DNA from: Anaerococcus provencensis
GTDB lineage: Bacteria; Bacillota; Clostridia; Tissierellales; Peptoniphilaceae
DNA: 64,000 bases
Assembly: GCF_000312365.2 (NCBI RefSeq)
Contig: NZ_HG003685.1
Coordinates: 40,502 to 104,501 of the forward strand
Direction: 5' to 3'
Shown here: in pieces, positions 1 through 64,000 of the stretch
Position numbering within the stretch: position 1 is the stretch's first letter
Layout of the letters: each line of letters begins with the position of its first letter
Translations under genes and position numbers: made by a program
The notes under the pieces: generated by a model
Database searches by the model: none
What the model was told of the DNA's origin: nothing
The model's input: only the letters and a program-made list of their open reading frames with translations

Positions 1-1
1 T

Positions 2-139
2 ACAGTAGGGCGAAATGAGAAAATGATAAAAGAATATATACAAAATCAACTAAAAGAAGACTATTATGCGGATCAAATAAGTATCAAGGAATACTATGAC
101 CCGTTTACGGGAGAGTCAGTAAAAAGAAGCAATAAATAA
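2..139 (+). CDS. tnpA: IS200/IS605 transposase TnpA, C-terminal fragment
   Basis: Reading from base 2 gives 45 residues to the stop codon, including the stretch KEYIQNQLKEDYYADQ and then YYDPFTGE near the end. This matches the usual C-terminus of Y1 (HUH) single-strand transposases of the IS200 type, where a helix ending in a short DPFTGE-like tail closes the protein. The catalytic HUH and tyrosine parts are upstream of the window, so activity cannot be judged. The family call rests on the tail motif and on the hairpin that follows. Confidence 0.7.
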   Translation, partial: TVGRNEKMIKEYIQNQLKEDYYADQISIKEYYDPFTGESVKRSNK

Positions 140-237
140 ACTGCTTAAGCAGAAGCTGAGAAAGTGGTGCATGTGGAGATAATACTCGGAGCCCCAATAG
201 GGGCGTGCCGGTATTCGCGCCTTCTAGGCGCTGTGGA

Positions 238-260
238 AACTACCAGCTAAGCTGGTAGTT
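238..260. repeat. Perfect 10-bp hairpin of the IS200/IS605 right end
   Basis: The arms aactaccagc and gctggtagtt surround a 3-nt loop (taa). The stop codon of the converging DUF6920-like gene (complement of 247-249) lies inside the hairpin, so the IS end forms that protein's C-terminus. Confidence 0.8.
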
Positions 261-1119
261 CTGATTTAAATATTAACTTGTCTATTCTACCATCAAAATA
301 CACAAAATCACCCTCAGGATAGTGCCAAATAATTTGAACATGGTCGATGAAATTGATTCCCTGGTCATATTTCTTATATGAAAGTATATTAGCACTCCAG
401 GCAATATTATCGATACTTCCATCATCTTTAACAGCTGGCCTATCTTCAGTATAAAATCTGGTCATTTCATAATTTTCATTAAAGGTAAAAATACCACTTA
501 CACTAATACCCCCATCGCTTATGCTGGCTTTAACATTAAATGGATCTATTTCTTCAAAACTGATATTTTTGTTATATAAAATACTAGAAGGTACAAACAA
601 AGATTCAGAAAGATATGTACAAAGTGCCCCCTGATCCATTTTGTCACCTTTTTGGTGAAATAAAGTTAACATTTTTCCAAGCATACCATGCATGCCGCCT
701 CTACCATCTATGTAGTAGTCATAACCTTCAAATGGAATACCGAAGATACTACTTTCCACAAGAGCTATACGGTTTGGTCTATGGGCAAAATTGTACTGGC
801 TGTAATCTATCTTTAATTTGCGTTCAGGACTTTGAGCAAAGTCAACATTCTTATATTCCATATATGCATAGTCCATTTTTTCTTTACCTATAAAACCATT
901 ATTTTCCATATATTTTACTATAGCATCAGGAAAATCTGAGAAATCTTCCCTGCTAAAATATTCATTTTTCTTATTTGTTTCATTATTCAAAGCCTTAAAA
1001 TCACTATTAAAATTATTTTTAAGTGGGGAATAGGATATGTTAAAATAAACTAGAAAAATTCCAATCACTATAATTAAAATTCCCAAAACTACCATAATTA
1101 TATTTTTACTTCCCTTCAT
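247..1119 (-). CDS. DUF6920 (formerly DUF6544)-like membrane-anchored protein
   Basis: A 290-residue protein with one N-terminal membrane helix (about residues 8-28), then an extracytoplasmic domain. It shows the order typical of the DUF6920/DUF6544 family: a 'FSDFPDAIVKYMENNG' segment, a GYDYYIDGRGGMHG segment, a 'DQGALCTYLSE' segment and a 'VKASISDGGISVSGIF' strand pair. The family's function is unknown. The start overlaps the marR gene by 14 nt, so the two are translationally coupled under one MarR-controlled promoter. The last residues (SELPA) and the stop are encoded by the end of the neighbouring IS200/IS605 element, so the native C-terminus has probably been replaced or shortened. Confidence 0.7.
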   Translation of the reverse strand: MKGSKNIIMVVLGILIIVIGIFLVYFNISYSPLKNNFNSDFKALNNETNKKNEYFSREDFSDFPDAIVKYMENNGFIGKEKMDYAYMEYKNVDFAQSPERKLKIDYSQYNFAHRPNRIALVESSIFGIPFEGYDYYIDGRGGMHGMLGKMLTLFHQKGDKMDQGALCTYLSESLFVPSSILYNKNISFEEIDPFNVKASISDGGISVSGIFTFNENYEMTRFYTEDRPAVKDDGSIDNIAWSANILSYKKYDQGINFIDHVQIIWHYPEGDFVYFDGRIDKLIFKSELPA

Positions 1120-1564
1120 TTAAATCTACTCCATATTTTTCAACCTTTTCCAGGCCCTCATAAAATTTACCTATAAATTTACATGCTTCTACTAATTCTG
1201 ATTGGGTGAAATTTTCAAAAAGTAAATTCAAGGTCATAAGATTTTTATCTTCCATTTTTTTTGAATAACTTTCAAATTTTTCAGTAGGAATAATGTTTAT
1301 AGAATTGTTATCGCCTTTCACAAGCCTTATGAAGTCTTTTTTTATTAGGGGATTTGCAAGTTTTCTCACGTTTTGCCTAGAACAACCCATAAGCCTGCCT
1401 ATTTCACTTAGGTTTTGGATCCCATCTGTTGATGATGCGATTGCAAGCATTAGCCATTGTTTCATTGTAATATCTGTTTGGATTTTTTCGCATGCCGTTT
1501 GAAGCCTATTTGCAATAATAAATACATTTGCAAATATGAATTGTTTATTTTTTATGTTTTCCAT
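1106..1564 (-). CDS. MarR-family transcriptional regulator
   Basis: A 152-residue winged-helix protein. The central part (about residues 35-95) has the MarR layout: helix, 'LSEIGRLMGCSRQNVRKLANPLIKK' as the helix-turn-helix with recognition helix, then a wing ending in 'INIIPTEKFESY'. N- and C-terminal helices should form the dimer. It is the first gene of a minus-strand operon with the DUF6920-like gene. A 28-bp perfect palindrome covers the end of its -10 region, so it is very likely autoregulated. The ligand is unknown. Confidence 0.85.
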   Translation of the reverse strand: MENIKNKQFIFANVFIIANRLQTACEKIQTDITMKQWLMLAIASSTDGIQNLSEIGRLMGCSRQNVRKLANPLIKKDFIRLVKGDNNSINIIPTEKFESYSKKMEDKNLMTLNLLFENFTQSELVEACKFIGKFYEGLEKVEKYGVDLNEGK

Positions 1565-1574
1565 ATTAGCTCTC

Positions 1575-1602
1575 CTATAGTAGTAACTAGTTACTACTAT
1601 AG
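1575..1602. promoter_or_regulatory. 28-bp perfect palindrome, probable MarR operator
   Basis: The half-site ctatagtagtaact is followed by its exact reverse complement, centred between 1588 and 1589, with no spacer. It lies 10 bp upstream of the marR start codon and overlaps the -10 box of the marR promoter, as expected for an autorepressing MarR dimer or dimer pair. It ends 19 bp before the -35 box of the divergent hydrolase gene, so it could affect both directions. Confidence 0.8.
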
Positions 1603-1627
1603 TATATAAATTTTATTATATTGTCAA
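1599..1627 (-). promoter_or_regulatory. marR promoter
   Basis: On the minus strand TTGACA (1627-1622) is followed after 17 nt by TACTAT (1604-1599); a shifted TATACT at 1606-1601 is also possible. The -10 box lies at the edge of the 28-bp palindrome. Confidence 0.7.
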
Positions 1628-1649
1628 TACATATTAAATTTTATATAAT
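1621..1649 (+). promoter_or_regulatory. Hydrolase operon promoter, overlapping the marR promoter
   Basis: TTGTCA (1621-1626), 17 nt, TATAAT (1644-1649). Its -35 box occupies the same bases as the -35 box of the divergent marR promoter, so two RNA polymerases should not bind at once. Confidence 0.65.
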
Positions 1650-1713
1650 ATAGCTAATAGAATAACTTGTTGCAACAGTCAAATTAAATGGTTTGTATAT
1701 ATTGGAGTAATTT

Positions 1714-2694
1714 ATGAAGAAAATTATAAAAAATATTTTACTAGGGCTATTAGCATTATTGATTCTTGTATTTTTAGGATTTACTGCATTTATTGGTAGA
1801 CAAGTTTTTAAAGGATATACTAACGCAACATCCAGAGAAGAAACTATTAAGTCAATAAAAGAATATAAGGATTCTTATGCTAAGATTGTTGACAAATATA
1901 AGGTCTCAAAACTTAAAATATCAAAAGATAGTTCTGATATTAAAGTACCGGCTATTTTGGTACAAAAAGAAGGCAACCAAAATATAGCAGTCCTTGTTCA
2001 TGGCATGGGTGGGACCAAAGAATCTATGGCTTTTTTGGTGGAAGGGTTTTTGGATATTGGTTATGATGTTCTTGCTTATGATCAAAGGAATTCTGGTGAA
2101 AATATGGCAGATTATAATACTTTTGGAGTACTGGAATCTGATGATACACTTGCAGTTTTGTCCTATATAGTTCCTAAGTACAAGGAAAAATACCAAGATG
2201 CCAAGTCAATCTTGTGGGGAGAATCATATGGGGGACTTACAAGCATTATTGCGGCAGGTCGCGAAGATTATTATATAGATTATTTGATTTTGGATTCTAG
2301 CTTGTCTGATGGCAGAATTCTACTTGAAAAAGTGATGGAAGAAGCTACAAAAGGTCAAGACATACCTATGTCATATCTTATGGCAGCCGGGGACTGGTAT
2401 TCCAGATTTGCTCTTGGGATTAAATTTAGTGATTTTGATGGCTTAAAATGGATTAAAAACGTAAGAAAGCCAGTTCTTATTACAAATTCAAATGACGATA
2501 CACTGACTCCACCTTATATGGCAGAAGATATATATAAGTCCATAAGCCACGATAATAAGGAACTTCACCTGGTGGATGGATACAAACATGCGTCTTTTCC
2601 GAAAAATGCCAATGATGAATATATGAAAATAGTAGAAGATTTTTTAAAAAAATATGAAAGTCAAAGTGAGGATGTAGATGAGAACTCTCAGTGA
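1714..2694 (+). CDS. Membrane-anchored alpha/beta hydrolase
   Basis: A 326-residue protein with an N-terminal membrane helix (about 7-28) and an alpha/beta hydrolase domain. The oxyanion region is 'VLVHGMGG' (about 93-100) and the nucleophile elbow is GESYGG with Ser171. The likely acid is Asp262 or Asp263 in 'NSNDDTLTPPYM' and the base is His293 in 'GYKHASF'. All parts of the triad are present. The layout resembles BAAT/acyl-hydrolase-like or S9-like serine hydrolases; the substrate is unknown. The active domain should lie outside the cell. It is divergent from marR and overlaps the next gene by 17 nt. Confidence 0.8.
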   Translation: MKKIIKNILLGLLALLILVFLGFTAFIGRQVFKGYTNATSREETIKSIKEYKDSYAKIVDKYKVSKLKISKDSSDIKVPAILVQKEGNQNIAVLVHGMGGTKESMAFLVEGFLDIGYDVLAYDQRNSGENMADYNTFGVLESDDTLAVLSYIVPKYKEKYQDAKSILWGESYGGLTSIIAAGREDYYIDYLILDSSLSDGRILLEKVMEEATKGQDIPMSYLMAAGDWYSRFALGIKFSDFDGLKWIKNVRKPVLITNSNDDTLTPPYMAEDIYKSISHDNKELHLVDGYKHASFPKNANDEYMKIVEDFLKKYESQSEDVDENSQ

Positions 2695-3922
2695 TTTTAG
2701 ATATAGGGATTTTTACTTGGCAAGCTTGATATTTGTTTTATTTGGTCTATCTTTAGATTCTATAACAAATATTTACCAAGGGATGTTAAATATTCTGACT
2801 TCTCCATCTGTCCTAGTGTCTGATTATATGGAGATAGGAGGAATGGGAGCAGCTTTTGTAAATGCTGGCCTAATGCTTCTATTTTCTGTTTTTGTTGCTG
2901 ATAAAAGTGGGGCAAGGCTTACAGGTGCGCTCATATCTGGCTTATTTACTGTGCTTGGATTTTCATTTTTTGGTAAGAATGTTTTAAATACAATTCCATT
3001 AATGGTGGGAGTCTACTTATATTGTATGTACAAAAAGCTAGAAGTATCAAATTATATGCATGTTATGTGCTTTGTAACAGGCATTAGCCCAGTGGTATCT
3101 TTGTTTTACTTTGGCTTAAATTTTAGCATAATAACAGGCTTTATATTAGGCGCTCTTGTCGGTATCTTGGTAGGTTTTATAATAATTCCTATTTCGGCAA
3201 ACATGATTGCCTTTCATGATGGGTATTCACTATACAATGTTGGCTTTAGCCTTGGCATTATAGGAATAATTATTGCTGGAAATTTGAGGATGTTTGATAG
3301 GATTATTCCAGAAGTTAATATAATATATACAGGCAGTGATTTGTATCCTTTAGTTTTTTTATCAATCATATGTACTATATTTGTATGCTACGGTCTGATA
3401 AAAAACAAAGGTCTAAAGGGTTACGGTAAATTGCTCAAACAAAGTGGTAGACTAGTAAGCGACTTCACTATTTTATTTAATAAATACTTGGTAATTTTTA
3501 ATGTTGGCATAACTGGAATTATTTCTATCTTATACGTCAAAATCTGTGGGGGAGTTATAAATGGGCCAATATTAGGAGGTATACTCACTGTCATGGGCTT
3601 TAGTGTATTTGGTAAACATCCTAAAAATGTACTTCCTATAATGCTGGGAGTTCTAGTAGCTAGTATCTATAATAAGTATGATCCTTCTGGAACACCGGCT
3701 ATATTAACAGCTTTATTTTCAACTACCATAGCACCTATTGCTGGAGAATTTGGAGTATTAGCTGGTATTTTTGCAGGATTCACTCATAAGGCTGTTGCTA
3801 CAAATGTTGGTTTTATTCACGGTGGCATAAACTTATATAATAATGGACTTGCAGGAGGATTTGTTGCTGCAGTTTTGGTACCATTATTTAGAAATTTAAT
3901 TGAGAGGTATAAGGATGAATAA
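2678..3922 (+). CDS. DUF1576 family membrane protein
   Basis: A 414-residue polytopic membrane protein with about 10-12 hydrophobic segments. Two similar halves can be seen: 'GARLTGALISGLFTVLGFSFFGKN' in the first and 'GPILGGILTVMGFSVFGKHPKN' in the second, plus paired histidine-containing loops 'AFHDGYSLYNVGFSLG' and 'GFIHGGINLYNNGLAGG'. This internal duplication and these motifs are characteristic of DUF1576. The function is unknown; a transporter is a reasonable guess from topology only. It is coupled to both neighbours by overlaps of 17 and 8 nt. Confidence 0.8.
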   Translation: MRTLSDFRYRDFYLASLIFVLFGLSLDSITNIYQGMLNILTSPSVLVSDYMEIGGMGAAFVNAGLMLLFSVFVADKSGARLTGALISGLFTVLGFSFFGKNVLNTIPLMVGVYLYCMYKKLEVSNYMHVMCFVTGISPVVSLFYFGLNFSIITGFILGALVGILVGFIIIPISANMIAFHDGYSLYNVGFSLGIIGIIIAGNLRMFDRIIPEVNIIYTGSDLYPLVFLSIICTIFVCYGLIKNKGLKGYGKLLKQSGRLVSDFTILFNKYLVIFNVGITGIISILYVKICGGVINGPILGGILTVMGFSVFGKHPKNVLPIMLGVLVASIYNKYDPSGTPAILTALFSTTIAPIAGEFGVLAGIFAGFTHKAVATNVGFIHGGINLYNNGLAGGFVAAVLVPLFRNLIERYKDE

Positions 3923-4256
3923 AGAAAGAGAAAATGCACGTAGAATAGTAGATCTTATAATGCAATACTATACTTACCACGAATACTCTCATATAAATGT
4001 TGATATTTCAATAGATCAAGAAAGGACAAAGATAGTAGTAGAAGGCCAAATTAATCCTAGGGATGTCGATACAAGGGCGCTAGAAAGCGTATTTATGAAC
4101 CCCAGAGTAAGTGAGTACGACCATTATTACGAAGGTTTGATGAATACTGCAGATATGGAGGAATTTAAGACTATAGGATACTTGATGGATGATGCTTATA
4201 TTAATTTAGATGGAGGTATTCTATTAGTAAAACTTTATAGAAGACACTTAAAATAA
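3915..4256 (+). CDS. Small protein linked to the DUF1576 gene, function unknown
   Basis: 113 residues, no membrane segment, mixed alpha/beta composition. The ATG at 3915 is preferred because it gives the common ATGAATAA overlap with the upstream stop and has AAGG just before it; an in-frame ATG at 3900 would overlap the membrane gene by 23 nt. The charged sequence 'KIVVEGQINPRDVDTRALESV' looks like a soluble domain. Being last in the operon after DUF1576 it may be a cytoplasmic partner, but no family was recognised. Confidence 0.6.
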   Translation: MNKERENARRIVDLIMQYYTYHEYSHINVDISIDQERTKIVVEGQINPRDVDTRALESVFMNPRVSEYDHYYEGLMNTADMEEFKTIGYLMDDAYINLDGGILLVKLYRRHLK

Positions 4257-4325
4257 TAGCCATAAAAAATGAAGTGAACCTAAATTGAAAGGCTCACTTC
4301 AAAATTAACTGGCTATTTTTTTATT
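4255..4325. terminator. Two-way terminator between converging operons
   Basis: The nested inverted repeat has an outer stem aatagcca (4255-4262) / tggctatt (4310-4317) and an inner stem tgaagtgaacc (4270-4280) / ggctcacttca (4291-4301, one mismatch). An A-run lies on the left and a T-run on the right, so it can stop transcription from both directions. Confidence 0.8.
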
Positions 4326-6948
4326 TGTTTTCTTTTTCTATAGCAGCTTGTGCAGCAGCTAGTTTTGCTATTGGAACTCTAAATGGAGAGCATGAAGCGT
4401 AGTCAAGTCCTACATTGTATAGGTATTTTACAGTGTTAGGTTCACCACCGTGCTCACCACAAATACCTAAGTGAAGGTCTTTGTTTGTGCTTAGCCCTTT
4501 TTCAACAGCAGTTTCTACTAAGAAACCAACGCCTTTTTGATCTAGTACTTGGAATGGATCTTTTTCATAGATATCTTTTTCTAGATATAGTGGCAAGAAC
4601 TTACCAGCGTCATCTCTTGATAGACCAAAGGTCATTTGTGTCAAGTCGTTTGTACCGAAGCTGAAGAAGTCAGTGATTTGAGCAATTTCATCAGCTGTTA
4701 TTGCAGCTCTTGGGATTTCAATCATTGTACCTACTAAGTAGTCAATTTTTGTTCCTTTTTCTTCAAATACTTTTTCGATTTCATCGTTAACTTCGTCTAT
4801 AACATATTTTAATTCATGAACATCATTTGAAAGTGGAATCATTATTTCTGGTACAACTTTGATTCCATCTTCATGGCAGTGAATAGCAGCTTGGATTATA
4901 GCACGAGCTTGCATTCTAGATATTTCTGGATATCTTACCCCAAGTCTTAGTCCTCTGAAGCCTAGCATTGGGTTAACTTCTTGTAGTTCAGCTATTCTCT
5001 CACGTACACGGTTTGGCTCAATACCTAAGTCATGAGCTAGATCTTTGATTTCAGCTTCTCCTCTTGGTAAGAATTCGTGTAGTGGTGGATCTAGAAGTCT
5101 TACTGTAACTGGTCTTTCACCCATTAGTGAATAGATTTGATAGAAGTCATCTTCTTGCATTGGTAGGATTTTATCAAGTGCTGCTTCTCTAGTTTCAAGG
5201 TCAGCTGCAAGAATCATTTTTCTTACTTGGAAGATTCTGTCTTCTTTAAAGAACATGTGCTCTGTACGGCATAGACCAATACCTTCTGCACCAAATTCTA
5301 GAGCTTGTTTTACATCTCTTGGTGTATCGGCATTTGTTCTAATTTTCATGTCTCTATATTCATCAACCCATCCCATAAATGTTTCGAAGTTACCTTCTAA
5401 TTGTGGAGATTGAGTTTCAAGATTTCCAATATAAACCTTACCTGTAGAACCATCAATTGAGATTGTATCTTCTTTAGTATAGATATTTTCACCAATTCTC
5501 ATGGTTCCTTCGTCTTCGTCAACGTGGATTTCGCTTGCTCCAGATACACAGCATTTACCCATACCACGAGCTACTACTGCAGCGTGACTTGTCATACCAC
5601 CACGAGCTGTTAGGATACCTTGTGCAGATACCATACCTTCAAGGTCTTCTGGTGATGTTTCTTCACGAACAAGTATTACTGATTCACCTTCAGAAGCTCT
5701 TTTTGCAGCGTCTTTTGCTGTGAAAGAAATTTTACCAACTGCAGCTCCTGGAGATGCTGCAAGTCCTGTTGCTGCTGCTTCGTTTGTATCTTTAGCTTTA
5801 TTTGTAAATGTAGGGTGGAGTAGTCCATCTAAGTCTTTTGGGTTTACTCTTAATACTGCTTCCTTTTTGTCTAAATGGCCTTCGTTTACTAGGTCAACGG
5901 CTACTTGAACTGCAGCTTGAGCTGTTCTCTTACCATTTCTGGTTTGAAGTAAGAATAGTTTACCTTCTTGGATGGTAAATTCCATATCTTGCATATCTTG
6001 GTAGTGGTCTTCAAGTTTTTTAGCTGTTGCAGCAAATTGTTCATAAACTTCTGGCATTGCACTTTCTAGGGTGTGGATTTCTTGAGGAGTTCTTACACCA
6101 GCAACAACGTCTTCACCTTGAGCATTGATTAGGTATTCACCAAATAGTTGGTTTTCACCTGTAGCTGGGTTTCTTGAGAATGCTACACCTGTTCCAGATG
6201 TATCGCCCATGTTACCGTAAACCATGGTTTGAACGTTAACTGCTGTACCCATTGCATCATCGATGTCATTTAATTTTCTATAAAGGATAGCACGTTCGTT
6301 ACCCCAAGATCTAAATACAGCTGATATAGCAAGGTCTAGTTGTTCTCTTGGTTCTTGTGGGAAATCTTCGCCTTTTAATTCTTTATATTTTGCCTTGTAT
6401 TCTTCAACTAATTCTTTAAGGTCGTTGCTATCAAGCTCTGTATCAAGTTCTACACCTTTAGCTTTTTTCTTAGCTGTTAGAAGTTTTTCGAAGTTATTTT
6501 TGTCAAGTTCCATTGCAACGTCGGCAAACATTTGGATAAAACGTCTGTATGAGTCGTATGCAAATCTTTCATTGTCGGTTTTTTTAGCAAGACCGATAAC
6601 AGCTTGGTCATTTAGACCCAAGTTAAGGATAGTATCCATCATACCTGGCATGGAAATTGGTGCACCAGATCTTACTGAAACTAATAGTGGATCTTCAGTT
6701 GAACCAAATGTTTTTTCGTTAGCTGCTTCTAAGTCTTTGATGTGGTTTGTTACTTCTTCGTTTAAGCTTTCCCATAAAGCTTTATCTTCTTTGTAAAATC
6801 TTGTACAAGCTTCTGTTGTGATGGTAAATCCATATGGAACAGGTATTCCTAAATTGGTCATTTCAGCCAAGTTAGCACCCTTACCACCAAGTAAGGCTCT
6901 CATTTCCTTGTTACCTTCGTTAAAATTATAAACAAATTTATCAGCCAT
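4321..6948 (-). CDS. ppdK: Pyruvate, phosphate dikinase
   Basis: 875 residues, the usual size. It interconverts pyruvate, ATP and Pi with PEP, AMP and PPi. It has an N-terminal ATP-grasp domain ('GGKGANLAEMTNLGIPVP', about 21-38), the swivelling phosphohistidine domain with 'GGMTSHAAVVARG' (Thr453, His455), and a C-terminal PEP/pyruvate TIM barrel ('GFRGLRLG', 'SFGTNDLTQMTFG', 'GICGEHGG'). Thr453, two residues before the catalytic His, is the site acted on by the regulator encoded just upstream. The start at 6948 is chosen because AAGGAG lies 6 nt before that ATG; an in-frame start 15 nt earlier would cover the SD. Confidence 0.97.
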   Translation of the reverse strand: MADKFVYNFNEGNKEMRALLGGKGANLAEMTNLGIPVPYGFTITTEACTRFYKEDKALWESLNEEVTNHIKDLEAANEKTFGSTEDPLLVSVRSGAPISMPGMMDTILNLGLNDQAVIGLAKKTDNERFAYDSYRRFIQMFADVAMELDKNNFEKLLTAKKKAKGVELDTELDSNDLKELVEEYKAKYKELKGEDFPQEPREQLDLAISAVFRSWGNERAILYRKLNDIDDAMGTAVNVQTMVYGNMGDTSGTGVAFSRNPATGENQLFGEYLINAQGEDVVAGVRTPQEIHTLESAMPEVYEQFAATAKKLEDHYQDMQDMEFTIQEGKLFLLQTRNGKRTAQAAVQVAVDLVNEGHLDKKEAVLRVNPKDLDGLLHPTFTNKAKDTNEAAATGLAASPGAAVGKISFTAKDAAKRASEGESVILVREETSPEDLEGMVSAQGILTARGGMTSHAAVVARGMGKCCVSGASEIHVDEDEGTMRIGENIYTKEDTISIDGSTGKVYIGNLETQSPQLEGNFETFMGWVDEYRDMKIRTNADTPRDVKQALEFGAEGIGLCRTEHMFFKEDRIFQVRKMILAADLETREAALDKILPMQEDDFYQIYSLMGERPVTVRLLDPPLHEFLPRGEAEIKDLAHDLGIEPNRVRERIAELQEVNPMLGFRGLRLGVRYPEISRMQARAIIQAAIHCHEDGIKVVPEIMIPLSNDVHELKYVIDEVNDEIEKVFEEKGTKIDYLVGTMIEIPRAAITADEIAQITDFFSFGTNDLTQMTFGLSRDDAGKFLPLYLEKDIYEKDPFQVLDQKGVGFLVETAVEKGLSTNKDLHLGICGEHGGEPNTVKYLYNVGLDYASCSPFRVPIAKLAAAQAAIEKENK

Positions 6949-6959
6949 ATTATCTCCTT

Positions 6960-7769
6960 TCAATTAATAACTTTTTCAATATTACTGATGATATAATCGG
7001 ATGTTTCTTCTATTGATTGATTAGTGACATCTATGATTTTACAATCCAAATCTTTCATTATTTCTTCGGCATAGGCAAGTTCTTTTTTGATATATTCTAC
7101 ATCACTATAAGTTGAGCTTTTGGCTAAATGCATGACATTTAGCCTTGCTTTTCTAAGTTGAGCCAATCTATCATAATCCATGGTTAAGCCAAAGATTTTT
7201 CTAGAATCAATCTCAAAAAGTTCTTTTGGAACCTTAGAATTTAGGACAAGTGGAATGTTTGAAACTTTGTAGCCTATACTAGCAAGATATACTGAAAGTG
7301 GGGTTTTAGATGATCTAGAAACACCAACTATACAAATATCACAATATTCTAGCCCCCTAAAATCCTTGCCATCGTCATATTTGATAGCAAAATCAATAGC
7401 ATCAATTCTCTTTGAACTATGGTAAATCTTATCATCTTCTAAATAATCCTTGTTAGTAGGGTTGATTCCTAGATAATTGCTAATTTTATTTAGCGAGTAG
7501 GATGTGAAGTCAATTGATAAGATAGAATAGTCCTTGCAAAATTCTTTTAGGGCTTTGTTATGGCCTGGGTTGTTTAGAGAATTAAAAATAATCTTTAGAC
7601 CTCGATCTTTGTCAACTTCTTCGAGTATATTTCTAAGACTTTTTTCATCATGGATATTTACATATAAGTTTTCTTTATAACCAACATTAAATTTTTCCAT
7701 AGCATTTCTGGATAGTTGAGTAATACCTACTCCATCTGTATCGGAAATAATGTAAACAAATAATTCCAT
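6960..7769 (-). CDS. ppsR: PPDK regulatory protein (bifunctional kinase/phosphorylase)
   Basis: 269 residues, DUF299 family. These proteins inactivate PPDK by ADP-dependent phosphorylation of the threonine next to the catalytic histidine and reactivate it by Pi-dependent phosphorolysis. The N-terminal 'YIISDTDGVGITQLSRNA' and the P-loop-like 'GVSRSSKTPLSVYLA' (about 150-164) are diagnostic. ATG 7769 is preferred over an in-frame GTG at 7778 because AAAGGTG sits 6 nt before it. The gene lies 11 nt upstream of ppdK, so enzyme and regulator are made together. Confidence 0.93.
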   Translation of the reverse strand: MELFVYIISDTDGVGITQLSRNAMEKFNVGYKENLYVNIHDEKSLRNILEEVDKDRGLKIIFNSLNNPGHNKALKEFCKDYSILSIDFTSYSLNKISNYLGINPTNKDYLEDDKIYHSSKRIDAIDFAIKYDDGKDFRGLEYCDICIVGVSRSSKTPLSVYLASIGYKVSNIPLVLNSKVPKELFEIDSRKIFGLTMDYDRLAQLRKARLNVMHLAKSSTYSDVEYIKKELAYAEEIMKDLDCKIIDVTNQSIEETSDYIISNIEKVIN

Positions 7770-7798
7770 AAATTTCACCTTTCTCTAACCCTATTGAT

Positions 7799-7807
7799 AT
7801 TATAACA
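7799..7807 (-). promoter_or_regulatory. Extended -10 promoter of ppsR-ppdK
   Basis: The minus strand reads TGTTATAAT, a consensus TATAAT with a TGn extension. The -35 region (TTTTCA or TTGTTT) is weak. It lies about 30 nt before the ppsR start. Confidence 0.55.
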
Positions 7808-7927
7808 CAAAATTAAAATATGAAAACAATTGCTAGTAAATAATTTAACATATCTTAGAAAAAACAAGATTCTAGACCAATAGTATATATAATAAGCTTG
7901 CAAATATTTTCAAAGAATTAAAACTTT

Positions 7928-7955
7928 TTGACAAAAAAGATAAATGAAATATAAT
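7928..7955 (+). promoter_or_regulatory. valS promoter
   Basis: TTGACA (7928-7933), 16 nt, TATAAT (7950-7955): near-perfect sigma-A boxes 230 bp before the valS start. The gap is filled by the T-box leader. Confidence 0.8.
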
Positions 7956-7961
7956 ATTTTT

Positions 7962-8172
7962 AGTTAATAGGAAATATTAAAAGAGGAGTAGAAGGTAAGA
8001 TTTTTTAGAGAGAAGATGGTTGGTGCAAATCTTTAAATTGACCCTTTGAAGGTTGCTTTTATTCATATTTCATGTGGCACGCATAAGTGCAAGAGAGAGT
8101 CTTTTTTATCAAAAGAAATTTAGGTGGTAACGCGATAACTCGTCCTAGAGCTATTGCCTTGCCACTTTTTTT
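7962..8172 (+). ncRNA. T-box riboswitch leader of valS
   Basis: The leader contains the distal stem I elements (AGAGAG near 8009, then GGTTGGTG near 8019) and the T-box sequence AGGTGGTAACGCG (8122-8134), which pairs with the uncharged tRNA acceptor end. It is followed by a terminator (GCGATAACTC 8132-8141 / GAGCTATTGC 8148-8157, extended by GTGG/CCAC) with a T7 tract. Uncharged tRNA-Val should stabilise the antiterminator and allow valS transcription. A possible specifier is GTT (Val) in 'gaaggttgc' near 8050; this was not confirmed by folding. Confidence 0.88.
8122..8172 (+). terminator. Conditional terminator of the valS T-box
   Basis: A 10-bp stem with one mismatch (8132-8141 with 8148-8157), lengthened by GTGG (8124-8127) with CCAC (8162-8165), then seven T. 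The left arm overlaps the T-box sequence, so antiterminator and terminator exclude each other. Confidence 0.8.
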
Positions 8173-8184
8173 AAGGAGAAATTT

Positions 8185-10824
8185 ATGGACACAAAATATA
8201 ATCCTCTAGGATTTGAAAAAGAAATTTACCACAAATGGGAAGATGGTGGATACTTTAAGGCTGATGTAAACAAGGACAAGAAGCCATTTACTATAGTAAT
8301 GCCACCACCAAATGTAACAGGACAACTTCACCTAGGCCATGCTCTAAACAATACTATCCAAGATATTATCATTCGCTATAAAAGAATGGCTGGCTTTGAG
8401 GCCCTATGGATACCTGGCACAGACCACGCTTCTATATCTACAGAAGCAAAGGTTGTTGGGAAGATTCGTGGTGAAGGTCACACTAAGAAAGACCTAGGCC
8501 GCGAGAAGTTTTTAGAAGAAGCTTGGGCTTGGACAGAAAAATATGGTGGTACAATCAAAAAACAACTAAGAACCATAGGAGTTTCTTGTGATTGGGACTA
8601 CGATAGCTTTACCATGGATGAGAACCTAACTCGTGCTGTTAAAAAAGTTTTCAAAAAAATGTACGATGATGGTCTAATTTATCAAGGCAACAGGATTGTA
8701 AACTGGGATGTAGAAGCAGAGACAGCTATATCTGATGCAGAAGTTTACCACGAAGAAAAAGAAGGTAATCTTTGGTATATCAAATACTTCTTTGAAGATA
8801 GCGAGGATTACATCACAATAGCAACTACTCGTCCAGAAACTATGTTTGGCGACCTAGCAGTTGCTGTAAACCCAGAAGATCCTAGATTTAAGGACAAAAT
8901 AGGCAAAAATGTAATACTTCCAATTGTCGGTAGAAAATTACCAATAATAGAAGATTCCTATGTTGATATGGAATATGGTACAGGTTGTGTAAAAATAACC
9001 CCATCCCATGACCCAAATGACTTCGAAGTTGGAGCTCGTCATGACCTCGGCCAATGCGTAGTAATTGACACAAAAGGACACATAAAAGATGGCTATGGAA
9101 AATATTCTGGACTAGAAAGGTATGAGGCACGTAAGGCCTTAGTAGCTGAACTTGAGGAAGAGGGATATTTAGAAAAAATCGAAAGTCTAACACATGCTGT
9201 AGGTTATAGCGAGAGGACAAATGTTGTAATCGAACCACTTATATCAAAACAATGGTTTGTAAAAATGGATGGCCTTGCTAAAATGGCTATTGATGCTTAC
9301 GAAGATGGTGAACTTAAACTAATACCAGAATCACTAGGTAAAACTTACATGAACTGGCTAAACAACATTCGCGATTGGACTATATCTCGTCAACTATGGT
9401 GGGGACATAGATTACCAGTATTCTATACCGATGATGGAGAAATAATAGTTTCAGAAGATGAGCCAGATGAAAATGGAATGCTTGATGGTGTTCATGTGAC
9501 CCAAGAAGAAGATACACTAGATACTTGGTTCTCATCAGCCCTTTGGCCATTTGCAACACTTGGTTGGCCAGAAGAAAATGAGAAGCTGGACTACTTCTTC
9601 CCAACAGATATCCTCATAACAGGTTATGACATAATATTTTTCTGGGTAATCAGAATGGTATTCTCATCCCTTTACACAACAGGCAAAGTGCCTTTTGACC
9701 ACGTATTATTTACAGGCCTTATCCGCGATCCACAAGGACGCAAGATGAGCAAGTCCTTGGGCAATGGCGTAGATCCAATAGAAGTTGTAGACCAATATGG
9801 TGCTGATGCCTTAAGATTTACCCTAATCACAGGAAATAGTCCAGGCAATGATATGCGCTATGATGAAAAGAGAATTGTAGCAAGCAGAAACTTTGCCAAC
9901 AAACTTTGGAATGCAAGTCGTTTTGTTCTTATGAATATAGAAGAAGGCGACGATTTAGACTTCTCAACAATCAAAAACCTAGAACTTGAAGACAAGTGGA
10001 TATTAAAACGCCTAAACAATGTAATCGAAGAAGTTACAAAGAACCTCGAAAATTACGAGATAGGTTTAGCTGCATCTAGGATAGAAAACTTCATCTGGGA
10101 AGAATACTGCGACTGGTATATAGAATTTGCTAAGTTAAGATTATATGGAGAAGACGAAGAAGCTAAGGCGGATGTAAAGAAAGTTTTACTATATGTTCTA
10201 AACAAAATGATTGCCCTACTTCATCCATTTATGCCATTTATTACAGAAGAAATTTATTCAGCCCTACCAGACAAAAAAGACATGCTAATTGTTGAAGAAT
10301 GGCCAAGATTTGAAGAAAAATTTGAATTTATCAACGAAGAAGCCACAGTAAATTCAGCTATCGAAGCTATCACAGCAATTAGAAACCAAAGAGCAACTCT
10401 AAATGTAGGTGCAAAAACCAAACAAAATTTGATAATCCTTGCAGAAAATGAATCATACAAGAACTTACTAGATGAGCTTAAAGATCAATTTGTAAATCTT
10501 GCAAATGCCGGAGATGTAAAAGTTTTATTAAAAGAAGAATTTAATGAAGACAAAGAAGGCCTTGTAAACCTTGTATTTAATGAATTTACTGTACTAATGA
10601 GTCTTGATGATTTGATGGATTATGATAAAGAAAGAGCTCGTCTAAATGATGAAATCAAGAGACTAGAAAGTGAAATAAAAAGGGCAAGTGGCAAACTAAA
10701 CAATCAAAACTTCGTAAACAAGGCTCCAGAAGCTGTTGTTAATGAGGAACGTGAGAAACTTGCCAACTATGAAGACTTATTAGAAAAAACCAAGGCTTCA
10801 CTAGAAGAAATAAGAGATAAGTAA
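8185..10824 (+). CDS. valS: Valyl-tRNA synthetase
   Basis: 879 residues, full length. This is a class Ia aminoacyl-tRNA synthetase charging tRNA-Val. The HIGH motif is HLGH (49-52) after 'PPPNVTGQL'; the KMSKS motif is at 520-524. The CP1 editing domain contains 'ATTRPETMFGDLAVAV'. The C-terminal 65 residues form a charged coiled coil ('DDEIKRLESEIKRASGKL') typical of ValRS. AAGGAG lies before the ATG. It is first in a run of four closely spaced genes and is controlled by the T-box upstream. Confidence 0.98.
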   Translation: MDTKYNPLGFEKEIYHKWEDGGYFKADVNKDKKPFTIVMPPPNVTGQLHLGHALNNTIQDIIIRYKRMAGFEALWIPGTDHASISTEAKVVGKIRGEGHTKKDLGREKFLEEAWAWTEKYGGTIKKQLRTIGVSCDWDYDSFTMDENLTRAVKKVFKKMYDDGLIYQGNRIVNWDVEAETAISDAEVYHEEKEGNLWYIKYFFEDSEDYITIATTRPETMFGDLAVAVNPEDPRFKDKIGKNVILPIVGRKLPIIEDSYVDMEYGTGCVKITPSHDPNDFEVGARHDLGQCVVIDTKGHIKDGYGKYSGLERYEARKALVAELEEEGYLEKIESLTHAVGYSERTNVVIEPLISKQWFVKMDGLAKMAIDAYEDGELKLIPESLGKTYMNWLNNIRDWTISRQLWWGHRLPVFYTDDGEIIVSEDEPDENGMLDGVHVTQEEDTLDTWFSSALWPFATLGWPEENEKLDYFFPTDILITGYDIIFFWVIRMVFSSLYTTGKVPFDHVLFTGLIRDPQGRKMSKSLGNGVDPIEVVDQYGADALRFTLITGNSPGNDMRYDEKRIVASRNFANKLWNASRFVLMNIEEGDDLDFSTIKNLELEDKWILKRLNNVIEEVTKNLENYEIGLAASRIENFIWEEYCDWYIEFAKLRLYGEDEEAKADVKKVLLYVLNKMIALLHPFMPFITEEIYSALPDKKDMLIVEEWPRFEEKFEFINEEATVNSAIEAITAIRNQRATLNVGAKTKQNLIILAENESYKNLLDELKDQFVNLANAGDVKVLLKEEFNEDKEGLVNLVFNEFTVLMSLDDLMDYDKERARLNDEIKRLESEIKRASGKLNNQNFVNKAPEAVVNEEREKLANYEDLLEKTKASLEEIRDK

Positions 10825-11552
10825 TGTATGAAGATTTTTCCTATATATATGACAAACTAAGCTTTGATATAGAATATGAGAAATACGCTCAAAATATCTT
10901 AAGTCTAGTAGAAAAAAATAATATAAAAAAAGATAAGATGCTAGAGCTTGCAGCAGGTTCTGGCATGCTTACAAATTTTTTCTTTGATGAATTTAAAGAG
11001 ATAGATGCCCTTGACATATCAACAGATATGCTAAATGTATTTGCAGAAAAATATGACAATGACAATGTAAATTTGATTTACTATGATATGGTAGAATATG
11101 AAAATCCTGGAGCCTACGACCTGATAGTAATACTCCTAGATTCCATAAACTATGTCACAAATCCCAAAGACTTGGAGAAATTAATAGCAAATTGTTACAA
11201 AAACCTCAAAGAGCATGGACTCTTGATTTTAGATATCAATTCCGAGTATAAGATGCGTGAAATCTTTGGATCAAACTGCTATGTCTACGAATACGAAGAT
11301 ATATTCTACACCTGGGATAATTTCATGGAAGATGATCTAGTAGATATGCACCTAAACTTCTTTGTAGAAAATGAAGACGGATCCTACAAAAGAATCTATG
11401 AATACCAACAAGAAAGGGTATATGAGAGGGAATATATAAATAATATTTTACATCAAAAAGGATTTAAAGATGTCAAAATGTTTGACGAAGATACTATGGA
11501 TAGGGTGGATGATCAAACAATGCGCATCCTATTTCAAGCAGTAAGGAAATGA
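10824..11552 (+). CDS. SAM-dependent class I methyltransferase
   Basis: 242 residues. Motif I is 'LELAAGSG' (40-47), followed by an acidic strand end ('IDALDIST') and 'YDLIVILLDSINYV' as motif IV, giving the Rossmann-like methyltransferase fold. The substrate cannot be inferred. The start codon shares one base with the valS stop (TAATG), so translation is coupled; a link to tRNA or translation is possible but rests on position only. Confidence 0.85.
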   Translation: MYEDFSYIYDKLSFDIEYEKYAQNILSLVEKNNIKKDKMLELAAGSGMLTNFFFDEFKEIDALDISTDMLNVFAEKYDNDNVNLIYYDMVEYENPGAYDLIVILLDSINYVTNPKDLEKLIANCYKNLKEHGLLILDINSEYKMREIFGSNCYVYEYEDIFYTWDNFMEDDLVDMHLNFFVENEDGSYKRIYEYQQERVYEREYINNILHQKGFKDVKMFDEDTMDRVDDQTMRILFQAVRK

Positions 11553-11553
11553 C

Positions 11554-11769
11554 ATGGAAACAGGAATAGTTAAATTTTTTGATAATAAAAAAGGATATGG
11601 TTTTATTCAGTCATCTGATGGAATTGACTATTTTGTTCACTTTACTAGTATTATATCTGATGATGACTACAAAAAACTTGACCAAGGTGATAGGGTTTCT
11701 TTTGATGGAGAAGATGGGCCAAGGGGGCCTTCTGCTATCAATGTGAGAAAAATGGAGGATGATTTATGA
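11554..11769 (+). CDS. Cold-shock domain protein
   Basis: 71 residues, one OB-fold. It has RNP1 as 'KGYGFIQ' and RNP2 as 'YFVHFTSI', the nucleic-acid-binding motifs of the CspA family. The C-terminal part is acidic and less conserved than in CspA/CspB ('GEDGPRGPSAINV'), as in divergent CSD proteins. It lies between a methyltransferase and a hydrolase, with a 4-nt overlap (ATGA) with the latter. Confidence 0.9.
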   Translation: METGIVKFFDNKKGYGFIQSSDGIDYFVHFTSIISDDDYKKLDQGDRVSFDGEDGPRGPSAINVRKMEDDL

Positions 11770-12776
11770 GTGCAAAAACAATTTGGATTATAATAGCCAT
11801 ATTAATTCTCTTTCCTCAATTTTATTACTTTAAAATTACTAGAGATTTTGAAGGGGTTAGGAATACTAGAAAGTATTTTATTAGGAATAAGAGAATTTTT
11901 GATGATCACCAAGAGATTTATCTTACAAATTACGATGGCCACGATATTTTTCTAAGGCTCTACGAAGTGGCCGAACCCAAGGCAATAGTACATATAATCC
12001 ATGGTATGGCAGAGCATTCTTATAATTATATAGATTTTATAAAGTATCTAAATGCCAATGGGTTTACAGTCGTTGCCCACGATCATAGGGGCCATGGTAA
12101 GAGTATTTCTGAAAAGTATCCAACTGGCTATATGAGACTTACAGAAGAAGTCATTAATGACGTCTATGCTGTAAATTCATTTGCTAGAGAAACTCATCCG
12201 GGCCTAAAAGTTTATATGATAGGACACTCTATGGGTTCTATGATTTCAAGACTTTACCTACAAAAGTATGACGATACTATAGATAAGCTAGTACTTACTG
12301 GAACTGTTGAACATAGCAAGGTTGCTGGATTTGGACTTTTTCTAGGTAATATTATCACTTTCTATTTCAACAAATATCAGCCGGCTATCTTAAGCCCACT
12401 TTTGCCAGGATTTAAGGGTGATGACACTTGGATTTCCTATAATATGGACAATGTTATTAACAAGAGAAATGATAAGCAAAGAGTCCAAACCTTCTTAGAG
12501 CGTGGTGTGGTTACAATTATAGATATGAATAATAAGATGTCGAAAGTCAGAAGATACATGGTGAAAAACCCGGAATTAGAGATTTTATCTGCAACAGGCG
12601 CAGATGACATAGTAACAGGATCTGATAAGGGCCTTGAAGATAGCATTAATACTCTTAAAAAAGCAGGCTATACAAATATTGACAATGTTGTTTATGATCA
12701 TATGCGCCACGAAATACTTAATGAAGAAGATAGGTCTATAGTTTATCTAGATATACTAGAATTTTTTAATATGTAG
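11766..12776 (+). CDS. Alpha/beta hydrolase, lysophospholipase/monoacylglycerol lipase-like
   Basis: 336 residues. It has an N-terminal hydrophobic segment (about 5-22), then the 'serine aminopeptidase S33/Hydrolase_4' pattern: 'IIHGMAEHSYNY' (78-89), 'VAHDHRGHGKS' (103-113) and the nucleophile elbow 'GHSMGS' with Ser155. The likely acid is Asp280 or Asp281 in 'TGADDIVTG' and the base is about His315 in 'DHMRHEI'. The 'HGMAEHS' and 'DHRGHGKS' combination is typical of monoglyceride lipase/lysophospholipase L2-like enzymes. It is probably membrane-tethered and acts on lipid esters. Confidence 0.82.
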   Translation: MSAKTIWIIIAILILFPQFYYFKITRDFEGVRNTRKYFIRNKRIFDDHQEIYLTNYDGHDIFLRLYEVAEPKAIVHIIHGMAEHSYNYIDFIKYLNANGFTVVAHDHRGHGKSISEKYPTGYMRLTEEVINDVYAVNSFARETHPGLKVYMIGHSMGSMISRLYLQKYDDTIDKLVLTGTVEHSKVAGFGLFLGNIITFYFNKYQPAILSPLLPGFKGDDTWISYNMDNVINKRNDKQRVQTFLERGVVTIIDMNNKMSKVRRYMVKNPELEILSATGADDIVTGSDKGLEDSINTLKKAGYTNIDNVVYDHMRHEILNEEDRSIVYLDILEFFNM

Positions 12777-12783
12777 ATTGAAG

Positions 12784-12810
12784 AAAGCTCCGATTGAGGA
12801 GCTTTTATTT
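12784..12810. terminator. Terminator between the hydrolase and rhodanese genes
   Basis: Stem aaagctcc (12784-12791), 5-nt loop, aggagcttt, then ttttattt. It lies between converging genes and can serve both. Confidence 0.8.
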
Positions 12811-13104
12811 TGTCAATTTATAATCGTAATAAGCTACTCCTGGTGCGATAGTTATATCATCAATACCTGCTCCTTGTAAGATGGACGCGGCATAGGAACT
12901 GCGATTATTGGTCCTACAATGTAGTACTATTGGCTTATCTAAATTTCTAAATTCATCAATATGCTCTGAGACTTCATCGTAGGGAATGTTGATAGCTCCC
13001 TTGATATGACCAAGTTTGTACTCTTCCTTGCTTCTAACATCATAAATAACATAAGAATCCAAGTTATTTTCCAAGTCGCTTCCGCTAATTTCTTTAAAGT
13101 TCAT
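12805..13104 (-). CDS. Single-domain rhodanese-like protein
   Basis: 99 residues, one rhodanese domain. 'YDVRSKEEYKLGHIKGAINIP' is the conserved entry strand and CH2A-like segment. The active-site loop is CRTNNRS with Cys63, of the right length for sulfurtransfer. AGGAGGAG precedes the ATG. It is a single-gene unit. Such proteins (PspE/GlpE-like) accept persulfide sulfur; the partner is unknown. Confidence 0.9.
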   Translation of the reverse strand: MNFKEISGSDLENNLDSYVIYDVRSKEEYKLGHIKGAINIPYDEVSEHIDEFRNLDKPIVLHCRTNNRSSYAASILQGAGIDDITIAPGVAYYDYKLTK

Positions 13105-13283
13105 ATTCTCCTCCTAAAAATAATATACTTCATTTTATAATTGTATTTATAGGTAATATTTATTATAATTATACTGTAGTGTTTATTTTTAAAATATGCT
13201 ACAAGAGGTTAAAATCTTAACAAAGAACCTAGAAGATTCTATAAGGTTAATGATGAAAAACAATTAAAATAAAATTATAATTA

Positions 13284-13312
13284 TTGACATTTTCTAGTTT
13301 TCATTTTAAGAT
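13284..13312 (+). promoter_or_regulatory. Promoter of the DUF969-DUF979-pcp operon
   Basis: TTGACA (13284-13289), 17 nt, TAAGAT (13307-13312), about 30 nt before the start codon. The rest of the 236-bp intergenic space shows no other clear element. Confidence 0.55.
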
Positions 13313-13340
13313 TATATAAATATTTTAAAGGAGGATTTAT

Positions 13341-14006
13341 ATGGAATATTTAAAACTAATTGGTATTCTGATAATTGTACTTGGCTTTATTTTCAAATTA
13401 AATATTGTATTCACAGTTATTTTATCAGGATTTATCACAGCTTTAGTATCTGGAATTTCAATAGGAGAATTCCTTAGTATACTTGGCGAAAACTTTGTCA
13501 ACCAGAGAATAGTAACCTTATTTATAATTACCTTGCCGGTAATAGGACTATCGGAACAATTCGGATTAAAACAATCTGCAGAAAAAATTGTTAAAAAACG
13601 CGACAACCTTTCACCTGGAGCATTGTATAGTGTATATCTACTATTTAGGGAACTAGCAGGATTTTTCTCAATGAGAATCTATGGTCTTGTACAATTTGTA
13701 AGGCCTATTATCTTCCCAATGGCAGAAGCATCATATGAGAAACAAAGTGGTAAATTAGAGAAAAAAGATAGCGAGAAATTAAAATCAAGAGCAGCTGCTA
13801 TGGAAAACTTTGGTAACTTCTTTGCTCAAAATACCTTTATAGGTGCAGGCGGGGTTTTGCTAATAGTTGGTCAAATGGAGTCTCTTGGATATCCTGTGAC
13901 AAATGCTGATATTGCAGGCAAATCACTACCAATTGCTATAATTTGTTTAGTACTCGGTGTCATCAAAAACATCATTGATGATAAGAGAATGAAAGGGGGC
14001 AAATAA
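13341..14006 (+). CDS. 5-oxoproline transporter, DUF969 family subunit
   Basis: 221 residues with about five to six membrane segments. The DUF969 family is found beside DUF979 and pyroglutamyl peptidase in Firmicutes, exactly as here, and database annotation names the pair a 5-oxoproline transporter. It shows 'ELAGFFSMRIYGLVQFVRPIIFPMAE' in small pieces typical of the family and a soluble loop of charged residues (about 135-150). GGAGG precedes the ATG. The stop codon overlaps the next start by one base. Confidence 0.85.
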   Translation: MEYLKLIGILIIVLGFIFKLNIVFTVILSGFITALVSGISIGEFLSILGENFVNQRIVTLFIITLPVIGLSEQFGLKQSAEKIVKKRDNLSPGALYSVYLLFRELAGFFSMRIYGLVQFVRPIIFPMAEASYEKQSGKLEKKDSEKLKSRAAAMENFGNFFAQNTFIGAGGVLLIVGQMESLGYPVTNADIAGKSLPIAIICLVLGVIKNIIDDKRMKGGK

Positions 14007-14950
14007 TGACAATGTTTGGAATGCCAGCTGAAGAATTCTTTGCGAAATTTTTGGAATTTATTTATGTCCTAATTGGCCTACAATTTTTCTATACTGCTTA
14101 TAGAGTTTTTAAGGCTGAGGATAATGATAAGAAAGTGACAACAATGGCCTTTTGGATAATACTTGGTGTATTATTTGCCTTTGGTAAACTAATCCCACCA
14201 ATGGTGGCAGGTGCACTTGTAGTAGTAATAGGAATTATTTCATTAATCAATGGTATTGTAGTCAAAGGTGCAATAACTAATGATGAAGCTACAGAAATTG
14301 AAGGATCAAACAGACTTGGTAACAAGATTTTCATACCAGTAATTGTTATGGCAGTCCTTGCAATAATATTAGCAAAACTTATACCAGAATCAAGCTCATC
14401 AATCCTTGGCTTTACCGCAATAGTAGCTCTTGTAATTATAATGATTATGACAAAAACAAGTTTTGCAGGAATGATGAAACAATCAGATAGGATGGTTCAA
14501 CAAGTTGGTGCAGTTGCAATACTTCCACAATTACTTGCAGCTCTTGGTGCAATCTTTGCAGCAGCAGGTGTAGGTGATGTAATAGCATCAATAATCGGTG
14601 GCATGATTCCAACTATTTCCCCATGGACAGGATCTATTGCTTATGTCCTAGGCATGGTAATATTTACAGCTATAATGGGCAATGCCTTTGCGGCCTTTAC
14701 TGTTATTACAGCAGGAATTGGAGTTCCATTTGTTATAGCTCAAGGGGCAGATCCAGCTATAGCGGCAGCTCTAGCAATGACAGCAGGATATTGTGGTACC
14801 CTTCTAACACCTATGGCAGGAAACTTCAACGTACTACCAGTAGGTTTACTAGAGATGGAAGATAAAAATGGGGTAATAAAAGAACAGGCACTATTCTCTA
14901 TACTTATGATAGTAGTTCACATACTATTGATGAGATTTTGGGCCTTTTAG
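14006..14950 (+). CDS. 5-oxoproline transporter, DUF979 family subunit
   Basis: 314 residues, about nine membrane segments. The DUF979 signature region is near the C-terminus: 'MGNAFAAFTVITAGIGVPF' and 'TAGYCGTLLTPMAGNFN'. It works with the DUF969 protein as a two-part permease. The small-residue motif with GTLLTPMAGN recalls ion-coupled transporter re-entrant loops. It is translated one base after DUF969 and 9 nt before pcp, which supports uptake or recycling of pyroglutamate or pyroglutamyl peptides. Confidence 0.85.
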   Translation: MTMFGMPAEEFFAKFLEFIYVLIGLQFFYTAYRVFKAEDNDKKVTTMAFWIILGVLFAFGKLIPPMVAGALVVVIGIISLINGIVVKGAITNDEATEIEGSNRLGNKIFIPVIVMAVLAIILAKLIPESSSSILGFTAIVALVIIMIMTKTSFAGMMKQSDRMVQQVGAVAILPQLLAALGAIFAAAGVGDVIASIIGGMIPTISPWTGSIAYVLGMVIFTAIMGNAFAAFTVITAGIGVPFVIAQGADPAIAAALAMTAGYCGTLLTPMAGNFNVLPVGLLEMEDKNGVIKEQALFSILMIVVHILLMRFWAF

Positions 14951-14959
14951 GAGGTAATA

Positions 14960-15604
14960 ATGAAAATATTAGTAACAGGATTTGATCCTTTTGGAGGAGA
15001 ACCAACAAATCCAGCTATCGAATCTGTAAAAAGAATAGACGAAAAGATCGAAGGAGCAGAGATAATAAAGCTAGAAATACCAACAGTATTTCACAAGGCT
15101 GCTGATGTAGTTGAAGCAAAAATCAAAGAAGTTCAACCAGATGTGATCCTTTCAATTGGCCAAGCCGGTGGAAGATATGGTATAACAGTAGAACGTGTTG
15201 CAATCAACGAAGATGATGCTCGTATAGAAGATAATGAAGGCAACCAACCAATAGATGTAAAAATCAGAGAAGATGGCGCTCCAGCATATTTTGCAAGCCT
15301 ACCAATCAAGGCTATGGTAGAAGAAATTAAAAAGGAAAATATTCCAGCAAGTGTATCAAACTCAGCGGGTACTTTTGTATGCAACCACATCATGTACCAA
15401 GACTTATACCTGGCAGAAAAATATGGAAATATAAAAGCAGGATTTATCCATGTGCCATTTTTGACGGAACAAGTTGTAGATAAGCCTAACACAGCGTCAA
15501 TGAGCCTAGAGGATATAGTAAAAGGCTTAAATGCGGCTATAAGGGCCATTGTAAAATACGATGGCAAAAAAGATTTGGATGTAACGGGTGGAGCAACCCA
15601 CTAG
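14960..15604 (+). CDS. pcp: Pyrrolidone-carboxylate peptidase
   Basis: 214 residues, peptidase family C15. It removes N-terminal pyroglutamate from peptides. The catalytic triad is visible: Glu79 in '[10 protein letters not shown]', Cys141 in '[12 protein letters not shown]' and His164 in 'GFIHVPFL'. The length and N-terminal '[17 protein letters not shown]' are standard. It is the last gene of the 5-oxoproline operon and gives the transporter its probable substrate supply. A terminator follows 6 nt after the stop. Confidence 0.97.
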
Positions 15605-15632
15605 AAAAAGGGCCCAGTTGGGTCTTTTTTTG
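15605..15632 (+). terminator. Terminator after pcp
   Basis: A stem formed by aaaagggccca and tgggtctttt (with two G-T pairs) and a 2-nt loop, followed by a T tract. Confidence 0.8.
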
Positions 15633-15700
15633 TGTGAGATTTTAATAAAAATGGGTAAAATAGGTATAAGATAATCATTAAATATTCATAGGAGGATATT

Positions 15701-15889
15701 ATGGTACAAGAAAATGAAAAAAAAGTTTTCGAAGCTGGTGATAATCAAGAAGTAAACAAAAAATCAAACGAAGATGTTCCAATGAGCAATGGAGAAAACT
15801 GTGGAATCGTTGAGTTCGAAGGTAAAAGAATCAACACATGTGATGGTGAAACTATAGTAGAAAATGGTTACGAAAGCCCAGATAGATAA
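15701..15889 (+). CDS. Small acidic protein, unknown
   Basis: 62 residues, strongly acidic, no membrane segment, two cysteines (Cys34, Cys47). AGGAGG lies 6 nt before the ATG. It is a stand-alone unit: its own upstream region has a TATAAG/ATAAT stretch near 15666 and a 17-bp-stem terminator follows. Such independent strong signals for so short a gene suggest that it is really expressed. No family was recognised. The C-terminal half 'GIVEFEGKRINTCDGETIVENG' in pieces suggests two short beta strands; a metal-binding or peptide role would be a guess. Confidence 0.7.
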   Translation: MVQENEKKVFEAGDNQEVNKKSNEDVPMSNGENCGIVEFEGKRINTCDGETIVENGYESPDR

Positions 15890-15914
15890 GATAAATATTT
15901 AAATAATTATGATT

Positions 15915-15957
15915 AAACTGATTATAATATCGAAAGATATTGTGGTCAGTTTTTTAT
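15915..15957 (+). terminator. Long terminator hairpin after the small acidic protein gene
   Basis: A 17-bp stem without bulges (15915-15931 with 15936-15952, three G-T pairs) closed by a GAAA tetraloop and followed by a T-rich tract. Confidence 0.88.
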
Positions 15958-15973
15958 TTTCATATAATCGTGA

Positions 15974-15979
15974 TATAAT
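15974..15979 (+). promoter_or_regulatory. -10 box of capA
   Basis: Perfect TATAAT 28 nt before the capA start, directly after the preceding terminator. No clear -35 box is seen; the region upstream is the T tract of the terminator. Confidence 0.45.
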
Positions 15980-16007
15980 GAATAAAACTTTATTAGGAAG
16001 GTTACTT

Positions 16008-17156
16008 ATGAAAAAAATTAAAAAATTGATTATTATCAGTTTTCTGAGTATATTTTCATTCGCTAATTTAAACATAGCCAATGCGGAAAGCTCCGAAAAA
16101 CAAAGTACAGATGTCAAAATGGCTCGTTTGTTTTTTGCTGGCGATGTTTTGCCACATATTAACTTTAATAACTATGCTAGAAATTATGGAGCAGGTGACT
16201 ATAATTATGATAGACCCTTTGAAAAATTAAAAGATTATGTATCAAAGAGCGATTATTTTATGGTCAATTGTGAATTTACAACTCATCCAGACCTAGAACC
16301 TTCAGGATATCCAACTTTTAACTCAAATGGAGATATATTTAGAGCTTTAAGTGATATTGGGGTTGATGTTATAACTACTGCCAATAATCACTGTATGGAT
16401 ACTGGCCTAGATGGCCTAGACTATACAATTGATGCCATAAACAAAGCTGGTATAGAAAATGTTGGCACACAAAAAAATAGTACAGACAAAAACTACTTAA
16501 TCAAGGATATAAATGGGATCAAGGTAGGAATACTCGCCTATGCTGAACAATTAAATGGCTTTGAATACTTGCTAGATTCTGCTGAGAAGCTGGCAAAAGT
16601 AAATATGATTGACGATGTCCTTATAAGAAGAGATATTTCTAATGCTCTCAAGGATGGAGCAGAATTCATCATAATTTATCCTCATTGGGGAGTTGAATAC
16701 CAATCATACCCTGAAGAATATCAAATTGAACTTGCCCACGATATGATTGATTGGGGCGCAGACATGGTCATTGGTAACCATCCTCACGTAATTCAACCAA
16801 GGGAAGAATATGAGGCTAAGGATGGTCGCAAGGGGATAATTTATTATTCATTAGGAAATCTCGTTTCCAATCAAAATCACAATAATTTTGATGGAGACTA
16901 TAGGGTAGAGCATGGTCTTTTGGTTGATACAATAATCTATAAGGGAGCTAATGATACAAAGGCAAAGATCTTAAATACGACCTATCATACTACCTGGGTG
17001 GGTACGATTTTTGATGATTATGGCCTGCTTAATAGGGCTTATGTGATAGATGAATACTTATATGGACAAAAAGATGATGTTACAGAAGATGATAGGTATC
17101 TGATGGGAATAGCAGAATCTATGAACTATGATACTATGCATACTATTGTAAGATAA
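16008..17156 (+). CDS. capA: Secreted CapA-family (PGA_cap) metallophosphatase-like protein
   Basis: 382 residues. The N-terminal 'KKIKKLIIISFLSIFSFANLN' region is a signal peptide with probable cleavage after 'ANA' near residue 26. The CapA/PgsA domain shows 'FAGDVLPH' (43-50), 'ANNHCMDTGLDGL', 'YPHWGVEYQ' and 'GNHPHVIQP', the metal-ligand-like motifs of the calcineurin-like PGA_cap family. Some members act in poly-gamma-glutamate capsule export, but no capB/capC genes are nearby, so another cell-surface role is possible. The ATG at 16008 with AGGAAGG before it is chosen; an in-frame start at 15909 would run through the terminator. Confidence 0.88.
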   Translation: MKKIKKLIIISFLSIFSFANLNIANAESSEKQSTDVKMARLFFAGDVLPHINFNNYARNYGAGDYNYDRPFEKLKDYVSKSDYFMVNCEFTTHPDLEPSGYPTFNSNGDIFRALSDIGVDVITTANNHCMDTGLDGLDYTIDAINKAGIENVGTQKNSTDKNYLIKDINGIKVGILAYAEQLNGFEYLLDSAEKLAKVNMIDDVLIRRDISNALKDGAEFIIIYPHWGVEYQSYPEEYQIELAHDMIDWGADMVIGNHPHVIQPREEYEAKDGRKGIIYYSLGNLVSNQNHNNFDGDYRVEHGLLVDTIIYKGANDTKAKILNTTYHTTWVGTIFDDYGLLNRAYVIDEYLYGQKDDVTEDDRYLMGIAESMNYDTMHTIVR

Positions 17157-17169
17157 GGACAAAATAAAG

Positions 17170-17201
17170 GAGCTAGCAAAAATTGCTAGCTCTTTGTTTT
17201 T
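17170..17201 (+). terminator. capA terminator, target of the group IIC intron
   Basis: Ten-bp perfect stem gagctagcaa (17170-17179) / ttgctagctc (17183-17192) and a tctttgttttt tail. The group II intron begins at once after the T tract. The reverse strand also ends in a T-rich run, so before the intron arrived this hairpin could also have ended the opposing lipoprotein gene. Confidence 0.88.
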
Positions 17202-17710
17202 GGTATGACGGGCATGTCATCAATCTGTGGTGAAAGTCCACGAAGGGCGTAGTTGCCAGCGAACCTCATAGCAATTCCCAAGGCTTGTACCGTGAGGTAC
17301 AGGCGAGAAGAAGGGATAGCAAAATTGTAGCCTGACGAACAGAAACCTAATACTAAGGCTTGCACGGTGGACAAGCGAACCAAAAGTCGTGAAGTCCAAA
17401 AGGCAACCGTAAACCATGCAAGTAGATTAGGCAGGTAGACAAGGAAAGATTGATGGCTTATCCCGTGAGGTCTCACTAGCGAATAAGTAGTAGCAACGAA
17501 TAGTGAGAAGTCAGCAAAAGCCATAGTAGTATTGAAGCCTTTGTAATAGAGGTGGAGCGAAGGGCTGAATAATTCAAAGTCAAATGGACTTGCAAAAGTC
17601 TGTATCCATATCCGACGAGAAAATCGTACCAAAGACGTAACGGCGGAAAAATTTCACAGGAGCTAGGAGTAAGAGGATACAGAGCATAACAAAGAAAGGA
17701 GACAATCCAA

Positions 17711-18964
17711 ATGTCAGGACTGCTAGAACAAATACTCAGTAGAGAAAACATGTTTGCAGCACTAAACAAAGTGAAAGCAAACAAAGGAGCAGAAGGAATA
17801 GATGGAATATCCACCGAAGAAATAGACCAATATCTTAAGAACAACTGGGTAGAAATTAGAGACAAAATTCGAAGAAGAAAGTATAAACCAAAACCGGTCA
17901 GAAGAGTAGAAATACCAAAACCAAATGGAGGTGTACGCAATCTAGGAATACCAACAATAGTAGACAGAGTCATAGAACAAGCAATTGCACAAGTTCTAAC
18001 ACCAATAGCAGAACCACACTTTAGTGATAATAGTTACGGTTTTAGACCAAATCGCAGAGCACAACAAGCGATAGTGAAATTGCTTGAATACTTTAATGAC
18101 GGATACACCTATATTGTAGACATAGATCTAGAGAAATTCTTTGACAACGTCCCACAAGACAAACTCATGACCTTGGTTCATAACCTCATACATGACCCAG
18201 ACACAGAATCTCTAATTAGGAAATATCTTAATGCAGGAGTAATGATAAAAGGAAAATATGAAGAAACACCCAAGGGAACACCACAAGGAGGTAATCTATC
18301 GCCCCTTCTAAGTAACATAATGCTAAACGAATTAGACAAAGAATTAGAAGCAAGAGGGCTACACTTTGTGAGATATGCAGACGACTGCGTAATAACTGTA
18401 GGAAGTAATGCAGCAGCTAACAGAGTAATGGCATCAGTAACAAAGTGGATAGAAAAGAAACTAGGACTAAAAGTAAATGCAACAAAATCTAAAGTTACAA
18501 AACCAAGAAAGCTAAAATATTTAGGATATGGTTTTTGGAAAGACAAAGAAGAATGGAAAGCAAGACCACACAAAGAATCAATCCAAAGATTCCAAAGAAA
18601 GTTGAAACAGTTAACAAAGAGAAGCTGGTCGGTAGCAATGACTTATCGAATCAACAGACTGAATCAAGTAATTAGAGGGTGGATAAGCTATTTTAGACTA
18701 GGAGATATGAAGACGGTCCTTAGAAAGATAGATGAACGACTTAGAACAAGAATGAGAATAGTCATATGGAAGCAGTGGAAGACTAGTGAAAAACGCCTAT
18801 GGGGACTTCGAAAGTTAGGAGTTCCGATGTGGATGGCAAAACAGTCAGTAGGATTTGGAGACCACTATCAAGCGGTTGCCAAAACCACAGGACTACATCA
18901 TATAAACAAAGAAATCCTCGCAAAGCGAGGACTTCAAAGTTGTTTGGATTATTATTTGAATTAA
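17711..18964 (+). CDS. ltrA: Group II intron reverse transcriptase/maturase
   Basis: 417 residues. RT domains: 'NKGAEGIDG' (RT1), 'RRVEIPKPNGGVRNLGIPT' (RT2), 'SYGFRPNR' (RT3), 'VDIDLEKFFDNV' (RT4), 'TPQGGNLSPLLSNIMLNELD' pieces (RT4-5) and the catalytic YADD at 222-225. A maturase X domain ('GWISYFRLGDMK', 'WKQWKT') follows. There is no C-terminal HNH endonuclease, as in class C. It resembles the highly processive RT of the Eubacterium rectale IIC intron. GGAG lies before the ATG. The protein looks intact. The IS256 copy lies one base after its stop codon. Confidence 0.96.
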   Translation: MSGLLEQILSRENMFAALNKVKANKGAEGIDGISTEEIDQYLKNNWVEIRDKIRRRKYKPKPVRRVEIPKPNGGVRNLGIPTIVDRVIEQAIAQVLTPIAEPHFSDNSYGFRPNRRAQQAIVKLLEYFNDGYTYIVDIDLEKFFDNVPQDKLMTLVHNLIHDPDTESLIRKYLNAGVMIKGKYEETPKGTPQGGNLSPLLSNIMLNELDKELEARGLHFVRYADDCVITVGSNAAANRVMASVTKWIEKKLGLKVNATKSKVTKPRKLKYLGYGFWKDKEEWKARPHKESIQRFQRKLKQLTKRSWSVAMTYRINRLNQVIRGWISYFRLGDMKTVLRKIDERLRTRMRIVIWKQWKTSEKRLWGLRKLGVPMWMAKQSVGFGDHYQAVAKTTGLHHINKEILAKRGLQSCLDYYLN

Positions 18965-18965
18965 A
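18958..18965 (+). repeat. Target duplication, left copy, of IS256 copy 1
   Basis: GAATTAAA, repeated exactly at 20440-20447. It includes the ltrA stop codon (TAA at 18962-18964). Confidence 0.92.
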
Positions 18966-18994
18966 GAGACTGTGTAAAATTTTGTGTATAGAAA

Positions 18995-19029
18995 CCTCCT
19001 GATTAGGGTAAAATCAACTAATCAGGAGG
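18995..19029 (+). promoter_or_regulatory. Hairpin hiding the transposase ribosome binding site (copy 1)
   Basis: CCTCCTGATTAG (18995-19006) is the exact reverse complement of CTAATCAGGAGG (19018-19029), with an 11-nt loop. The right arm contains AGGAGG, the SD of the transposase, 7 nt before its ATG. A transcript entering from outside would fold this stem and block translation. The same structure occurs at 20527-20561 in copy 2. Confidence 0.75.
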
Positions 19030-19036
19030 ATTTTTT

Positions 19037-20251
19037 ATGCCAAGAAAAAGGCCCGAATCAAGAGGAAGTAAGATAGCAAAAATGTTAATCGAAGAATACA
19101 AGCCTCAAAGCGCTCAAGACATTCAAGAAGTGTTAAAAGAACTTCTAGGAGACACTATGGAAGAACTTTTAAAGGCAGAACTTGATGAACATTTAGACTA
19201 TGAATATGGGGAAAAACCATTATCACTCAATACAAGAAACGGTTCAAGTAAAAAAACTGTTAAATCATCCTATGGAAATATAGATTTAAATATTCCAAGA
19301 GATAGAGAAGGATCTTTTGAACCACAAGCATTAAAAAAGTACGAAAAAGATATATCTAATATAGAAAACCAGATAATATCGATGTACGCAAAAGGGATGA
19401 CCACAAGAGATATATCAAGTCATATCAAAGATATTTATGGATTTGGCATATCTGAAACAATGGTAAGCAAAATAACCAACAAAATACTACCAACCATAGA
19501 AGAATGGCAAAATAGACCATTAGAAAAAGTCTACCCTATGGTATTCCTAGACGCTATACACTACCATGTAAGAGAAAACAACATAGTAGTCAAGAAAGCA
19601 GTATACATTGCATTAGGATACAATCTTGAAGGTTTCAAAGAAATACTAGGAATGTGGGTAGGAGAGAATGAATCAAGCAAATATTGGCTTTTAGTATTAA
19701 ATCAGCTAAAAGAAAGAGGCCTTGATGATATACTAATAATATCGACAGACAACCTACCTGGCTTTAGCCAAGCCATAGAAGCAGTATATCCAAAAGCAGA
19801 AATACAAAAATGCATAATCCATCAAATAAGAAACTCAACAAAATATGTATCCTACAAAGACATAAAAGAATTAATGAAAGACTTAAAAGCAGTATACAAA
19901 GCACCAACAGAAGACTTAGCCCTAACTAATCTAGGCATCTTTGAAGAAAAATGGGCTAAGAAATATCCTATGTGCGTAAGCTCTTGGAAAAACAACTGGA
20001 CAGAACTATCCACGTATTTCAAATATCCAGAAGGAATAAGAAAACTAATATACACAACAAATGCCATGGAAAACTTCAATAGACAACTAAGAAAAGTTAC
20101 TAAAAACAAGACCATATTTCCAAATGACTATGCTCTACAAAAAAGTTTGTATTTAGCAATGGTAGATGCCTCAAGTAAATGGACAAGCAGAATACGTGGC
20201 TGGGATCAAATCTTATCACAATTATCAATATTTTTTGAAGGGAGGTTTTAA
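19037..20251 (+). CDS. IS256-family (mutator-type) transposase, intact
   Basis: 404 residues. The DDE triad fits the family: Asp172 in 'VFLDAIHYHVR', Asp238 in 'ISTDNLPGFSQAI' and Glu345 in 'NAMENFNRQLRK', with the conserved 'CIIHQIRNS' (C-x2-H) between the last two. The N-terminus has the family's helix-rich DNA-binding part and 'TVKSSYGNIDLNIPRDR'. The SD AGGAGG lies in a stable hairpin. It is identical to copy 2 except for a contraction in an A-run and at least one T/C change. Confidence 0.96.
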   Translation: MPRKRPESRGSKIAKMLIEEYKPQSAQDIQEVLKELLGDTMEELLKAELDEHLDYEYGEKPLSLNTRNGSSKKTVKSSYGNIDLNIPRDREGSFEPQALKKYEKDISNIENQIISMYAKGMTTRDISSHIKDIYGFGISETMVSKITNKILPTIEEWQNRPLEKVYPMVFLDAIHYHVRENNIVVKKAVYIALGYNLEGFKEILGMWVGENESSKYWLLVLNQLKERGLDDILIISTDNLPGFSQAIEAVYPKAEIQKCIIHQIRNSTKYVSYKDIKELMKDLKAVYKAPTEDLALTNLGIFEEKWAKKYPMCVSSWKNNWTELSTYFKYPEGIRKLIYTTNAMENFNRQLRKVTKNKTIFPNDYALQKSLYLAMVDASSKWTSRIRGWDQILSQLSIFFEGRF

Positions 20252-20439
20252 ATAAGTAAAAAAATCGAGTATAAAATCTGCTGTAAATTTTCATGAAAAT
20301 TTGACAGTTTATTAAAGTTGTGTAAAATTAAGACAAGCTCCATTCCTATAGGAATGGACATATATTGATACATAAAAAATGTATCAACCCTTACCCTTAC
20401 TCAGGATTTAGGTTGATACACAAAATTATTTACATATCC
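20252..20439 (+). repeat. Palindrome-rich right tail of IS256 copy 1
   Basis: It holds an 18-bp palindrome at 20285-20302 (aaattttcatgaaaattt), another at 20340-20357 (ccattcctataggaatgg), a 9-bp hairpin at 20365-20387 (ttgatacat/atgtatcaa) and the right inverted repeat (20410-20439). It also holds an 11-bp direct repeat of the left end (tgtgtaaaatt at 18971-18981 and 20319-20329). No ORF is present. The same tail is at 21783-21970 in copy 2. Confidence 0.8.
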
Positions 20440-20447
20440 GAATTAAA
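20440..20447 (+). repeat. Target duplication, right copy, of IS256 copy 1
   Basis: GAATTAAA, matching 18958-18965. The intron resumes here and its domain V follows directly. Confidence 0.92.
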
Positions 20448-20478
20448 CCGCTGTATGCCGAACGGCACGTACAGTGGT
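20447..20478 (+). ncRNA. Group II intron domain V
   Basis: Hairpin accgctgta (20447-20455) / tacagtggt (20470-20478), upper stem tgccg/cggca, and a two-base bulge (cg, 20468-20469). The CGC triad at 20449-20451 is the class C version of the usual AGC. Confidence 0.85.
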
Positions 20479-20489
20479 GTGAGAGGGGC

Positions 20490-20497
20490 TACATGTT
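20490..20497 (+). repeat. Target duplication, left copy, of IS256 copy 2
   Basis: TACATGTT, repeated exactly at 21971-21978. The site is the terminal loop of intron domain VI. Confidence 0.92.
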
Positions 20498-20526
20498 GAG
20501 ACTGTGTAAAATTTTGTGTATAGAAA

Positions 20527-20561
20527 CCTCCTGATTAGGGTAAAATCAACTAATCAGGAGG
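20527..20561 (+). promoter_or_regulatory. Hairpin hiding the transposase ribosome binding site (copy 2)
   Basis: Same 12-bp inverted repeat and 11-nt loop as in copy 1, with AGGAGG in the right arm. Confidence 0.7.
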
Positions 20562-20568
20562 ATTTTTT

Positions 20569-21782
20569 ATGCCAAGAAAAAGGCCCGAATCAAGAGGAAG
20601 TAAGATAGCAAAAATGTTAATCGAAGAATACAAGCCTCAAAGCGCTCAAGACATTCAAGAAGTGTTAAAAGAACTTCTAGGAGACACTATGGAAGAACTT
20701 TTAAAGGCAGAACTTGATGAACATTTAGACTATGAATATGGGGAAAAACCATTATCACTCAATACAAGAAACGGTTCAAGTAAAAAACTGTTAAATCATC
20801 CTATGGAAATATAGATTTAAATATTCCAAGAGATAGAGAAGGATCCTTTGAACCACAAGCATTAAAAAAGTACGAAAAAGATATATCTAATATAGAAAAC
20901 CAGATAATATCGATGTACGCAAAAGGGATGACCACAAGAGATATATCAAGTCATATCAAAGATATTTATGGATTTGGCATATCTGAAACAATGGTAAGCA
21001 AAATAACCAACAAAATACTACCAACCATAGAAGAATGGCAAAATAGACCATTAGAAAAAGTCTACCCTATGGTATTCCTAGACGCTATACACTACCATGT
21101 AAGAGAAAACAACATAGTAGTCAAGAAAGCAGTATACATTGCATTAGGATACAATCTTGAAGGTTTCAAAGAAATACTAGGAATGTGGGTAGGAGAGAAT
21201 GAATCAAGCAAATATTGGCTTTTAGTATTAAATCAGCTAAAAGAAAGAGGCCTTGATGATATACTAATAATATCGACAGACAACCTACCTGGCTTTAGCC
21301 AAGCCATAGAAGCAGTATATCCAAAAGCAGAAATACAAAAATGCATAATCCATCAAATAAGAAACTCAACAAAATATGTATCCTACAAAGACATAAAAGA
21401 ATTAATGAAAGACTTAAAAGCAGTATACAAAGCACCAACAGAAGACTTAGCCCTAACTAATCTAGGCATCTTTGAAGAAAAATGGGCTAAGAAATATCCT
21501 ATGTGCGTAAGCTCTTGGAAAAACAACTGGACAGAACTATCCACGTATTTCAAATATCCAGAAGGAATAAGAAAACTAATATACACAACAAATGCCATGG
21601 AAAACTTCAATAGACAACTAAGAAAAGTTACTAAAAACAAGACCATATTTCCAAATGACTATGCTCTACAAAAAAGTTTGTATTTAGCAATGGTAGATGC
21701 CTCAAGTAAATGGACAAGCAGAATACGTGGCTGGGATCAAATCTTATCACAATTATCAATATTTTTTGAAGGGAGGTTTTAA
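20569..21782 (+). pseudogene. IS256-family transposase, frameshifted copy
   Basis: The first 72 codons match copy 1. An A-run of seven (19250-19256 in copy 1) is six here (20782-20787). This shifts the frame and gives a stop at 20812-20814 after 81 residues. The rest, including all three DDE residues, continues in another frame to 21782. A full-length protein would need a +1-type recoding event, which is not expected because copy 1 is in frame. It can probably be moved only by the protein from copy 1. Confidence 0.93.
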
Positions 21783-21970
21783 ATAAGTAAAAAAATCGAG
21801 TATAAAATCTGCTGTAAATTTTCATGAAAATTTGACAGTTTATTAAAGTTGTGTAAAATTAAGACAAGCTCCATTCCTATAGGAATGGACATATATTGAT
21901 ACATAAAAAATGTATCAACCCTTACCCTTACTCAGGATTTAGGTTGATACACAAAATTATTTACATATCC

Positions 21971-21978
21971 TACATGTT
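21971..21978 (+). repeat. Target duplication, right copy, of IS256 copy 2
   Basis: TACATGTT, matching 20490-20497. The second arm of domain VI and the intron 3' end follow. Confidence 0.92.
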
Positions 21979-22006
21979 AGCTCCTACTCGATCTTTATTA
22001 TTTAAA

Positions 22007-22279
22007 TTAGTTATTTCCTTTTGCGTCATCAGCTGCATCGTCAGCGTCTGTTGCATCTTTTGCTGCATCATCAGCTTTTTCAGCTGCATCGTCAGCTTCT
22101 TTTGCTGCGTCATCAGCTTTTTCAGCTGCATCGTCAGCTGCTTTATCAGCTTCGTCTTTTGCTGGTTCTTCTACTGCTGGTTCTGTTGTTGTTTCTGCTG
22201 GTTTTTCTTCAGTTTTGTTACCACAACCTGCAAATGCGAATGTACCGGCTAAAGCTAATGCTAATAATTTTTTATTCAT
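22007..22279 (-). CDS. Small lipoprotein with Ala/Asp/Lys repeats
   Basis: 90 residues. The signal peptide ends in the lipobox FAGC (Cys19), so it should be lipid-anchored. After a short Thr/Glu/Pro-rich linker come repeats built from 'ADDAAEK' and 'ADDAAKE' units (about residues 45-88), nearly all Ala, Asp, Lys and Glu. They should form a soluble amphipathic helix or coiled coil, similar in composition to LEA-like/hydrophilin proteins. The ATG at 22279 is chosen because AAGGAG lies 8 nt before it. It has a textbook sigma-A promoter. Its downstream side faces the group II intron insertion. Confidence 0.82.
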   Translation of the reverse strand: MNKKLLALALAGTFAFAGCGNKTEEKPAETTTEPAVEEPAKDEADKAADDAAEKADDAAKEADDAAEKADDAAKDATDADDAADDAKGNN

Positions 22280-22309
22280 TATTTTCTCCTTTCTTCCTTT
22301 GTGATGATA

Positions 22310-22338
22310 ATTATATTTCTTCATAAGCCAAATGTCAA
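22310..22338 (-). promoter_or_regulatory. Consensus promoter of the small lipoprotein gene
   Basis: On the minus strand TTGACA (22338-22333), 17 nt, TATAAT (22315-22310): a perfect match at ideal spacing, which suggests high expression. Confidence 0.85.
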
Positions 22339-22368
22339 AGTTATATATAAATCATAAATAAATATAAA

Positions 22369-22396
22369 AAAAGCTCCTATTTTCATAAGAGCTTTT
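22369..22396 (-). terminator. Terminator of the 5'-nucleotidase gene
   Basis: AAAAGCTC (22369-22376) / GAGCTTTT (22389-22396). Reading on the minus strand the stem is followed by a T run (complement of the A run at 22366-22372). Confidence 0.75.
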
Positions 22397-22401
22397 AGTA
22401 A

Positions 22402-24336
22402 CTATTTGCTTATATCTGTCATTCTTCCATCTGTGCTTGGATTTATAGTTCCATTTGCTTTGATAGCTTCTTCGAATATATCAGAGATAAGTCCTCTTTC
22501 TTCGCTTCTAGTTTTTCCTTTAAACATTTCGTATCCATCTCCACCAATAGCCATAAAGTCATTAGTTGCTAGTGAGTAAGTTTTGTTTGGGTCAAGAGCT
22601 TCGCCATTAACTAATACTTCTGTTACTTTACTGCCGGCTTCTTTGCCTGAATCATATTTTACTGTCATACCAGCTATTTGTGGGAATTTACCAGCTTCGT
22701 TTGGTGTATCTGTTAGTCCGTGTTCTAGAGCAGCTAGGATATCAGCACCTGTAACTTCGATTTTTACTAGGAAGTTGGTGAATGGGAATACTGTAAGTAC
22801 ATCGCCTTTTGTAATGTCACCTTTAACTATAGATTCTCTGATTCCACCACCATTAGTGATTGTGACATCTGCGCCGATTGAATCTTTCATAGCATCAGCG
22901 ATGAAGTCACCTAGGTTAGTTTCTTTTGTTCTAACATTGCCACGAACACCGTCAAGGTCAACATCTGTCATACCAACTTTTTGGCTTAATACATCTTTAT
23001 TTGCATCGTTGTATTTATTAATTACATCAAGAATTTCTTGGTTAGCATTGATGTGTTGCATTTTTTTGTATGGGTGAAGTTTAGCAAATTTAGCATTAAC
23101 CTTATTATCCTTGTCCACAAGAAGTGTCACTTCGCCAAGGTTATAGCCGTGTGCTCCTGTTTGTGCAATAAGGGTTGTTTTTTCGATTTTTCCTTCGTCA
23201 AGTTGGCTGTGAGAGTGACCATCTATGATTACATCGATTCCATCAACATTGTCAGCAACTTTTGTAGATGTATCTTCACTTTCTTCGTCTATACCAAGAT
23301 GAGATAGACAAACAACTATGTCAGCACCATTAGCCTTTAAGTTTTCAACTTCTTTTTTTGCTACTTCTACTGGATCTTCAAATGTTAATCCTTCGGTATT
23401 TACTGGAGAAGACTTTGTCTTAGTTTCTGGAGTGGAAAGTCCGAATATACCAACTTTAACACCATTTATTTCAACAATTTGACTGCCGTCAAGGATTTGA
23501 TTTCCATTTTCATCAACTACATTAGAGCCAAGGATTGGATAATTGGCAAGGTCTTTCAATTCTAAAAGTTTCTTGTAGCCGTAGTTATAGTCGTGGTTAC
23601 CAGCTGTCATAGCTGTAAGGCCCATTTTATTTACTGCTTCTACAACACTCTGTCCTTGGGCAATATTTGCAAAGATTGTTCCGTGTAATGTATCTCCAGC
23701 ATCTAGGAGGAGGGCATTATCATTTACATTTTTGTAATCATAGAAAGTTTTGATTTTAGCATAGCCGATCTCACCATTTTTTGCGTTTTCTTCAACTCTG
23801 CCGTGTGTATCATTGTAGTGGATTAGACTTATTTGTTTTAAGCCACGCATAGAATAAAGAAGATTAGTAGCTTCACTATTTTCTGGGATAGATGAATTTA
23901 ATAGTTCTGTTAATGAACCTTTGATAGACTCAACTGTTTTTGGAGTAAGGTCAAAGAGCATAAATATAGCTTCTTGATAAACTTGGTTATCAAAAACTGA
24001 TTGATCCAAATCTTTAATAGTTTTGGATTCGTTAGCTCTTTCTGGTCTGATGCTTTCAATCACATCTTTACTTTCTGCAAGAAGGGCATCTGATTCAGCA
24101 ATTTTTTGATTGAGAGAATCTTTGATATTTGCTGTTGTAGCAGGTGCATCTTTTAGTAACATTTTGCTTGCTTTATTAACAACACTGTTGTTGAAGTATG
24201 AATTTTCAAATTCTACTTTTTCTGCCTCAGTCAAACTTGCTGCATAAGCAGGATTAAGTCCAGCAAACAAGCTTGTAAAGGTAAATGCTGTAGTAAAAGC
24301 AAGTGTAAATAATAATTTTGAATTTTTGTTTTGCAT
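22402..24336 (-). CDS. Secreted 5'-nucleotidase (UshA/metallophosphatase family)
   Basis: 644 residues. The signal peptide runs to about 'AYA' at residue 32. A 130-residue helical region unique to this protein follows. The metallophosphatase domain starts with 'IHYNDTHGR' (Asp176, His178), then 'LLDAGDTLHG', 'TAGNHDYNYG', 'CLSHLG' and 'IDGHSHS'. The C-terminal 5'-nucleotidase domain contains 'NGGGIRESI' and 'FPFTN' and ends with 'ATNDFMAIGGDGYEMF'. It likely dephosphorylates extracellular nucleotides to nucleosides. There is no LPXTG anchor, so it is secreted or held by other contacts. AGGAGG precedes the start. Confidence 0.93.
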   Translation of the reverse strand: MQNKNSKLLFTLAFTTAFTFTSLFAGLNPAYAASLTEAEKVEFENSYFNNSVVNKASKMLLKDAPATTANIKDSLNQKIAESDALLAESKDVIESIRPERANESKTIKDLDQSVFDNQVYQEAIFMLFDLTPKTVESIKGSLTELLNSSIPENSEATNLLYSMRGLKQISLIHYNDTHGRVEENAKNGEIGYAKIKTFYDYKNVNDNALLLDAGDTLHGTIFANIAQGQSVVEAVNKMGLTAMTAGNHDYNYGYKKLLELKDLANYPILGSNVVDENGNQILDGSQIVEINGVKVGIFGLSTPETKTKSSPVNTEGLTFEDPVEVAKKEVENLKANGADIVVCLSHLGIDEESEDTSTKVADNVDGIDVIIDGHSHSQLDEGKIEKTTLIAQTGAHGYNLGEVTLLVDKDNKVNAKFAKLHPYKKMQHINANQEILDVINKYNDANKDVLSQKVGMTDVDLDGVRGNVRTKETNLGDFIADAMKDSIGADVTITNGGGIRESIVKGDITKGDVLTVFPFTNFLVKIEVTGADILAALEHGLTDTPNEAGKFPQIAGMTVKYDSGKEAGSKVTEVLVNGEALDPNKTYSLATNDFMAIGGDGYEMFKGKTRSEERGLISDIFEEAIKANGTINPSTDGRMTDISK

Positions 24337-24367
24337 ATTTCCTCCTAATATATTTATTTACACTTCT

Positions 24368-24396
24368 ATCATATAAAGTAAGTAAATATTTTGCAA
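24368..24396 (-). promoter_or_regulatory. Promoter of the 5'-nucleotidase gene
   Basis: On the minus strand TTGCAA (24396-24391), 17 nt, TATGAT (24373-24368), about 30 nt before the start codon. Confidence 0.6.
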
Positions 24397-24518
24397 GTAA
24401 TACTTGTAAAAAAAGTTGATATTTTCTTATCATATAAATTTTCGTAGATCCTAAATAATAGGGCAGTTTACTATAAGTCAAAGTATAATGATAAATAAGG
24501 GTAAAAAGGAGGGGACTT

Positions 24519-26270
24519 ATGGAATTTGATGATATAAAGAAGATGATTAATGGAATGCTCAATGACTTGAGCAAATTATCAAAAGGCGAAAATAATACTA
24601 TAAAAAGAACAATAGACTCATCAAATCTAAAAGGCGTGATTGATATAAGTCTAGATAAGGAAGAAAAAATCCCAAAAGAAAATTTCAATGACAAGCCCCT
24701 CATCAAAGATTATAAGTATTGGATATTAAAGCTTGACCGATATTACAAAAATCCTGCCATGAGAGTAAAGCAAATTAATATTGCATCCTTGAAGACCTAT
24801 GCTGACCTATGTGATAGTTTGGAATATCACTTAAACAAAAGTGGCACAAGCATTGCTAGAATGGTATCAAGGTTAAGGCGTGAGCAATTCTCCTATGATA
24901 TATACTATACAATCTATCTTATTGCAGAAAATACTGTTTTAAGTTTCTATAACCCCCTTTATAACAAATCAGCAGATAAATCATATCAAATTATAGAAAA
25001 TTCCATATCAAAAAAGGCTAGGTATTTGCTTGAAGCCAGAGCATTGGAGCTATCAAAGAATCTCAAGGCCCCTGATAAGAAAACTAGAGAATATTTTAAT
25101 CTTACTGCTAATAATAAAGTTTCAACTTGGTGGGATAAAGATGGGCTTCTAAGGGAAAAATATAAAATATCAAAAGATGAAGAAATAGCCATCAACCAAA
25201 TATCTAAGCGCAACAATGTTCTTTGGAAAAATCCTCTTGTTGTGGATATTCTCCTAGATATGTACTTATTTACTTTAAGGAGAATCTTTGACAATGATGA
25301 CATTGATAGCAAAAGTCTCATTAGAATTATGAAGCCTTACAAGCAATCAAAACTTGCCCTAGAAAGTATACTGATCATAAGTGAGAAAAACATGAGGGAA
25401 GTTTTTACTTTCTTTAACAAGAGCAATCAAGCTAAGGCAGAAGAAAACTTGGTGGAATTTGACGGTGGGCATCTCCTAGAATTTATAGAACAAATCCAAA
25501 AAGCCTATATAAAAACCATAGACCCTTTCCTTATCAACAAGATTTATGAAGATCATTTAAAAGAAAATTCTGGCAAAATAAAAGATTATATAAATTATAT
25601 GGAAAGGCTTGACTTAAGTGGAAAAATTTCTTTTGTGGAAGAAATATCTACAATGGATAATTTCCCCAGGATTCTAGATGGATTTTTAAAATCAGATAAT
25701 ACAGAAGATAAAATAATTGCCTTATATTATATATACAAACTTGATTATAATAAAAAATCACACGAAAAAATATTATTTGAAATCATAAAAGCAGATAACT
25801 TTGACGATTTTTTATCCTTGGTAAATTTAAGAGATATGGATTTAGCCACTTATGAAGATATAAAATCATTAAATAAGAATAAGTTAAAAAGAATCGAAGT
25901 TGATATAAATAGGATTGATAAGTCTAGGGAAAATCTTAGAAAAACTGTCAATAAGGTCAACGAATTTTTGGATGAAGATAATCCAGGAGAAGACTTACCA
26001 GAAGATCCAAAAGAAGAAATCCTAGATAATGGTGGGAAATACCATGTGATTTTAAATAAAATTTTAGAAAATGGATCTATGAGCAAAGATGAATTTGACA
26101 AATTTACCCTAGCAGATCAGCTAACTACAAACACATTTCTTGGAAAGATAAATGATGAACTTTTTGAATTTATAGGCGATCAAGCCTTACTGATAGAAGA
26201 TGATAATGTGATTATTGACCCTTTTTATGTTGAAATGGTAAAGGAGTACTTAGATGGCCACACGAATTAA
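24519..26270 (+). CDS. TerB_C-domain-like protein of a helicase operon
   Basis: 583 residues, soluble, largely helical. The C-terminal 70 residues ('ILENGSMSKDEFDKFTLAD', then 'GKINDELFEFIGD' and 'LIEDDNVIIDPFYVEMV') resemble the TerB_C domain seen at the end of TerB_N/TerB_C proteins. The N-terminal 480 residues were not confidently assigned. A hinge rich in Asp/Glu/Pro lies near 485-505. It is first in a three-gene operon, overlapping the ATPase gene by 17 nt. In other Firmicutes such proteins precede a DUF2791 ATPase and an SF2 helicase. A role as an adaptor that recruits the motor proteins is an inference. Confidence 0.6.
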   Translation: MEFDDIKKMINGMLNDLSKLSKGENNTIKRTIDSSNLKGVIDISLDKEEKIPKENFNDKPLIKDYKYWILKLDRYYKNPAMRVKQINIASLKTYADLCDSLEYHLNKSGTSIARMVSRLRREQFSYDIYYTIYLIAENTVLSFYNPLYNKSADKSYQIIENSISKKARYLLEARALELSKNLKAPDKKTREYFNLTANNKVSTWWDKDGLLREKYKISKDEEIAINQISKRNNVLWKNPLVVDILLDMYLFTLRRIFDNDDIDSKSLIRIMKPYKQSKLALESILIISEKNMREVFTFFNKSNQAKAEENLVEFDGGHLLEFIEQIQKAYIKTIDPFLINKIYEDHLKENSGKIKDYINYMERLDLSGKISFVEEISTMDNFPRILDGFLKSDNTEDKIIALYYIYKLDYNKKSHEKILFEIIKADNFDDFLSLVNLRDMDLATYEDIKSLNKNKLKRIEVDINRIDKSRENLRKTVNKVNEFLDEDNPGEDLPEDPKEEILDNGGKYHVILNKILENGSMSKDEFDKFTLADQLTTNTFLGKINDELFEFIGDQALLIEDDNVIIDPFYVEMVKEYLDGHTN

Positions 26271-27579
26271 TCCCAAAGAAGCAAATACAATTATTAAGTC
26301 TTTAGAAGGTGGAGTTGTCCCAAATATGGGAGTCCAACATCTGCTAGTAGGAAGAAATAGGGAAGTTGATGAAGTAATAAAAATCTTGGACACAATCGCT
26401 GATGGAGGTTCGGATATAAGATTTTGGGTTGGAGATTTTGGTTCTGGTAAGAGCTTTATGCTAGCAACTATAGAACAAATTTCATTAGGGAAGAACTTTG
26501 TAGTATCAAGTCTAGATCTGACTCCATCGAGGAGATTTTATGCCACAGATAGAAAGGCTGTTGCCCTATACACTGAAATTATAGACAATATAAAAACTAA
26601 AACTCAAAGAAGTGGAAATGTCCTTGAGATCATCATAGAGGAATGGATTAACCAATTGGCAAGTAAGATTGCAAGCGATAATTCAATAGATGTTATTGAA
26701 GTTTTAAAGGGAGCAAAAGAAGATCAAGTTATAAATGAGATATTAAATACCCTGGCAAGATTTAAGGCAGTTGGTCTATCCTATGAATTTGGTCAGGCTC
26801 TTACAAAATATTACCAAGGCTTTATAACTGATAATAGACTCCTTAAAACAAACGCCATCAGATGGCTTAGGGGGGATATTACTACAAAAACAGAAGCTAA
26901 AAAAATACTTGAAATAAATCAGATAATAACTGATGACAATTGGTTTGATGCCCTCAAAAATATGAGTGAGCTTTTTTTAGAAATTGGATTTGCGGGCTTT
27001 GTGGTTAATTTTGATGAAGCAGTGAATCTTTATAAACTCCCTTATGCTGTAACTCGTGAGAGAAACTACGAAAGAATTTTAAATATTTATAACGAGACTA
27101 AGTCCAATGAAGCTAGGGGCCTATTTGTAAACTTTGGTGCTACTAGAAAAACAGTCTTTGATGAAAATAGGGGCATGTCTTCTTATGGAGCATTGAAGGG
27201 CCGCCTTGGTAGCGAAGAGAGCATGGATAGTAAGCTTATAAATACCAATAGAACTGTCCTAGGTCTAAAACCACTTTCCAATGAAGAAATCTACACCCTC
27301 TTGGAAAATTTGGTAAATATTTATAATGTAAATTATAAAGAGGCCATTTCCATAAGCCAAGATCAGATTATAACTTATATGGAAGGCCAACTAAATAGGC
27401 CAGGAGCGGATGAATTCCTAACTCCTCGTGCAGTCATAAAAGATTTTATAGAAATTCTAGATTTAAAAAGACAAAATCCATATGTAGAAATCACCGAGAT
27501 ACTTTCCATGAAATTTAAAAATATAGTAGAAATAAGCAAAGATCCTGATGACAAAGACGATGAGATTGAGATAATATGA
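26254..27579 (+). CDS. BrxD-like (DUF2791) P-loop ATPase
   Basis: 441 residues. Walker A is 'GDFGSGKS' (60-67) and Walker B is 'GFVVNFDEA' (248-256). An arginine-finger-like segment 'NFGATRKTVFDENRG' follows. The N-terminal 'NTIIKSLEGGVVPNMGVQHLLVGR' and overall layout match the DUF2791/BREX ATP-binding protein BrxD family. It overlaps both neighbours (17 nt upstream, 4 nt ATGA downstream), so the three proteins are probably made in fixed ratio. No other BREX genes (pglZ, pglX, brxC) are in the window, so this is not a full BREX locus. Confidence 0.8.
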   Translation: MATRINPKEANTIIKSLEGGVVPNMGVQHLLVGRNREVDEVIKILDTIADGGSDIRFWVGDFGSGKSFMLATIEQISLGKNFVVSSLDLTPSRRFYATDRKAVALYTEIIDNIKTKTQRSGNVLEIIIEEWINQLASKIASDNSIDVIEVLKGAKEDQVINEILNTLARFKAVGLSYEFGQALTKYYQGFITDNRLLKTNAIRWLRGDITTKTEAKKILEINQIITDDNWFDALKNMSELFLEIGFAGFVVNFDEAVNLYKLPYAVTRERNYERILNIYNETKSNEARGLFVNFGATRKTVFDENRGMSSYGALKGRLGSEESMDSKLINTNRTVLGLKPLSNEEIYTLLENLVNIYNVNYKEAISISQDQIITYMEGQLNRPGADEFLTPRAVIKDFIEILDLKRQNPYVEITEILSMKFKNIVEISKDPDDKDDEIEII

Positions 27580-29678
27580 CAGATGCTTACTCATTACTAA
27601 ATAGAGACTTGAGATTTTATATCCACGAAAAAGGCTGGCCAAAACTTACAAGGATACAAAATGCAGCTATTAAAACTTATTTTGCCAATGACAACAACCT
27701 AATCTTGTCCGCTGCAACAGCCCAAGGTAAAACTGAAGCTGCCTTTTTGCCAGCAATAAGTTCGATTGATGATTTTGATCACGGCCTAAAGATATTATAT
27801 ATTTCGCCACTCATAGCTCTAATTAATGACCAATTTAAGCGAATTAATGATATGTGCTTAGATATGGATATAGCTATAACTGCTTGGCACGGTGAAGCTA
27901 GCAAGAGTAAAAAAGATGCCTTAATTGAAAACCCCAGAGGTATTGTACTAATCACTCCAGAATCTATAGAAGCACTCCTTTCTGGAAAAGCAGATCTGGC
28001 AAAAAATCTACTCAAAGATGTTGAAGTCATCATAGTAGATGAAATTCATAGCTTTTTATCAGGCAATAGAGGACTTCAATTAAAGTCCTTGCTTAGCCGC
28101 ATCTTACGTTATACCTATGAAAGCCCAAGGATGATTGGACTTTCTGCAACAATTGGTGAAGATAATTATTCCTTAGCCAAAAACTTTTTTGCAAATGGAA
28201 GAGATACAAATATCATAGTCGATAAATCTAGAAATGATTTAGAAGTGACAATTGATTACTTTCCATCAGAAACTATTTCTTCAGATGCGATTAAAAAGAT
28301 AAGTGCCTATGCTGCCGATGGAGCAATGTTAGTTTTTCCAAATTCTAGGGATAAGGTTGAAACTTTTGCTGTTAAACTTACTGAAGAATTTAAGGCGACT
28401 GGCAAAGATGTTAGAGTTTTTGCCCACCATTCATCTGTCAGCAAAAATAGGCGTAAAGAGATTGAAGATTTTGCCAAGGAAGCCAGGATGGAGAAATTTG
28501 TAATATGTGCAACATCAACCCTAGAGCTTGGTATAGATATTGGTGCTGTAACAAGTGTTTGCCAATATGGACCAAGTCATTCCGTCCTATCCCTAGCCCA
28601 AAGGCTTGGCAGAAGCGGTAGAAAGACAAAAACTTCTATCCTCCACCAAATATCTGCAAATCCCTGGGACTTGCTAGAAGCCTTGGCCACAATAAGTCTG
28701 TATGAAGATGGAATATTGGACAAAACGGAAGAGACTCACAAAGCCTATGATGTTTTTGCCCACCAAGTACTTTCTACACTTCTAGAAAACTTTGGCCTAA
28801 GTCTTGAAGAATATAAGTACCTCAATAAAACACTTTCGACATTTTCTGATATAAGTGATGAAGAATTTGCCAAAATTAGCGAGCATTTGGCAAAAGAAGG
28901 ATATATAGAAATCTTGGAAAATGAAGTAATAGCAGGAAGTGCCATAGAAAAGCTTATGAGTCGTGGTAATTTCTACAATCAATTTATTACAGGCGGTACA
29001 TACACTGTTTATAATGATAAAGCAAAAATAGGCGAAGTAGAAATTAGACCTGAAATCCAAGTCGATACAAATATTTATCTGGCTGGATCAATCTGGAGAA
29101 TTGAGCAAATTCTTAGTAAAAATAAAAAAATAATAGTCCAAAGAGCAGGAGCTGGCAAGGCTCCAAAATTTACCAGTATAGGGGATATGGATATCTCAGA
29201 TATCATAAGAGATCGTATGAAAGAAATCCTAAAATATCCCGAAAAATATAGTTTTGATGAACCGATAAACGAAATAGTTGGTGAACTTAGAGAAGAATAC
29301 ACAGATGATGACTACCTATTTGTAGCAGACAAAGATACGATATCTCTAAGGACTTTCAAAAACTCTAAAATCAACAGAAGCCTTGCCCTAATGTTAAATA
29401 TAGCATCAAATAGCAAGGATTACTCAAACAACGAAACAGACTCCACAGTCATAGGACCAGAAATAATCAGATACTTCGATCAAATAAGGCTAAATCCAAT
29501 TGGAGAAGAGCAGATAACTAAATTCTTAGAAAAATACCAAACTTACATGGAATCTTTCCTAGGAGCAAATAAATACATGGTCCTAGTTCCTATAGATTTG
29601 AAAATTGATTATATTATAAAAAATAGCTTAGACATGAAGGGGACTTATGAATATCTTGGCATAAAAGCTGAATTTTAG
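27576..29678 (+). CDS. DEAD/DEAH-box (Lhr-like) SF2 helicase
   Basis: 700 residues. Motif I is 'AATAQGKTEA' (46-55), motif Ia is 'YISPLIALINDQ', motif II is DEIH (155-158), motif III is 'SAT' (190-192) and motif VI is 'LAQRLGRSGRKTK'. 'ATSTLELGIDIGAV' is typical of Lhr-like enzymes. The C-terminal 300 residues lack a recognised nuclease. It is related to the BREX helicase BrxHI and is encoded directly after the BrxD-like ATPase. It should move on or remodel nucleic acid; a role in defence or repair is inferred from the pairing. Confidence 0.85.
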   Translation: MTDAYSLLNRDLRFYIHEKGWPKLTRIQNAAIKTYFANDNNLILSAATAQGKTEAAFLPAISSIDDFDHGLKILYISPLIALINDQFKRINDMCLDMDIAITAWHGEASKSKKDALIENPRGIVLITPESIEALLSGKADLAKNLLKDVEVIIVDEIHSFLSGNRGLQLKSLLSRILRYTYESPRMIGLSATIGEDNYSLAKNFFANGRDTNIIVDKSRNDLEVTIDYFPSETISSDAIKKISAYAADGAMLVFPNSRDKVETFAVKLTEEFKATGKDVRVFAHHSSVSKNRRKEIEDFAKEARMEKFVICATSTLELGIDIGAVTSVCQYGPSHSVLSLAQRLGRSGRKTKTSILHQISANPWDLLEALATISLYEDGILDKTEETHKAYDVFAHQVLSTLLENFGLSLEEYKYLNKTLSTFSDISDEEFAKISEHLAKEGYIEILENEVIAGSAIEKLMSRGNFYNQFITGGTYTVYNDKAKIGEVEIRPEIQVDTNIYLAGSIWRIEQILSKNKKIIVQRAGAGKAPKFTSIGDMDISDIIRDRMKEILKYPEKYSFDEPINEIVGELREEYTDDDYLFVADKDTISLRTFKNSKINRSLALMLNIASNSKDYSNNETDSTVIGPEIIRYFDQIRLNPIGEEQITKFLEKYQTYMESFLGANKYMVLVPIDLKIDYIIKNSLDMKGTYEYLGIKAEF

Positions 29679-29752
29679 AATTCTTACAAAACTTGTAATT
29701 AAATTAATGAATAAAGCATGATATCCTATAATCACAAACAAAGGAGGATGTT

Positions 29753-30469
29753 ATGAAAAAAAGAAATATTTTGTTTGCATCAATGGCAGTTATATTAGGG
29801 CTTGGTATATTTTCTGGATTTGACAATAACTACTACCAAGAAGAAAATGATGAAAGAAGAGCTGAATTAATATCAATAAAAGATAATGCAGATGATGTCA
29901 CAAGGGAATTTATCGAAAAGCTAGAATCAAAAGAGAGGTCCAATGGGATTGAGTATTGGGAGACAAAATCAGAAGATGGGTCAATAGATTACATTAGTAT
30001 CAGTGGCTGTGATCAAGAAAATGATATAGATATCGACGGAAGATTAAAAAATAATTACCTAAATGTCTTTATATCAAAAGGCGATGATAGAACTTGGATA
30101 GATACACAAACTAATCTTTATCATAGTGATAATAGATCTGATTATGACATTCCAACAATAAGTACAACAAATGAACTAAGCTTTGGTGAAGAGAGTGTAC
30201 TTCGAGCTTTAGATAATTATAATAAGGTGGAAAAAACAGATTTTGGCTATAAGGTTACTATTTCTGATGACCTTAACTACGGATATTCTTTATATGATGA
30301 AAATGGAGATTTATTTCAGACATATCTTGACAATAGCCAAGGTAAGGTTACAAGTAAACTTCTAGAAACAGATGAAGATGTGCTAGATGTTTATGAAAGA
30401 TATATGTCCTTGACAAGTGAGATGACCTATACAGATAATATAGCTGATATAAAGGAAGCTGCTAACTAA
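29753..30469 (+). CDS. Secreted or membrane-anchored protein, unknown
   Basis: 238 residues. A hydrophobic segment at about 5-22 acts as signal peptide or anchor; there is no lipobox. The rest is acidic and predicted mixed alpha/beta, with 'GIEYWETKSEDGSIDYISIS' and 'FGYKVTISDDLNYGYSLYDENG' suggesting beta strands. No family was recognised. It has its own SD (AGGAGG) and ends in a terminator. Lying just upstream of the Bce-type operon, it could be a related envelope-stress protein, but this is only positional. Confidence 0.6.
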   Translation: MKKRNILFASMAVILGLGIFSGFDNNYYQEENDERRAELISIKDNADDVTREFIEKLESKERSNGIEYWETKSEDGSIDYISISGCDQENDIDIDGRLKNNYLNVFISKGDDRTWIDTQTNLYHSDNRSDYDIPTISTTNELSFGEESVLRALDNYNKVEKTDFGYKVTISDDLNYGYSLYDENGDLFQTYLDNSQGKVTSKLLETDEDVLDVYERYMSLTSEMTYTDNIADIKEAAN

Positions 30470-30485
30470 GCAGTTTTCTTTTTAT
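30454..30485 (+). terminator. Terminator overlapping the stop of the unknown secreted protein
   Basis: CTGCT (30459-30463) / AGCAG (30469-30473), with extra A-T and G-T pairs below, then ttttctttttat. The stop codon lies in the loop region. Confidence 0.65.
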
Positions 30486-30512
30486 AATGTTATAATATTT
30501 TTGAGGCACGCT

Positions 30513-31265
30513 ATGGATTATAAAAGAATTTTACAAATTAAATATCTTGAAAAAACTTATGGAAGAGGGAAATCTTCATTTACTGCCATAGATGAAATGA
30601 GCTTTGATGTATTAGATGGTGAATTTTTTGCTATAATGGGAACAAGTGGTTCTGGTAAAACTACACTATTAAATATGCTTGCAGGAGTATCTAAAGTGAC
30701 TAATGGGGAAATCATATTTGATGGTAAGGATATTAATAGTTTTAGCAGAAAGGAATTAGAAAATTATAGGGGAAATCTTGTGACCTATATATTTCAAGAC
30801 TTTAAATTAATTGATAATATTTCTTCCCTAGAAAATGTATTGATACCTTTTAAAATCCATAGCAAAAAATGGGATATGAATAAAATTCATAGACTAGCAA
30901 GGCGAATGGATATTTTTGAACTCCTAAATAAATATCCCAAAGACTTATCTGGAGGACAAAAACAGAAAGTTGCTGCCCTTAGAGCTATAGCTATTGAACC
31001 TAAAATAATTTTAGCTGATGAACCTACGGGAGCGCTTGACTCAAAAAGTTCTATTGATTTACTTAAGATATTAAAAGATATTAACAAAGTAGAGAATACT
31101 ACGATAATAATGGTGACCCATGATTCCTATGCAGCTAGCTTTGCAGATAGGATTATGTTTATAAAAGATGGGAAAATAATTAATGAACTTATGATGGGGG
31201 ATACTGAGAGTCAAAAGGACTATTATAATAGGATTAACAAGGCAAACAAGCAAATCATTGTGTGA
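30513..31265 (+). CDS. ABC transporter ATP-binding protein, BceA-like
   Basis: 250 residues. Walker A is 'GTSGSGKTT' (43-51), the signature is 'LSGGQ' (145-149), Walker B is 'ILADEPTGALD' and the switch histidine is in 'MVTHDSYAA'. The 'DEPTGALDSKSS' and 'VTHDSYAASFADR' wording is typical of BceA/LolD-MacB type ATPases. ATG 30513, with GAGG 6 nt before it, is preferred over an in-frame TTG at 30501. It works with the FtsX-type permease that follows, probably giving resistance to cell-wall-active peptides. Confidence 0.9.
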   Translation: MDYKRILQIKYLEKTYGRGKSSFTAIDEMSFDVLDGEFFAIMGTSGSGKTTLLNMLAGVSKVTNGEIIFDGKDINSFSRKELENYRGNLVTYIFQDFKLIDNISSLENVLIPFKIHSKKWDMNKIHRLARRMDIFELLNKYPKDLSGGQKQKVAALRAIAIEPKIILADEPTGALDSKSSIDLLKILKDINKVENTTIIMVTHDSYAASFADRIMFIKDGKIINELMMGDTESQKDYYNRINKANKQIIV

Positions 31266-31271
31266 GATATT

Positions 31272-33143
31272 ATGAATAGAAACTTTAAAATAAATTTGAA
31301 AGCAAATAAATCTAATAATTTAATTTTAAAAATATTAATTATTTTTACTGTGTTTTCATACTTACTATTGAGTATTCAAAATAATGAGATTTTTAAATAT
31401 TTATATGAAGATGGCAGGAACTATGTAATTACTAATATCTTAAATACTTATATTCTAGCAATTGCTTTATTTGCAGTTCTTAGTTACTATGGGCTAAAAA
31501 ATGAGATTTATAATAACCATGATGAAATAAAACTTTTAATTAATATGGGATTGAAAAGATGTAAGCTATACATGATCTTGCTAAGCTCTATTGGTCTTGA
31601 AACATTTTTGGGTTTTATTCTTGGACTTCCCTTGGGAATTTTACTGGCTGAAATTATTGACTTGCTATCAATTTTATTACTGGATTTAAATATTGGAACC
31701 CATAGGATAAACTTTGATGCAAAAGCAATGGGACTTACCCTTGCTCTGCTATTATTATTTGTCATGCTTTCATTAGCCATAATTGTATTATCACTAGGCA
31801 AAAAGTATCAGGATAAAATAAATAGTCATAAAATTCCAGTATTAATAATAAAAGTTCTTTTAATCCTTGGATTTGTCTACTACGCCCATGATAATGCCAT
31901 AATGAATTTTAAACTTACTTTATTTTTAATAGCTATTGATATTCTTATAATATTTTTTATAAGAAAATTAATAAACGCATCCAAAGTTTATAGCTATGAA
32001 AAATCTTTGTTTTTATTTCATACCAATGAAGCAAAAATAACTCTGATATTTATTTTAATTGCGCTTACAGTAGCTTTATCTAACCTAAACAAATCTGTAT
32101 TTGAAATTGGCTATTATTTGACAGATTCGAAATTGAGGCCTCATTTTAGTGTTTTTGAAGATATTGATGTCATAAATGATATAAGTGAAGATTATAGTAA
32201 TATTTTTTCTGATATTTATCCTATTAATATTAGTGGATTTTCTGACATTGATGATAGTGACTTTAAAAATGAAATAGAGAATCTAGTAGATTTAACAAAT
32301 GGTTATCCGGTATCTTCTCCAAAGATTATGGCCTATTCATCATATAAAAAAGTATTTGGTGATAAGGCCATTAATCTTAGTTCAAAAGAAGATTCAATTT
32401 ATTTGTACTCTAAGCAAATAGATAGAACTAGTTTTGCAATTATAAATGCATACTTGGCGGATAATGAATCATTTATAAATATAGGGGCTTTAAAATTTAA
32501 GGTTAATGCTGTAGCTAGATCTGACATAATTTTTGCTAATGATATGTATTGGGATAGTAATATTTATGTTATTAATGATGATATATATGACAGATTTGTA
32601 GGAGAGAAAAAGCCAATAGTCTATAATTTTGTAGTATCAGATGATTACATAGAAAAGCATGGTAAAAATACAGCTCTGGAGAAGATCAGGAATGATTTCT
32701 TTAAAAGAAATATTAGATTTGAATCATTAGTGTGGATGATTAAGCACTCTTATAGTAATATTTTGTCTAGACAATTTGTTATGATATATCTTTTCATAAT
32801 ACTAATACTTATATCTGGACTATTTTTGTCAATTAACATAATGGCATTTTTTAATAGAAAGTCTAATGACTTTAAAGTTTTATCTCTTCTTGGAGATACA
32901 GCAGAAAGTTTGTTGGAAATTCAAAAGTCACATATTGTTAAGATTTATAGTCTCATTATATCTCTGTCATTGATAAATTATTTTTGTTACTTTAGGTATA
33001 TAAAATCGATAAGCACAGAATATGTATATTATAGATCAAATTTTTATATGCTAGCTTTTTATATTTTGATTCCGGTCTTTTTTATGTTATTAATGCTTAT
33101 TAGTGAGAAACTTGTTTCATTTAAGGATATTAATTATGAATAA
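31272..33143 (+). CDS. BceB-like ABC transporter permease
   Basis: 623 residues, about 8-10 membrane helices. Four lie in the first 230 residues; a large extracytoplasmic domain spans about 275-500; FtsX-type helices follow near the C-terminus ('IYLFIILILISGLFLSINIM'). The large outer domain between helices is the BceB hallmark used to detect peptide antibiotics. It starts 6 nt after the ATPase gene and overlaps the response regulator gene by 8 nt (ATGAATAA). Sequence similarity to known BceB proteins is weak, so the peptide specificity is open. Confidence 0.82.
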   Translation: MNRNFKINLKANKSNNLILKILIIFTVFSYLLLSIQNNEIFKYLYEDGRNYVITNILNTYILAIALFAVLSYYGLKNEIYNNHDEIKLLINMGLKRCKLYMILLSSIGLETFLGFILGLPLGILLAEIIDLLSILLLDLNIGTHRINFDAKAMGLTLALLLLFVMLSLAIIVLSLGKKYQDKINSHKIPVLIIKVLLILGFVYYAHDNAIMNFKLTLFLIAIDILIIFFIRKLINASKVYSYEKSLFLFHTNEAKITLIFILIALTVALSNLNKSVFEIGYYLTDSKLRPHFSVFEDIDVINDISEDYSNIFSDIYPINISGFSDIDDSDFKNEIENLVDLTNGYPVSSPKIMAYSSYKKVFGDKAINLSSKEDSIYLYSKQIDRTSFAIINAYLADNESFINIGALKFKVNAVARSDIIFANDMYWDSNIYVINDDIYDRFVGEKKPIVYNFVVSDDYIEKHGKNTALEKIRNDFFKRNIRFESLVWMIKHSYSNILSRQFVMIYLFIILILISGLFLSINIMAFFNRKSNDFKVLSLLGDTAESLLEIQKSHIVKIYSLIISLSLINYFCYFRYIKSISTEYVYYRSNFYMLAFYILIPVFFMLLMLISEKLVSFKDINYE

Positions 33144-33813
33144 GAAAAAAGTATATATTATAGAAGATGATAGGATAATTGTAGAAGAGTTAATAAAAAT
33201 ATTTACATCTAATGGTTTTGAAGCTATAGCATTGGATGATTTTAAAGATGATCCAGAGTTGATGGAAATTCCAAAGGCAGATTTGATTATTTTAGATATA
33301 AATTTACCAGGTGTTAGTGGTTACGAAATTCTATCACATATTAAAGAAAACTTAACTATACCAGTTTTAGTTTTAACCAGTAGAGATAAGCTAGATGATG
33401 AACTTGTGAGTTTTGATTTGGGAGCAGATGAATTTTTGACAAAGCCAGTTATGTCTAATAGACTCATTGCAAGGGCCAAAAAACTACTTAATATCTATCA
33501 AAAATTTTCTGATGAGGAAAAGATCAAAGATTTAATTCTTGAAACTAGTACAAATAAGTTGACCTATAAAAATACTTTTATAATACTTAGCCAAACAGAA
33601 AGTGACTTATTAAAAGCTCTAATCAAAGCTTATCCAAAAACTTTGACTAAGGATGAGCTTTTAGAATCTGGCTGGAATACCATTTATATCGATGAAAATA
33701 TCCTACAAGTAAATATTAATAGATTGCGAAAGAAACTTATAACAATAGGCATAGATGATTTTATCATAACTGTAAGGGGAATTGGTTATAGATTGGACAC
33801 GGATAAATTATGA
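33136..33813 (+). CDS. OmpR-family response regulator, BceR-like
   Basis: 225 residues. The receiver domain has acidic 'EDD' (10-12), the phospho-acceptor Asp54 in 'LIILDINLPGV', a Thr in 'LVLTSRDK' and the Lys in 'FLTKPV'. The C-terminal winged helix includes 'LSQTESDLLKALI' and ends in 'TVRGIGYRLD'. ATG 33136 (AAGGA upstream, 8-nt overlap with the permease stop) is preferred over an in-frame codon at 33103. It probably controls the bce-like transporter genes just upstream. Confidence 0.92.
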   Translation: MNKKKVYIIEDDRIIVEELIKIFTSNGFEAIALDDFKDDPELMEIPKADLIILDINLPGVSGYEILSHIKENLTIPVLVLTSRDKLDDELVSFDLGADEFLTKPVMSNRLIARAKKLLNIYQKFSDEEKIKDLILETSTNKLTYKNTFIILSQTESDLLKALIKAYPKTLTKDELLESGWNTIYIDENILQVNINRLRKKLITIGIDDFIITVRGIGYRLDTDKL

Positions 33814-34808
33814 AATATAGTTTTTTGAAAAATACAGCAAAGCCAATAATAATATTACTAAGCACTATTTTGATATTTTGCTTAGTTATGAAAGTTCTCA
33901 AAGTAGAATATTTTGATAATATTCTTCTCTTCTTAATTTTATGCCACATAATTTGTGTATTTATATTGTTAGTTAGTGAAATTAATAGACAAAAAAGAAT
34001 CAGAAAGTTAGTTTATGAATTTTATGATAATATGGATTTTTCGAGAAGAGATAAATTAATTGATGAACTAGGCATAGATTATAAGCCCTTAGTTGACAGT
34101 GTATTTTATAATCAAAATAAACTATTATCAAAATTCCAATATAATAGGTCTGAGTTGATAAATTATAGGGAAATAATTGAAAAATGGGCCCATGATATAA
34201 AGACTCCACTTGCAGCATCTTCTTTACTAATTGAAAACAACAAATCCGATATGGATTCTGATTTATATCAAAAGCTAAATATATCAAACCAGCAAATTAA
34301 AAATAGACTAGATACAGTATTATTTTACGCTAGGTCTAATTCTAGTAAAAAAGATTATACAATGAAAAAAGTAAATATAAAAGAAGTTTTAGAAAATACA
34401 CTTATTGACTTCTATCCCACTATTATGGAGGAGGAATTAAAAATTGTAAACAATACCTTTGATGTAGATGTAATTAGTGATTATAATACTCTGGTCTTTA
34501 TAATATCACAGTTAATTTCCAATAGCATCAAATATGCTGATAGTGAGATAATTTTTGCAACAATTAATAACCATGGAATGAGACTAAGGGTGTCAAATGA
34601 CGGGCCAATGCCCTCTACTAAAGATATGCCATTTATATTTGAAAAATCTTATACAGGTAAGAATAGTAAAGTATCATCCTCTACTGGACTTGGCTTATAT
34701 CTAGTAAAATCATTTGCTAATGATTTGGGAATTGGTGTTCATGCCATGATAACAAGTGATGATAAATTTTTAATTGAACTTATTTTTAAAGATATAAATG
34801 AATTTTAG
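33810..34808 (+). CDS. Intramembrane-sensing histidine kinase, BceS-like
   Basis: 332 residues. Two membrane helices (about 8-28 and 36-56) with almost no loop between them are the mark of BceS-type kinases, which sense through their partner transporter. The H-box is 'EKWAHDIKTPL' with His128. The N-box is 'ISQLISNSIKYAD' and the G-box is 'SSTGLGLYLVKSF'. ATGA overlap with the response regulator. It completes a four-gene detection and resistance module. Confidence 0.92.
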   Translation: MKYSFLKNTAKPIIILLSTILIFCLVMKVLKVEYFDNILLFLILCHIICVFILLVSEINRQKRIRKLVYEFYDNMDFSRRDKLIDELGIDYKPLVDSVFYNQNKLLSKFQYNRSELINYREIIEKWAHDIKTPLAASSLLIENNKSDMDSDLYQKLNISNQQIKNRLDTVLFYARSNSSKKDYTMKKVNIKEVLENTLIDFYPTIMEEELKIVNNTFDVDVISDYNTLVFIISQLISNSIKYADSEIIFATINNHGMRLRVSNDGPMPSTKDMPFIFEKSYTGKNSKVSSSTGLGLYLVKSFANDLGIGVHAMITSDDKFLIELIFKDINEF

Positions 34809-34831
34809 ATTGAAAACTATATTATAAAACA

Positions 34832-34865
34832 CTAGGCAGATTTCCTTGGATCTGCCTAGTTTTAC
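34832..34865. terminator. Two-way terminator after the Bce-like module
   Basis: ACTAGGCAGAT (34832-34842) / ATCTGCCTAGT (34851-34861), a perfect 11-bp stem with an 8-nt loop; a T-run follows on the right and an A-run precedes on the left. It separates converging genes. Confidence 0.85.
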
Positions 34866-34882
34866 ATTTGTTCTTAAAAATC

Positions 34883-36265
34883 TTAATGTAAGAATAAAGA
34901 TAGGATAAATACCCCTAGCATGCCACAAATACCTTCTACTAAAGTAACCATTGTTTGTGTTTTGTAGCCGTCTTCTGCGCGTAGGCCACCAAATTTGGTT
35001 ACTACCCAGAAATATGAGTCGTTGGCGTGGGATACTGTCATTGCTCCTGCTCCTATAGCCATTACTACTAAAGCTGAGCTTACTGTTGAGTCAAGGCCAA
35101 GGACTGGAAGTAGTGGTGCTATGATTCCAGCTGTAGTTGTAATTGCAACTGTTGATGAACCTTGGGCTGTTTTTAGTATTGCAGCTATGATAAATGGGAA
35201 GAATATTCCTATACTTTGGAATACTGTTGCATTGTCTGTGATAAATCCAACTATGCCAGAGTTAGCTATAACTTTGCCCAAAACTCCGCCAGCAGCAGTT
35301 ACAAAAAGAATTGGTCCTGCAACTTTTAAGGATTCATTTACAATTTCATAAAGGTGATCAATCTTTCCTCTATTATTTAAAAGGATGATTCCAAAGATAA
35401 GTCCTACTGCTAGAGCTATGATTGGAGTTCCTAGGAATAAGAACAAATCATTTATAAATCCTTCGGCCTTCATAATTTTGAATATATTACTTAAAGCCAT
35501 AAGTATCACTGGGATTATAATTGGTGCTAGAGATAAAAAACCACCTGGAAGAGTGCCGTATTCGGCTTTTATCTCTTCGTAGGTTTTCAAATTATCATCT
35601 TCTACTAATTCTTCTATATTTACACTTTGTCTTTTGGAATAAAAATATGCACCAGCTAGGGCTGGGATAGATACTAATAAACCAAGACCCATTACAAGCA
35701 ATAAGTCGCTACCTACACCTATAGTATTTGCTGCTGCTATTGGACCTGGTGTAGGAGGTATAAATACGTGTGATGCATATAGACCTGCAGATAAACACAT
35801 GGTCATTGCTACTGATGAAGCTGATGTTCTTTTGGTTAAGGCTTTTCTAATTGGGTTAAGGATTACAAAACCTGAGTCACAAAATACTGGGATGGATACG
35901 ACCCAACCCATTATTAGCATGGCTAGTTCTGGTCTTTTTTCTCCAACTAGATTTACAACCATGTCTGCAAGCTTAAGAGCTGCTCCAGTTTCTTCCAAAA
36001 GCGCTCCTATTATTGTTCCAAGGATGATTACAATACCAATAGATGTAAATGCACCTGAGAAACCTTCGCCTATTACATTTGCTATGCCAGCAACAACCGT
36101 ACCATCTTCTGCAGTTTGATCCACAAGTGGGATACCAGCTATTAGTCCAAATACTAATGAAACTGATAATATGGATAAGAATGGATGGATATTTAGTTTA
36201 CTAATCATAAATATCATTAAGACTATTGTAAGTATGAATACAATTATTAATGGTATACCTGTCAT
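34883..36265 (-). CDS. GntP-family permease, probable glycerate/gluconate transporter
   Basis: 460 residues, about 12-14 membrane helices. GntP family features include the N-terminal 'KLNIHPFLSILSVSL' and the 'CDSGFVILNPI' loop. 'ILKTAQGSSTVAITTTAGI' and 'SHANDSYFWVVTKFGG' near the C-terminus are also family-typical. The gene follows the glycerate kinase gene by 9 nt on the same strand, so D-glycerate or a related sugar acid is the likely substrate. AGGAGA lies before the ATG. Confidence 0.9.
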   Translation of the reverse strand: MTGIPLIIVFILTIVLMIFMISKLNIHPFLSILSVSLVFGLIAGIPLVDQTAEDGTVVAGIANVIGEGFSGAFTSIGIVIILGTIIGALLEETGAALKLADMVVNLVGEKRPELAMLIMGWVVSIPVFCDSGFVILNPIRKALTKRTSASSVAMTMCLSAGLYASHVFIPPTPGPIAAANTIGVGSDLLLVMGLGLLVSIPALAGAYFYSKRQSVNIEELVEDDNLKTYEEIKAEYGTLPGGFLSLAPIIIPVILMALSNIFKIMKAEGFINDLFLFLGTPIIALAVGLIFGIILLNNRGKIDHLYEIVNESLKVAGPILFVTAAGGVLGKVIANSGIVGFITDNATVFQSIGIFFPFIIAAILKTAQGSSTVAITTTAGIIAPLLPVLGLDSTVSSALVVMAIGAGAMTVSHANDSYFWVVTKFGGLRAEDGYKTQTMVTLVEGICGMLGVFILSLFLH

Positions 36266-36274
36266 TTTTTTCTC

Positions 36275-37414
36275 CTAATTTTTGTATAAATATATTAATC
36301 TAAATACTTGATTAACACATCTGCGTAAATTTTCTTCTGCTTTTTTGGCATCCATTGCTTCTTCGACAGACCTTATTTGATCGAGGATAGGGAAGAAGGC
36401 ATCAATGCCATGCTTGTTCACTTCTATGGCATCATTATCAACTACTCCTGCAAAGGCAATAACATTAGCACCGTATTTTTTGGCAAGTTTTGCAACTCCT
36501 GTAGGAGCCTTGCCCATTGATGACTGAAAGTCTATTTTACCTTCACCGGTTATTACTAAGTCTGCACTACAAAGATAATCATTTACATTTAGCATTTGTA
36601 GGATTAGTTCAATACCTGGTGAAAGTTCGGCTCCTAGATAGTTTTTAAAAGCATAGCCTAAGCCTCCAGCTGCACCAACCCCTGGATAAATATCATCTGC
36701 ATTTTTTATAACTTCCTTGGTTTTTTTGTGAAACAAGGCTAAGTTATTATCTATAATTTCGACCTCTCTAGGATTTGCTCCTTTTTGTGGGCCGTAGACG
36801 CTAGCAGATCCCCTTTTGCCAGTAAGTGGGTTATCAACATCACATGCTATTTTGAATGTAGCTTCTTTAAGTCTAGGATCAGCTTGCGATAGGTCAATTG
36901 CTGATAAGCTTCCTAAACCCTCGTTTGATGGATGGATGTTATTGTTATTTTTATCATAAAATTTAAAGCCAAGAGCAGATAACATACCTATCCCACCATC
37001 ATTTGTTGCTGAGCCACCGATACCAATAATGAAATTTCTAATTCCCTTATCAAGTGCATCTTTGATCATAGTCCCAACACCATAAGTGCTTGCCTTTAGA
37101 GGAGAGAGTCTATCTTTGATCAAGACCAAACCCGCAGCCTGACTCATTTCCATTATAGCCAGATTTTTATCTTTTATTATTACATAATTGCCAATAATTT
37201 TTTCAAAAAGCGGATTTTCAACTTGGACTTCTATAAGACTAGCCCCATCAAGTTCGCTCATAGATTCTACAGTGCCTTCACCTCCATCAGCTACTGGAAG
37301 TACAATAATATCTTCATTTGGATTAAGCTTTTCTATCTCATCTTTGATAATGTTTCCAGCATCTGATGATGATAAAGATCCTTTGAAGGAATCAATCATT
37401 ATTAGGATTTTCAT
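36275..37414 (-). CDS. Glycerate kinase (GlxK/GarK family)
   Basis: 379 residues, PF02595 type. It has 'MIDSFKGSLSSSDAGNII' at the N-terminus, 'PVADGGEGTVES' (about 40-51), 'GIGGSATNDGGIGMLSALG', 'GPQKGAN' and 'VITGEGKIDFQSSMGKAP'. These are the standard glycerate kinase motifs. It phosphorylates glycerate to a phosphoglycerate that enters lower glycolysis, where PPDK (also in this window) acts. GGAGGTGA precedes the ATG. It is first in a two-gene operon with the permease. Confidence 0.95.
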   Translation of the reverse strand: MKILIMIDSFKGSLSSSDAGNIIKDEIEKLNPNEDIIVLPVADGGEGTVESMSELDGASLIEVQVENPLFEKIIGNYVIIKDKNLAIMEMSQAAGLVLIKDRLSPLKASTYGVGTMIKDALDKGIRNFIIGIGGSATNDGGIGMLSALGFKFYDKNNNNIHPSNEGLGSLSAIDLSQADPRLKEATFKIACDVDNPLTGKRGSASVYGPQKGANPREVEIIDNNLALFHKKTKEVIKNADDIYPGVGAAGGLGYAFKNYLGAELSPGIELILQMLNVNDYLCSADLVITGEGKIDFQSSMGKAPTGVAKLAKKYGANVIAFAGVVDNDAIEVNKHGIDAFFPILDQIRSVEEAMDAKKAEENLRRCVNQVFRLIYLYKN

Positions 37415-37445
37415 GGGTCACCTCCTTTATATAATTTTAAACTAG

Positions 37446-37457
37446 AAAAACGTTTTT
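37446..37457. promoter_or_regulatory. 12-bp palindrome upstream of the glycerate operon
   Basis: AAAAACGTTTTT, 31 bp before the glycerate kinase start. It could be an operator for a sugar-acid regulator or a chance AT palindrome; no second copy was found. Confidence 0.25.
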
Positions 37458-37548
37458 GTAAATTATAATATATTAACATATTTTATTGTGCTATAAGAAT
37501 TTTTCTTAAATGTGGTAAAATACTAATACAGAGATTTCGAGGGATAAT

Positions 37549-38565
37549 ATGAAAAAAATTATTTATATTTTAATTTGTTTAATACTATCTTCATGTACCA
37601 GTAAATCTAAGGAGGGTGGGATTCCTCCTATTGATACATTGAGCGAAGATAGGATGATTGATGAAAGCAAGGTATCTTTGGATGATAAAAAGCCCAAAAG
37701 TCCTATTCTTAAAGAACCACCATTTAAGGCAAAGTCATTAGATTATGAAATAATAAAGCCGGGTTTTTTGCTGGAAGATAGGTTTAGGGACCTAAGAACT
37801 CAGGACAAGTACGCCGTAATGATGGTTGAATATTATGATGATGTAAATCAGACTTTTCATGTAAGTAGAATCCTAACAGAGGCTTTGAAGGATCCAAATG
37901 TAAAGATTGAAAATGATTTTGATGACAAGATGGACTTTGCTACAGACCTATTTTTGCTAAGCCCATTTTATTCAAAGGGTAAAATTGAACCCTATATTTA
38001 CTATAATTATTGGTTTGATGAAAGGACTTTCTCTTTAAAACCTAGATATGTCATTGAGGAGAACACCAAAACCTATCTAAATCCAGATGAAGAAAAGGCA
38101 GTAGAAAGTCAAATCAAGGTTCTAGTCGACTATGCAAACGAAAATTACGACAATGACTATGATAAGGCATATTATTTTGCGCTCTGGTTAGCCGAAAACA
38201 ACGACTACCAATACCACGGAGATAAGGATAATATCATAGAAAACAATATGTACGGAGCTTTGGTGAAGGGATTAAGCCAATGTTCTGGTTTTGCCCAAAG
38301 CTTTACAAGACTCTGCCAAGAGGTTGGAATTCCTTGCTATTCAGTTACAGGAAATACAGAAGCTCCTAATAGACCTGATGACTACTCTGGAGAACACCAG
38401 TGGAATGTAATAATGCTTGATGATACATGGTCCTATGTCGATATAACAGGCATGGTTGCCAATGGCAGCGATTACTATTACTATTATTTTGATAGGTCAA
38501 AGTATGAATTTGTTGACTATTATGTAAGCAAATTCTACAAGGATATTGAGGAGTATATAAGATGA
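37549..38565 (+). CDS. Transglutaminase-like lipoprotein
   Basis: 338 residues. The signal peptide has lipobox LSSC (Cys16). The C-terminal third is a transglutaminase-like domain: Cys245 in 'GLSQCSGFAQSF', His283 in 'SGEHQWNVI' and Asp298 in 'SYVDIT', a complete papain-type triad in the right order. The 'YGALVKGLSQCSGFA' pattern is standard for bacterial members, which may act as proteases, cross-linkers or amidases. The middle region (30-200) is unassigned. It is the first gene of a four-gene operon; a 4-nt overlap joins it to the next. Confidence 0.85.
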   Translation: MKKIIYILICLILSSCTSKSKEGGIPPIDTLSEDRMIDESKVSLDDKKPKSPILKEPPFKAKSLDYEIIKPGFLLEDRFRDLRTQDKYAVMMVEYYDDVNQTFHVSRILTEALKDPNVKIENDFDDKMDFATDLFLLSPFYSKGKIEPYIYYNYWFDERTFSLKPRYVIEENTKTYLNPDEEKAVESQIKVLVDYANENYDNDYDKAYYFALWLAENNDYQYHGDKDNIIENNMYGALVKGLSQCSGFAQSFTRLCQEVGIPCYSVTGNTEAPNRPDDYSGEHQWNVIMLDDTWSYVDITGMVANGSDYYYYYFDRSKYEFVDYYVSKFYKDIEEYIR

Positions 38566-38984
38566 TTGTAAACCCATATCAAGAGCTGATTTCTTTGCAT
38601 GATATGAGAATAGAAAATATAAAAATAGAGGATAATACGGCCTATATAAAACTTAACAATGCGTATTTGTTAGGCCAAACGGATACTTATATGTTGGATG
38701 AGCCTCTAATCATAATCAATGACCTTATCAATATCGAAGCTAACAGCGATTACCCAATAAGAATAAGAGTTTATGGTGATAAAAACATTTTTGATATTAA
38801 TATTTCTGACTTCAATGAATATGCCTTTGATATCCTTGAAGAAGCCTATGGCTTTGGACTTCTTCACTTTTTTGGCATAGCTACAAAATATCAAGATAAT
38901 AAAGCATATGATTGTTTTTTAGATATACACTTTACGGGAGACCTAGAGATAAAGTGGGATAACAAAGTTTTATTAGAGGTATAG
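38562..38984 (+). CDS. Hypothetical protein in the macrodomain operon
   Basis: 140 residues, soluble, acidic, rich in Ile, Asn and Asp; it appears mostly beta strand ('MRIENIKIEDNTAYIKLNNAYLL' in pieces). No family was recognised. Its start overlaps the transglutaminase gene by 4 nt (ATGA) and its stop directly touches the macrodomain gene ATG. It may belong to either functional unit of this operon. Confidence 0.6.
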   Translation: MIVNPYQELISLHDMRIENIKIEDNTAYIKLNNAYLLGQTDTYMLDEPLIIINDLINIEANSDYPIRIRVYGDKNIFDINISDFNEYAFDILEEAYGFGLLHFFGIATKYQDNKAYDCFLDIHFTGDLEIKWDNKVLLEV

Positions 38985-39488
38985 ATGAGTTTTAAGATAG
39001 TTAATGAAGATATAACAAGGATGGATGTAGAGGCTATAGTAAACGCGGCAAATACTGGACTAAAAATGGGAGCTGGAGTTTGTAGAGCCATCTTTTTAGC
39101 TGCAGGAGCTGATAAGCTTACTAAAGCTTGTGATGTGCTAGCGCCAATAAAAACAGGAGAAGCTGTTATCACAGATGGATTTGATTTAAAAGCAAAGTAT
39201 ATAATCCACACGGCTGGCCCAGTTTATAATCCAAATAATGACGAAGAATCTATAAGACTATTGGAAAAATCTTACAAAAATTCCTTAATACTTGCTAGGG
39301 AAAATGATGTATCATCGCTTGCCTTTCCCTTGATTTCTGCAGGAATTTATGGCTTTCCCAAAATCAAAGCTTTTGAAATAGCAAAAGAGACAATTGAAAA
39401 TTTTCTAAAAGAAAATGATATGGACGTTTACCTTACTATAGTTGATAAGGAAATAATAGATAGGATAAATAATGGAACTTACAGATAA
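38985..39488 (+). CDS. Macrodomain protein (ADP-ribose binding/hydrolysing)
   Basis: 167 residues, one macrodomain. 'IVNAANTGLKMGAGVCRAIFLAAG' (in pieces, about 19-42) is the ribose/diphosphate loop in the 'GVCxAIF' form. 'YIIHTAGPVY' and 'AFPLISAGIYGFP' form the second binding loop. These are all key segments of ADP-ribose hydrolases. Such proteins remove ADP-ribose or O-acetyl-ADP-ribose and sometimes act as antitoxins. It overlaps the HEPN-nuclease-like gene by 17 nt, so the two are made together. Confidence 0.9.
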   Translation: MSFKIVNEDITRMDVEAIVNAANTGLKMGAGVCRAIFLAAGADKLTKACDVLAPIKTGEAVITDGFDLKAKYIIHTAGPVYNPNNDEESIRLLEKSYKNSLILARENDVSSLAFPLISAGIYGFPKIKAFEIAKETIENFLKENDMDVYLTIVDKEIIDRINNGTYR

Positions 39489-40395
39489 ATTTGAATTTGA
39501 TTCTTGCAAGAAGAAAACCCCATATACTATAGACCATGGAGAAATCCCTATTGAAATAAGCCCGGATTTAACAGAAGCAATATACTATTTGCTTTGGTAT
39601 GTGCCAAATATTAAGTCAGAGCAATCAAAAAAGAACGAACTTTTATTAAATCCCCAATACGACAATTATATTTTCTTAGAGATAATGAAGGCTATGAATT
39701 TAGAAGATGAAGATGTTTTATTTACAGAAACAATTGAAGAAAAATTCATAAAGCCCTTTCTAAAGGAAGTATGCCCCAAAGAATATAAAATTATTATGAC
39801 CATATCTTCTGGTGAGACCAAGACTATGGCCTTGTTAAGACATATAAGAAATGCTATTGCTCATGGGAATTTCAATATTATTGACGATACTTTGCTAGGC
39901 TTTGACATACAAAGAAATGACAAGGAGACAGAGTATCGTGGATTCTTTAAGATTAATCCAACTGACCTACTAAGGGCACTAAAGAAAATTCAATTTGACT
40001 ATAACTCTCAAAAACTTATAAAAACAGCCTTTAAGAATTGTGGCTACCATATAGAAGACTATCAAGATAAATACCAAAGAAGCCACGATTTTGAATTGTT
40101 TGCCAGGAAAAATAAAAAGAAATATGCCATAGATATCAAAAATTATGAATACGAAAAAACTGTGGATAAGGAATTTATTGATGATTTGGTCAAGCAATAC
40201 GAAGGACTCATAGAAGGAATAACTCCTGTTTTAATAATCCATTCATCTTACCTTGATGATAAGAGCAAGGATGAGCTTTTAAAGCATGATGTTATCATCC
40301 TAGATGTCAAAAATATAAAGAAAATGATTAAAGGTAGAGATATGGTAAGCGAGATTGAAAGAGCCCAAGATATCAATGCTAATATCAGCCAATAA
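39472..40395 (+). CDS. HEPN-like domain fused to a PD-(D/E)XK-like nuclease domain
   Basis: 307 residues. The N-terminal half is helical and contains 'LLRHIRNAIAHGNF': Arg126-x4-His131 (RNAIAH) is the HEPN RNase motif. The C-terminal part has a restriction-nuclease-like core: Asp206 in 'SHDFELFA', then 'YAIDIKNY' with Asp221 and Lys223, and a downstream Gln242 in 'LVKQYEGL', as in Mrr-like enzymes. No membrane segment. The macrodomain gene overlaps its 5' end by 17 nt. This pairing of a possible RNase/DNase with an ADP-ribose hydrolase suggests a toxin/antitoxin or abortive-infection unit; the function is not shown. Both domain calls are by eye. Confidence 0.62.
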   Translation: MELTDKFEFDSCKKKTPYTIDHGEIPIEISPDLTEAIYYLLWYVPNIKSEQSKKNELLLNPQYDNYIFLEIMKAMNLEDEDVLFTETIEEKFIKPFLKEVCPKEYKIIMTISSGETKTMALLRHIRNAIAHGNFNIIDDTLLGFDIQRNDKETEYRGFFKINPTDLLRALKKIQFDYNSQKLIKTAFKNCGYHIEDYQDKYQRSHDFELFARKNKKKYAIDIKNYEYEKTVDKEFIDDLVKQYEGLIEGITPVLIIHSSYLDDKSKDELLKHDVIILDVKNIKKMIKGRDMVSEIERAQDINANISQ

Positions 40396-40426
40396 TTTTA
40401 ATAATATTATTATTTCCTCAAAAAAA

Positions 40427-40451
40427 GTTTAAAAACCTAGTGAATGGGTAG
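40427..40451 (+). promoter_or_regulatory. Sigma-B-like promoter of the glycine/alanine-rich membrane protein gene
   Basis: GTTTAA (40427-40432), 13 nt, GGGTAG (40446-40451), close to the sigma-B pattern GTTTaa-N12-14-GGGtAt. A TATAAT at 40454-40459 is also present but has no -35 box at the right distance. Confidence 0.45.
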
Positions 40452-40503
40452 AATATAATTAGTAACAAAATTATATTTTATTGTTATTATAAAAGGAGGA
40501 ATC

Positions 40504-41697
40504 ATGACTGAAAAAAATAATAATGATTCAAAAAAAGAAATTTTTGAAACAGAGAAAAATGTTGAAAGATCTAGCAGGAATACTAATAGAGCTCCACGCA
40601 GAAGTGAGAGAGAAAGAAAGCAAAGACCAGGTGTTCCTGTATATGAACAAGCAACAAGTGCTATACCAGCTGGCAACAACCTTTCTTGGGCATCAATACT
40701 AGCTGGAGCAGTAACAGCAGCTGCTTGCTTTGCAACACTAAGCTTACTTACAGCTGCCTTAGGATTTGGCCTATTCTCACCAACAACTAGTGATCCACTA
40801 TCAGGTGTTGGAGTTGGAACAGGTATTTGGACTGCTATCACTCTAATCCTATCATTTTTAGCAGGTGGATTTGTTGCAGGTTATTCAGCAAGATCAACAG
40901 GTAAATTGCACGGTGCTATTACTTGGGCAGTTACACTACTACTATTACTAACATTTGTTATAAATGCTATTGGTCAAGTACTCGGAGCAGCAGCAAATGT
41001 AGCAGGTACTGCAGCAAACACAGCAGCTAACGTTGCTGGAAATGTAGCAGGATCAACAATTTCAGCTACAGGCGATGCAGTAAGTGCTGGTGTAGAAAAA
41101 GCTGGAGATGCAATTGGTGAAGTAGACACAAAAGAACTACAAGAAAATGTTGAAAAATATCTAAGCGATACAGATATTGAAGAATTACAACCAGAATATC
41201 TAAACAATCAACTTGAAGAATCAAAAGATGAGATTGGTCAAGCAGTTAAAGATATTGCACTAAACCCAGAAAATGCAAAAAATATCATTTCTGATTTAAC
41301 AAAATCACTTCAAGATAAGGCTAATACAATAGCTGATTCTGCTGATAGAGATGCAATTGCAAATGCAGTGGCACAAAACTCTGATCTAACACAAGAAGAA
41401 GCAGAAGAAGTAACTGATAATATTTACAATGGCTTAGTTGAAGCTAACAAGCAAGCTCAAACAGCCCTAAACGATGCGTCAACACAAATTGACAACTATG
41501 CAACAGAAGCTGAAAACAAAGTAGACGAAACAGTTGAAAATGCAAAAGAAGGTGCAGATGAAGCATCTAAGAAAGCATCAGCTGGTTCAGTAATCACATT
41601 CCTTGGCCTAATTGCAGCTCTTGCACTATCAGCATGGGGTGGCCAAATGGGTGAACAAAAAGCAAAAGAGCTTGTAAGAAAAGAAACAATTAGATAA
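40504..41697 (+). CDS. Membrane protein with Ala-rich central region, stress-like, unknown
   Basis: 397 residues. The N-terminal 60 residues are charged. The first membrane pair is 'NNLSWASILAGAVTAAACFATLSLLTAALGFGLF' (in pieces) and 'GIWTAITLILSFLAGGFVAGYSAR', resembling families with an SWGAVxAG motif and GGFVAG-R motif. A third helix (about 135-155) is followed by an Ala/Gly-rich 'AANVAGTAANTAANVAGNVAG' type stretch. An acidic helical region (200-360) and a C-terminal helix follow. GGAGG lies before the ATG. It may be a membrane-stress protein; function unknown. Confidence 0.7.
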   Translation: MTEKNNNDSKKEIFETEKNVERSSRNTNRAPRRSERERKQRPGVPVYEQATSAIPAGNNLSWASILAGAVTAAACFATLSLLTAALGFGLFSPTTSDPLSGVGVGTGIWTAITLILSFLAGGFVAGYSARSTGKLHGAITWAVTLLLLLTFVINAIGQVLGAAANVAGTAANTAANVAGNVAGSTISATGDAVSAGVEKAGDAIGEVDTKELQENVEKYLSDTDIEELQPEYLNNQLEESKDEIGQAVKDIALNPENAKNIISDLTKSLQDKANTIADSADRDAIANAVAQNSDLTQEEAEEVTDNIYNGLVEANKQAQTALNDASTQIDNYATEAENKVDETVENAKEGADEASKKASAGSVITFLGLIAALALSAWGGQMGEQKAKELVRKETIR

Positions 41698-41712
41698 TAA
41701 TTTTTTTAAGGG

Positions 41713-41740
41713 GAAAGGCTTAGCCTTTCTCTTTTTTTTG
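41713..41740 (+). terminator. Terminator after the Ala-rich membrane protein gene
   Basis: GAAAGGC (41713-41719) / GCCTTTC (41723-41729), 3-nt loop, then an eight-T tract. Confidence 0.85.
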
Positions 41741-41766
41741 TGTTAATATAATTGAAGGAGGATAGA

Positions 41767-42525
41767 ATGAGAGTTGAATTGATAAATTACACCAAAAATG
41801 CAGAAGAAACCATAGCCCAAGCTGGAAAACTTTGCTATTCCAAAGTTGGAGTAGATGAAATAAAAGAAAAATTAGATGATAAAGCTATAGAAAAATACAT
41901 AACAATGCTAATGGATATGGGACACATGTCACCAATTGAGCACGTTAGCTTTACATTTGCTGTTGAAGGAGTTTCAAGAACACTTACCCACCAATTAGTT
42001 AGGCATAGGCTTGCATCATACTCCCAACAATCACAGAGATATGTAAAGCTAGAAAATTTTGAATACATAATTCCACCCGCTATAAAAGAGGACAGTAAGG
42101 CCCTAGAAATATATGAAAAGGCCATGGAAAATTCCAAAGAAGCTTACCTAAAGATATCAGAATCACTATTTGATAAATATTATGAGGAGAATATATCAGA
42201 TGGGCTTAATGAAAAGGAAGCTAAGTCAAAGGCAGAGAAAAAATCAATAGAAGATGCTAGATATGTATTTCCAAATGCTTGTGAAACAAAAATAGTTTTT
42301 ACTATGAATGCTAGAAACTTGCTTCATTTCTTTTCTCTGAGATGTTGCAACAGGGCTCAATGGGAGATAAGAGAGATGGCCTTAGAGATGGTAAAAATAT
42401 GTAAAGAAATATATCCTACTTTATTTAAAAATGCTGGTCCATCCTGCGTAAATGGTCCTTGTCCAGAAGGTAAAATGACTTGTGGTAAGATAAAAGAGGT
42501 TAGAGAAATCTACAATAATCTATAA
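41767..42525 (+). CDS. thyX: Flavin-dependent thymidylate synthase
   Basis: 252 residues. The ThyX motif RHRx7S is present: Arg79-His80-Arg81 to Ser89 in '[14 protein letters not shown]'. It makes dTMP from dUMP with methylene-THF, using FAD and NADPH. '[12 protein letters not shown]' and '[22 protein letters not shown]' (in part) are also family-typical. The C-terminal tail has an extra Cys-rich segment ('[16 protein letters not shown]'), seen in several Clostridia. ATG 41767, directly after GGAGG, is preferred over a TTG at 41752. Confidence 0.96.
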
Positions 42526-42528
42526 AAA

Positions 42529-42557
42529 ATAAGCTCCTAAAAAAATGGGGAGCTTAT
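42529..42557. terminator. Two-way terminator between thyX and the S41-like gene
   Basis: ATAAGCTCC (42529-42537) / GGAGCTTAT (42549-42557) with an A-rich loop, between converging genes. Confidence 0.8.
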
Positions 42558-43933
42558 CTTAGTATATTGAGCATTGAATTAATTGGCTCTTTGGAATTGA
42601 TTTTTTGATCATATTCTAAATATAAATTTTCTTCGTTCTTGCTAAAGGATGAGTTTATTGAAACAATAAGACCTGAGTGTTCCAATATATACAAATTGCT
42701 AGGGGCATTGTAGATGACATCCTTATGAGTTCTAGCAGATTCTAGGGCGTTTTTTACAATATAAGCACCATTTGTTTGCAATACTCTAGCAAATTTGATA
42801 GCTTCATTAGCAGTATTTTCATTGGTCAAAACATATATTTTCCTCACCGCATATTCTATATTTCTTTTAATATCAAGGCTTAGCTGATCATAATATAGGT
42901 ATTGGTTAGGATCTATAAGGTCAATTTCATCTGGATATTTTGATGAATCGTTTTTTACATAGGCTGTTTTGTAGGGGCTATTTTCATCTTCCTTGAAATT
43001 TGCAAGACTATCCTGGAAAAGTTTAGACCTATAAAATACCATATTATCCTCATGGTGGTCATTTGCCATAAGGATCTTTGATAATTCTATCCAGTAGGTA
43101 TCATCAATAGAATTGTTGTCTGACAAATCCAAGATAATAGTTCCAATAGGTCCATTATCTCTAAAGAAGTCAGTTATTTTTTTAATATCTCCATCAACTT
43201 CATTTGCTCTAAAGTCTTTTAAGGTAATGGTAGCAACATTATTCTCAGCTTTGGTTATTTGCATAGAAGGCTTATCAATATTTGCGTTTTCCAAGAGTCT
43301 CTTGTACCTATCTACAGCTTGTGGATTTTCTAAGACTGTTTTTTGTGGAGACTTGCCTTTGTTCCTGTAATAATCAAATAAACTATCATAAGTTTGTTTA
43401 TCAATTACAAAGGTCCTAGTGTCATCCAAGACATCCAAGTACTGTTTTAGTATAGAGTAATAGTCTTGGTCAGTCTTAGAAGCAGCTATTTTTTTTCTGA
43501 AATTCTGGTATTGGTTAGAAAACTCTAGAAAATCTTTGGTATTTAGTTTATCAACGGCATAATTTTTTGAAATCACATCATATAAGTCGTCAAAATCTGT
43601 AATCTTTTCTGCAGCTGACAGAGACCTATTTTCGGATGGACTTACAAAAACTTCGCTTCCTATACTATCCAAAACCTCATCACGAAATGCTGGATAGCCC
43701 ATTTTTTTGTAGGAGTAGAGACTATTTACTATTGTCTTTGTTGCAAAAAATAGGATTGTAACAAGTATTAATAATAAGAAGATCCTACGTATGAGGAATT
43801 TTCTTCGCCTTTGTTTTCTCTTTTTTTCGACTCTTTTTCTCCTTGCTGGACTCATATTTTCTGTATTTTTTTTGGATATTTTCTTATCAAGGTCTTTATT
43901 TTGCCTTGATTTTCTCTTTGTATCTCTTGACAT
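42554..43933 (-). CDS. Peptidase S41-like membrane protein, apparently inactive
   Basis: 459 residues. There is a very basic N-terminus ('RRKRVEKKRKQRRRKF'), one membrane helix (about 48-68), then an extracytoplasmic region of the C-terminal processing peptidase (S41/TSPc) kind. It contains a helical 'FDDLYDVISKNYAVDKLN' segment like the S41 N-terminal bundle, 'GTIILDLSDNNSIDD' in place of the 'ILDLRxNxGG' strand, and 'VLTNENTANEAIKFARVLQ'. In active enzymes that last segment is 'VLvNxxSASAxE' with the catalytic Ser; here the Ser is missing. It looks like a non-catalytic family member. AGGAAA lies before the ATG; a two-component system lies upstream. Confidence 0.65.
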   Translation of the reverse strand: MSRDTKRKSRQNKDLDKKISKKNTENMSPARRKRVEKKRKQRRRKFLIRRIFLLLILVTILFFATKTIVNSLYSYKKMGYPAFRDEVLDSIGSEVFVSPSENRSLSAAEKITDFDDLYDVISKNYAVDKLNTKDFLEFSNQYQNFRKKIAASKTDQDYYSILKQYLDVLDDTRTFVIDKQTYDSLFDYYRNKGKSPQKTVLENPQAVDRYKRLLENANIDKPSMQITKAENNVATITLKDFRANEVDGDIKKITDFFRDNGPIGTIILDLSDNNSIDDTYWIELSKILMANDHHEDNMVFYRSKLFQDSLANFKEDENSPYKTAYVKNDSSKYPDEIDLIDPNQYLYYDQLSLDIKRNIEYAVRKIYVLTNENTANEAIKFARVLQTNGAYIVKNALESARTHKDVIYNAPSNLYILEHSGLIVSINSSFSKNEENLYLEYDQKINSKEPINSMLNILR

Positions 43934-43943
43934 AATTTCCTGC

Positions 43944-45266
43944 TTAATTTTTAAAAGTTAAAATAAAGGTCGTTCCTTGATTTAGAACAGATTCAACTTC
44001 GATTTTTCCCCCTAAAGCTTCCACAAAATTTTTAGTTATAGATAGACCTAAGCCGTGGCCATTTTCATTTGTGTTTCTAGCATCTTCTATACGATAAAAC
44101 CTCTCAAAAATCCTATCAATCTTATCTTCTGCAATACCTACACCATCATCAATTACCTTGATTTCAAATAAACTAGGGTCGCCAGATAGGAAAACATCAA
44201 TATTACCATCTTGGCCGATAGCCTTTATGGCATTTGATATAAGGTTTTGTATAACTTGGGTAAACTTATCCTTATCAGATGTAATTACGATTTGATCTTC
44301 AATATGAGAATTAATATTGATTCGGTTATTATTTGCATTTGGCATAAATGTATAAATGATGCGGTTAATAAGTAGGGATAAGTCAAACTCTTCATCTTTA
44401 ACCTCAAAATACTTTACATTTTCATCAAAAGTCTTCTTAAGCCCTATAACTAGACCTTCAAGCCTTGTTACATCTTCAAGTAATATGTCCATGGTTGTTT
44501 CATCAGCCTCGACAACTCCATCTCTGATTGCTTCTATATAAAGCTGCAAGTTGGTAAGAGGGGTTCTAAGCTCGTGGGAAATGTCCTGGGCATATTGTTT
44601 TCTGATTTCTTCTTGGTTCTTTAAGTTTTTTGATAGGTAAGTTATATTATCTTGCAAGTTTTCTAGTTCTACTATATCTGTATTTTGATTAATTATATTA
44701 TAATCGCCATTTTTAATCTTTACTGCATCATCGCTTATTGTCATTATTGGTTCAGATATATTATCCGATAATATGAGACTTATTATAATGCCAATCACAA
44801 GTGATATTAGTAGGGAGTATACAATAGCCGAAGAGAAGTTCTTTTGAAGTTGGTGTATGGGCTCGGGGTTAGCATTGTAGGTTACGGTAAGAGTTCCCGA
44901 CCTTTGCTTTCTATCCAAATTGACTAAGTTTATATTTTTGTGCAAGAGGGGATAGGTGTTGTTTTTATCTCTTCCATTAACTTCATAGGAAGTATTCCCG
45001 TTGCTATCCTCATACTTGATATCAACTTCCAAATCTTTGGCAAGGTCATCCAGGTTTTCCCACATTTGGTCTATAGTAATATTGGGATCTTTGATATAGT
45101 TCTTAAAGTAAAAACTAACTTCATTGGGCCTATAATCTGGGATGTCACTTAATAATTCTCTGTAGTTAAAAGTGACAAATAAGGTAACTAGTATGGAAAA
45201 CACAAGGACGCAGGCTAGGATACCTGCTATAAAGTTCCTGATGATTTTACTCTTTAATGTAGTCAT
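43944..45266 (-). CDS. Sensor histidine kinase with extracytoplasmic loop
   Basis: 440 residues. Membrane helices at about 10-34 and 148-168 flank an outer sensing domain of about 110 residues. A HAMP-like linker (170-215) is followed by the H-box 'QDISHELRTPLTN' with His231, the N-box 'QVIQNLISNAIKAI', the G1 'DDGVGIAEDKIDRIFERFYR' in pieces, and the G2 'GLGLSITKNFVEALGG'. ATG 45266, with GGCGGAG before it, is preferred over an in-frame start at 45296. It overlaps its response regulator gene by 20 nt. Its layout is that of WalK/PhoR-type kinases; the stimulus is unknown. Confidence 0.92.
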   Translation of the reverse strand: MTTLKSKIIRNFIAGILACVLVFSILVTLFVTFNYRELLSDIPDYRPNEVSFYFKNYIKDPNITIDQMWENLDDLAKDLEVDIKYEDSNGNTSYEVNGRDKNNTYPLLHKNINLVNLDRKQRSGTLTVTYNANPEPIHQLQKNFSSAIVYSLLISLVIGIIISLILSDNISEPIMTISDDAVKIKNGDYNIINQNTDIVELENLQDNITYLSKNLKNQEEIRKQYAQDISHELRTPLTNLQLYIEAIRDGVVEADETTMDILLEDVTRLEGLVIGLKKTFDENVKYFEVKDEEFDLSLLINRIIYTFMPNANNNRININSHIEDQIVITSDKDKFTQVIQNLISNAIKAIGQDGNIDVFLSGDPSLFEIKVIDDGVGIAEDKIDRIFERFYRIEDARNTNENGHGLGLSITKNFVEALGGKIEVESVLNQGTTFILTFKN

Positions 45267-45960
45267 CAACTCCGCCCGATTTATAACCCATACCATAAAT
45301 AGTCTTTATATAGTTTGGTTTTTTTGGATTATCTTCTATCTTTGCCCTAATATTTTTGATATGTGTATCGATGGCCCTGTCGTAAGCCTCGTAGTCATAG
45401 CCAAAAGTTAGCTCAATGATTTCATCCCTAGAATAGATCTTGTTTGGATTTGAAAATAGGGTTTTTAGGATTTGAAACTCATTTTTTGTAAGTAAAATTT
45501 CCTTGCCATCTTTAAAAATACGGTTGTATTCAAGGTCCATTTCAAGTCTACCGTCATTGGTTTTGATAATGTCGGCTCTTGGGATGTTATATTTTTCTAT
45601 CCTTCTTAGGACAGCCTTTACTCTTTCTACCAATTCCTTTGGTGAGAATGGTTTTGTCACATAGTCATCTGCACCAAGTCTTAGTCCGTCAACACGGTTG
45701 TTTTCTTCAACCTTTGCAGATACCATGATAACTGGGATTTCAGATTTGTTCCTAATCTCCTTGATTACTTCTTCTCCAGGAAGTTTTGGCAACATCAAAT
45801 CTAGGATTACTAGATCTATGTTATTTTCTTCAAAAACTTTTAGACCTTCCATGCCATCAAAGGCTTGGAGAACTTTGTATCCTTCTTTTTCAAAATATGA
45901 TTTCATTATTGTAGAGATTTTTTTCTCATCTTCTATTATTAAAATTGTTATTTCATTCAT
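45247..45960 (-). CDS. OmpR/PhoB-family response regulator
   Basis: 237 residues. The receiver has 'IIEDE' (8-12), Asp54 in 'LVILDLMLPKLPG', a Ser in 'VIMVSAKVE' and Lys in 'YVTKPFSPKELV'. The C-terminal winged helix includes 'LTKNEFQILKTLFSNPNKIYSR' in pieces and 'YIKTIYGMGYKSG'. ATG 45960 (GAGG upstream) is chosen; an in-frame start 51 nt earlier would lack an SD. It forms an operon with the kinase and possibly the S41-like gene, which lies 10 nt after the kinase. Confidence 0.94.
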   Translation of the reverse strand: MNEITILIIEDEKKISTIMKSYFEKEGYKVLQAFDGMEGLKVFEENNIDLVILDLMLPKLPGEEVIKEIRNKSEIPVIMVSAKVEENNRVDGLRLGADDYVTKPFSPKELVERVKAVLRRIEKYNIPRADIIKTNDGRLEMDLEYNRIFKDGKEILLTKNEFQILKTLFSNPNKIYSRDEIIELTFGYDYEAYDRAIDTHIKNIRAKIEDNPKKPNYIKTIYGMGYKSGGVDDYIKE

Positions 45961-46074
45961 AGTATATACCTCACAAATTATTATACCATAAGGATAAGAT
46001 AAAGTTTTCATAGTCTTTATATATTATTGTAATATTTGTGAGATTTATAAAAATTGAATAAGCTAAAAATATTT

Positions 46075-46098
46075 GTTTCAAAATGTGTTTTTGGGATA
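46075..46098 (+). promoter_or_regulatory. Sigma-B-like promoter of the GlsB/YeaQ-type gene
   Basis: GTTTCA (46075-46080), 12 nt, GGGATA (46093-46098). It fits GTTT-N12-14-GGGwA and resembles the site at 40427-40451. Confidence 0.45.
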
Positions 46099-46161
46099 TA
46101 AATATAATGTGATAATACTTAATTTATTAGGTAATTTTATACAAATTTGAAAGGAGTAAAT

Positions 46162-46455
46162 ATGTTTAATCAAACAGGAATTATTATGACCCTAGTCCTA
46201 GGCGCATTAGCTGGATGGATTGCTAGTATGATTATGGGCAAAGATGCTCAAATGGGAGGCGTTGCTAACATCATAGTTGGTATTATCGGTTCTGTTATAG
46301 GTGGATGGATTTATGATGCATTCTTCCTAAAGGGATCTGCTCCAAGCACATTTACCCAAGTACTATGGGCTGTAATTGGTGCTGTAATCTTACTATGGAT
46401 CATTAATCTAATTACTAATAAGAATAAAAAAACCAATACTAAGAAAAGATTCTAA
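46162..46455 (+). CDS. GlsB/YeaQ/YmgE-family stress membrane protein
   Basis: 97 residues with three hydrophobic segments and the typical 'GALAGWIASMIMGKDAQMGGVANIIVGIIGSVIGGWIYD' pattern (in pieces), including the Gly-zipper repeats and a short basic tail. Family members (transglycosylase-associated / GlsB) are small membrane proteins induced by stress in many bacteria; the biochemical role is unclear. ATG 46162 with AAGGAG before it is chosen. The promoter is sigma-B-like and a strong terminator follows. Confidence 0.9.
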   Translation: MFNQTGIIMTLVLGALAGWIASMIMGKDAQMGGVANIIVGIIGSVIGGWIYDAFFLKGSAPSTFTQVLWAVIGAVILLWIINLITNKNKKTNTKKRF

Positions 46456-46469
46456 TATTTAGAGATTTG

Positions 46470-46502
46470 AAAAATCAGGGCTTATTGGCTCTGATTTTTT
46501 TG
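46470..46502 (+). terminator. Terminator of the GlsB/YeaQ-type gene
   Basis: AAAAATCAGGGC / GGCTCTGATTTTTTT with one G-T pair and a 5-nt loop. Confidence 0.8.
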
Positions 46503-46520
46503 TGCAGATTTATTGCAAAG

Positions 46521-46560
46521 AAAAAAGCTCAAACAAGTATAAACTTGCTTAAGCTTTTCT
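46521..46560 (-). terminator. Terminator of the PBP1A-like gene
   Basis: On the minus strand AAAAGCTTAAGCAAGT pairs with ACTTGTTTGAGCTTTT (minor mismatches) around a 4-nt loop, then a T-run. It begins just after the stop codon. Confidence 0.75.
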
Positions 46561-46561
46561 T

Positions 46562-49489
46562 CTAAAATCTACGGTTGCCGTCAGTTCCTGTACCGGATCC
46601 AGGATTTTGTTGGTTGTTATTTGTACCTGTGCCAGCATCTGGATTATCACCGTTTTCGTCTTTATCTTTGTCCTTTTCATCCTTATCTTCATCGTCCTCA
46701 TCATCTTCGTCTTCTTCAGGTGGGACATAGATAAGGGTTGAATATTCTGTTGGTGGTCTGTAATTCCAGTCTCTTGGTAAGATTCCACCAAATTCATTAG
46801 GATCGTAGTTGCTCTTTGGTTTGATAAAGGCTCTATTTTCTACAGCCCAGCTTGGTGTTACATCAGAGGCTAGGAGATTATTTCTTGAGTCTACTGTAAC
46901 CATTACGTGAATATCATCTTCTTCTGTTGGAGTATTCTTTGGACCAAATATTTCTGTAATCACAGTACCACGTGGGTCCCAAGCAGAAATCTCAGAAGGT
47001 AGTTTACCACTCATAGTGTCTACTTGCATTTCTACAATGCTATCAGGTCTTTCGAATTGTTTAATTTCGTAACCTTCTAGTATGTGGTTGTTTATTACAT
47101 TCCACATCAAGGCAGCTCTTTGGATTGATGTACCGTTTAGGTGTAAGTTTTGGTCATCTGCTCCCATCCATATGCCAACTGTGTAATATGGGGTATAGCC
47201 CATGCACCAGAAGTCAACTTGGTTGTCAGTTGTACCTGTCTTGGTTGCAAAATCCATATCGTCTATATAAATATTGTTGTAATATTTACCTGTTGATTGA
47301 AGGGCAGATGTTATTTGATACGCAGTATCTTCTGTTGTAACTTCATGAGTAGTCACATTTTTATCATCAAATAATACCTTGCCAGTAGAATCTTCTATTT
47401 TTGAGAAGGTCAATGGTTCATTATAGGTTCCCTTATTTGCAAGGGCTGCATAGGCTGCAGTCATATCTAGAGTTGTAAGACCTCTAGTCATTGCCCCAAG
47501 ACCCATGGCAGCAAGGTTTTCGTCATTAGTCTGAGCATTGTCTTCTTTTGTAACAAAGTTATCATCACCATCTTCTTTGATGATTCCGAAGTTTTTAAGA
47601 TACTCTAAGCTGGTAGGAATACCTATTTCTTTTAAGGTTCTTACAGCAATTGTATTGCTAGAATATTCTATGGCCTTTCTGATAGGAACAACTCCCATAT
47701 AATATTCGTAAACATTCTTTGGCCAAGGTTTGTCATCTTCTGTTTTTATAACAGGTACATCGTCCATACCTGTAGCAAGGTTATATCCATTGTCCAAGGC
47801 AGGAGTATAAGTTGCAATTGGTTTGATAGAGGAACCTGGTTGTCTAGGAATTACAGATGCCCTATCGAGTAATCTAATACCGGTTTGGTCACGGCCACCC
47901 ATTATGGCTTTTATGTGACCATTTTGTTGGTCTATTACTACAGTTGATGATTGAGGTTGGATTACCCCTTCTAGGTCAATATCATAATAGTCTTTTGATA
48001 GTGAGAAAGATCCATCATCATAGGCTGTCAACAAATTTTCGTTTTTATCTAGATAATCTTTAGAAATAATTATATTTTGTTCTTCATCTAGGCTGATTTC
48101 TTCATTTGATCCAAAGGCAATGTGGCCCGTTCTGTGGGTTCTAAGATTCTTATTATTCTCATCAAGTGTGTAGAAATTCCTAAATATCAAGTTGGTTTGG
48201 TCAAGATATGCCTTGTAGGTCTTTAGAACTAGGTTGCCATGATCATCAAACCAAGCTTCGTCAGGTCTTAATCTTAGATCATTATCGTCATTTAATATAT
48301 TTGATTGAGCATAATAAAGTAAATTACCTTCTTTATTTAAAATATTGCCATATTGGTCATAATTTAAATCCAAGAGTGGGGCTTGTTGGTAGCCTGATGT
48401 GTCGCCCATAATATATGATGAAAAGTCAGCATAGATTGCTTCAAGTTCTTTTTGCATATCTTCATCAATAGTTGTTGTTATCCTAAGTCCGCCGTAATAT
48501 AGCCTATCCCAAGCTTGGTTTTCGCTCATGTCGTAAAGTTCTTGAAGTTTTTTGACAACTTGTCTTTCAAGAAGAGAGTTAAAGTAGTTTGCGATTTCTG
48601 TATTAGATCTTTCGGCTGGAACAATTGATGCGGCCACATCAAAGTCAACAGCTTCTTTGTACTCTTTGTTTGAAATATAGCCAAGTTCAAGCATTTTCTC
48701 TAGGGCATATTTTTGTCTCTTGTATGGTTCCGGGTTATAAATTGCAGAATATTTTTCACCTTCAATAGTAAACTCGCCCAAAACTTTTTGGTCAGTCACT
48801 TCGCTAGTTTTGATAGCCTTATAAAGTGAATTTTCTGATGGAGATTGGACAATACCTGCAAGAGCGGCACATTGAGCAAGGTTTAGCTCGGAAACATCCT
48901 TATTAAAGTAGGTTCTTGCAGCTGCTTGGACACCGTATGAGTTTTGGCCCATAAATACACGGTTTAGGTAAGCGCTTAGTATTTCGTCCTTATCCAAGGC
49001 ATCTTCAATCTCTAGGGCTAGGAAAATTTCTTTGATTTTTCTTTCATAAGTTTGGTCATTTGTAAGGTAAGTATTACGTGCCAATTGTTGGGTTATAGTT
49101 GAACCACCACGGACGATACCGCCAGCCTTGAAGTTATCTATGGCTGATCCTAATATGGACTTAAAATCTAATCCTGGGTGACTTTCAAATCTCTCGTCTT
49201 CAACAGCTATAAAAGCATGCTTCAAATCATCAGGGATTTGTTTATTGTCAACTATTTCTCTGTATTCGCTAGTAGCTATTGAATCTACTTCATTACCATC
49301 TTCATCAACTATAGTGGAGTTTTGACTCATCTCATATTTGATAATGTTAGGATCTATCTCTGGAGCAGTTTTCATAACCTCAAGAATTGCACCACCAGCA
49401 AGGCCGGCTAAGACAATTCCTATAGATCCAACAAATAGTAGGACTATTAATATGAGTTTTAACACTATAGAGGCAATTTTCTTAAACAT
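46562..49489 (-). CDS. Class A penicillin-binding protein (PBP1A-type)
   Basis: 975 residues. It has a cytoplasmic start, one membrane helix (about 10-35), then the GT51 glycosyltransferase domain with 'AFIAVEDERFESHPG' (Glu97) and 'GGSTITQQLARN'. The transpeptidase domain follows: SSIK with Ser553, 'SSNTIAV' and KTG in 'ATKTGTTDNQVDFW'. Long linkers in the middle exceed the usual size. The C-terminal tail (about 920-975) is low-complexity: an Asp/Glu/Lys run, then Gly/Thr/Asn/Gln. It polymerises and cross-links peptidoglycan outside the membrane. AGGAGG precedes the ATG. It is alone in its transcript. Confidence 0.95.
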   Translation of the reverse strand: MFKKIASIVLKLILIVLLFVGSIGIVLAGLAGGAILEVMKTAPEIDPNIIKYEMSQNSTIVDEDGNEVDSIATSEYREIVDNKQIPDDLKHAFIAVEDERFESHPGLDFKSILGSAIDNFKAGGIVRGGSTITQQLARNTYLTNDQTYERKIKEIFLALEIEDALDKDEILSAYLNRVFMGQNSYGVQAAARTYFNKDVSELNLAQCAALAGIVQSPSENSLYKAIKTSEVTDQKVLGEFTIEGEKYSAIYNPEPYKRQKYALEKMLELGYISNKEYKEAVDFDVAASIVPAERSNTEIANYFNSLLERQVVKKLQELYDMSENQAWDRLYYGGLRITTTIDEDMQKELEAIYADFSSYIMGDTSGYQQAPLLDLNYDQYGNILNKEGNLLYYAQSNILNDDNDLRLRPDEAWFDDHGNLVLKTYKAYLDQTNLIFRNFYTLDENNKNLRTHRTGHIAFGSNEEISLDEEQNIIISKDYLDKNENLLTAYDDGSFSLSKDYYDIDLEGVIQPQSSTVVIDQQNGHIKAIMGGRDQTGIRLLDRASVIPRQPGSSIKPIATYTPALDNGYNLATGMDDVPVIKTEDDKPWPKNVYEYYMGVVPIRKAIEYSSNTIAVRTLKEIGIPTSLEYLKNFGIIKEDGDDNFVTKEDNAQTNDENLAAMGLGAMTRGLTTLDMTAAYAALANKGTYNEPLTFSKIEDSTGKVLFDDKNVTTHEVTTEDTAYQITSALQSTGKYYNNIYIDDMDFATKTGTTDNQVDFWCMGYTPYYTVGIWMGADDQNLHLNGTSIQRAALMWNVINNHILEGYEIKQFERPDSIVEMQVDTMSGKLPSEISAWDPRGTVITEIFGPKNTPTEEDDIHVMVTVDSRNNLLASDVTPSWAVENRAFIKPKSNYDPNEFGGILPRDWNYRPPTEYSTLIYVPPEEDEDDEDDEDKDEKDKDKDENGDNPDAGTGTNNNQQNPGSGTGTDGNRRF

Positions 49490-49628
49490 TAAGCCTCCTA
49501 AATTTTTTATTTTTTCATTTATTTATTTCAATATTATTCTTATTTTATCATTTTTTTAGAAAATAATCTATAAGCCATTTTCTTTATAAATTTTCTTCAA
49601 ATCGTATAATCAAATGGAAAGGATCTTT

Positions 49629-50864
49629 ATGCAGGAAGTAATTCAAGTTAATGTTTTAAATAGAGATGATGATTTAGACAATAAAATATACGAATTGGAA
49701 TCATTAATTAACACGGCTGGGGGTAAGTCCCAGGCCTATGTCAGCCAAGTAGTAGATAAGGTTAATCCTAGATACTATATTGGTAAAGGCAAGGTTAGTG
49801 AGATTAAAGATTTGGCAGAAAAGCTATCGATAGACACAGTAATATTTGATGTGGAACTATCAGCTAGCCAACTATATAACCTAGAAGAAGAACTAAAACT
49901 TCACGTAGTAGATTGGACAAGTTTGATACTAGATATCTTTGCCTTGCGTGCTAATACCAAGGAAAGTAGGCTAAAAATCAAACTAGCCCAGCTTAAATAT
50001 CAGCTGCCAAGACTTAACAAGTGGTTTTCATATCTGTCTAGGCAGGCTGGTGGTATAGGTACCAGAGGTCCTGGTGAAACCATGCTTGAGACCGATAGGC
50101 GTGCAGTTGTTAGAGATATCAAATCCTTAGAAAGCCAGCTTAAGTATGTAGAAAAGACTAAGAAAATAAATAGGAAAGCCAGGACAAATATCCACAATAT
50201 TTCTCTTTTGGGCTACACCAATGCAGGTAAGTCAACTATCTTAAATCAAATGATGAAATTATTTGGCAAGGATAAGTATGTGTATTCTGATGACTTGCTA
50301 TTTGCAACTCTTGATACATCAACTAGGAGGCTAGACTTTGCCAATACCAAGGTTACCCTTACAGATACAGTTGGTTTTATAGACAATTTGTCAGAAGAAC
50401 TTAACGATTCATTCTTGACAACCTTAGATGAAATAAAATTTGCAGATATGCTCTTGATTGTAATAGATGCAAGCCACAACATAGAACATCAAATCCACGC
50501 TATTGAAAAAGCCCTAGAAGACATAGAAGTAGGAGATAAGGAAATACTTTATGTCTTTAATAAAATGGACAAGGTTGAAGATAAGCTTAAGGTTGAGCTT
50601 TTCAAAAGGGATAGGGATAGGATTTATATATCAGCAAGGGATGACGATGATATAATAAGACTTAAGGAAAAAATCGTATCAATAATAAAAAGCGATTATC
50701 AAAGAGTAAATATGCACATCCCCTTTGCCCATGGGGAAGTTTTGGACTATATGATGACAAATTACGATATAGAAAACACCGAATACGATCCAGATGGCAC
50801 TAATATAGAATTTGATATATCAAAAGAGGATTTGAATAAATATGACCGATATCTCATCAAATGA
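49629..50864 (+). CDS. hflX: GTPase HflX
   Basis: 411 residues. The N-terminal HflX domain contains 'RYYIGKGKVSEIKDLAE' and the linker 'GGIGTRGPGE'. The G domain has G1 'LLGYTNAGKST', G3 'LTDTVGFI' and G4 'VFNKMDKV'. HflX binds the 50S subunit and splits stalled ribosomes. ATG 49629 is preferred, as GGAAAGGA lies 6 nt before it; an in-frame ATG at 49614 would contain that SD. It overlaps the yigZ gene by 23 nt. Confidence 0.95.
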   Translation: MQEVIQVNVLNRDDDLDNKIYELESLINTAGGKSQAYVSQVVDKVNPRYYIGKGKVSEIKDLAEKLSIDTVIFDVELSASQLYNLEEELKLHVVDWTSLILDIFALRANTKESRLKIKLAQLKYQLPRLNKWFSYLSRQAGGIGTRGPGETMLETDRRAVVRDIKSLESQLKYVEKTKKINRKARTNIHNISLLGYTNAGKSTILNQMMKLFGKDKYVYSDDLLFATLDTSTRRLDFANTKVTLTDTVGFIDNLSEELNDSFLTTLDEIKFADMLLIVIDASHNIEHQIHAIEKALEDIEVGDKEILYVFNKMDKVEDKLKVELFKRDRDRIYISARDDDDIIRLKEKIVSIIKSDYQRVNMHIPFAHGEVLDYMMTNYDIENTEYDPDGTNIEFDISKEDLNKYDRYLIK

Positions 50865-51480
50865 ATATAAGACCGTAAAAGGCCAAAATCAGAGCCAATT
50901 TGAAGAAGAAAAATCAGTTTTTATTACAAATATTTCCTATGTAGAAAGTGAAGATGAGGCCAAAGATTTTATAGAGAACATCTCACAAAAATACAAAGAT
51001 GCCACTCACAATTGTACGGCATATATAATAAATGAGATACCTCTTATAAAAAGATATGATGACAACGGAGAGCCAACCGGTACAGCTGGTCTACCCATGT
51101 TAAGTGTCCTAGAAAAGAACCAACTTACAAATGTGGCTGTTGTCGTTACAAGGTATTTTGGTGGCAAGCTTTTGGGCAAGGGAGGTCTTGTTAGAGCTTA
51201 TTCTAGGGGAGTAAGTGATGTAATCGATGGAAATATTGTTTACAAAAGACCTTTTTATGTAGTAGAATTAATTCATTCGTATAATGTTCTTGGGCAAATT
51301 GAAAATTATCTAAATGAAAATAAGATAAAGATTATAGGCAAAGATTTTACTGACAAGGTAAGTCAAAGAGCTTATATAAGTCTAGATACTTTTGAAAAAA
51401 TCGAAAAGGATTTGACCAATTTGACCAGTGGACAAATAAATATTAAAAAAGAAGAAGTAAAAATGCTTTTTACTAAGTAG
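50842..51480 (+). CDS. YigZ/IMPACT family protein (UPF0029)
   Basis: 212 residues. The N-terminal UPF0029 domain carries 'KDATHNCTAYII' and the signature 'YDDNGEPTGTAGLPML', then 'VVVTRYFGGKLLGKGGLVRAYS', the hallmark of the family. The C-terminal ferredoxin-like domain (140-210) is also present. The function is unclear; the eukaryotic relative IMPACT acts in translation control, which fits the position after hflX. Confidence 0.93.
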   Translation: MTDISSNEYKTVKGQNQSQFEEEKSVFITNISYVESEDEAKDFIENISQKYKDATHNCTAYIINEIPLIKRYDDNGEPTGTAGLPMLSVLEKNQLTNVAVVVTRYFGGKLLGKGGLVRAYSRGVSDVIDGNIVYKRPFYVVELIHSYNVLGQIENYLNENKIKIIGKDFTDKVSQRAYISLDTFEKIEKDLTNLTSGQINIKKEEVKMLFTK

Positions 51481-51488
51481 GAGGATAT

Positions 51489-52223
51489 ATGTCAGGACAT
51501 AATAAGTGGAGCAAGATTAAAAACAAAAAAGGAAGTGAAGATGCCAAGAGAGGCAAGATTTTTACCAAACACGCTAGGAATATCACTGTAGCAGCTCGTC
51601 AAGGAGGAGATAATCCAGATTATAACCCAGCTTTAAAGGCAGCAATTGATAAGGCAAAGGCAGATAATATGCCAAATGATAACATCGACCGTGCCATCAA
51701 AAAAGCTACAGGTGAGGGAGCAGGAGATAATTACCAAAGGATAATCTATGAAGGTTATGGTCCAGGAGGAGTAGCTATCATAGTAGATTGTCTTACAGAT
51801 AATGTTCAAAGAACTGCCCCAGATGTTCGCCATGCCTTTGACAAAAATGGTGGTAATTTGGGAACAGATGGATCAGTTATGTTTATGTTTGATCAAAAGG
51901 GAATAATACTTGTTGATGGCAAAGACAAGGACTTCGATAACTTTATGATGGATGCCCTAGAAGCTGGAGCAGATGATGTAAGCGAAGAAGGCGAATTTTT
52001 TGAAGCTATCACAAGTGTCGAAGCTTTTAATGATGCTAAAGAAAGTCTAGAAGGATCTGGCTATGAGAGCAAAAGAGCTGAGATAACATATCTTGCTCAA
52101 AACTATATTGAAGTTGACGAAAGCCACCACAAGGCTCTAGAAAAATTAATTGATAGCCTAGAAGATAACGATGACGTCCAAGAAGTATACACCAACTGGC
52201 AAGAACCAGACGAGGAAGAATAA
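51489..52223 (+). CDS. yebC: YebC/PmpR-family protein
   Basis: 244 residues. The N-terminal 'GHNKWSKIKNKKGSEDAKRGKIFTK' (in pieces) and 'GYGPGGVAIIVDCLTDN' are diagnostic. Family members bind DNA as regulators or act on the ribosome at difficult peptide-bond steps; the second role fits the hflX-yigZ neighbourhood. AGGAGG precedes the ATG. The stop overlaps the lgt start by one base. Confidence 0.96.
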   Translation: MSGHNKWSKIKNKKGSEDAKRGKIFTKHARNITVAARQGGDNPDYNPALKAAIDKAKADNMPNDNIDRAIKKATGEGAGDNYQRIIYEGYGPGGVAIIVDCLTDNVQRTAPDVRHAFDKNGGNLGTDGSVMFMFDQKGIILVDGKDKDFDNFMMDALEAGADDVSEEGEFFEAITSVEAFNDAKESLEGSGYESKRAEITYLAQNYIEVDESHHKALEKLIDSLEDNDDVQEVYTNWQEPDEEE

Positions 52224-53023
52224 TGACTTTTAATATAGACCCCGTAGCTTTTTCGATTTTTGGTATAAAAATATATTGGTATGCTTTAATCATAGTATTT
52301 GGGGTCATACTTGGTACACAATTTGCCAAAAAAGAATTTGTAAGAAGAGATTTTGAAGAAGACTTTATCTACGATATCCTTTTTGTTGTTTTGCCAAGTG
52401 GGATAATTGGTGCGAGACTTTGGTATGTAATCTTCATGTGGGATTACTATTCCCAAAATCCTGGACAAATCCTAAACATCAGAGGTGGGGGACTTGCTAT
52501 TCACGGGGGAATAATATTTGGCACCCTTGCCCTTTACCTATATTCCAAACACAAAGAAGTACCTTTCCTAGATATGACTGATGTTATGACACCATCCCTT
52601 GCCCTAGCTCAAGGAATAGGTAGATGGGGAAACTTTGTAAACCAAGAAGCTCACGGTGGACCAACAGATTTGCCTTGGGGAATAATAATTGATGGAGTAA
52701 AAGTTCATCCCACTTTCCTCTACGAATCTCTTGGAGATATAATAATATTTTTGATATTAATAAATTGGCGCAAAAACAATCCAGACAAGGGTAAAATTTC
52801 AGCCTCATATTTGATAGGCTATGGTATATTGAGATTTTTTGTTGAAGGACTAAGGACAGACTCCCTATACTGGGGACCGCTAAGAACAGCTCAAATCATT
52901 TCCCTAGTATTTATATTGTTGGGAGGAGTTTTATTTTTCATATCAAATAAGAAAAATCTCCCACCTTATTTTAAGACCAAAAAACAAGTGGAAAAGAAGC
53001 AAAACATCATAAATTTCAAATAA
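52223..53023 (+). CDS. lgt: Prolipoprotein diacylglyceryl transferase
   Basis: 266 residues, seven membrane helices. It shows the Lgt signature 'GIGRWGNFVNQEAHGG' with the catalytic-site Arg and Asn, 'GGGLAIHGGIIFG' with the essential His, and 'YGILRFFVEGLRTDS'. It adds diacylglycerol to the lipobox Cys of prolipoproteins such as the lipoproteins encoded at 22007-22279 and 37549-38565. Confidence 0.97.
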   Translation: MTFNIDPVAFSIFGIKIYWYALIIVFGVILGTQFAKKEFVRRDFEEDFIYDILFVVLPSGIIGARLWYVIFMWDYYSQNPGQILNIRGGGLAIHGGIIFGTLALYLYSKHKEVPFLDMTDVMTPSLALAQGIGRWGNFVNQEAHGGPTDLPWGIIIDGVKVHPTFLYESLGDIIIFLILINWRKNNPDKGKISASYLIGYGILRFFVEGLRTDSLYWGPLRTAQIISLVFILLGGVLFFISNKKNLPPYFKTKKQVEKKQNIINFK

Positions 53024-53057
53024 TTTTATGAAAATAGGCAAATAAATATAAAATATT

Positions 53058-53094
53058 AAGAAATCGATCATTTTGGTCGAATTTTTTTGTTTGC
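53058..53094 (+). terminator. Terminator between lgt and mraZ
   Basis: TCGATCA / TGGTCGA (one G-T pair) around a short TTT loop, flanked by AAA and TTTTTTT. Confidence 0.75.
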
Positions 53095-53111
53095 TTTATT
53101 ATGTAATATGG

Positions 53112-53117
53112 TATAAA
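53112..53117 (+). promoter_or_regulatory. -10 box of the division cluster promoter
   Basis: TATAAA 42 nt before mraZ; the upstream -35 (TTGCTT at 53091-53096) is weak and the spacer short (15 nt). Confidence 0.4.
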
Positions 53118-53125
53118 ATAAATAC

Positions 53126-53152
53126 AAAGTGGATTAAAGTGGTTTATGGTGG
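53126..53152 (+). promoter_or_regulatory. Three MraZ boxes before mraZ
   Basis: AAAGTGG (53126-53132), AAAGTGG (53136-53142) and ATGGTGG (53146-53152) lie exactly 10 bp apart, one helical turn. This is the direct-repeat operator bound by ring-shaped MraZ, placed between the -10 box and the start. MraZ should repress its own cluster. The last repeat overlaps the SD. Confidence 0.85.
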
Positions 53153-53158
53153 TAAGAA

Positions 53159-53572
53159 ATGTTTTTAGGTGAATTTACTCACAAGCTAGACTCAAAAAAT
53201 AGAATAATGATTCCTAGTGAATTTCGTGATGATTTGACTGAAGAATTTTTTATCACAAAGGGACCAGAGAATTCTTTGGTGATTTATACCAAGGATGAAT
53301 TTGATAAGCAAAGCGTAAGGCTTGATAATCTCATAAATGAAAACAAAAAAAATAGGGCCATAAAGAGACTATTTTTCTCATCCACAATCAAGACCAGCTT
53401 AGACAAACAAGGCAGGGTTTTGCTAAATAAGAATTTAAGAGATTATGCAAATATCGAAAGCGAGGCTATGATTATCGGCAACAACACAACTATTGAACTG
53501 TGGGATGTGGACACATGGCAAGCTTATATAAATGAAGTCGAGGTGAATTTATCCGATATTATGGATGAATAA
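53159..53572 (+). CDS. mraZ: Transcriptional regulator MraZ
   Basis: 137 residues with two SpoVT-AbrB-like halves: 'GEFTHKLDSKNRIMIPSEFR' and 'SSTIKTSLDKQGRVLLNKNLR' (in pieces), each with the 'DxKxRxxIP' type motif. It controls the division and wall gene cluster that follows, through the 10-bp-spaced boxes just upstream. It is the first gene of the cluster, as usual. Confidence 0.96.
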   Translation: MFLGEFTHKLDSKNRIMIPSEFRDDLTEEFFITKGPENSLVIYTKDEFDKQSVRLDNLINENKKNRAIKRLFFSSTIKTSLDKQGRVLLNKNLRDYANIESEAMIIGNNTTIELWDVDTWQAYINEVEVNLSDIMDE

Positions 53573-53574
53573 TT

Positions 53575-54495
53575 ATGGAATTTGAACATATTTCTGTTTT
53601 GGCAGAAGAAACAATAGAAAATTTGAATATAAAGCCCGATGGAATTTATGCTGACCTTACCCTTGGCAAGGGTGGCCATAGCAAGAAAATCTTGGAAAAA
53701 TTATCTGATAAGGGTAGGCTAATAGCCTTTGACCAAGATAGGGAAGCTATAATGGCTGCTAAGGAAAATCTTAAGGATTTTTCAAACGTAATTTACGTCA
53801 ATACCAATTTTGAAAATTTTGAATCAACTTTGAAAGATTTGAATATTTCAAAAATAGATGGTGCTTTGATGGATATTGGTGTCAGCTCATATCAAATTGA
53901 CAATGCTAGCCGTGGATTTTCTTATATGCACGATGGCCCACTTGATATGAGAATGGATGTCGAAAATGAGTTAACAGCAGAGACAATTGTAAATGAGTAT
54001 TCCAAAGAAGAACTTACTGAGATTTTCTCCAAATATGGCGAGGAAAGATTTTCTAAAACTATAGCTAGAAATATTGTCGATTATAGAAATAAACAGCGAA
54101 TAGATACGACTTTCAAATTAAGAGATATAGTTAACAAATCAGTAAGAAGCAAGGAAGCTCATCCAGAAAAAAGGGTTTTTCAAGCCCTACGTATTGAAGT
54201 TAATAGGGAACTAGAAGTATTGGAAAATACTATAGAAGACGTGGTTGATCATCTAAATGTTGGTGGTAGACTTTGTATCATAACATTTCACTCACTAGAA
54301 GATAGGATAGTAAAAAACAAGTTCAAGGACCTGGAAAAGGACTGTACTTGTCCGCCAGGACTTCCAGTATGTGTTTGTGATACTGTTAGGAAAGTAAAGA
54401 TTATCACCAACAAACCAATTGTTGCAGGTAAGAAAGAATTAAGTGAGAATTCTAGATCAAAAAGCGCTAAGCTTAGAGTATGTCAGAGGGTTTAA
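53575..54495 (+). CDS. rsmH: 16S rRNA (cytosine1402-N4)-methyltransferase
   Basis: 306 residues. The SAM motif is 'GIYADLTLGKGGHSKKIL', then 'FDQDREAI', 'MDIGVSSYQID' and 'GFSYMHDGPLDMRMD'. A C-terminal basic part ends 'ENSRSKSAKLRVCQRV', typical of RsmH (MraW). It starts 2 nt after the mraZ stop. It methylates C1402 in the ribosomal P site. Confidence 0.97.
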   Translation: MEFEHISVLAEETIENLNIKPDGIYADLTLGKGGHSKKILEKLSDKGRLIAFDQDREAIMAAKENLKDFSNVIYVNTNFENFESTLKDLNISKIDGALMDIGVSSYQIDNASRGFSYMHDGPLDMRMDVENELTAETIVNEYSKEELTEIFSKYGEERFSKTIARNIVDYRNKQRIDTTFKLRDIVNKSVRSKEAHPEKRVFQALRIEVNRELEVLENTIEDVVDHLNVGGRLCIITFHSLEDRIVKNKFKDLEKDCTCPPGLPVCVCDTVRKVKIITNKPIVAGKKELSENSRSKSAKLRVCQRV

Positions 54496-54497
54496 TT

Positions 54498-54899
54498 ATG
54501 AATTATAGCAATACTATAAATCAAACTTCAATTAATACCAATCACAATAGAAAAAGACTAAAAGTTGCTGAAGGTCCTAGATATAGTCAAAAGCATAAGA
54601 ACAAGATGCTTAGAAAAAGGGATAGAAGGCTAAAAAGTACTTTGATTATTTTGGCATTGGCTGTGATTGTAAGTTTGTCATATTTTAATATAAATAAAAG
54701 AAAAGAATTGAAAGCTAAGAGAATTGAGTATAATACTCTTATGAATCAAGTTATAACAAAAGAATTAAAGAGAGATCGTTTAGAAGCAAAACTAGAAAAT
54801 TCTGTTGATTTAAACAGGATCCAACGCTATGCTATGGAAGAACTTGGTATGGTCTATGCAAAAAATGAGACTCCAATAAATAACATAGAAGGTAATTAA
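54498..54899 (+). CDS. ftsL: FtsL-like cell division protein
   Basis: 133 residues. It has a basic cytoplasmic N-terminus, one membrane helix (about 46-66) and an outer coiled coil ending with 'DLNRIQRYAMEELGMVYA', the FtsL/DivIC-type C-terminal motif. ATG 54498, with AGAGGG before it, is chosen. It lies at the normal ftsL position between rsmH and the next wall gene. It should form a trimer with DivIB and DivIC; the identification rests on topology, position and the tail. Confidence 0.78.
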   Translation: MNYSNTINQTSINTNHNRKRLKVAEGPRYSQKHKNKMLRKRDRRLKSTLIILALAVIVSLSYFNINKRKELKAKRIEYNTLMNQVITKELKRDRLEAKLENSVDLNRIQRYAMEELGMVYAKNETPINNIEGN

Positions 54900-54900
54900 T

Positions 54901-55851
54901 ATGACAGATATGTTTAAGATTGCTATAATTAGTATTTTATCTTCTATAGTTTTAGGCTATGCTATACTTCCCATACTAAGAAATATGAAAGTGGGACAAA
55001 ACATTAGAAAAGAAGGTCCAAAGAGCCACTATCAAAAAGCAGGTACACCTACCATGGGTGGAATAATATTTTTGATAGCAGCACTTTTGATTACTTTAAT
55101 CTATGTTCCATTTAATCTAAGCTCTGCAATTATAATAATTGCATTTCTTGGCTACGGAGCTATTGGTTTTATAGACGACTATAGAAAACTAGTTTTAAAG
55201 CAATCTGAAGGATTAAACCCAAAACAAAAAATAATACTACAATTTGGCCTAGCTATACTTATTACAATATTAGCTTTTATTAACGACAAAGATAGTGTAA
55301 TGAAAATGACAATACCATTTTCAAACTATCCGCTATCTGTAAGCATCCTAGGTTTTCCAATCTTGATATTTATCATAGTAGGAACAACAAATGCAGTTAA
55401 CCTGACTGACGGACTAGATGGACTTGCTACAAGCGTATCACTTCCAGTCTTTATCACCTTATTTTTGATAAGTACAAAAGACTCATCAAGAATATTTTCT
55501 ATTATAATGTTTGGAGTGTTATTAGGATTTTTGTTATTTAACTCAAATCCAGCTTCAGTATTCATGGGTGATACAGGATCTATGGCAATAGGTGGGGCTG
55601 TTGTTGCCCTTGCTATCATTGAAAGAATTCCAATCTATTTAGTGATATTTGGTGGAGTTTATGTGATGGAAACTTTATCAGTAATGATTCAAGTATTCTC
55701 ATATAGGCATAGAAACAAGAAAAGAGTATTTTTGATGACTCCAATCCACCATCACTTTGAGTTAAAAGGATACAAGGAGCCAAAAATTGTAAGTGGCTTT
55801 ACAATAGTTAGTGTTTTATTATGTTTAATAACTTTGGTGGCAATTTTATGA
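54901..55851 (+). CDS. mraY: Phospho-N-acetylmuramoyl-pentapeptide transferase
   Basis: 316 residues, ten membrane helices. Conserved motifs are 'KAGTPTMGGIIF', 'GFIDDYRKLV' (DD), 'NAVNLTDGLDGLA' with the catalytic Asp, 'FMGDTGSMAIGG' and 'MTPIHHHFEL'. It transfers phospho-MurNAc-pentapeptide to undecaprenyl phosphate, making lipid I. It directly follows ftsL; the usual ftsI, murE and murF genes are absent from the space between. Confidence 0.97.
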   Translation: MTDMFKIAIISILSSIVLGYAILPILRNMKVGQNIRKEGPKSHYQKAGTPTMGGIIFLIAALLITLIYVPFNLSSAIIIIAFLGYGAIGFIDDYRKLVLKQSEGLNPKQKIILQFGLAILITILAFINDKDSVMKMTIPFSNYPLSVSILGFPILIFIIVGTTNAVNLTDGLDGLATSVSLPVFITLFLISTKDSSRIFSIIMFGVLLGFLLFNSNPASVFMGDTGSMAIGGAVVALAIIERIPIYLVIFGGVYVMETLSVMIQVFSYRHRNKKRVFLMTPIHHHFELKGYKEPKIVSGFTIVSVLLCLITLVAIL

Positions 55852-57173
55852 GAAAAGTTTTAGTGTACGGACTTGGTGTCAGTGGTATATCCACAGTTAA
55901 AAGCCTAGCTGAGATGGACTATCAAGTTTATACTTATGATAAAAATAAAATAGAAATTGAACAATTGAAGGGCTATAATTATAGCCCTATTTCTGATTCA
56001 AAAATCATGGATATTGACTATGATTTTGTAGTAAAGTCTCCAGGGATCAAACCTAGCGACGATTTATTGGTAAGATTAGCGGAAAAATTTGAAATTATAT
56101 CAGATATAGAATTATCCTATAGGCTTTTTCCTGATAAGAAGTTTTTATCTATTACTGGAACCAACGGGAAGACTTCTACAACTTCTATGATTAGCCATAT
56201 CTTAAATGAAAATGGAATTAGGGCCATATCTGTAGGTAATATTGGCGAGGGTATCTTGTGGCAGATGAAAAATAATGATGCTGTTTTTGTTGAAGAGCTT
56301 TCATCTTTTCAACTAAAAGACACATCTTCCTACCACCCTCATATAGGAGCTATATTAAATATCAGCCCAGATCATATAGACTGGCATGGATTTTATGAGG
56401 ATTATATAGATTCTAAGTTTAATATTGCCAAAAACCAAGATAACAATGATTACCTAATCATAAACCATGAGGATGAGATTTTATCTAAAAACAAGGATAA
56501 ATTTAAGGCAAATATTTATGAGTTTTCAAGCAAGAGAGAGGTAGCCAAGGGCCTATATCTAGAAAATGATAAGATAATTTTTTCTGAAGACGATAAAAAA
56601 ATAGAAGTCCTAGAAGTCAAAGATTTAAAGATAATAGGTAATCACAATTATGAAAATTTGATGGCAGCTATTCTTGAAACTTACCTATTTGGCCTAGACC
56701 TTGAACAAATAGCAAGGGCAAGCAAGACTTTTGTATCTATTGAACACCGCCTAGAATTTGTAGATGAAGTTCGCGGTGTAAAGATATATAATGATTCTAA
56801 GGGTACAAATGTCGATAGCTCTATAAAGGCAATCAATAGCTTCACAGATCCTATAATTATTATAGGAGGGGGCTATGACAAGAAGATTGACTATAGTGAC
56901 TATGTAAAAGCCTTTACAAAAAATGGCAAAGAAATGATTATTCTTGGCGAAACTAAGGAAATGCTAAAAGATTTGTGCCAAAAATATTTTGTTAAATACA
57001 AAGTAGTTGATGATATGGACCAGGCTGTAAGATATGCTGTAAGCATAGCTCAAAGTCCTGATATCATCTTGCTATCTCCAGCTAGTGCAAGCTGGGATAT
57101 GTACGATTCCTACCAAACTAGGGGTCGAGACTTTAAAGAAAAGATTGATAAGTACAAAGGAAATATTAAATGA
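55848..57173 (+). CDS. murD: UDP-N-acetylmuramoylalanine-D-glutamate ligase
   Basis: 441 residues. The ATP motif is 'SITGTNGKTSTTSMI', followed by 'EELSSFQLK', 'LNISPDHIDWHG' and 'NDSKGTNVDSS', all standard for MurD. The start codon overlaps the mraY stop (ATGA), which decides the start at 55848. It adds D-Glu to UDP-MurNAc-L-Ala. Confidence 0.97.
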   Translation: MRKVLVYGLGVSGISTVKSLAEMDYQVYTYDKNKIEIEQLKGYNYSPISDSKIMDIDYDFVVKSPGIKPSDDLLVRLAEKFEIISDIELSYRLFPDKKFLSITGTNGKTSTTSMISHILNENGIRAISVGNIGEGILWQMKNNDAVFVEELSSFQLKDTSSYHPHIGAILNISPDHIDWHGFYEDYIDSKFNIAKNQDNNDYLIINHEDEILSKNKDKFKANIYEFSSKREVAKGLYLENDKIIFSEDDKKIEVLEVKDLKIIGNHNYENLMAAILETYLFGLDLEQIARASKTFVSIEHRLEFVDEVRGVKIYNDSKGTNVDSSIKAINSFTDPIIIIGGGYDKKIDYSDYVKAFTKNGKEMIILGETKEMLKDLCQKYFVKYKVVDDMDQAVRYAVSIAQSPDIILLSPASASWDMYDSYQTRGRDFKEKIDKYKGNIK

Positions 57174-58264
57174 GAGTAATAATTTCAGGTGGTGGAACTG
57201 GTGGACACATATATCCAGCCATAGCCATCGCCCAAAAATTACAAGCTAATATTGAAAACTGTGAGATTCTTTATGTTGGGATCAAAGGTGGTCCAGAAGA
57301 AGCAATAGCAAAAAAATATGGCTATGAATTTAGGCCAATTGATGGCATGGGTCTACCTAGAAAGATTAACAAAAGATTTTTCAAATCCCTATCCAAAAAT
57401 ATGAAGGGTTTTAAGGCGGCAAGACATATTGTAAAGGAATATAAACCAGATATAGCAATTGGTACTGGTGGCTATGTTTGTGGACCTATCATATATAAGG
57501 CTGCTAAGGCTAAGGTTCCTACTATAATTCACGAATCAAACTCGTATCCAGGAGTCACATCTAAATTCCTATCAAAAAGAGTAGACTACCTATGTATATC
57601 TTATCCACAAGCCAAGAGACACTTAAAATACAAGGATAATATTGTCGTTACAGGTAATCCTGTAAGGACAAACTTCAAAGAAACTTTTACTGATGAGGAC
57701 TTGGCAAAACTTGGCATCAAGAAAGATAGGCCAGTAGTATTTTCCTTTGGTGGATCAAACGGTTCATACGCCCTAAATAAGGCAGTAATAGAACTTTCAA
57801 AGATTTTAAAGGATGAATTTTACCTACTTCATCAAACAGGTAGACGTAACTATGATAAATTTATGGAAGAAGTCACTGAGAATCCTTATATCAAGGCATT
57901 TTCCTATATTGACAATATAGATTTATTCTATGCTGTAAGCGACTTGGTAATAGCATCAAGTGGGGCAATGAGTCTTGCTGAAATATCAGCAGTAAAAAAA
58001 CCTTCTATTTTGATACCTAAAGCTTACACTACAGAAAATCACCAACAATATAATGCACAAACTTATGTTGATAATGGAGCAGCCCTTATGATCCTAGAAA
58101 AAAATCTTGATGGCAAACTTTTATATGATGATATTCTTTCTATAATAAACGATAAAGAAAAGCTAGAAGCTATGGGCAAGGCTGCAGGCTTACTTGCAGA
58201 TGAGGATGCTAGTGATAAGATTCTAGACTTAGTATTGGAATTAGTTGGTAAAGATGCAAAATAA
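57170..58264 (+). CDS. murG: Lipid II synthase MurG
   Basis: 364 residues, GT28 family. It has 'ISGGGTGGHIYPAIAIAQ', 'GTGGYVCGPIIYKA', 'HESNSYPGVTSK', 'SFGGSNGSYALNK' and 'ASSGAMSLAEISAVKKPSILIP' in pieces. It adds GlcNAc to lipid I at the inner face of the membrane. The start overlaps the murD stop (ATGA). ftsW, often placed between murD and murG, is absent. Confidence 0.97.
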   Translation: MRVIISGGGTGGHIYPAIAIAQKLQANIENCEILYVGIKGGPEEAIAKKYGYEFRPIDGMGLPRKINKRFFKSLSKNMKGFKAARHIVKEYKPDIAIGTGGYVCGPIIYKAAKAKVPTIIHESNSYPGVTSKFLSKRVDYLCISYPQAKRHLKYKDNIVVTGNPVRTNFKETFTDEDLAKLGIKKDRPVVFSFGGSNGSYALNKAVIELSKILKDEFYLLHQTGRRNYDKFMEEVTENPYIKAFSYIDNIDLFYAVSDLVIASSGAMSLAEISAVKKPSILIPKAYTTENHQQYNAQTYVDNGAALMILEKNLDGKLLYDDILSIINDKEKLEAMGKAAGLLADEDASDKILDLVLELVGKDAK

Positions 58265-59084
58265 TAACGATGATAGATATTTAAAAAAAGATGGAAAAAC
58301 CATAAAGAAAACTTACGTGGCCAAGAAAAATAACCGTAACTTTGAAAAAGAGAAAAAGTTATTTTCTAAGCCCTTTGTATTTGTTCTTATATTATTATTT
58401 CTATTAACTGTTCTCTACAGCTTATATATCCACCCTTTTATGCAAATATCTGATATATACATAAGCGGCAACAAAAATATAAGTGATGAACAAATTATAA
58501 GTCAAATGTCAAATCCTATCGGAGAAAACATATTGATTTATAATGTAGCAGACAGCAAAGAAAGGATTAATGCTATTGACTCTGTCGATGGCGTAGAAAT
58601 CAAGAAAGTTTTTCCAAATCTTTTATCCATAGAAGTAGATGAAAGTTATCCACTCTTTTATCAAGAAGAAAAAGATAAGACTTACTATATAGATAACAAA
58701 GCTAAGATTACAGAAAATAGCCCAGAAAACAATGAAGGACTTATCAAAATCAGAGGGGCAAAGCTTAGAAACATCACAGGTGAAAACTTTACTAGCTCAG
58801 AAGCTTCACTTAATTTTATTAAGGCAATACAGGAATTTTCCTACATTGACAAGGTAAAAGAAATAGATTTGGAAAATAAGGCCGAAATTGGTATAATGTT
58901 AAATGATATAGATGTAAAATTCGGTGATTTGAACAATATTAGTGATAAGTTAAAATTACTAGATAAAATCCTAAATGATATCGACCAAAAGGGCGTGCTT
59001 GCTGTTCAAATAGACCTAGATAATGGCAAGAATCCTAGAGTAAAAGTGGACGATCAATCATTTAGTGAAGATCTAAATTATTAA
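58254..59084 (+). CDS. divIB: DivIB/FtsQ-type division protein
   Basis: 276 residues. It has a basic cytoplasmic N-terminus, one membrane helix (about 42-62), then a POTRA domain beginning '[19 protein letters not shown]' and a beta domain with '[18 protein letters not shown]' in pieces. This is the FtsQ/DivIB layout and position. ATG 58254 overlaps the murG stop by 11 nt; it is preferred over a TTG at 58245. Confidence 0.92.
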
Positions 59085-59109
59085 AAAATTAGAGATGACG
59101 GGGGAAACT

Positions 59110-60210
59110 ATGGCAAACATTAATATGGAAATGGACAATAGCGCATTAGCTAAGATAAAGGTCATCGGTGTAGGTGGCGGTGGAAACAACGCTATCAGCC
59201 GAATGAGAGACAATGGACTATCAGGTGTAGAATTTGTTGCAGTAAATACAGACTTACAAACTCTACAAGAATCAAATGCAGACATTCGCCTACAAATTGG
59301 TGAAAAACTAACTCGTGGACTTGGCGCTGGTGCTAATCCAGAAGTTGGAGAAAAAGCTGCCGAAGAAAGCAAAAATGATATCACAGAATCCCTAAAGGGA
59401 GCCGATATGGTATTTATCACTGCTGGAATGGGCGGCGGTACTGGTACAGGTGCTGCTCCAATTGTTGCAAATGTTGCAAAAGATTTGGGAATATTAACTG
59501 TAGGTGTTGTTACAAAACCATTCACATTTGAAGGTAGAAAAAGACAATCCCAAGCAGAAGCAGGTGTAGAAAGACTTAAAGAAAATGTTGATACACTTAT
59601 TACAATTCCAAATGATAGACTTCTTCAAATAGTAGAAAAAAGAACATCAATGGTAGATGCATTTAAACTTGCTGACCAAGTTTTGATGGATGCAGTTTCA
59701 GGTATTTCAGAACTAATTGCAGTTCCAAACGTAATCAACTTAGACTTTGCTGACGTTGAATCTATCATGAGCGATCAAGGTATAGCTCATATGGGTATTG
59801 GTCGTGCAAATGGCGAAAATAGAGCAGTTGATGCTGCAAAAGCTGCTATCAATTCTCCACTTCTTGAAACATCTATCGAAGGTGCAAAGGCAGTTCTACT
59901 AAATGTTACAGCTGCTGAAGTTGGTTTGATGGAAGCAAACGAAGCTGCAGAATTAATTCGCGATAATATTGATTCTGATGCAAATATCATCTTTGGTGTA
60001 GGTAGTGATGAATCACTTGGTGAAGACATCAAGATTACTGTTATTGCTACAGGTTTTGACAACCAAGCTAAACGTCGTGATGACCTTAACCCACACAGAA
60101 GTCAAAGAAGCGATTATGAATCAGCTCCAAGAAATCAAAGATCAAACCAAGAAACAAAGGCTAAGAAAAATCCATTTGACGATATAGATTTACCAGACTT
60201 CTTAAAGTAA
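59110..60210 (+). CDS. ftsZ: Cell division GTPase FtsZ
   Basis: 366 residues. The GTP-binding tubulin signature '[12 protein letters not shown]' (glycine run 108-114) and '[12 protein letters not shown]' are present. The T7 loop is '[13 protein letters not shown]'. The linker is short and basic, ending in the C-terminal peptide '[10 protein letters not shown]', the contact site for FtsZ partners. ATG 59110, 5 nt after GGGGGAA, is chosen. ftsA is not next to it. Confidence 0.98.
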
Positions 60211-60211
60211 T

Positions 60212-60661
60212 ATGAAATGCCCTTATTGTCATTCAAATAATACAAGAGTTCTTGATTCAAGAGCCACCGAAGATGACACAGCTATCAGACGTAGAAGGCT
60301 TTGCGAAGATTGCGACAAAAGATTTTCAACCTATGAGAGGTATGAAGATAATACCGTTATGGTTATTAAAAAAGATGAAACAAGAGAGTCTTTTAACCCA
60401 TCTAAGATTATATCAGGGGTAGTGAAAAGCTGCCAAAAAAGACCTGTTTCCATGGATCAGATAGAAGAAGTTGCCAAAAATGTTGAAGTAAAGATTAACC
60501 ATACAGGCAAAAAAGAAGTTACTTCAACCTATATTGGTGAACTTGTCATGGATGAACTAAAAGATCTTGATCCAGTTGCATATGTACGCTTTGCCTCAGT
60601 TTACAGAGAATTTAAAGATGTCGATTCATTTTATGATGAAATACTTAATTTTAAAGATTAA
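60212..60661 (+). CDS. nrdR: Transcriptional repressor NrdR
   Basis: 149 residues. The N-terminal zinc ribbon has Cys3, Cys6, Cys31 and Cys34 ('CPYC', 'CEDC'). The ATP-cone domain follows ('VIKKDETRESFNPSKIISGVVKSC' in pieces). NrdR represses ribonucleotide reductase genes when dATP is high. It starts one base after the ftsZ stop. Confidence 0.97.
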   Translation: MKCPYCHSNNTRVLDSRATEDDTAIRRRRLCEDCDKRFSTYERYEDNTVMVIKKDETRESFNPSKIISGVVKSCQKRPVSMDQIEEVAKNVEVKINHTGKKEVTSTYIGELVMDELKDLDPVAYVRFASVYREFKDVDSFYDEILNFKD

Positions 60662-60667
60662 AGATGC

Positions 60668-60709
60668 TAGTGAAAAGCTTAGGCTATAAGCTAGCTTCTT
60701 TTTTTATAG
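60668..60709 (+). terminator. Probable terminator after nrdR
   Basis: AAGCTTAG / CTAGCTT (one bulge), and an alternative GCTAG/CTAGC pairing, followed by seven T. It lies just before rarA. Confidence 0.55.
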
Positions 60710-60719
60710 GAAGGCTTTT

Positions 60720-62039
60720 ATGGATTTATTTGAATTAAATAGGCAATATGAATTAGAAAAATCTGCTCCTCTGGCCGATAGGCTTAGACCAAAGACTTTG
60801 GATGAATATATTGGCCAAGAACATTTGGTAGGCGAGGGAATGATAATAAATCGTATGATAAAGGCAGATAGGATTTATTCTATGATTTTTTATGGACCAC
60901 CAGGTGTTGGCAAGACTACGCTTGCCAAAATTATTTCCCAATCTACAAATATGGCCTTTGAAGAACTTTCCGCTGTATCTAGTGGGATTTCTGATGTAAA
61001 AAACAAGATTCAAATAGCTAAGGACAATCTAAGCTATGAGAACAAGAAGACCATTTTATTTATAGACGAGATTCACAGGTTTAACAAGTCCCAGCAAGAT
61101 TATCTCTTGCCCTTTGTAGAAAATTCCACCATAATACTTATTGGAGCAACTACTGAAAATCCATATTTTGAGGTAAATAAGGCCCTCATATCAAGAATGT
61201 ATGTTTTTGAATTAAAGAGTCTTACAGATGATAATTTGAATAAGTTAATAGATCAGGCTATAAGTACAGATACAATTTTCGCCAATAAGAACATTGAAAT
61301 AAATGAAGAAGCTAGAAAAACTCTTATAAAATATTCAAATGGAGATAGTAGAGCCTTATTAAATGGACTTGAGATTGCAATATTTTCAGAAAATGAGAAA
61401 GATGGTAAAATTATTATAGACAAAGATACTATCGAACACTCTATCCAAAAAAAGATTGCGATTTATGATAAAAAGGGAGATAGACACTACGATACAATAT
61501 CTGCCTTTATCAAGTCTATGAGGGGATCAGATATAGATGCAAGTCTATTTTACCTGGCAAAGATGCTTGAATCTGGTGAGGATATCAAATTTATAGCAAG
61601 GAGAATGATTATATTTGCAGCAGAAGATATTTCAAATGCAGATCCAAATGCCCTTATCCTCGCCACATCAACTTTTGATGCTATAAACACAGTTGGTATG
61701 CCAGAAGCAAGAATAATTCTTGCCCAAACGGTAACCTACCTTGCAGCAGCCCCTAAGAGCAACTCGACTTATAAGGCCATAGCAAAAGCTATAGATTTTG
61801 TGAAAAATAACTCTGACAGGGAGGTTCCAAATAAGCTAAAGGATTCCCACTATCCAGGAAGCAAGAATTTGATCCATGATTCCTATCTCTATCCCCACGA
61901 TTTTGGTGGATATGTAGACCAGGATTACTTGCCAGATGAATTTGTCGGGGAGATATTTTACAATCCGATTTTTGTTGGATATGAAAAGAATATGATAGAA
62001 AGATTAAATAAAAGGAAAGAAGGAAACAATGAAGATTAG
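60720..62039 (+). CDS. rarA: Replication-associated recombination protein A (AAA+ ATPase)
   Basis: 439 residues. The N-terminal '[21 protein letters not shown]' is diagnostic. Walker A is 'GPPGVGKTT' (59-67) and Walker B is 'LFIDEIHRF'. The sensor-1 '[12 protein letters not shown]' and the C-terminal MgsA domain with '[22 protein letters not shown]' (in pieces) are complete. RarA works at stalled replication forks. The end overlaps the asnS start by 11 nt. Confidence 0.97.
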
Positions 62040-63417
62040 AGAAATTATAAATGATATAGATAAATATGTCGATACTGATGTAGTTGTCTCAGGTTGGATT
62101 AGAAACTCAAGATTTGGTAAAAATGTTGGTTTTATAGAACTAAATGATGGTTCTACTTTCAAGAACTTACAAATAGTAGTAGGAACTGATAAGGAAAATT
62201 ATGACCAACTTTCCCACCAATTTTTATCTACAAGTATAAAGGTAGAAGGAAAGCTTGTTGCTACAGGCAATAATAAGACTCCTTATGAAATCCAAGCTGA
62301 TAATATCGAAGTTTTGGGCGAATCTTCAGACAAGTTTCCAATCCAAAAACAGAGACAAACACTTGAATTTATGAGAACTATTCCTCACCTTAGACCAAGA
62401 ACAAATACCTTTAGAGCTGTATTTAAGGTAAGAAGTTCGCTCGCTTATGCCCTACATAAATTCTTCCAAGAAAGAGGATTTTTGTATGTGAACCCACCAA
62501 TTGTAACAGGTTCTGATGCAGAGGGTGCTGGAGAAATGTTCAACATCACAACAATCAACCCAAAAGAAGTCCCACTAAAAGAAGATGGAAGCGTTGATTA
62601 TGGCAAAGACTTCTTTGGTAAAAAATCTTATCTAACTGTATCTGGCCAACTAGAGGCAGAAGACTATGCTCTAGCTTTTGGTGATGTCTACACCTTTGGT
62701 CCAACCTTTAGGGCTGAAGAATCAAACACACCAAGACACGCTGCAGAATTCTGGATGCTAGAACCAGAATTGGCCTTTGCTGATTACAATGTGGCAATGG
62801 ATGTAGCTGAAGATATGATCAAATATATAATAGACTATGTTCTTGAAAACAACAAAGATGAAATGGAATTTTTCAACAGATTCATAGATGAGGGTCTATT
62901 TGAAAGATTAGAAAAAGTTAGAAATGCAGAATTTGCAAGAATAACATATACAGATGCCATAGAAAAGCTAAAGGCTAGCGGACAAAAATTCGAATTCCCA
63001 GTTGAATGGGGTATGGATTTACAAACTGAACACGAAAGATACCTATCAGAAGTTATAGTAGATGGACCAGTATTTGTAACAGACTATCCAAAAGATATCA
63101 AGGCATTTTACATGAAGAGAAATGCTGATGGCAAGACAGTAGCAGCTTTTGATATGCTTGTTCCTGGAGTTGGAGAACTAATAGGTGGTTCTCAAAGGGA
63201 AGAAAATATGGACGAACTATTAAAATCATTTGAAGATAATGGTCTAAAAGAAGAAGACTATCAAAACTACCTTGACCTTAGAAGATTTGGTACAGTAGTT
63301 CACTCAGGATTTGGTCTAGGATTTGAACGTGCTGTAATGTATGTAACAGGTATGAAAAATATCCGTGACGTAATCCCTTACCCAAGATATGTAAATGCTT
63401 TTGCAGATAGAAACTAG
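62029..63417 (+). CDS. asnS: Asparaginyl-tRNA synthetase
   Basis: 462 residues. The N-terminal OB-fold anticodon domain is '[23 protein letters not shown]' in pieces. Class II motif 2 is '[20 protein letters not shown]' in pieces, with '[12 protein letters not shown]'; motif 3 is '[15 protein letters not shown]'. The ending '[12 protein letters not shown]' is typical of AsnRS. It charges tRNA-Asn directly, so this organism need not rely only on amidation of Asp-tRNA-Asn. Confidence 0.97.
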
Positions 63418-63424
63418 GTGAAAA

Positions 63425-64000
63425 ATGACAGAAAACAAATTTGTTGAATATAATCCCAATGCCATAGAAAAAAAGTGGCAAAAAATTTGGGATGAAGATA
63501 ATACTTTCCATAGTGAAATAGATAATGATAAGAAAAAATACTACGCCTTGGTAGAATTTCCTTATCCATCTGGCCAAGGTCTACACGTTGGCCACCCAAG
63601 GCCATACACTGCCCTTGACGTGGTAGCTAGAAAAAGAAGACTTGAAGACTACAATGTCCTATATCCAATGGGTTTCGATGCTTTTGGCCTACCAACAGAA
63701 AACTATGCTATAAAAAACAAAATCCACCCAGCAAAGGTTACTGAAGATAATATCAAAAACTTCAAAAACCAATTAAAATCAATTGGATTTTCATTTGACT
63801 GGGATAGAGAAGTAAATACAACAGATCCAGACTATTACAAGTGGACTCAATGGATTTTCATTCAACTATATAAGCACGGTTTAGCTTATAAAAAGGAAAT
63901 GAGCGTAAACTGGTGCCCATCTTGCCAAGTAGGCCTTGCCAACGAAGAAGTAGTTGATGGCAAGTGCGAAAGATGTGGAACTGAAGTTGTCCACAAGATG
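63425..64000 (+). CDS. leuS: Leucyl-tRNA synthetase, N-terminal part
   Basis: 192 residues up to the window edge. The class I signature is '[18 protein letters not shown]' with HVGH at 54-57, and '[14 protein letters not shown]' follows, specific to LeuRS. A zinc-ribbon-like '[24 protein letters not shown]' (in pieces) is the LeuRS ZN-1 region. AGGTG precedes the ATG, 7 nt after the asnS stop. The gene runs off the window; there is no T-box before it. Confidence 0.95.

Follow-up and report, generated by a model that had tools for sequence, protein, structure and literature searches.

A HEPN/Mrr-like fusion protein found throughout Anaerococcus: a candidate stand-alone immune effector with an optional macrodomain neighbour

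Does an overlap between two genes indicate that their products work as a pair? The question is raised by a locus in the window, the whole stretch of 64,000 nucleotides of Anaerococcus provencensis DNA that was analysed, where a macrodomain gene overlaps by 17 nt a gene encoding a protein of 307 residues. The original prediction assigned to the second protein a HEPN-type RNase motif joined to a restriction-like nuclease core, and proposed a toxin-antitoxin or abortive-infection pair. Several points should be considered. Is the 307-residue protein such a fusion? Which of its halves is likely to be active? Is the macrodomain required? Does the protein serve in defence or in housekeeping? Open reading frame calls confirm both genes, their coordinates and the overlap as originally given. 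The features are as follows.

38985-39488 (+): gene for a MacroD-type macrodomain protein, 167 residues; open reading frame matching PF01661 (Macro) with E = 2.8e-36
39472-40395 (+): HEPN-REase fusion gene, 307 residues; open reading frame with dN/dS of 0.02-0.17 in both domains
39472-40002 (+): N-terminal HEPN-like domain of the pEK499_p136 type, residues 1-177; from PF18736 and hhalign
39847-39864 (+): codons of the HEPN R-x4-H motif, R126-N-A-I-A-H131; R126, N127 and H131 invariant in 66 of 66 homologues
40003-40392 (+): C-terminal Mrr-like PD-(D/E)XK (REase-fold) domain, residues 178-307; from Mrr_cat and Foldseek
40093-40095 (+): codon of E208, the first acidic residue of the REase site; Asp or Glu in 66 of 66 homologues
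40132-40140 (+): codons of the (D/E)-x-K half-motif, D221-I222-K223; position 221 acidic in 65 of 66 homologues

HEPN domains are, by family precedent, metal-independent RNases. In the window protein residues 106-173 match the HEPN pEK499_p136 profile, PF18736, with an E value of 1.5e-4 and a score of 22 bits, which lies under the curated Pfam cut-off of 26.6. The profile is also matched by 29 of 35 homologues (E ≤ 0.1, best value 3.2e-5), and a profile of the fusion protein independently recovers true PF18736 members in other families. In a profile-profile comparison (hhalign), a segment of 48 columns that spans the motif aligns to genuine PF18736 members with a probability of 97.6%. Alignment of 66 homologues reveals that R126, N127 and H131 never vary, so the R126-x4-H131 motif noted at the outset is real and not a product of chance. 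An AlphaFold2 model of the N-terminal half alone has a mean pLDDT of 92.4, and the full protein is modelled as two domains with a pLDDT of 84.6. A Foldseek search of the PDB with the N-terminal half gave a best match of E = 0.6, with no HEPN structure among the matches listed, a search of viral models gave nothing significant and a full-profile sequence search of solved structures produced no credible match. Membership of the HEPN superfamily, pEK499_p136 type, is therefore supported by sequence and not by fold.

The C-terminal half is assigned from both profile and structure. PF04471 (Mrr_cat) is matched by 11 of 35 homologues, with a best E value of 8.1e-7, and a Bacillus relative matches the profile for the Mrr-like nuclease part of ZorD (E 3.9e-7). 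The top Foldseek matches are PD-(D/E)XK nucleases, namely Cdn1 (E = 9.4e-4), VC1899, FokI, AF1548, HindIII, Can2 and Card1. Together these results support a PD-(D/E)XK, Mrr-like REase fold. The two-domain reading of the original prediction holds with respect to both profiles, the hhalign result and the structural matches of the C-terminal domain; the N-terminal fold is without a counterpart among solved structures.

The REase-fold active site is not the one first proposed. The prediction had built it from D206, D221-x-K223 and Q242, of which D221 is upheld and K223 in part. D206 and Q242, shared by only seven and ten of the 66 homologues respectively, are poorly conserved and we reject them as catalytic residues, the acidic site being formed by E208 and D221. 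At position 223 lysine occurs in 44 homologues, arginine in 18, leucine in two, and isoleucine and histidine in one each. There are at least eight changes at this position on the tree, all in the clade comprising Anaerococcus and its nearest relatives. The dN/dS values quoted above, which denote strong purifying selection, include pairs that carry R223, indicating that the domain is needed even where the catalytic lysine has gone; the HEPN site is required in all cases.

Might the PD-(D/E)XK domain be the working enzyme, a DNase, with the HEPN domain serving only in dimerisation or regulation? Mrr-like nucleases belong to the type IV restriction enzymes, and the window protein retains the full catalytic set of E208, D221 and K223, such that its own nuclease site may be active. 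Against this, the lysine has been replaced in 22 of the 66 homologues without loss of constraint and the HEPN residues R126 and H131 are never altered; we regard the DNase reading as highly improbable. An invariant HEPN site beside an REase lysine that is replaced under constraint points to the HEPN domain as the effector and the REase fold as a sensor or binding module. Second, divergent HEPN-REase copies are also observed at L034-L036 (genomes G002, G020 and G016) and L110 (G513). Those from Anaerococcus are approximately 33% identical, and the copies that were aligned keep D-x12-E-x-K intact.

The fusion gene is present in all 31 Anaerococcus genomes, in 67 of 130 Peptoniphilaceae genomes and in 14 of 39 genera, genus counts that take in one weak partial match, and it is very rare outside the family. 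Homologues occupy the same syntenic locus in named Anaerococcus species. Distances between the Anaerococcus fusion proteins correlate (r = 0.90-0.96) with the corresponding distances for three chromosomal genes that flank the locus, from which we conclude that inheritance within the genus is vertical. A tblastn search with the fusion protein against 50,697 phage and 72,556 plasmid records returned no match, and in IMG/VR a single HEPN-only relative was found, within a type I restriction-modification (R-M) locus. When 249 genomes of the phylum were searched with PF18736 only two matches exceeded the cut-off, so this HEPN family is rare in the phylum.

Is the macrodomain a partner? The neighbouring protein is MacroD/YmdB-like, with OiMacroD and MACROD2 as the nearest solved structures, and NCBIfam agrees with a MacroD-like assignment. 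In a toxin-antitoxin or ADP-ribose-controlled arrangement the macrodomain would neutralise the HEPN-REase protein or regulate it, for instance by stripping off an ADP-ribose that either inhibits or activates it. The genes overlap in the window species, and a full-length macrodomain gene, where it occurs in Anaerococcus (16 of 31 genomes), is in every case 0.4-11 kb from the fusion gene. One Peptoniphilus group carries it some 3-4 kb away in most genomes, on the opposite strand, and both Macro and ART genes were listed in 2013 as neighbours of the pEK499_p136-type HEPN family (Anantharaman et al. 2013, PMC3710099). However, in the remaining 15 Anaerococcus genomes the fusion gene is kept with no full-length macrodomain gene anywhere in the genome (one has a short partial match), and in other genera the two genes lie at least 100 kb apart, or on different contigs of draft assemblies. 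Absence from half of the species rules out an obligate antitoxin. Co-occurrence is not significant family-wide (p = 0.21), though p = 0.016 outside Anaerococcus.

The macrodomain sequences also argue against a partnership. In the clade of the window species dN/dS is approximately 0.2 for the macrodomain as opposed to 0.03-0.06 for the fusion gene, and the position of the MacroD catalytic aspartate is occupied by cysteine in all of these homologues. In the ADP-ribose loop the otherwise invariant GGG is replaced by GAG in the window species and by GCG in its sister L002 (L003 has GGG), changes which suggest relaxed constraint on the macrodomain in this species group. The linkage is real but may represent shared, inherited synteny, a suggestion made because genes for PBP1A-like proteins occur near the locus in both Anaerococcus and Peptoniphilus. 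The macrodomain gene is an optional neighbour of the fusion gene, with no obligate partnership, and we consider a controlled pair very unlikely. The pair is not conserved in related genomes, which was the outcome named in advance as refuting the toxin-antitoxin proposal; by that standard the pairing is refuted, although its non-conservation does not refute the idea of a defence function. DarT-DarG offers a parallel, in that a macrodomain gene adjoins the gene for a putative toxin. As had been anticipated, the window partner is no ADP-ribosyltransferase, there being no ART profile match for the fusion protein, the macrodomain is of the MacroD/YmdB and not the DarG (TARG1-like) type, with DarG profiles giving E values of only 0.012 and 0.12, and the pair is not conserved. 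DarTG identity is ruled out. The case illustrates how little an overlap between genes says, by itself, for a toxin-antitoxin relationship.

Relatives of the fusion protein are informative on context. In Bacillus badius the gene lies between those for an OLD/GajA/AriA-like ATPase and an AIPR/AbiU protein, the Peptoniphilus-group paralogue (L110) adjoins GmrSD and another relative is within a conjugative element. Among HEPN-only relatives, one is placed between HsdS and HsdR and one adjoins HsdS. Another, from an uncultured Ruminococcus (L093, 3084-9716), is part of a BREX-like locus, with an Eco57I/PglX-type methylase upstream and, two genes downstream of the HEPN gene, a probable PglZ, recognised by reading the sequence. 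At a further locus (L116, genome G658) a separate REase-like gene (569-970) precedes a PF18736 HEPN gene (1387-1938) by approximately 0.4 kb on the same strand, and these two represent an unfused counterpart of the window protein. The fusion protein itself shows no significant match to the named defence systems of NCBIfam/PADLOC.

A known defence system is located about 10 kb upstream of the fusion gene in the window.

24519-29678 (+): Shango system, all three genes matched: SngA (E 3.3e-12), SngB (E 4.5e-143) and SngC (E 5e-169)

Shango has been shown by experiment to be an anti-phage system (PMC10250203). SngB is present in 19 of 31 Anaerococcus genomes and in all 19 is 2-13 kb upstream of the fusion gene. 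In four species SngC is the gene immediately before it, at distances of 3 (A. tetradius), 49, 49 and 167 nt. Could the HEPN-REase protein then be an effector of, or an addition to, Shango? Such proximity is consistent with an accessory role, yet the fusion gene exists without Shango in 12 Anaerococcus genomes and in all the other genera that carry it, Shango is present without the fusion gene in a further seven genomes of the family (genera g7 and g33), and the linkage may again be shared synteny. The three Shango genes contain neither HEPN nor REase domains. A Shango accessory is, in our assessment, unlikely.

We favour, with about as much doubt as conviction, a stand-alone effector: the 307-residue protein would be an immune-type HEPN RNase attached to an Mrr-like domain that contacts nucleic acid, derived from defence and now a core gene, probably still with an immune function. 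The N-terminal HEPN domain, a putative RNase by family precedent, would be the active part. The Mrr-like domain, probably a former nuclease and lacking the full catalytic set in many relatives, would contact nucleic acid and sense it or position the enzyme. Recognition of foreign or abnormal nucleic acid may provide the trigger for RNA cleavage by the HEPN domain, which would bring growth or phage production to a halt; a macrodomain is not required. The gene was probably recruited from the HEPN/REase stock of defence islands; in Anaerococcus and several related genera it now belongs to the core genome and passes down vertically. In support of the effector reading are the HEPN motif, unchanged in 66 of 66 homologues, the repeated replacement of K223, the low dN/dS of both domains, the vertical core distribution with no copies in phages or plasmids, the occurrence of several outlying relatives in mobile or defence-associated settings, the unfused HEPN and REase gene pair, and the linkage to Shango. 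Our more specific proposal, that this is a single-protein immune effector of the genus core, its invariant HEPN RNase governed by an REase-fold domain that is undergoing repeated, independent conversion from DNase to catalytically dead sensor of nucleic acid, and that in some species it may also be coupled to Shango, is offered tentatively.

Defence genes tend to be mobile and patchily distributed. It is uncommon for a gene engaged in an arms race to be present everywhere and under strong purifying selection, and these properties fit housekeeping equally well; the HEPN-like domain has no solved-structure match, K223 is intact in the window protein itself, and in Peptoniphilus, Aedoeadaptatus and Urinicoccus the fusion gene is found among ordinary genes (tadA, rplM-rpsI, tuf-like and metabolic). 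All of this tells against the effector reading. The main competing explanation is that a former defence protein has been fully domesticated as an RNase for RNA processing or quality control in Peptoniphilaceae, the REase fold serving as an RNA- or DNA-binding module. Presence in every Anaerococcus genome, vertical inheritance, very low dN/dS and a monocistronic position amid housekeeping genes in several genera are what such a role would predict. It is less readily reconciled with the lack of the gene in most other Peptoniphilaceae genera, with broken copies (shortened in A. vaginimassiliensis, split in P. grossensis) and with relatives that reside in defence contexts. We judge domestication possible though somewhat doubtful. 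The Shango, macrodomain-pair and DNase readings are all less likely than either the effector or the housekeeping reading.

Comparison with known systems places the effector candidate among HEPN proteins already associated with defence. It shares with the pEK499_p136-type family the PF18736 profile, the RN-x3-H motif and relatives in R-M and Pgl/BREX-like contexts, R-M and Pgl neighbours having already been known for that family (PMC3710099). The 2013 table gives no REase fusion for it, whereas the window protein carries this HEPN domain and an Mrr-like one in a single chain and belongs to the genus core. Fusions of the DUF4145 and EC042_2821 types likewise tie a HEPN RNase to a restriction-type domain but involve other HEPN families and are reported as fused or embedded in R-M operons, unlike the stand-alone, genus-core window gene (PMC3710099). 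The C-terminal domain resembles Mrr-type restriction domains (PF04471, including the nuclease part of ZorD) in profile and PD-(D/E)XK structure, and differs from them in that the catalytic lysine is not conserved in the family and the domain is fused to HEPN. HepT/MntA (HEPN/MNT) is similar in that the gene for a HEPN protein of RNase type lies next to a nucleotide-related gene; the window locus has no MNT nucleotidyltransferase gene, and its neighbour is dispensable.

In the literature searched we found no account of a PF18736-type HEPN joined with an Mrr-like domain in one protein, carried throughout a genus and altered repeatedly at its nuclease site. HEPN-REase fusions are known in other HEPN families, so the novelty lies in the PF18736-type version and not in the principle. 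A genus-wide HEPN-REase protein would be one of few cases of bacterial immunity that is innate and passed on vertically, or else of a toxin that has taken up housekeeping. The repeated replacement of the REase lysine beside an unchanging HEPN site provides natural variants in which to follow the conversion of nuclease domains into sensors.

Two other features of the window are of note. Between the gene for a transglutaminase-like lipoprotein and the macrodomain gene is a gene for a protein of 140 residues (38562-38984, +) with no match in Pfam or NCBIfam. It is variably present; in the sister genome L002 a short remnant takes its place, and the flanks are still 97-100% identical. Further upstream, a group II intron RNA (RF02001, 121 bits) at 17286-17565 (+) is followed by a reverse-transcriptase open reading frame at 17711-18964 (+).
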